NCBI GenBank assembly: GCA_002733915.1
Contig: NVXN01000006.1
Location: forward strand, 68,045-79,770
Length of the DNA stretch: 11,726 bases
Origin: Aequorivita sp.
GTDB lineage: Bacteria; Bacteroidota; Bacteroidia; Flavobacteriales; Flavobacteriaceae
Direction of reading: 5' to 3'
Position 1 is the first letter of the stretch. Each line of letters begins with the position of its first letter. Below are positions 1-11,726 of this stretch, piece after piece. A model generated the notes under the pieces. The model was not told the DNA's origin. It made no database searches and saw nothing but the letters and a program-made list of their open reading frames with translations. The position numbers and the translations under genes were made by a program.

Positions 1-336
1 TATGTTAAGTGATGTGAGCTTTTTTTTTGCCTGTCGCTTTTCAAAATCGATATTTACCAGAGCATCCAGTTCATTAAAAACAATATCAATATTATCGGGG
101 CCAATTCCTGTAGAGATAACACTGATTCGTTTTCCTTTGTAAGTTCCCGTATGGGTTTTGAATTCGCGATGTTCAGCGGTAGTTTCAATAGTGTCAAAAT
201 ATTTTGAAACCATTTGCACACGGTCAGGATCACCCACTGTGATAATAGTAGGGGCCAATTCTGAAGGGGCAAGGTTCAAATGGTATATCTTGCCTTCTGG
301 GGTGAGTATAAGCTCAGAGTCTTCAATTTTCATCAT
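1..336 (-). CDS. Nucleoside (uridine-type) phosphorylase, N-terminal part, cut by the left edge
   Basis: About 112 N-terminal residues are present; the rest lies beyond base 1. The family (PNP/UDP phosphorylase) cleaves nucleosides with phosphate in cytoplasmic salvage. Near residue 35 is the phosphate-binding GDPDRV motif, followed by an HREF segment and STGIGPDN, all in the order seen in uridine phosphorylases. After about residue 90 the protein has a charged stretch (FEKRQAKKK) that E. coli Udp lacks; I believe this is common in Bacteroidota homologues. Two adjacent ATGs give a start at 336 or 333, and I cannot choose between them. The gene begins 9 bases after the SUI1 gene stop, so it should be the third gene of the operon starting at 1674. 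Family identity is secure; nucleoside specificity (uridine or purine) is not determinable from this fragment. Confidence 0.88.
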   Translation of the reverse strand, partial: MMKIEDSELILTPEGKIYHLNLAPSELAPTIITVGDPDRVQMVSKYFDTIETTAEHREFKTHTGTYKGKRISVISTGIGPDNIDIVFNELDALVNIDFEKRQAKKKLTSLNI

Positions 337-345
337 TATATAATT

Positions 346-702
346 TTATCCGCCCACACGCTTCACCTTAAAACCCTTATCTTTTAAAAACTGCATGATT
401 TTATCCCGATAATCGCCCTGTATAATGATTTGTTCATTCTTGAAACTTCCGCCAACGCTCAAGAATTGTTTTATTTCTTTTGAAAGGATTTTAAAATCAC
501 TGTCGGCACCATTATATCCCTCTATAATTGTGATGGGCTTTCCTTTACGTTTTTCGTATTTGCAAAGTAAGGGTTCGTCTTGCAACCAAATGGAGGACTC
601 CTCTTTTTCTACTGGAACTTCACTGGGCGTATGATCTGGGAAAAGATTTTTTAGTTGGTCTTCTAAAGATTTCAAGGTTTCAGGTTTCAGGGTTAATTGC
701 AT
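346..702 (-). CDS. SUI1/eIF1-like translation factor (YciH type)
   Basis: This protein of 118 residues ends in a SUI1 domain (about 45-118). Visible family features are a basic KRKGKPITIIEG strand, the helix containing KILSKEIKQFLSVGGS (about 72-86), a QGDYRDKI segment (95-102) and the C-terminal GFKVKRVGG. The first 40 residues form an acidic, probably flexible leader containing NLFPDH, which I recognise from bacterial members. In eukaryotes eIF1 monitors start-codon fidelity on the small ribosomal subunit; E. coli YciH is a non-essential homologue suggested to influence initiation, so a cytoplasmic ribosome-associated role is likely but unproven here. The ATG at 702 lies 18 bases after the oxygenase stop and 9 bases before the nucleoside phosphorylase, which argues for co-transcription. 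There is no recognisable Shine-Dalgarno sequence. Confidence 0.9.
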   Translation of the reverse strand: MQLTLKPETLKSLEDQLKNLFPDHTPSEVPVEKEESSIWLQDEPLLCKYEKRKGKPITIIEGYNGADSDFKILSKEIKQFLSVGGSFKNEQIIIQGDYRDKIMQFLKDKGFKVKRVGG

Positions 703-720
703 ACTGCCACTGGCAACTAC

Positions 721-1674
721 TTACTTTTTAATCAGCCCAATCTCCACCAAACGTTGGTGCAGAAATTCACCAGCGGTAATGTCTTCATAGGCTTTTGGGT
801 GTTCTTCATCAATACATTCTTCCAGGCAGTTCAATTTCATATCACTGCGCGGATGCATAAAGAAAGGAATAGAATAGCGAGGGCTACCCCATTCTTCACG
901 TGGTGGATTCACCACACGGTGAATAGTTGATCGAAGTTTATTATTGGTATGCCTTTCAAGCATATCACCTACATTAATAACAAGTTCATCTTCGTTAGGA
1001 ATTGCATCAATCCATTCGCCATCCTTACGCAACACTTGCAGACCACCTGCTGAGGCTCCCATCAACAATGTGATTAAATTGATATCTCCATGAGCTCCCG
1101 CACGGACTGCGCCTTTTGGCTCTTCAGTAATAGGAGGGTAATGGATGGGGCGAAGAATGCTATTTCCGTTTGTGGCCCAATGGTCAAAATAAAATTCATC
1201 CAAACCAATGTAAAGTGCAAGAGCGCGAAGTACATAAATCCCTGTTTTTTCTAACATTCTGTAGGCTTCCATACCTGTGTGGTTGAAATCGGGCAATTCT
1301 TTAACCTGTACATTTTTCGGATATTCTTCCTCAAGATTAGCATCTTCGGAAGGCTCTTGGCCGAAATGCCAAAACTCTTTTAAGTCGCCTTCCTTTTTAC
1401 CCTTTGCGTGCTCTTTTCCAAAGGAAATATAACCGCGCTGTCCGCCAAGCCCTTCTATTTCATATTTTTCCTTTACATCCAAGGGGAGCGCAAAAAAGCT
1501 TTTTACTTCTTTATAAAGTTCATCTACCAAATTGTCACTTAAAAAGTGATTCTTTAGCGAAACAAAACCAATATCTTCATATGCAGAACCTATTTCATCT
1601 ACAAATTTCTGTTTTCTTTTTGGATCTTCGGAAAGGAAGTCTGCCAAATCAACACTTGGTATATTATTCATCAC
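721..1674 (-). CDS. 2-oxoglutarate/Fe(II)-dependent oxygenase, isopenicillin N synthase family
   Basis: The protein has 317 residues, a normal length for the family. The N-terminal DIOX_N-type region (about 4-120) contains the GFVSLKNH segment typical of this superfamily. The catalytic double-stranded beta-helix (about 172-275) supplies the iron ligands His195 and Asp197 (AHGDIN) and His252 (STIHRV). The 2-oxoglutarate-binding pair Arg266 and Ser268 sits in RYSIPFF. All catalytic residues are intact, so it should be an active soluble oxygenase. The substrate is unknown: the family includes small-molecule hydroxylases and ring-forming enzymes, and its neighbours (SUI1 protein, nucleoside phosphorylase) do not point to a pathway. 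It is first in the minus-strand operon and has a TAnnTTTG box 18 bases upstream. The start is ATG 1674 or the adjacent 1671. Confidence 0.9.
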   Translation of the reverse strand: MMNNIPSVDLADFLSEDPKRKQKFVDEIGSAYEDIGFVSLKNHFLSDNLVDELYKEVKSFFALPLDVKEKYEIEGLGGQRGYISFGKEHAKGKKEGDLKEFWHFGQEPSEDANLEEEYPKNVQVKELPDFNHTGMEAYRMLEKTGIYVLRALALYIGLDEFYFDHWATNGNSILRPIHYPPITEEPKGAVRAGAHGDINLITLLMGASAGGLQVLRKDGEWIDAIPNEDELVINVGDMLERHTNNKLRSTIHRVVNPPREEWGSPRYSIPFFMHPRSDMKLNCLEECIDEEHPKAYEDITAGEFLHQRLVEIGLIKK

Positions 1675-1691
1675 AATTAATTTTTAAGCTA

Positions 1692-1699
1692 CAAAGATA
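1692..1699 (-). promoter_or_regulatory. Bacteroidota-type -7 promoter box for the minus-strand operon
   Basis: Read on the minus strand this is TATCTTTG, a perfect match to the TAnnTTTG box recognised by the primary sigma factor of Bacteroidota. It ends 17 bases before the oxygenase ATG, predicting a very short 5' leader of roughly 10 bases. I see no convincing TTTG -33 element at the usual distance upstream, so the call rests on the -7 box and its position. Confidence 0.6.
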
Positions 1700-1767
1700 C
1701 CAAAATGTGAAAGTTTTTCCACAGCTAAATTTTACTATAATAATCCGTATTAGAATTGCTTTTTTTC

Positions 1768-1775
1768 TACTTTTG
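1768..1775 (+). promoter_or_regulatory. Bacteroidota-type -7 promoter box for the E1 gene
   Basis: TACTTTTG matches TAnnTTTG exactly and ends 18 bases before the ATG at 1794. That is almost the same geometry as the opposing box of the divergent operon. A good -33 TTTG partner is not visible; the nearest TTG (1756-1758) is too close. The two boxes are about 70 bases apart in the same intergenic region. Confidence 0.55.
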
Positions 1776-1793
1776 AATCTTCAAATAATAAAC

Positions 1794-3800
1794 ATGAAAG
1801 CTGAAACCACCCAACATATTTTCTTTGATTATAATAGAAAAAACCTTAACGAAGAAACTTTATTGACACTCTATCGCGGTATGCTAAAGCCTCGGATGAT
1901 AGAAGAAAAAATGTTGATTCTGCTACGGCAAGGAAAGGTTTCAAAATGGTTCAGCGGAATAGGACAGGAAGCAATCTCAGTAGGAATTACAGCAGTTTTG
2001 GATAAAGATGAATACATTCTGCCAATGCATAGAAATTTAGCGGTATTCACGATGCGCGATATTCCTTTGAATCGCTTGTTTTCTCAATGGCAGGGAAAAG
2101 CGAATGGTTTTACCAAAGGCCGCGATAGAAGTTTTCATTTTGGTACCCAGGAGTTCCACATTGTTGGAATGATTTCACATTTGGGACCACAATTTGGCGT
2201 TGCCGATGGGATAGCATTGGCAAACAAACTAAAACAAAACAATAAGGTATGTGCGGTATTTACTGGCGAAGGCGGAACCAGCGAAGGTGATATTCATGAA
2301 GCACTAAATGTGGCTTCCGTTTGGCAGCTTCCAGTACTTTTCTGTGTTGAGAATAACGGCTATGGTTTGTCAACCCCAACCAATGAGCAATATAATTGCG
2401 AACATATTGCTGACCGTGGGAAAGGTTACGGAATGGAATCCCATATTATTGAGGGCAATAATATTTTGGAGGTTTACATAAAATTGAAAGATTTGGTAGA
2501 AAGCATGCGAACCAATCCGCGGCCGATTCTTTTGGAATTCAAAACCTTTAGAATGCGTGGCCATGAAGAAGCAAGTGGCACTAAGTATGTGCCCACTGAA
2601 TTAATTGATGAATGGGGCTTGCGCGATCCACTTTTAAATTTTGAAACCTATTTGTTGAACGAAGGAGTGCTTTCCGAGGAAAAAATACAAGAGTTTAAAA
2701 GTGAGTTTAAACAGGAAATAGATGAAAACCTTGACATTGCTTTTGCCGAACCGAAGATAGAATTCAACGAAACAAACGAATTAAATGATGTTTACAAAAC
2801 ATTTGATTATAAAGAAGTTAGCGTAAATTCGGCTAAAGAAAATATTCGCTTGATCGATGCCATTTCCCAAGGCTTGAAACAATCTATGGAGCGCCATGGC
2901 AATCTTGTGATTATGGGGCAGGACGTGGCGGAATACGGGGGTGTTTTTAAAATTACGGAAGGTTTTGTGGAGCAATTTGGCAAAGAACGCGTTCGCAATA
3001 CCCCTATTTGTGAGTCCGCAATTGTCTCTGCGGCGATGGGGCTTTCCATTAATGGTTTTAAAGCTGTTGTGGAAATGCAGTTTGCAGATTTTGTTACTTC
3101 AGGCTTCAACCCAATCATAAATTATCTCGCAAAAAGCCATTACCGCTGGAACGAAAAAGCCGATGTAGTAGTGCGTATGCCCTGTGGCGCAGGAGTGGGA
3201 GCGGGGCCATTTCATAGTCAGACTAACGAGGCTTGGTTTACACATACGCCTGGACTAAAAGTAGTTTACCCGGCTTTCCCCTACGATGCCAAAGGTTTAT
3301 TAGCAACCAGTATTGAAGACCCCAACCCTGTAATGTTTTTTGAACACAAAGCGCTCTATAGAAGCATACGCCAAGATGTGCCGACAGATTATTATACATT
3401 ACCGCTCGGGAAAGCCTCGCTTTTAAAAGAAGGAAAAGACGTTACTATTATTACTTATGGAGCAGGGGTGCATTGGGCATTGGAAACGCTGGAGCAAAAT
3501 CCAGACATTCAAGCAGATCTTATTGATTTAAGGACACTGATTCCTTTGGACACCGAAACAATATACACATCGGTAAAGAAAACTGGAAAGGTTATTATTC
3601 TTCAAGAAGATTCTATGTTTGGGGGGATAGCTTCGGATATCTCGGCCTTAATAATGGAAAATTGTTTTGAAGATTTAGATGCGCCAGTAAAAAGGGTTGC
3701 CAGTCTAGAAACTCCGATTCCCTTTGCAGCAAATTTAGAAGCTGGCTACCTTAGTAAGGAAAAATTCAAAAAAATCCTATTGGAATTGCTGTCTTACTAA
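1794..3800 (+). CDS. Fused E1 alpha/beta subunit of a branched-chain-type 2-oxoacid dehydrogenase
   Basis: The protein has 668 residues. Residues 15-325 are an E1 alpha domain with the thiamine-diphosphate motif running from GEG (158-160) to ENN (186-188); the GEG..SEGD form resembles branched-chain rather than pyruvate E1. Residues 350-668 are a complete E1 beta domain with the cofactor-contacting Glu407 (TPICES) and the MQFADF segment. Both halves of the heterotetramer are thus on one chain. The enzyme decarboxylates a 2-oxoacid and passes the acyl group to a lipoyl-E2; no E2 or E3 gene is nearby, so partners must be encoded elsewhere. The frame stays open upstream to an ATG at 1404, but that stretch is antisense to the oxygenase; MKAETTQ at 1794, just after the promoter box, is the sensible start. 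The branched-chain substrate is inferred. Confidence 0.92.
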   Translation: MKAETTQHIFFDYNRKNLNEETLLTLYRGMLKPRMIEEKMLILLRQGKVSKWFSGIGQEAISVGITAVLDKDEYILPMHRNLAVFTMRDIPLNRLFSQWQGKANGFTKGRDRSFHFGTQEFHIVGMISHLGPQFGVADGIALANKLKQNNKVCAVFTGEGGTSEGDIHEALNVASVWQLPVLFCVENNGYGLSTPTNEQYNCEHIADRGKGYGMESHIIEGNNILEVYIKLKDLVESMRTNPRPILLEFKTFRMRGHEEASGTKYVPTELIDEWGLRDPLLNFETYLLNEGVLSEEKIQEFKSEFKQEIDENLDIAFAEPKIEFNETNELNDVYKTFDYKEVSVNSAKENIRLIDAISQGLKQSMERHGNLVIMGQDVAEYGGVFKITEGFVEQFGKERVRNTPICESAIVSAAMGLSINGFKAVVEMQFADFVTSGFNPIINYLAKSHYRWNEKADVVVRMPCGAGVGAGPFHSQTNEAWFTHTPGLKVVYPAFPYDAKGLLATSIEDPNPVMFFEHKALYRSIRQDVPTDYYTLPLGKASLLKEGKDVTIITYGAGVHWALETLEQNPDIQADLIDLRTLIPLDTETIYTSVKKTGKVIILQEDSMFGGIASDISALIMENCFEDLDAPVKRVASLETPIPFAANLEAGYLSKEKFKKILLELLSY

Positions 3801-3803
3801 TTT

Positions 3804-3822
3804 TTTAACATACCGTGTTAAA
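3804..3822. repeat. 7-bp inverted repeat downstream of the E1 gene
   Basis: TTTAACA and TGTTAAA flank a 5-base centre, TACCG. The repeat begins three bases after the E1 stop codon. It has no GC-rich stem and no following T-run, so it is a poor intrinsic terminator. Its position 76 bases before the DUF1328 gene is compatible with an operator, but nothing in the window identifies a regulator. Confidence 0.4.
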
Positions 3823-3836
3823 CTTTAGATAAAGAG

Positions 3837-3868
3837 TTTACAAACGTTAAAATTGTTATCTACCTTAG
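3837..3868 (+). promoter_or_regulatory. Possible weak promoter for the DUF1328 gene
   Basis: TACCTTAG at 3861-3868 matches the TAnnTTTG box at all but one fixed position. A TTTA at 3837-3840 lies 20 bases upstream, where a TTTG -33 element would be expected. The box ends 29 bases before the ATG at 3898. Both elements deviate from consensus, so this is a tentative call. A GTTAAA motif (3846-3851) lies between the two elements. Confidence 0.3.
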
Positions 3869-3897
3869 TGACATACTAATCATTAAAACTACTTATT

Positions 3898-4059
3898 ATG
3901 TTACGTTGGATCATTATTTTTTTAGTAATTGCAATAATTGCAGCAATTTTTGGATTTGGAGGCATCGCAGAAGGTGCAACTGATATCGCAATGATTATTT
4001 TCTGGATCTTTTTAGTACTTCTGGTACTTTCGTTACTATCCCATTTGTTCAGAAAATAA
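3898..4059 (+). CDS. DUF1328 family small membrane protein
   Basis: This 53-residue protein begins [13 protein letters not shown] and ends HLFRK. It has two hydrophobic helices (about 4-20 and 30-49) separated by a Gly-rich turn, [12 protein letters not shown], which is the hallmark of DUF1328 (E. coli YtjA type). It should sit in the inner membrane. The biochemical role of the family is unknown; members are often found near general stress or envelope genes. It is easily missed because it is so short. The ATG at 3898 is the only sensible start, since Leu-Arg-Trp directly after Met is typical of the family. It lies 41 bases upstream of the lipocalin-like lipoprotein gene and may be co-transcribed with it. 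Confidence 0.88.
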
Positions 4060-4070
4060 AAAACAACCTA

Positions 4071-4090
4071 TTTAAACTATTTTAAACTAA
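4071..4090 (+). repeat. Two tandem TTTAAACTA units, 10-base period
   Basis: TTTAAACTAT is followed immediately by TTTAAACTAA: nine identical bases repeated with a spacing of one helical turn, 10 bases before the lipoprotein ATG at 4101. The element could be a protein-binding site, an AT-rich translation enhancer upstream of a gene without a Shine-Dalgarno sequence, or simple chance duplication in AT-rich DNA. Confidence 0.45.
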
Positions 4091-4100
4091 TCCATTTTTT

Positions 4101-4580
4101 ATGAAAAAATTCCTCATTATGGCTGTTATTGCAGCTACAACATTCTCTTGCGGTACACCCAAGACCGTTCAAGAATCCCGAAAAGTAATCAAAGGTTATT
4201 GGGCTTTAAACAATATTACTTATGATGCTTCCGGCACTTTTAATGTTACTTTATTCAATGATACCTCTGTTGAGTGTTTTGAAGGAAGTACTTGGAGGTT
4301 TATCCCCAATAACAATACCGGAAATTATAATATAGAAAACTCTAACTGTCCAACGGGGGAGCGTAATTTCATCTTTACAATACAGGAAATTGACCCTACA
4401 ACAGGTTTATACGATTTCCTTTTAAAACCCACAAACGCCAAAGGTAAATCTGAAACCAATGCAGGTTACAGATTGCGCTTGGCACAGTTAAATGAATCAT
4501 CAATGCGTTGGGAACAAACTGTAAGCTTGGATGGTAAACCATTTAAAATAAATATGAACTTTTCTAAAATTCAAGAATAA
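4101..4580 (+). CDS. Lipocalin-like lipoprotein
   Basis: The protein has 159 residues. A lipoprotein signal peptide (MKKFLIMAVIAATTFSC) precedes Cys17; the lipobox TFSC has Thr rather than the usual Leu at -3. The mature part begins GTPKTVQESRK and continues as a beta-rich domain starting with a GYWALNNITY strand near residues 32-41. A GSTWRF motif follows (about 62-67), and regular strands run to the C terminus. This pattern matches the lipocalin-like families of Bacteroidota (KxLxGxWxL..I opening), which form a small ligand-binding barrel, but the ligand is unknown and I cannot verify the family without a profile search. It likely faces the periplasm or is attached to the outer membrane. 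It ends 5 bases before the OmpA-family gene, so the two are almost certainly co-transcribed. Confidence 0.78.
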   Translation: MKKFLIMAVIAATTFSCGTPKTVQESRKVIKGYWALNNITYDASGTFNVTLFNDTSVECFEGSTWRFIPNNNTGNYNIENSNCPTGERNFIFTIQEIDPTTGLYDFLLKPTNAKGKSETNAGYRLRLAQLNESSMRWEQTVSLDGKPFKINMNFSKIQE

Positions 4581-4585
4581 ATATT

Positions 4586-5293
4586 ATGAAAAAAATTTTT
4601 AAACAAACCGCACTAGTTGTATTAGCATTTACTTTTGTTATTAGCCTAACAAGCTGTGAAGCCACGCGAAACGCCAATAACAAACAGAAAGGTGCCGTTA
4701 TAGGTGCTACTAGTGGTGCCGTATTGGGCGCAATACTTGGTAACAATATTGGAAAAGGCGGAAACGGAGAACTAGGCGCTGTAATTGGTGGTGTAGTTGG
4801 TGGAGGTGCCGGTGTATTGATTGGTGCTAAAATGGACAAGCAAGCACAAAAAATAGAACAGGAAATTCCTGGGGCACAAGTAGAGAGAGTGGATGAAGGT
4901 ATTGTTGTAACTTTTGATGAAAACAGTGGTGTGTATTTTGATACTGCTAAATACAACATTAACCCTGCCTCACAAGCCACACTTGATAAACTTGCCAACG
5001 TTTTGAAGGAATATCCAGATACCAATGTCCTTGTGGTAGGACATACTGATAGTGTTGGTTCCGATGAAATGAATATGACACTCTCAAAAAATAGAGCACA
5101 ATCCGTTACAAATTATTTGGTCCAAAACAAAGGATTAAGTGCCGGTAGGTTTACTACCAATTGGTATGGCGAAACCGCTCCAGTAGCTGATAATTCAACT
5201 GCCCAAGGTCGTGCTAAAAACCGACGTGTAAACCTTGCGATTGTTCCAAATGAAAAGATGAAACAAGAAGCAAAACAACAAGCTGGCGAATAA
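4586..5293 (+). CDS. OmpA-family lipoprotein with glycine zipper (YiaD-like)
   Basis: The protein has 235 residues. The signal peptide ends in the lipobox LTSC, with lipidated Cys24. Residues 36-82 are a glycine zipper (repeated GAVIGATSGAVLGAILG and GGVVGGGAG patterns) expected to form packed membrane-inserting hairpins. Residues 115-220 form an OmpA C-terminal domain with the peptidoglycan-binding signature: GHTDSVG (Asp155), LSKNRAQSV (Arg170) and a KNRRVNL segment (about 211-217). The protein should anchor the outer membrane to the cell wall, as YiaD-like proteins do. The tail KMKQEAKQQAGE is hydrophilic and probably disordered. It follows the lipocalin-like lipoprotein by 5 bases and is followed by a strong terminator, so it closes this envelope-gene group. 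Confidence 0.92.
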   Translation: MKKIFKQTALVVLAFTFVISLTSCEATRNANNKQKGAVIGATSGAVLGAILGNNIGKGGNGELGAVIGGVVGGGAGVLIGAKMDKQAQKIEQEIPGAQVERVDEGIVVTFDENSGVYFDTAKYNINPASQATLDKLANVLKEYPDTNVLVVGHTDSVGSDEMNMTLSKNRAQSVTNYLVQNKGLSAGRFTTNWYGETAPVADNSTAQGRAKNRRVNLAIVPNEKMKQEAKQQAGE

Positions 5294-5310
5294 TTTAAAA
5301 ATTAAATTAT

Positions 5311-5345
5311 AAAAATCCCGTTCCATTATTTGGGCGGGATTTTTT
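5311..5345 (+). terminator. Intrinsic terminator after the OmpA-family gene
   Basis: A perfect 10-bp stem (AAAAATCCCG pairing with CGGGATTTTT) encloses a 14-base loop and runs into a T-rich tail (TTTTTTAG). The flanking A-run means it may also work on the opposite strand. It lies 17 bases after the OmpA-family stop and ends only about 15 bases before the next ATG at 5361, leaving little room for a separate promoter for the polyketide operon. Confidence 0.85.
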
Positions 5346-5360
5346 AGTTTTAGACTATCA

Positions 5361-6488
5361 ATGATACATACACAAAAATGGGATGTTATAATAATAGGAG
5401 GTGGACTCGCAGGTCTTGTCACAGCCTTACATCTTTCCCAAAATAAAATCAAAGTTTGTTTAATTGAAAAAAATAAATACCCCAACCACAAGGTTTGTGG
5501 TGAATATGTAAGTAACGAAATACTGCCCTATCTAAAACTCCTTGGAATCAATCCCTTGTCTGAAGGCGCTAAACAAATTTCTAAATTTCAAATAACCGAT
5601 ACACAGGGCAATCCCATCACAGCACAATTACCTCTTGGCGGCTTTGGCATAAGCCGTTATACGTTTGACAATCTACTTTATGAAGCGATTCGCAGTAAAG
5701 TTGATATAATTTTTGATACTGCAGAAAAAGTATTTTTTAAGGAGAATCTATTTCAGGTTAAAACCCAAAATAAAAAAAGTTTAGAAGGAAATTTAGTAGT
5801 TGGAGCATTTGGAAAAAGGTCAAATATAGACTCATTTTTGAACAGAAAATTTATGGGTCAAAACTCACCCTGGCTTGCTGTAAAAGCACATTATGAATAT
5901 GAATTCGCGGAAGACACCGTTGCGTTGCACAACTTTAATGGAGGGTATTGCGGTTTGAGCAAAACTGAAACCGGAGCCGTAAATGCCTGTTATTTGGCAA
6001 CATTCAAGTCTTTTAAAAAATATGGAGGTATCGAGGCTTTTCAAAAAAAGGAGCTTTCAAAAAATCCTTTTTTGAATAAATTTTTCAATAACGCAAAACC
6101 CCTTTTTGATAAACCATTGACCATTAGCCAAATATCGTTTCAAGAAAAAAAACCAGTGGAAAACCATATATTTATGGTTGGTGACAGTGCAGGGCTCATC
6201 CATCCTCTTTGTGGAAATGGTATGGCAATGGCTATAAGAAGCGCACAAATTTTTTCGGAAATATATATTGAAGCCTATCATAATGAAAAATTGGACAAAA
6301 AGACTATGGAGGAAAAATATAAAGCTCAATGGCAGAGCGAATTTGAGGAAAGATTAAAAACGGGAAGATTCATTCAGAAATTATTAATGAATCCTTTTGC
6401 ATCAAAACTTGGCTTTGCAATGGTAAAGACTTTTCCGTCTTTAGTTCCAATGATTATTGAAAAAACACACGGCAGCCCATCCAAATGA
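5361..6488 (+). CDS. FAD-dependent oxidoreductase, geranylgeranyl-reductase-like, in the type III PKS operon
   Basis: The protein has 375 residues. An N-terminal Rossmann FAD site has GGGLAG (13-18) and the ribose-binding Glu36 (LIEKN). A KVCGEYVS segment (44-51) is typical of the geranylgeranyl-reductase-like branch of the PHBH/UbiH flavoprotein superfamily. The second FAD motif GDSAG begins at residue 274 and continues HPLCGNGMAMAI. Members reduce isolated double bonds or hydroxylate aromatic rings. In this setting a tailoring role on the polyketide product is likely: ring hydroxylation, or reduction of a polyene chain. Its stop overlaps the methyltransferase start (ATGA), indicating translational coupling. 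No signal peptide is visible, so it is cytoplasmic, possibly membrane-associated. It is the first gene of the operon, starting directly after a terminator. The exact reaction is not determinable. Confidence 0.88.
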   Translation: MIHTQKWDVIIIGGGLAGLVTALHLSQNKIKVCLIEKNKYPNHKVCGEYVSNEILPYLKLLGINPLSEGAKQISKFQITDTQGNPITAQLPLGGFGISRYTFDNLLYEAIRSKVDIIFDTAEKVFFKENLFQVKTQNKKSLEGNLVVGAFGKRSNIDSFLNRKFMGQNSPWLAVKAHYEYEFAEDTVALHNFNGGYCGLSKTETGAVNACYLATFKSFKKYGGIEAFQKKELSKNPFLNKFFNNAKPLFDKPLTISQISFQEKKPVENHIFMVGDSAGLIHPLCGNGMAMAIRSAQIFSEIYIEAYHNEKLDKKTMEEKYKAQWQSEFEERLKTGRFIQKLLMNPFASKLGFAMVKTFPSLVPMIIEKTHGSPSK

Positions 6489-7204
6489 TAACCTTCAGCA
6501 ACAAACATAGATCTGAACAGGAGGAAATAATGGATTCCAAAGATTTTCGAGGAGAAGAGATGAAAAAACTATTGGACGACCTCAAAACAGTTAACAAATG
6601 GCTTGGCGGAAACAAGATAACAATTGACGGTATCCAAAAACTATTACAAAACCATTCCAAGTCTGACAAGGTAAGAATTTTGGACATTGGGTGTGGCGAT
6701 GGTGAATTACTTAGGAAGTGTGCCGATTTTGGACAACAAAATAATTACAATTTTGAATTTATTGGAATTGATTTTAATGCTAATATTTTAAAATATGCAA
6801 AAAAACGAAGCGAGAATTATCCAAATATAAAATTTCAAAAAGTTGATGTTTTTTTGGAAGAAAATTTAATTCCAAATTGCGATATTGCAGTATGCACTTT
6901 GTTTTTGCATCATTTCAATACCGAAGAGATTGAAAATCTTTTAAAAAAAATAATCCAGAAAGTCAATGTTGGAATAGTAATAAATGATCTGCATAGAAGC
7001 AAACAAGCGTTCAACCTTTTTAAAATCGTGAGTGCGGTGTTTTTAAAAACCGTAACCGCAAGCCACGACGGATTGGTTTCTATTGCGAAAGGTTTTAAAA
7101 AGGATGAATTAAAAAAAATATCAAAACAAATCCCAAATCAAAAGAGTGAAATTCAATGGCGCTGGGCTTACCGATACCAATGGATGCTCAAAAAAAATTT
7201 ATGA
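6485..7204 (+). CDS. Class I SAM-dependent methyltransferase in the type III PKS operon
   Basis: The protein has 239 residues. SAM motif I is LDIGCGDG (66-73), the acidic residue after strand 2 is Asp96 (IGIDFN), and an LFLHHF segment (139-144) and VINDLHRS segment (165-172) follow. This order fits a UbiE/Ubi-like small-molecule methyltransferase, probably acting on a phenolic oxygen or ring carbon. I chose the ATG at 6485, which overlaps the upstream stop, because the first 20 residues contain an RS..EEIMD stretch that I recall as conserved in this type. The alternative ATG at 6530 has an unusually good AGGAGG five bases upstream, so a shorter form of 224 residues cannot be excluded. Its own stop overlaps the polyketide synthase start by 4 bases. 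The position between flavoenzyme and synthase argues for polyketide tailoring. Confidence 0.88.
   Translation: MITFSNKHRSEQEEIMDSKDFRGEEMKKLLDDLKTVNKWLGGNKITIDGIQKLLQNHSKSDKVRILDIGCGDGELLRKCADFGQQNNYNFEFIGIDFNANILKYAKKRSENYPNIKFQKVDVFLEENLIPNCDIAVCTLFLHHFNTEEIENLLKKIIQKVNVGIVINDLHRSKQAFNLFKIVSAVFLKTVTASHDGLVSIAKGFKKDELKKISKQIPNQKSEIQWRWAYRYQWMLKKNL
6519..6532 (+). promoter_or_regulatory. Strong Shine-Dalgarno-like sequence before an internal in-frame ATG
   Basis: AGGAGG (6519-6524) stands five bases before an in-frame ATG (6530-6532) inside the methyltransferase gene. Genes of Bacteroidota rarely use Shine-Dalgarno pairing, and no other gene in the window has such a sequence. It may be a real alternative start, or just the codons for Gln-Glu-Glu in a conserved N-terminal segment. 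It decides between a 239- and a 224-residue protein. Confidence 0.4.
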
Positions 7205-8253
7205 GTGTAAAGATAACCACGGTGGCAAAACAACTGCCCCAATATAGTCGAAAAACTGAAGAAGTCATACCTTTCGTAAAGCAATGGATGCACCAGCAAG
7301 AAAGCCGATTTCAACGAAAAGTGATTAAGATTTTTGAAGGAGCTGGGGTAGACAAACGATATTCCATTATGGATCCCGTTGAGGTATTTACAAATACAAG
7401 TTTTGAAAAACGCAATGCTATTTACGCTCGCGAAATCACAAAGTTGGGCAAATTGTGTCTTCAAAATGCACTCGATAAAGCAAGCTGGAAGCCTACTGAC
7501 ATAGATTATATTATAACCGTGAGTTGCACAGGAATTATGATTCCTTCCGTAGATGCTTATTTGATTAACGAACTGAAGATGAGGCAAGATATTGTGCGCC
7601 TTCCCGTAACCGAAATGGGCTGTGCCGCTGGAATTTCGGGAATAATTTATGCCAATAACTTTTTAAAGGCCAATCCTGGCAAACGTGCTGCGGTTATTGC
7701 TTTAGAAGCGCCCACGGCTACGTTTCAACTGGAGGATTTTTCAATGGTAAATATTGTTAGTGCCGCAATTTTTGGCGATGGTGCTGCTTGTGTTTTAATG
7801 TCTTCACACGAAGAGGACGATGGTCCTGAAATACTCGCAGAAGAAATGTACCATTTTTATGATGCTACAGATATGATGGGCTTTAAACTTGTAAATACTG
7901 GCCTTCAGATGATACTAGACAAAGCTGTTCCAGAAAAAATAGCAGAACATTTTTCAGCAATTGTACATCCCTTTTTAAAGAAAAACAATGTAAACATCCA
8001 AGATATCGATCATCTTATTTTTCATCCGGGAGGAAGAAAAATAATTGAAACAGTAGAAGATTTATTTGGAAGTTTAGGCAAAAACATAGATGATACCAAA
8101 GAAGTACTTAAATTGTATGGCAATATGAGCAGCGCAACTGTACTATACGTTTTGGAGCGTTTTATGGACAAAAAGCCCCAAAAGGGCAATTTGGGTTTGA
8201 TGTTAAGCTTTGGTCCCGGATTTTCGGCCCAACGTGTATTACTGAAGTTTTAA
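7201..8253 (+). CDS. Type III polyketide synthase (chalcone/stilbene synthase family)
   Basis: The protein has 350 residues. The catalytic triad is intact: Cys141 (TEMGCAAGI), His275 (FHPGGRKII) and Asn308 (YGNMSSATV). The C-terminal FGPGFSAQ (337-344) corresponds to the GFGPG loop of the family. The HPGG and NMSSAT contexts separate it from KAS III, which shares the same triad. Such homodimers condense malonyl-CoA onto an acyl starter and cyclise the poly-beta-keto chain to resorcinols, pyrones, phloroglucinols or naphthols; the product cannot be told from sequence. The start at 7201 overlaps the methyltransferase stop (ATGA); an upstream in-frame ATG at 7156 would add 15 residues read out of frame from the methyltransferase coding region and is rejected. 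A dedicated SDR, dehydratase, ketosynthase and ACP follow immediately, suggesting an acyl-ACP or derived acyl starter (inference). Confidence 0.93.
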   Translation: MSVKITTVAKQLPQYSRKTEEVIPFVKQWMHQQESRFQRKVIKIFEGAGVDKRYSIMDPVEVFTNTSFEKRNAIYAREITKLGKLCLQNALDKASWKPTDIDYIITVSCTGIMIPSVDAYLINELKMRQDIVRLPVTEMGCAAGISGIIYANNFLKANPGKRAAVIALEAPTATFQLEDFSMVNIVSAAIFGDGAACVLMSSHEEDDGPEILAEEMYHFYDATDMMGFKLVNTGLQMILDKAVPEKIAEHFSAIVHPFLKKNNVNIQDIDHLIFHPGGRKIIETVEDLFGSLGKNIDDTKEVLKLYGNMSSATVLYVLERFMDKKPQKGNLGLMLSFGPGFSAQRVLLKF

Positions 8254-8255
8254 CT

Positions 8256-9029
8256 ATGGATGAATTTAAAGATCAATGGGCATTGATACTTGGAGGCAGT
8301 AGTGGCTTAGGGCTTGCCACCGCAAAAAAACTTGCTTCAAAGGGAATGAATATTTGTATCGTCCATCGTGATCGCAAAAGTAATTTGAAAGAATTTAAAA
8401 AAGCAGTAGAGCAGATGGAATCTTGGGGAAATGTGGTGAAAACTTTCAATAAAGATGCTTTGAAAGAAGAAGTTAGAAAAGAAATCATCAGCCAAATTCC
8501 AAAACATAGTGTTAAGATTTTACTTCACAGTATTGCAAAGGGCAGTTTAAAAATGATGAATAGTCCGAAACAAGAATTATTGTCAAAACATGATTTGGAT
8601 ATAACCATTCACGCTATGGCAACAAGCTGGTATGAATGGACCCAAACGTTGATTGCCCATAAAAGTTTTGCCGAAAAAGCACGAAATATCGCTTTTACCA
8701 GTGAAGGGAATACAAGAGTTTGGCCAGGCTATGCCGCCGTTTCCGCAGCAAAATCAGTACTGGAGGCTTTAATGCGAAATATGGCCGTTGCATTGGCCCC
8801 CTTGAAAATTGCAACAAATTGCATTCAAGCAGGCACTACGGAGACACCTTCTTTTTTAGCAATTCCCGGAAGTAAAAAATTATCTGAAATGGCCAAACTT
8901 CGAAATCCCCAAAATAGACTTACAAAACCTGAGGACGTAGCAAATGCGGTCTATTTGCTCTGCAAAAAAGAAGCCGATTGGATTAACGGAATAGTATTAA
9001 AAGTGGATGGGGGCGAAAGTTTGAGATAA
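8256..9029 (+). CDS. SDR oxidoreductase, divergent enoyl-ACP reductase-like
   Basis: The protein has 257 residues with a Rossmann fold: cofactor-binding GGSSGLG (13-19), an LHSIAKG strand-loop (90-96) and a C-terminal VDGGESLR. The catalytic pair is Tyr159 and Lys166 with six residues between (YAAVSAAK). That Y-x6-K spacing is the enoyl-ACP reductase (FabI/FabL) arrangement, not the YxxxK of ketoreductases. HSIA also resembles the FabI HSIG strand, while TSEGNTRVWPGY and the segment after Lys166 recall FabL. The extra FabI tyrosine ten residues before the catalytic Tyr is replaced by Ser149. It most likely reduces enoyl-ACP on the dedicated carrier protein using NAD(P)H; a ketoreductase role is possible because the operon has no other SDR. 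It starts 2 bases after the synthase stop. Confidence 0.82.
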   Translation: MDEFKDQWALILGGSSGLGLATAKKLASKGMNICIVHRDRKSNLKEFKKAVEQMESWGNVVKTFNKDALKEEVRKEIISQIPKHSVKILLHSIAKGSLKMMNSPKQELLSKHDLDITIHAMATSWYEWTQTLIAHKSFAEKARNIAFTSEGNTRVWPGYAAVSAAKSVLEALMRNMAVALAPLKIATNCIQAGTTETPSFLAIPGSKKLSEMAKLRNPQNRLTKPEDVANAVYLLCKKEADWINGIVLKVDGGESLR

Positions 9030-9036
9030 ATATAAA

Positions 9037-9477
9037 ATGGATTATCAATACATTATAGACCAGCTTCCATATTCCGAACCCTTTTTGTTTGTGGATGAGG
9101 TCCTTTCAGTTTCGGAAGAGCATATTTCGGGCACTTATATTTTCAAAAAAGACTTGTTTTTTTATGAGGGTCATTTTAAAGACAATCCAGTAACGCCGGG
9201 CGTAATACTTACGGAATGTATGGCACAGATTGGTCTGGTGTGTTTTGGTATTTATCTTTTAAAGGATGATATTTCTTCTGAAAAAATAAATTTTGCTTTA
9301 AGCAGCACAGAAATTGATTTTCTACTTCCGGTTTTTCCCGAAGAAAAAGTAAAAGTAGTTTCAGAAAAAATATATTATAGGTTTAATAAATTGAAATGTA
9401 AGGTAAAAATGCTAAATGCAAAAGACGAAACAATTGCAAAAGGCACCATAAGTGGAATGATTGTGAATAGAGATTAA
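9037..9477 (+). CDS. FabZ-like 3-hydroxyacyl-ACP dehydratase (hotdog fold)
   Basis: The protein has 146 residues, typical for FabZ. The N-terminal QLPYSEPFLFVDEV matches the FabZ LPHRYPFLLVDRV opening with Ser in place of His. The active site is conserved: His46 (YEGHFKDNPVTPG) and Glu60 (LTECMAQIG) are 14 apart, as in FabZ. It should dehydrate 3-hydroxyacyl-ACP to trans-2-enoyl-ACP in the cytoplasm. Seven bases separate it from the SDR and one base from the ketosynthase, so it belongs to the same transcript. It would be redundant with the housekeeping FabZ that any such genome must have, which supports a pathway-specific role. Hotdog thioesterases are a less likely alternative because the His/Glu pair and PG segment are those of dehydratases. 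Confidence 0.9.
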   Translation: MDYQYIIDQLPYSEPFLFVDEVLSVSEEHISGTYIFKKDLFFYEGHFKDNPVTPGVILTECMAQIGLVCFGIYLLKDDISSEKINFALSSTEIDFLLPVFPEEKVKVVSEKIYYRFNKLKCKVKMLNAKDETIAKGTISGMIVNRD

Positions 9478-9478
9478 A

Positions 9479-10750
9479 ATGAAGAAACGCGTTGTAATTA
9501 CGGGACTTGGTGTTGTTTCGCCAAATGGTGTTGGCATTTCAGCTTTTTCTGAAGCCATTAAAAAAGGTATTTCGGGTATTGCGTTTTTGCCTGAATTACG
9601 CGACCTCAATTTTTCTTGCCAATTAGGCGCAATCCCGAAAATTTCCGAAGAGAAAAAGCGTGAATATCTCTCAGACCTTCAACTTCGTAATTTCAACAGC
9701 AGTGGTATTTTGTACGGGGTAATTGCAGGAATGGACGCATTAAAAGATGCCAGAATTGAGCCTGCCACAACTGAAGAGGCTCCTCTTTGGGACTTAGGGA
9801 TTATATTCGGAACTGGTACAAGCGGTGTGGATAAATTTCGCGAAGCCATTTATAAAATTGATGATAAAAATGTGCGGAGGTTAGGTAGTACTTCAGTAGC
9901 ACAAACTATGGCGAGTGGCGTAAGTGCGTATCTCGGCGGGTTAATTGGTGCGGGAAATATGGTGACTGCAAATTCATCTGCCTGTGCTACAGGAACAGAA
10001 GCGCTATTAATGGGTTATGAACATATTGCCTTTGGAAAGGCAAAATTCATGCTTTGTGGCAGTACTAGCGATTCCGGCCCCTATATCTGGGGCGGTTTTG
10101 ACGCCATGAAAGTTACTACCTATAAATATAACGATGCTCCAAAAGGTATTGCGGGCCCCATGAGCGCAGACGCTAGTGGTTTTGTTCCAGGGAGTGGGGC
10201 AGGGGCATATTTGCTGGAATCCTTGGAGAGCGCACAACAAAGAGGCGCTACCATTTATGCCGAAATCCTTGGCGGGGCAGTAAACAATGGCGGGCAAAGA
10301 TGCGGTGGCAGTATGACTGCTCCCAATAGTCTGGCCATTCAAAAATGTATAAAAGATGCCTTGGAAGACTCAAATACCGAAGCTTGGGAAATTGATTATA
10401 TAAATGGGCATCTTACCGCTACCATTAAAGATCCTGATGAAATTGAAAACTGGAGCATTGCATTGAACCGAAAAGGAGATCGGTTTCCATTTATAAATTC
10501 ACTAAAGGGAATGGTGGGGCATTGTTTGGCCGCAAGTGGCAGTATAGAAATTGTTTCTGCCATTCTTCAACTTCACGAAGGGTTTGTTTTTCCGAATGTA
10601 AATTGTGAAAATCTGCATCCAAAAATAGCTTCTTTGATTTCTTCGGAGAAAATTTCGATGAAAATGCAAAAAACATCGTTACAAACCATTGCGAAGGCCA
10701 GCTTTGGTTTTGGTGATGTGAACGCATGTGCTATCTTTAAAAAAATTTAA
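9479..10750 (+). CDS. FabF-like beta-ketoacyl-ACP synthase, divergent clade
   Basis: The protein has 423 residues, full length for a KAS II-type enzyme. The catalytic residues are Cys169 (SSACATGTEA), His311 (NGHLTAT) and His348 with Lys343 (SLKGMVGH), so it should be a condensing enzyme rather than a chain-length factor. Two motifs differ from housekeeping FabF: the usual HGTST after the first His is HLTAT, and the C-terminal gatekeeper loop GFGGTN is GFGDVN (410-415). These changes line the acyl pocket and suggest an unusual substrate. It would extend acyl-ACP with malonyl-ACP on the ACP encoded 5 bases downstream. Secondary-metabolite KS enzymes of polyene or phenolic-lipid pathways are the likely relatives; I cannot place the clade without a tree. 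Confidence 0.92.
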   Translation: MKKRVVITGLGVVSPNGVGISAFSEAIKKGISGIAFLPELRDLNFSCQLGAIPKISEEKKREYLSDLQLRNFNSSGILYGVIAGMDALKDARIEPATTEEAPLWDLGIIFGTGTSGVDKFREAIYKIDDKNVRRLGSTSVAQTMASGVSAYLGGLIGAGNMVTANSSACATGTEALLMGYEHIAFGKAKFMLCGSTSDSGPYIWGGFDAMKVTTYKYNDAPKGIAGPMSADASGFVPGSGAGAYLLESLESAQQRGATIYAEILGGAVNNGGQRCGGSMTAPNSLAIQKCIKDALEDSNTEAWEIDYINGHLTATIKDPDEIENWSIALNRKGDRFPFINSLKGMVGHCLAASGSIEIVSAILQLHEGFVFPNVNCENLHPKIASLISSEKISMKMQKTSLQTIAKASFGFGDVNACAIFKKI

Positions 10751-10755
10751 AGTAC

Positions 10756-11004
10756 ATGACTTCGGAAGAAATATACACAAAACTTGAGCCTATCATCAAG
10801 ACTTACTTACCCGAGGATGTATCTGCCAATGAAATAAACCGCAAGAGTGATCTCACACGTGAATTAAACATAAATTCAGCGCATTTGGTCGATATAATTT
10901 TGGATATAGAAGATCTCTTCAATATTGAGTTTAAAAATGAAGATATGGAACAGCTTCGAAATGTGAATGATGCTATTCTGCTAATACAGCAAAAGACTTC
11001 TTAG
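10756..11004 (+). CDS. Acyl carrier protein of the type III PKS operon
   Basis: The protein has 82 residues with the four-helix ACP pattern. The phosphopantetheine attachment site is Ser41 in LNINSAHLVDIILDIED; housekeeping ACPs have DSL here, so Asp is replaced by Asn and Leu by Ala. Helix 2 (about 42-57) and the acidic DIEDLF stretch are otherwise typical. The N-terminal helix (about 3-18) ends at a YLPEDVSANEI loop. It should be made holo by a phosphopantetheinyl transferase encoded elsewhere and then carry the acyl chain for the SDR, dehydratase and ketosynthase. It is the last gene of the operon. The altered recognition motif suggests it is distinguished from the primary ACP by its partner enzymes (inference). 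Confidence 0.9.
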   Translation: MTSEEIYTKLEPIIKTYLPEDVSANEINRKSDLTRELNINSAHLVDIILDIEDLFNIEFKNEDMEQLRNVNDAILLIQQKTS

Positions 11005-11055
11005 TAAATTTTCAATACCTATTCTTACTTTTTTGTTAATCGCCCTTAATTAGCT

Positions 11056-11073
11056 CGTTAAAGAGCGTTAAAG
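11056..11073 (+). repeat. Direct repeat CGTTAAAG, 10-base period, upstream of the secreted-protein gene
   Basis: CGTTAAAG occurs at 11056-11063 and again at 11066-11073, on the same face of the helix. The first copy is also the centre of a short inverted repeat, GCTC...GAGC (11053-11066). The repeats lie about 25 bases upstream of a possible -7 box and 55 bases upstream of the ATG at 11128, a typical place for an activator or an alternative sigma factor to bind. Confidence 0.45.
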
Positions 11074-11076
11074 TAA

Positions 11077-11106
11077 TTGTAGAAAGTTTGGGTTTTCAGT
11101 ATTTTG
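11077..11106 (+). promoter_or_regulatory. Possible promoter of the secreted-protein gene
   Basis: TTG at 11077-11079 is separated by 20 bases from TATTTTG at 11100-11106. That resembles the TTG-N19-TAnnTTTG layout of Bacteroidota, with one T missing in the -7 box. The box ends 21 bases before the ATG. There is no terminator-like hairpin with a T-run between the ACP stop at 11004 and this point. Confidence 0.35.
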
Positions 11107-11127
11107 ATTGAAAAATAAACTTAAACC

Positions 11128-11493
11128 ATGAAAAAATTAGTCTTTATTCTCTCACTATTAATTAGTTTCTCAGCCTTTGCGCAAGATCCGGTTTTTCAAA
11201 AATCTAATTTTAAGGCCGAAAAAGAAGCACGGGAAATTACCGATAATTATGATTTGGAACTTTCCATGACCGAAAAACAGGAGTTGTTGTTTCAGAAAAA
11301 AGTTGCGGAATTTTTAATTCGCAGGTATAAAATAGAAGCTGGTCTTTCCGGAAAGGAAAAGCTAGACGTGCTCTATCAACTTCAACAAGAGGAGACTGCA
11401 GAAATGCGTGATATATTGACCCAGCCCCAAATGGATGTTTACAAAAAAATCAAGCCTTCCATTCAGCCTGTTGAAACTGTAGAAAAGAAATAA
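11128..11493 (+). CDS. Small secreted helical protein of unknown function
   Basis: This 121-residue protein has a clear Sec signal peptide (MKKLVFILSLLISFSAFA, predicted cleavage after Ala18, next residue Gln19). The mature part of about 103 residues is highly charged and should be almost entirely helical. It contains two segments of the kind LSMTEKQELLFQKKV (about 45-59) and ILTQPQMDVYKKIK (about 96-109). That spacing of a Thr-x-x-Gln-like motif followed by a helix is reminiscent of CpxP/Spy-type periplasmic proteins (LTxxQ repeats), but the match is loose and I do not assign the family. It probably acts in the periplasm. It stands 123 bases after the ACP gene with its own possible promoter, so it is likely outside the polyketide operon. 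Confidence 0.75.
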   Translation: MKKLVFILSLLISFSAFAQDPVFQKSNFKAEKEAREITDNYDLELSMTEKQELLFQKKVAEFLIRRYKIEAGLSGKEKLDVLYQLQQEETAEMRDILTQPQMDVYKKIKPSIQPVETVEKK

Positions 11494-11508
11494 TTATTTA
11501 TTCTTTTC
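11482..11508. repeat. Inverted repeat spanning two adjacent convergent stop codons
   Basis: GAAAAGAA (11482-11489) and TTCTTTTC (11501-11508) are perfect inverse copies around an 11-base AT-only centre containing both TAA stop codons. The stem could act as a weak bidirectional terminator for the convergent pair, although it is AT-rich. Alternatively it reflects only that both proteins end in Glu-Lys-rich tails. Confidence 0.5.
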
Positions 11509-11726
11509 AATAAAATTTTCACCTTTGGTTGTTCTTTCAATATCAGGTGGAGTATCATTGGAGGGACTTTGTTCCAACCCAGCTGAATCTACTTCATAAA
11601 ACTCCAATAATTCGGTTGAACTTACAATTTGTCGTGTGATTTTTCCTTTTATAGCTATGGGATAATAGAGAGCCTTGTCATTTTTTTGGATTATTTTTAA
11701 CCAATCATTAGCGTCATATTTCTTAG
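11494..11726 (-). CDS. Unrecognised protein, C-terminal 76 residues, cut by the right edge
   Basis: An open minus-strand frame enters at the right edge and ends with TAA at 11494-11496. The visible part contains DANDWLKIIQKNDKALYYP, IAIKGKITRQIVSS and TELLEFYEVDSAGLE. It finishes with a Pro/Asp/Thr-rich, probably disordered tail ending in FIEKNK. I do not recognise the family. The frame is likely real because it is open throughout and has a protein-like composition with no competing frame. Its stop directly abuts that of the convergent secreted-protein gene, with zero bases between. Nothing can be said about the missing N-terminus, localisation or function. Confidence 0.65.
   Translation of the reverse strand, partial: KKYDANDWLKIIQKNDKALYYPIAIKGKITRQIVSSTELLEFYEVDSAGLEQSPSNDTPPDIERTTKGENFIEKNK

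What the first reader, a model, noticed from the sequence alone, without database searches (positions are those of the whole stretch)
5361..11004. Type III polyketide synthase fused at operon level to a private FAS-like cassette
Seven genes are packed with gaps of 1-7 bases or ATGA overlaps: flavoenzyme, methyltransferase, type III PKS, enoyl-reductase-like SDR, FabZ-like dehydratase, FabF-like KS and ACP. Seen directly: intact Cys-His-Asn in the PKS, Cys-His-His in the KS, the His/Glu pair in the dehydratase and Ser41 in the ACP. Known: type III PKSs normally take free acyl-CoA, but some (Azotobacter ArsB/ArsC fed by ArsA/ArsD) receive chains from a dedicated fatty-acid synthase. Inference: a discrete type II cassette builds a special acyl or polyenyl-ACP that primes the type III enzyme, giving a phenolic lipid, pyrone or quinone. 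I do not know a characterised flavobacterial pathway with exactly this set.
Basis: partly seen in the sequence, partly recalled or inferred. Interest (0 to 1): 0.78.

Follow-up and report, generated by a model that had tools for sequence, protein, structure and literature searches.

The report
Chain-building module beside phenol-lipid enzyme
A marine bacterium carries a seven-gene operon in which a small private fatty-chain builder sits beside a ring-making type III polyketide synthase, probably to make an unusual phenol-, pyrone- or quinone-type lipid; related bacteria widely share the set, and what it makes is not known to me from print.

Summary
Seven intact genes, with gaps of 1-7 bases or ATGA overlaps, encode a flavoenzyme, methyltransferase, type III PKS, FabL-like enoyl reductase, FabZ-like dehydratase, FabF-like KS and ACP, all under purifying selection. 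In a 395-genome phylum sample, 33 genomes carry this PKS subfamily (65-100% identity, next 37%) and the same 33 carry the KS beside it. The flavoenzyme-MT-PKS triad also occurs alone (6 of 36 distant PKS loci; none of the 36 has KS, DH or ACP nearby) and matches hidABC/srs/pkq phenolic-lipid operons in print. The other half, (SDR)-DH-KS-ACP(-PPTase), is exchangeable: its nearest unlinked relatives stand beside DarA/DarB dialkylresorcinol genes in two genomes and glycosyltransferase-like genes in three. Best reading: the module builds a special acyl-ACP that primes the type III PKS; MT and flavoenzyme then decorate the ring. Transfer and product are inferred. The Trp reported for resorcinol synthases is absent, so pyrone versus resorcinol is open. 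44 of 46 Flavobacterium-named loci lack the enoyl reductase, predicting unsaturated tails there. antiSMASH surveys already count T3PKS clusters in this family, Aequorivita included; ten paper searches showed no characterised product. A new variant of a known kind.

The parts
5311..5344 (+). terminator-like hairpin after the OmpA-type gene, just upstream of the operon
   Evidence: 13-pair stem, then T tail; such sites overall are at chance frequency (12 found, 10.7 expected)
5361..6488 (+). FMO: FAD-dependent oxidoreductase (UbiH / geranylgeranyl-reductase-like), probable ring hydroxylase
   Evidence: PF01494; GG-red-SF 94.5 bits (cut-off 158.8); model pLDDT 88.7; fold matches flavin halogenases, aromatic hydroxylases and a GGR-like protein; WxWxIP motif found in 0 of 94
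6485..7204 (+). MT: SAM-dependent methyltransferase (PRK06202-like)
   Evidence: PF13847/PF13649; NF004851 116.5 bits (cut-off 243)
7201..8253 (+). type III polyketide synthase (350 aa)
   Evidence: start from ATGA overlap; model pLDDT 89.1, top folds PKS11 and CylI
8256..9029 (+). SDR: FabL-like enoyl-ACP reductase (Y-x6-K)
   Evidence: best NF005975 FabL 134.1 bits (cut-off 328); best PDB match enoyl-ACP reductase 3oic; Tyr/Lys invariant in 35 of 35
9037..9477 (+). DH: FabZ-like hotdog 3-hydroxyacyl-ACP dehydratase
   Evidence: PF07977; His46/Glu60 invariant in 97 of 97
9479..10750 (+). KS: FabF-like 3-ketoacyl-ACP synthase, own group distinct from housekeeping-type FabF
   Evidence: Cys169/His311/His348 invariant in 92 of 92; trees
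10756..11004 (+). ACP with I-N-S-(A/S) attachment motif instead of D-S-L
   Evidence: NF002150; Ser41 invariant in 90 of 90

Best explanation
The operon joins two modules. Module A (SDR, DH, KS, ACP, with a PPTase next door in many relatives) is a dissociated chain builder. The KS elongates a starter on the private ACP, a ketoreductase from elsewhere in the genome (presumably FabG) reduces the keto group, the DH dehydrates, and the SDR, where present, saturates, giving a special acyl-ACP (enoyl or polyenyl where the SDR is missing). Module B (type III PKS, MT, FMO) takes that acyl chain as starter, adds malonyl units, closes a resorcinol or pyrone ring, then methylates and hydroxylates it to a methoxy-phenol, methoxy-pyrone or quinone lipid. 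Shown: gene set, linkage, catalytic residues, purifying selection, modular exchange. Inferred: each reaction, delivery by ACP rather than CoA, and the product.
For: PKS subfamily and KS occur in the same 33 of 395 genomes, side by side. The order is kept in 97 loci; 8 of the 11 shorter ones are cut by a contig end. Gene distances co-vary (PKS vs KS r = 0.84, 0 of 999 permutations as high, 30 loci). The window genome (96% complete) shows two ACPs, two FabA/Z-type genes and two FabF-type KS; one of each is in this operon. SDR-DH-KS-ACP-PPTase relatives stand beside DarA/DarB in L172 and L173 with the ACP motif DLKINSANLVD that 33 of 90 PKS-linked ACPs also have. The triad occurs without the module in 6 of 36 distant PKS loci. 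Closest PKS folds are PKS11 and CylI, the latter solved with acyl and resorcinol ligands. Triad operons make alkylresorcinols or alkyl quinones elsewhere (PMC10896814 abstract and passages, PMC9927152 passages).
Against: No ketoreductase or malonyl transferase lies in the operon. No test of ACP delivery was possible. The Trp reported at ArsB position 281 has no counterpart: the window PKS has no Trp after residue 111, and over 97 loci the only Trp column beyond it is the last residue (21 of 97). The flavoenzyme fold is shared by hydroxylases, halogenases and a reductase-like protein, so its reaction is uncertain. The reported C. glutamicum expression of a planctomycete MT and FAD protein gave methylation, and the FAD protein's role remained unexplained. 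Two loci (L056, L080) have PKS, DH and KS but no recognisable ACP nearby.
Confidence: 0.66

Rival explanations
1. The two halves make two separate moieties, a type III ring lipid from ordinary acyl-CoA and a second acyl or polyene chain, later joined, as flexirubin joins a dialkylresorcinol to a polyene acid.
For: The module also occurs beside DarA/DarB in L172 and L173. Flexirubin is an ester of two parts (PMC3992019 abstract and passages).
Against: No acyltransferase, ligase or thioesterase was recognised among the seven genes, and none recurs between or right after them in the locus orders printed (15 loci; some loci looked at).
Confidence: 0.15
2. The type III PKS closes a pyrone, not a resorcinol; the MT then makes a methoxy-alkylpyrone and the flavoenzyme oxidises or saturates the tail. 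This is compatible with feeding by the module, so its odds overlap with the best explanation.
For: The Trp linked to resorcinol cyclisation in ArsB and PkqA is missing in all 97 relatives. The flavoenzyme's best NCBIfam model is the geranylgeranyl-reductase subfamily, below cut-off. The top PDB sequence match is named alpha-pyrone synthesis PKS11.
Against: The paper calls that residue a partial explanation; the triad composition matches resorcinol/quinone operons. CylI, a resorcinol former, is about as close in fold.
Confidence: 0.3
3. It is an ordinary alkylresorcinol operon of the hierridin type, and the neighbouring FAS genes are co-transcribed spare housekeeping copies that raise acyl supply.
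For: Triad composition equals hidABC-type operons.
Against: The linked KSs and housekeeping-type FabFs of other genomes group apart; identity to other KSs is at most 37%. The ACP motif differs from the housekeeping DSL type. The module occurs with other partners.
Confidence: 0.1

Closest known systems
Hierridin operon hidABC and planctomycete three-gene operon (PMC8086630 passages; PMC10896814 abstract and passages)
   Same: type III PKS with a methyltransferase and an FAD oxidoreductase in one operon; a C14 acyl-ACP starter is proposed for HidC
   Different: the passages seen describe no private KS, DH, ER or ACP; gene order differs (MT-oxidoreductase-PKS); sequence identity to the window not tested
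srs / pkq operons of Streptomyces and Mycobacterium smegmatis (PMC9927152, PMC5916927: passages)
   Same: type III PKS, MT and hydroxylase/oxidoreductase; product class alkyl-resorcinol to benzoquinone
   Different: three genes; the window PKS lacks the Trp highlighted there
Azotobacter ars cluster (passages in PMC3098273 and PMC13291983; primary paper not held)
   Same: type III PKS linked to a dedicated fatty-acid synthase
   Different: ars uses type I FAS/PKS genes and two type III PKSs; here discrete type II-like proteins and one PKS
Flexirubin / dialkylresorcinol clusters with DarA/DarB (PMC3992019 passages; L172, L173)
   Same: in two genomes a related SDR-DH-KS-ACP-PPTase module sits beside DarA/DarB
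   Different: the window genome has no DarB match; 20 other DarB loci examined lack the module
Aequorivita CIP 111184 'T3pks-arylpolyene' antiSMASH cluster (PMC6139392 passages)
   Same: same genus; L007 is titled Aequorivita sp. CIP111184 and carries this operon
   Different: only named there, data not shown, no product in the passages seen

Membership tests
Type III polyketide synthase | CHS fold with Cys-His-Asn triad | tested here: met
   97 of 97; TM-score 0.92 to PKS11
DpgA (dihydroxyphenylacetyl-CoA synthase) | score over the NCBIfam cut-off | tested here: not met
   171.7 bits against 425
hid/srs/pkq three-gene phenolic-lipid operon | type III PKS next to a methyltransferase and an FAD oxidoreductase | tested here: met
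hid/srs/pkq three-gene phenolic-lipid operon | Trp at ArsB position 281, said to favour resorcinol | tested here: not met
   rule from PMC9927152; no Trp between residue 112 and the last residue in 97 loci; the exact aligned column was not established
hid/srs/pkq three-gene phenolic-lipid operon | alkylresorcinol or quinone product | not testable with these tools
   needs chemistry
Azotobacter ars system | multidomain type I FAS genes beside the PKS | tested here: not met
   single-domain proteins only
Azotobacter ars system | direct acyl transfer from FAS to PKS | not testable with these tools
   needs purified proteins
Complete type II fatty acid synthase | KS, KR, DH, ER, ACP and malonyl transferase in the set | tested here: not met
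   KS, DH, ACP and ER-like SDR only
Enoyl-ACP reductase FabL | score over the NCBIfam FabL cut-off | tested here: not met
   134.1 bits against 328; FabL-like only
Enoyl-ACP reductase of SDR type | Tyr-x6-Lys active site spacing (meaning recalled) and best solved match an enoyl-ACP reductase | tested here: met
Flexirubin / dialkylresorcinol cluster | DarA/DarB present | tested here: not met
   G000 has no DarB match at E<=1e-60; DarA not searched in G000
Flavin-dependent halogenase | WxWxIP motif (recalled) | tested here: not met
   0 of 94; the fold is similar

The most novel reading that the evidence does not exclude
An exchangeable acyl-ACP module (SDR-DH-KS-ACP, often with its own PPTase) docks to two different families of ring-forming condensing enzymes, type III PKS and DarB. 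In this family it gives a type III PKS fed by a dedicated dissociated chain builder; absence of the enoyl reductase in most Flavobacterium loci switches the product from a saturated to a (poly)unsaturated phenolic lipid.
Probability: 0.5. Interest if true: 0.72.

Novelty: new variant of a known kind. Interest (0 to 1): 0.56.

Why it matters
T3PKS clusters are about a tenth of the biosynthetic clusters predicted in a 2,680-genome survey of Flavobacteriaceae (10.74%, PMC10734526 passages; how many are this gene set is not stated in the passages seen), and my ten paper searches gave no characterised product for it. The conserved module gives a concrete hypothesis (acyl-ACP priming of a type III PKS by discrete proteins), a natural comparison (loci with and without the enoyl reductase), and a link to dialkylresorcinol pathways. 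It may explain a widespread lipid or quinone of Flavobacteriaceae and offers separable parts for making phenolic lipids with chosen tails.

Tried and rejected
DpgA identity: rejected on score. Halogenase role for the flavoenzyme: fold similar but the recalled WxWxIP motif is absent in 94 of 94. Resorcinol versus pyrone: not settled; I could not place ArsB position 281 exactly because the primary paper is not held, so I only state that no Trp exists in the C-terminal half apart from the last residue in 21 of 97. Plasmid collection: 259 records with type III PKS hits, all under 60% identity (best in the 20 listed rows about 35%); the two neighbourhoods read carry an isoprenylcysteine-type methyltransferase and no KS or ACP. 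Rfam found nothing in the window. tRNA: none. SDR and PPTase presence: the tree needs at least 5 and 3 changes; the paired test was uninformative. A split housekeeping FabF, suspected, was dropped: the locus contains a run of unread letters.

Tree cautions: the first KS tree used 14 of 19 other KS loci, because my script lost 5, two of them on the contig of a DarB gene; rebuilt with those 5 and 10 KSs from DarB loci, the PKS-linked KSs still form one group (100/99), but that run reports long branches meeting, unsettled bootstrap, and no single group for the others. The PKS tree also has a long-branch warning, so I claim only that the cassette PKSs form one group, not which distant group is sister.

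Only the best 80 of 217 genome contigs relatives were kept. Trees used 32 of 97 cassette loci; distance correlations used 30. Only 22 of 34 DarB places were looked at. Distant PKS loci were read about 8-9 kb to each side where the contig allowed.
Full report
What is there. The window is syntenic with Aequorivita (Flavobacteriaceae): the PKS is 93% identical to that of Aequorivita sp. UBA3180 and the upstream E1 dehydrogenase and OmpA-type genes are shared. Seven + strand genes run 5361-11004 with ATGA overlaps or gaps of 1-7 bases. I place the PKS start at 7201, not 7156. Pfam and NCBIfam give FAD_binding_3/GG-reductase-like, a PRK06202-like methyltransferase, type III PKS, a FabL-like SDR, a FabZ-like hotdog, a FabF-like KS and an ACP; none of the NCBIfam matches shown passes its curated cut-off, so all are divergent members.

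Is it real and constrained? Against L004 and L006 every gene has omega of about 0.15 or less; against L005 two of seven dS values are saturated and the other five are 0.12 or less. Catalytic residues are invariant in relatives. A hairpin with a T tail stands 16 bases upstream, and promoter-like sites are near chance (40 found, 35.4 expected), so operon transcription is inferred from packing.

Distribution. The genome-contig scan found 217 encoding relatives; the best 80 were kept. Of the 11, eight are cut by a contig end; L018 lacks SDR and PPTase, and L056 and L080 lack a recognisable ACP though the contig continues. The genes are not always tightly packed in relatives: gaps up to 808 bases occur. 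SDR is present in 13 of 13 Aequorivita-titled loci and in 2 of 46 Flavobacterium-titled ones. In a phylum sample of 395 genomes, 174 have some type III PKS at E<=1e-20, but only 33 have this subfamily (65-100% identity; next 37%). KS at 58% or more occurs in the same 33 genomes, less than 2 kb from the PKS. Five more genomes have a KS at 48-52% that is not linked to a PKS; all five also have a distant type III PKS elsewhere.

The two halves have separate histories. Of 36 distant type III PKS loci examined (L117-L131, L134-L152, L177, L178), none has a KS, DH or ACP match nearby; 6 have both MT and FMO and 5 have MT alone. Conversely, the five unlinked KS genes lie in a free module. L172 and L173 have SDR-DH-KS-ACP-PPTase divergent from a dar operon; DarB is over the NCBIfam cut-off in both, and DarG and DarH in L172, where they were scanned (DarA is named from recall and its place before DarB; it hit no family). 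The L172 PPTase is just under its Pfam cut-off (24.9 against 25), the L173 one over it. L175 has SDR-DH-KS-ACP and L174/L176 have DH-KS-ACP, beside a GNAT-like gene and a family 2 glycosyltransferase; these domains were scanned in L175 only, and L174/L176 are judged by eye. The ACP motif DLKINSANLVD is the same in L172, L173 and 33 of 90 PKS-linked ACPs. Of 22 DarB loci looked at (of 34 places found), the module was present in 2; in the other 20 the best KS match is 23-32% (15 loci) or none is found (5 loci). So the module is exchangeable rather than a standard flexirubin part. In the KS trees the 32 PKS-linked KSs form one side of a branch (91/88; 100/99 with DarB-locus KSs added), as do the two dar-linked and the three glycosyltransferase-linked ones. 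14 of the 33 genomes also have DarB; the window genome has no match.

The window genome. It shows two ACPs, two FabA/Z-type genes, two FabF-type KS (the second in two pieces around unread letters) and one PPTase; the second ACP, DH and KS are those in this operon. The ketoreductase needed for a chain-building cycle must come from elsewhere, presumably FabG; this was not tested.

Literature. Named-only reports exist: a T3pks-arylpolyene cluster in Aequorivita CIP 111184 with 69% identity to a Zobellia PKS (PMC6139392 passages), a type III PKS among the clusters of A. aurantiaca, which also has a flexirubin-like cluster (PMC10608841 passages), and family-wide counts (PMC7440613 and PMC10734526 passages). 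Ten answered paper searches showed no characterised product for this gene set in their listings or in the passages I read. The library lacks most subscription papers, and MIBiG was not available.

Verdict. Confirmed observation, partly supported interpretation, new variant of a known kind.

Noticed in passing
window 1797-3800: A fused alpha-beta 2-oxoacid dehydrogenase E1 gene lies upstream in Aequorivita and kin, while many Flavobacterium loci instead have acetolactate synthase, ketol-acid reductoisomerase and acetate-CoA ligase upstream (names from L021 scans); both sets could bear on branched-chain or acetyl starter supply, but neither is shown to belong.
   Followed up: partly
L172, L173: A DarA/DarB dialkylresorcinol locus with a divergent SDR-DH-KS-ACP-PPTase module; 2 of 22 DarB loci examined have it.
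   Followed up: partly
L174, L175, L176: A related (SDR)-DH-KS-ACP module beside a family 2 glycosyltransferase and a GNAT-like gene, in family f24; function unknown.
   Followed up: no
L056, L080: These two loci have FMO-MT-PKS-DH-KS but no recognisable ACP after the KS although the contig continues.
   Followed up: no
L056 (11079-11663) and L075 (9761-10345): A transposase-like gene (judged by eye, no family search) lies between the PKS and DH genes in two loci titled Polaribacter.
   Followed up: no
window 4586-5293: OmpA-family protein with a glycine zipper just upstream, preceded by a lipocalin-like protein; conserved beside the operon in Aequorivita and kin.
   Followed up: no
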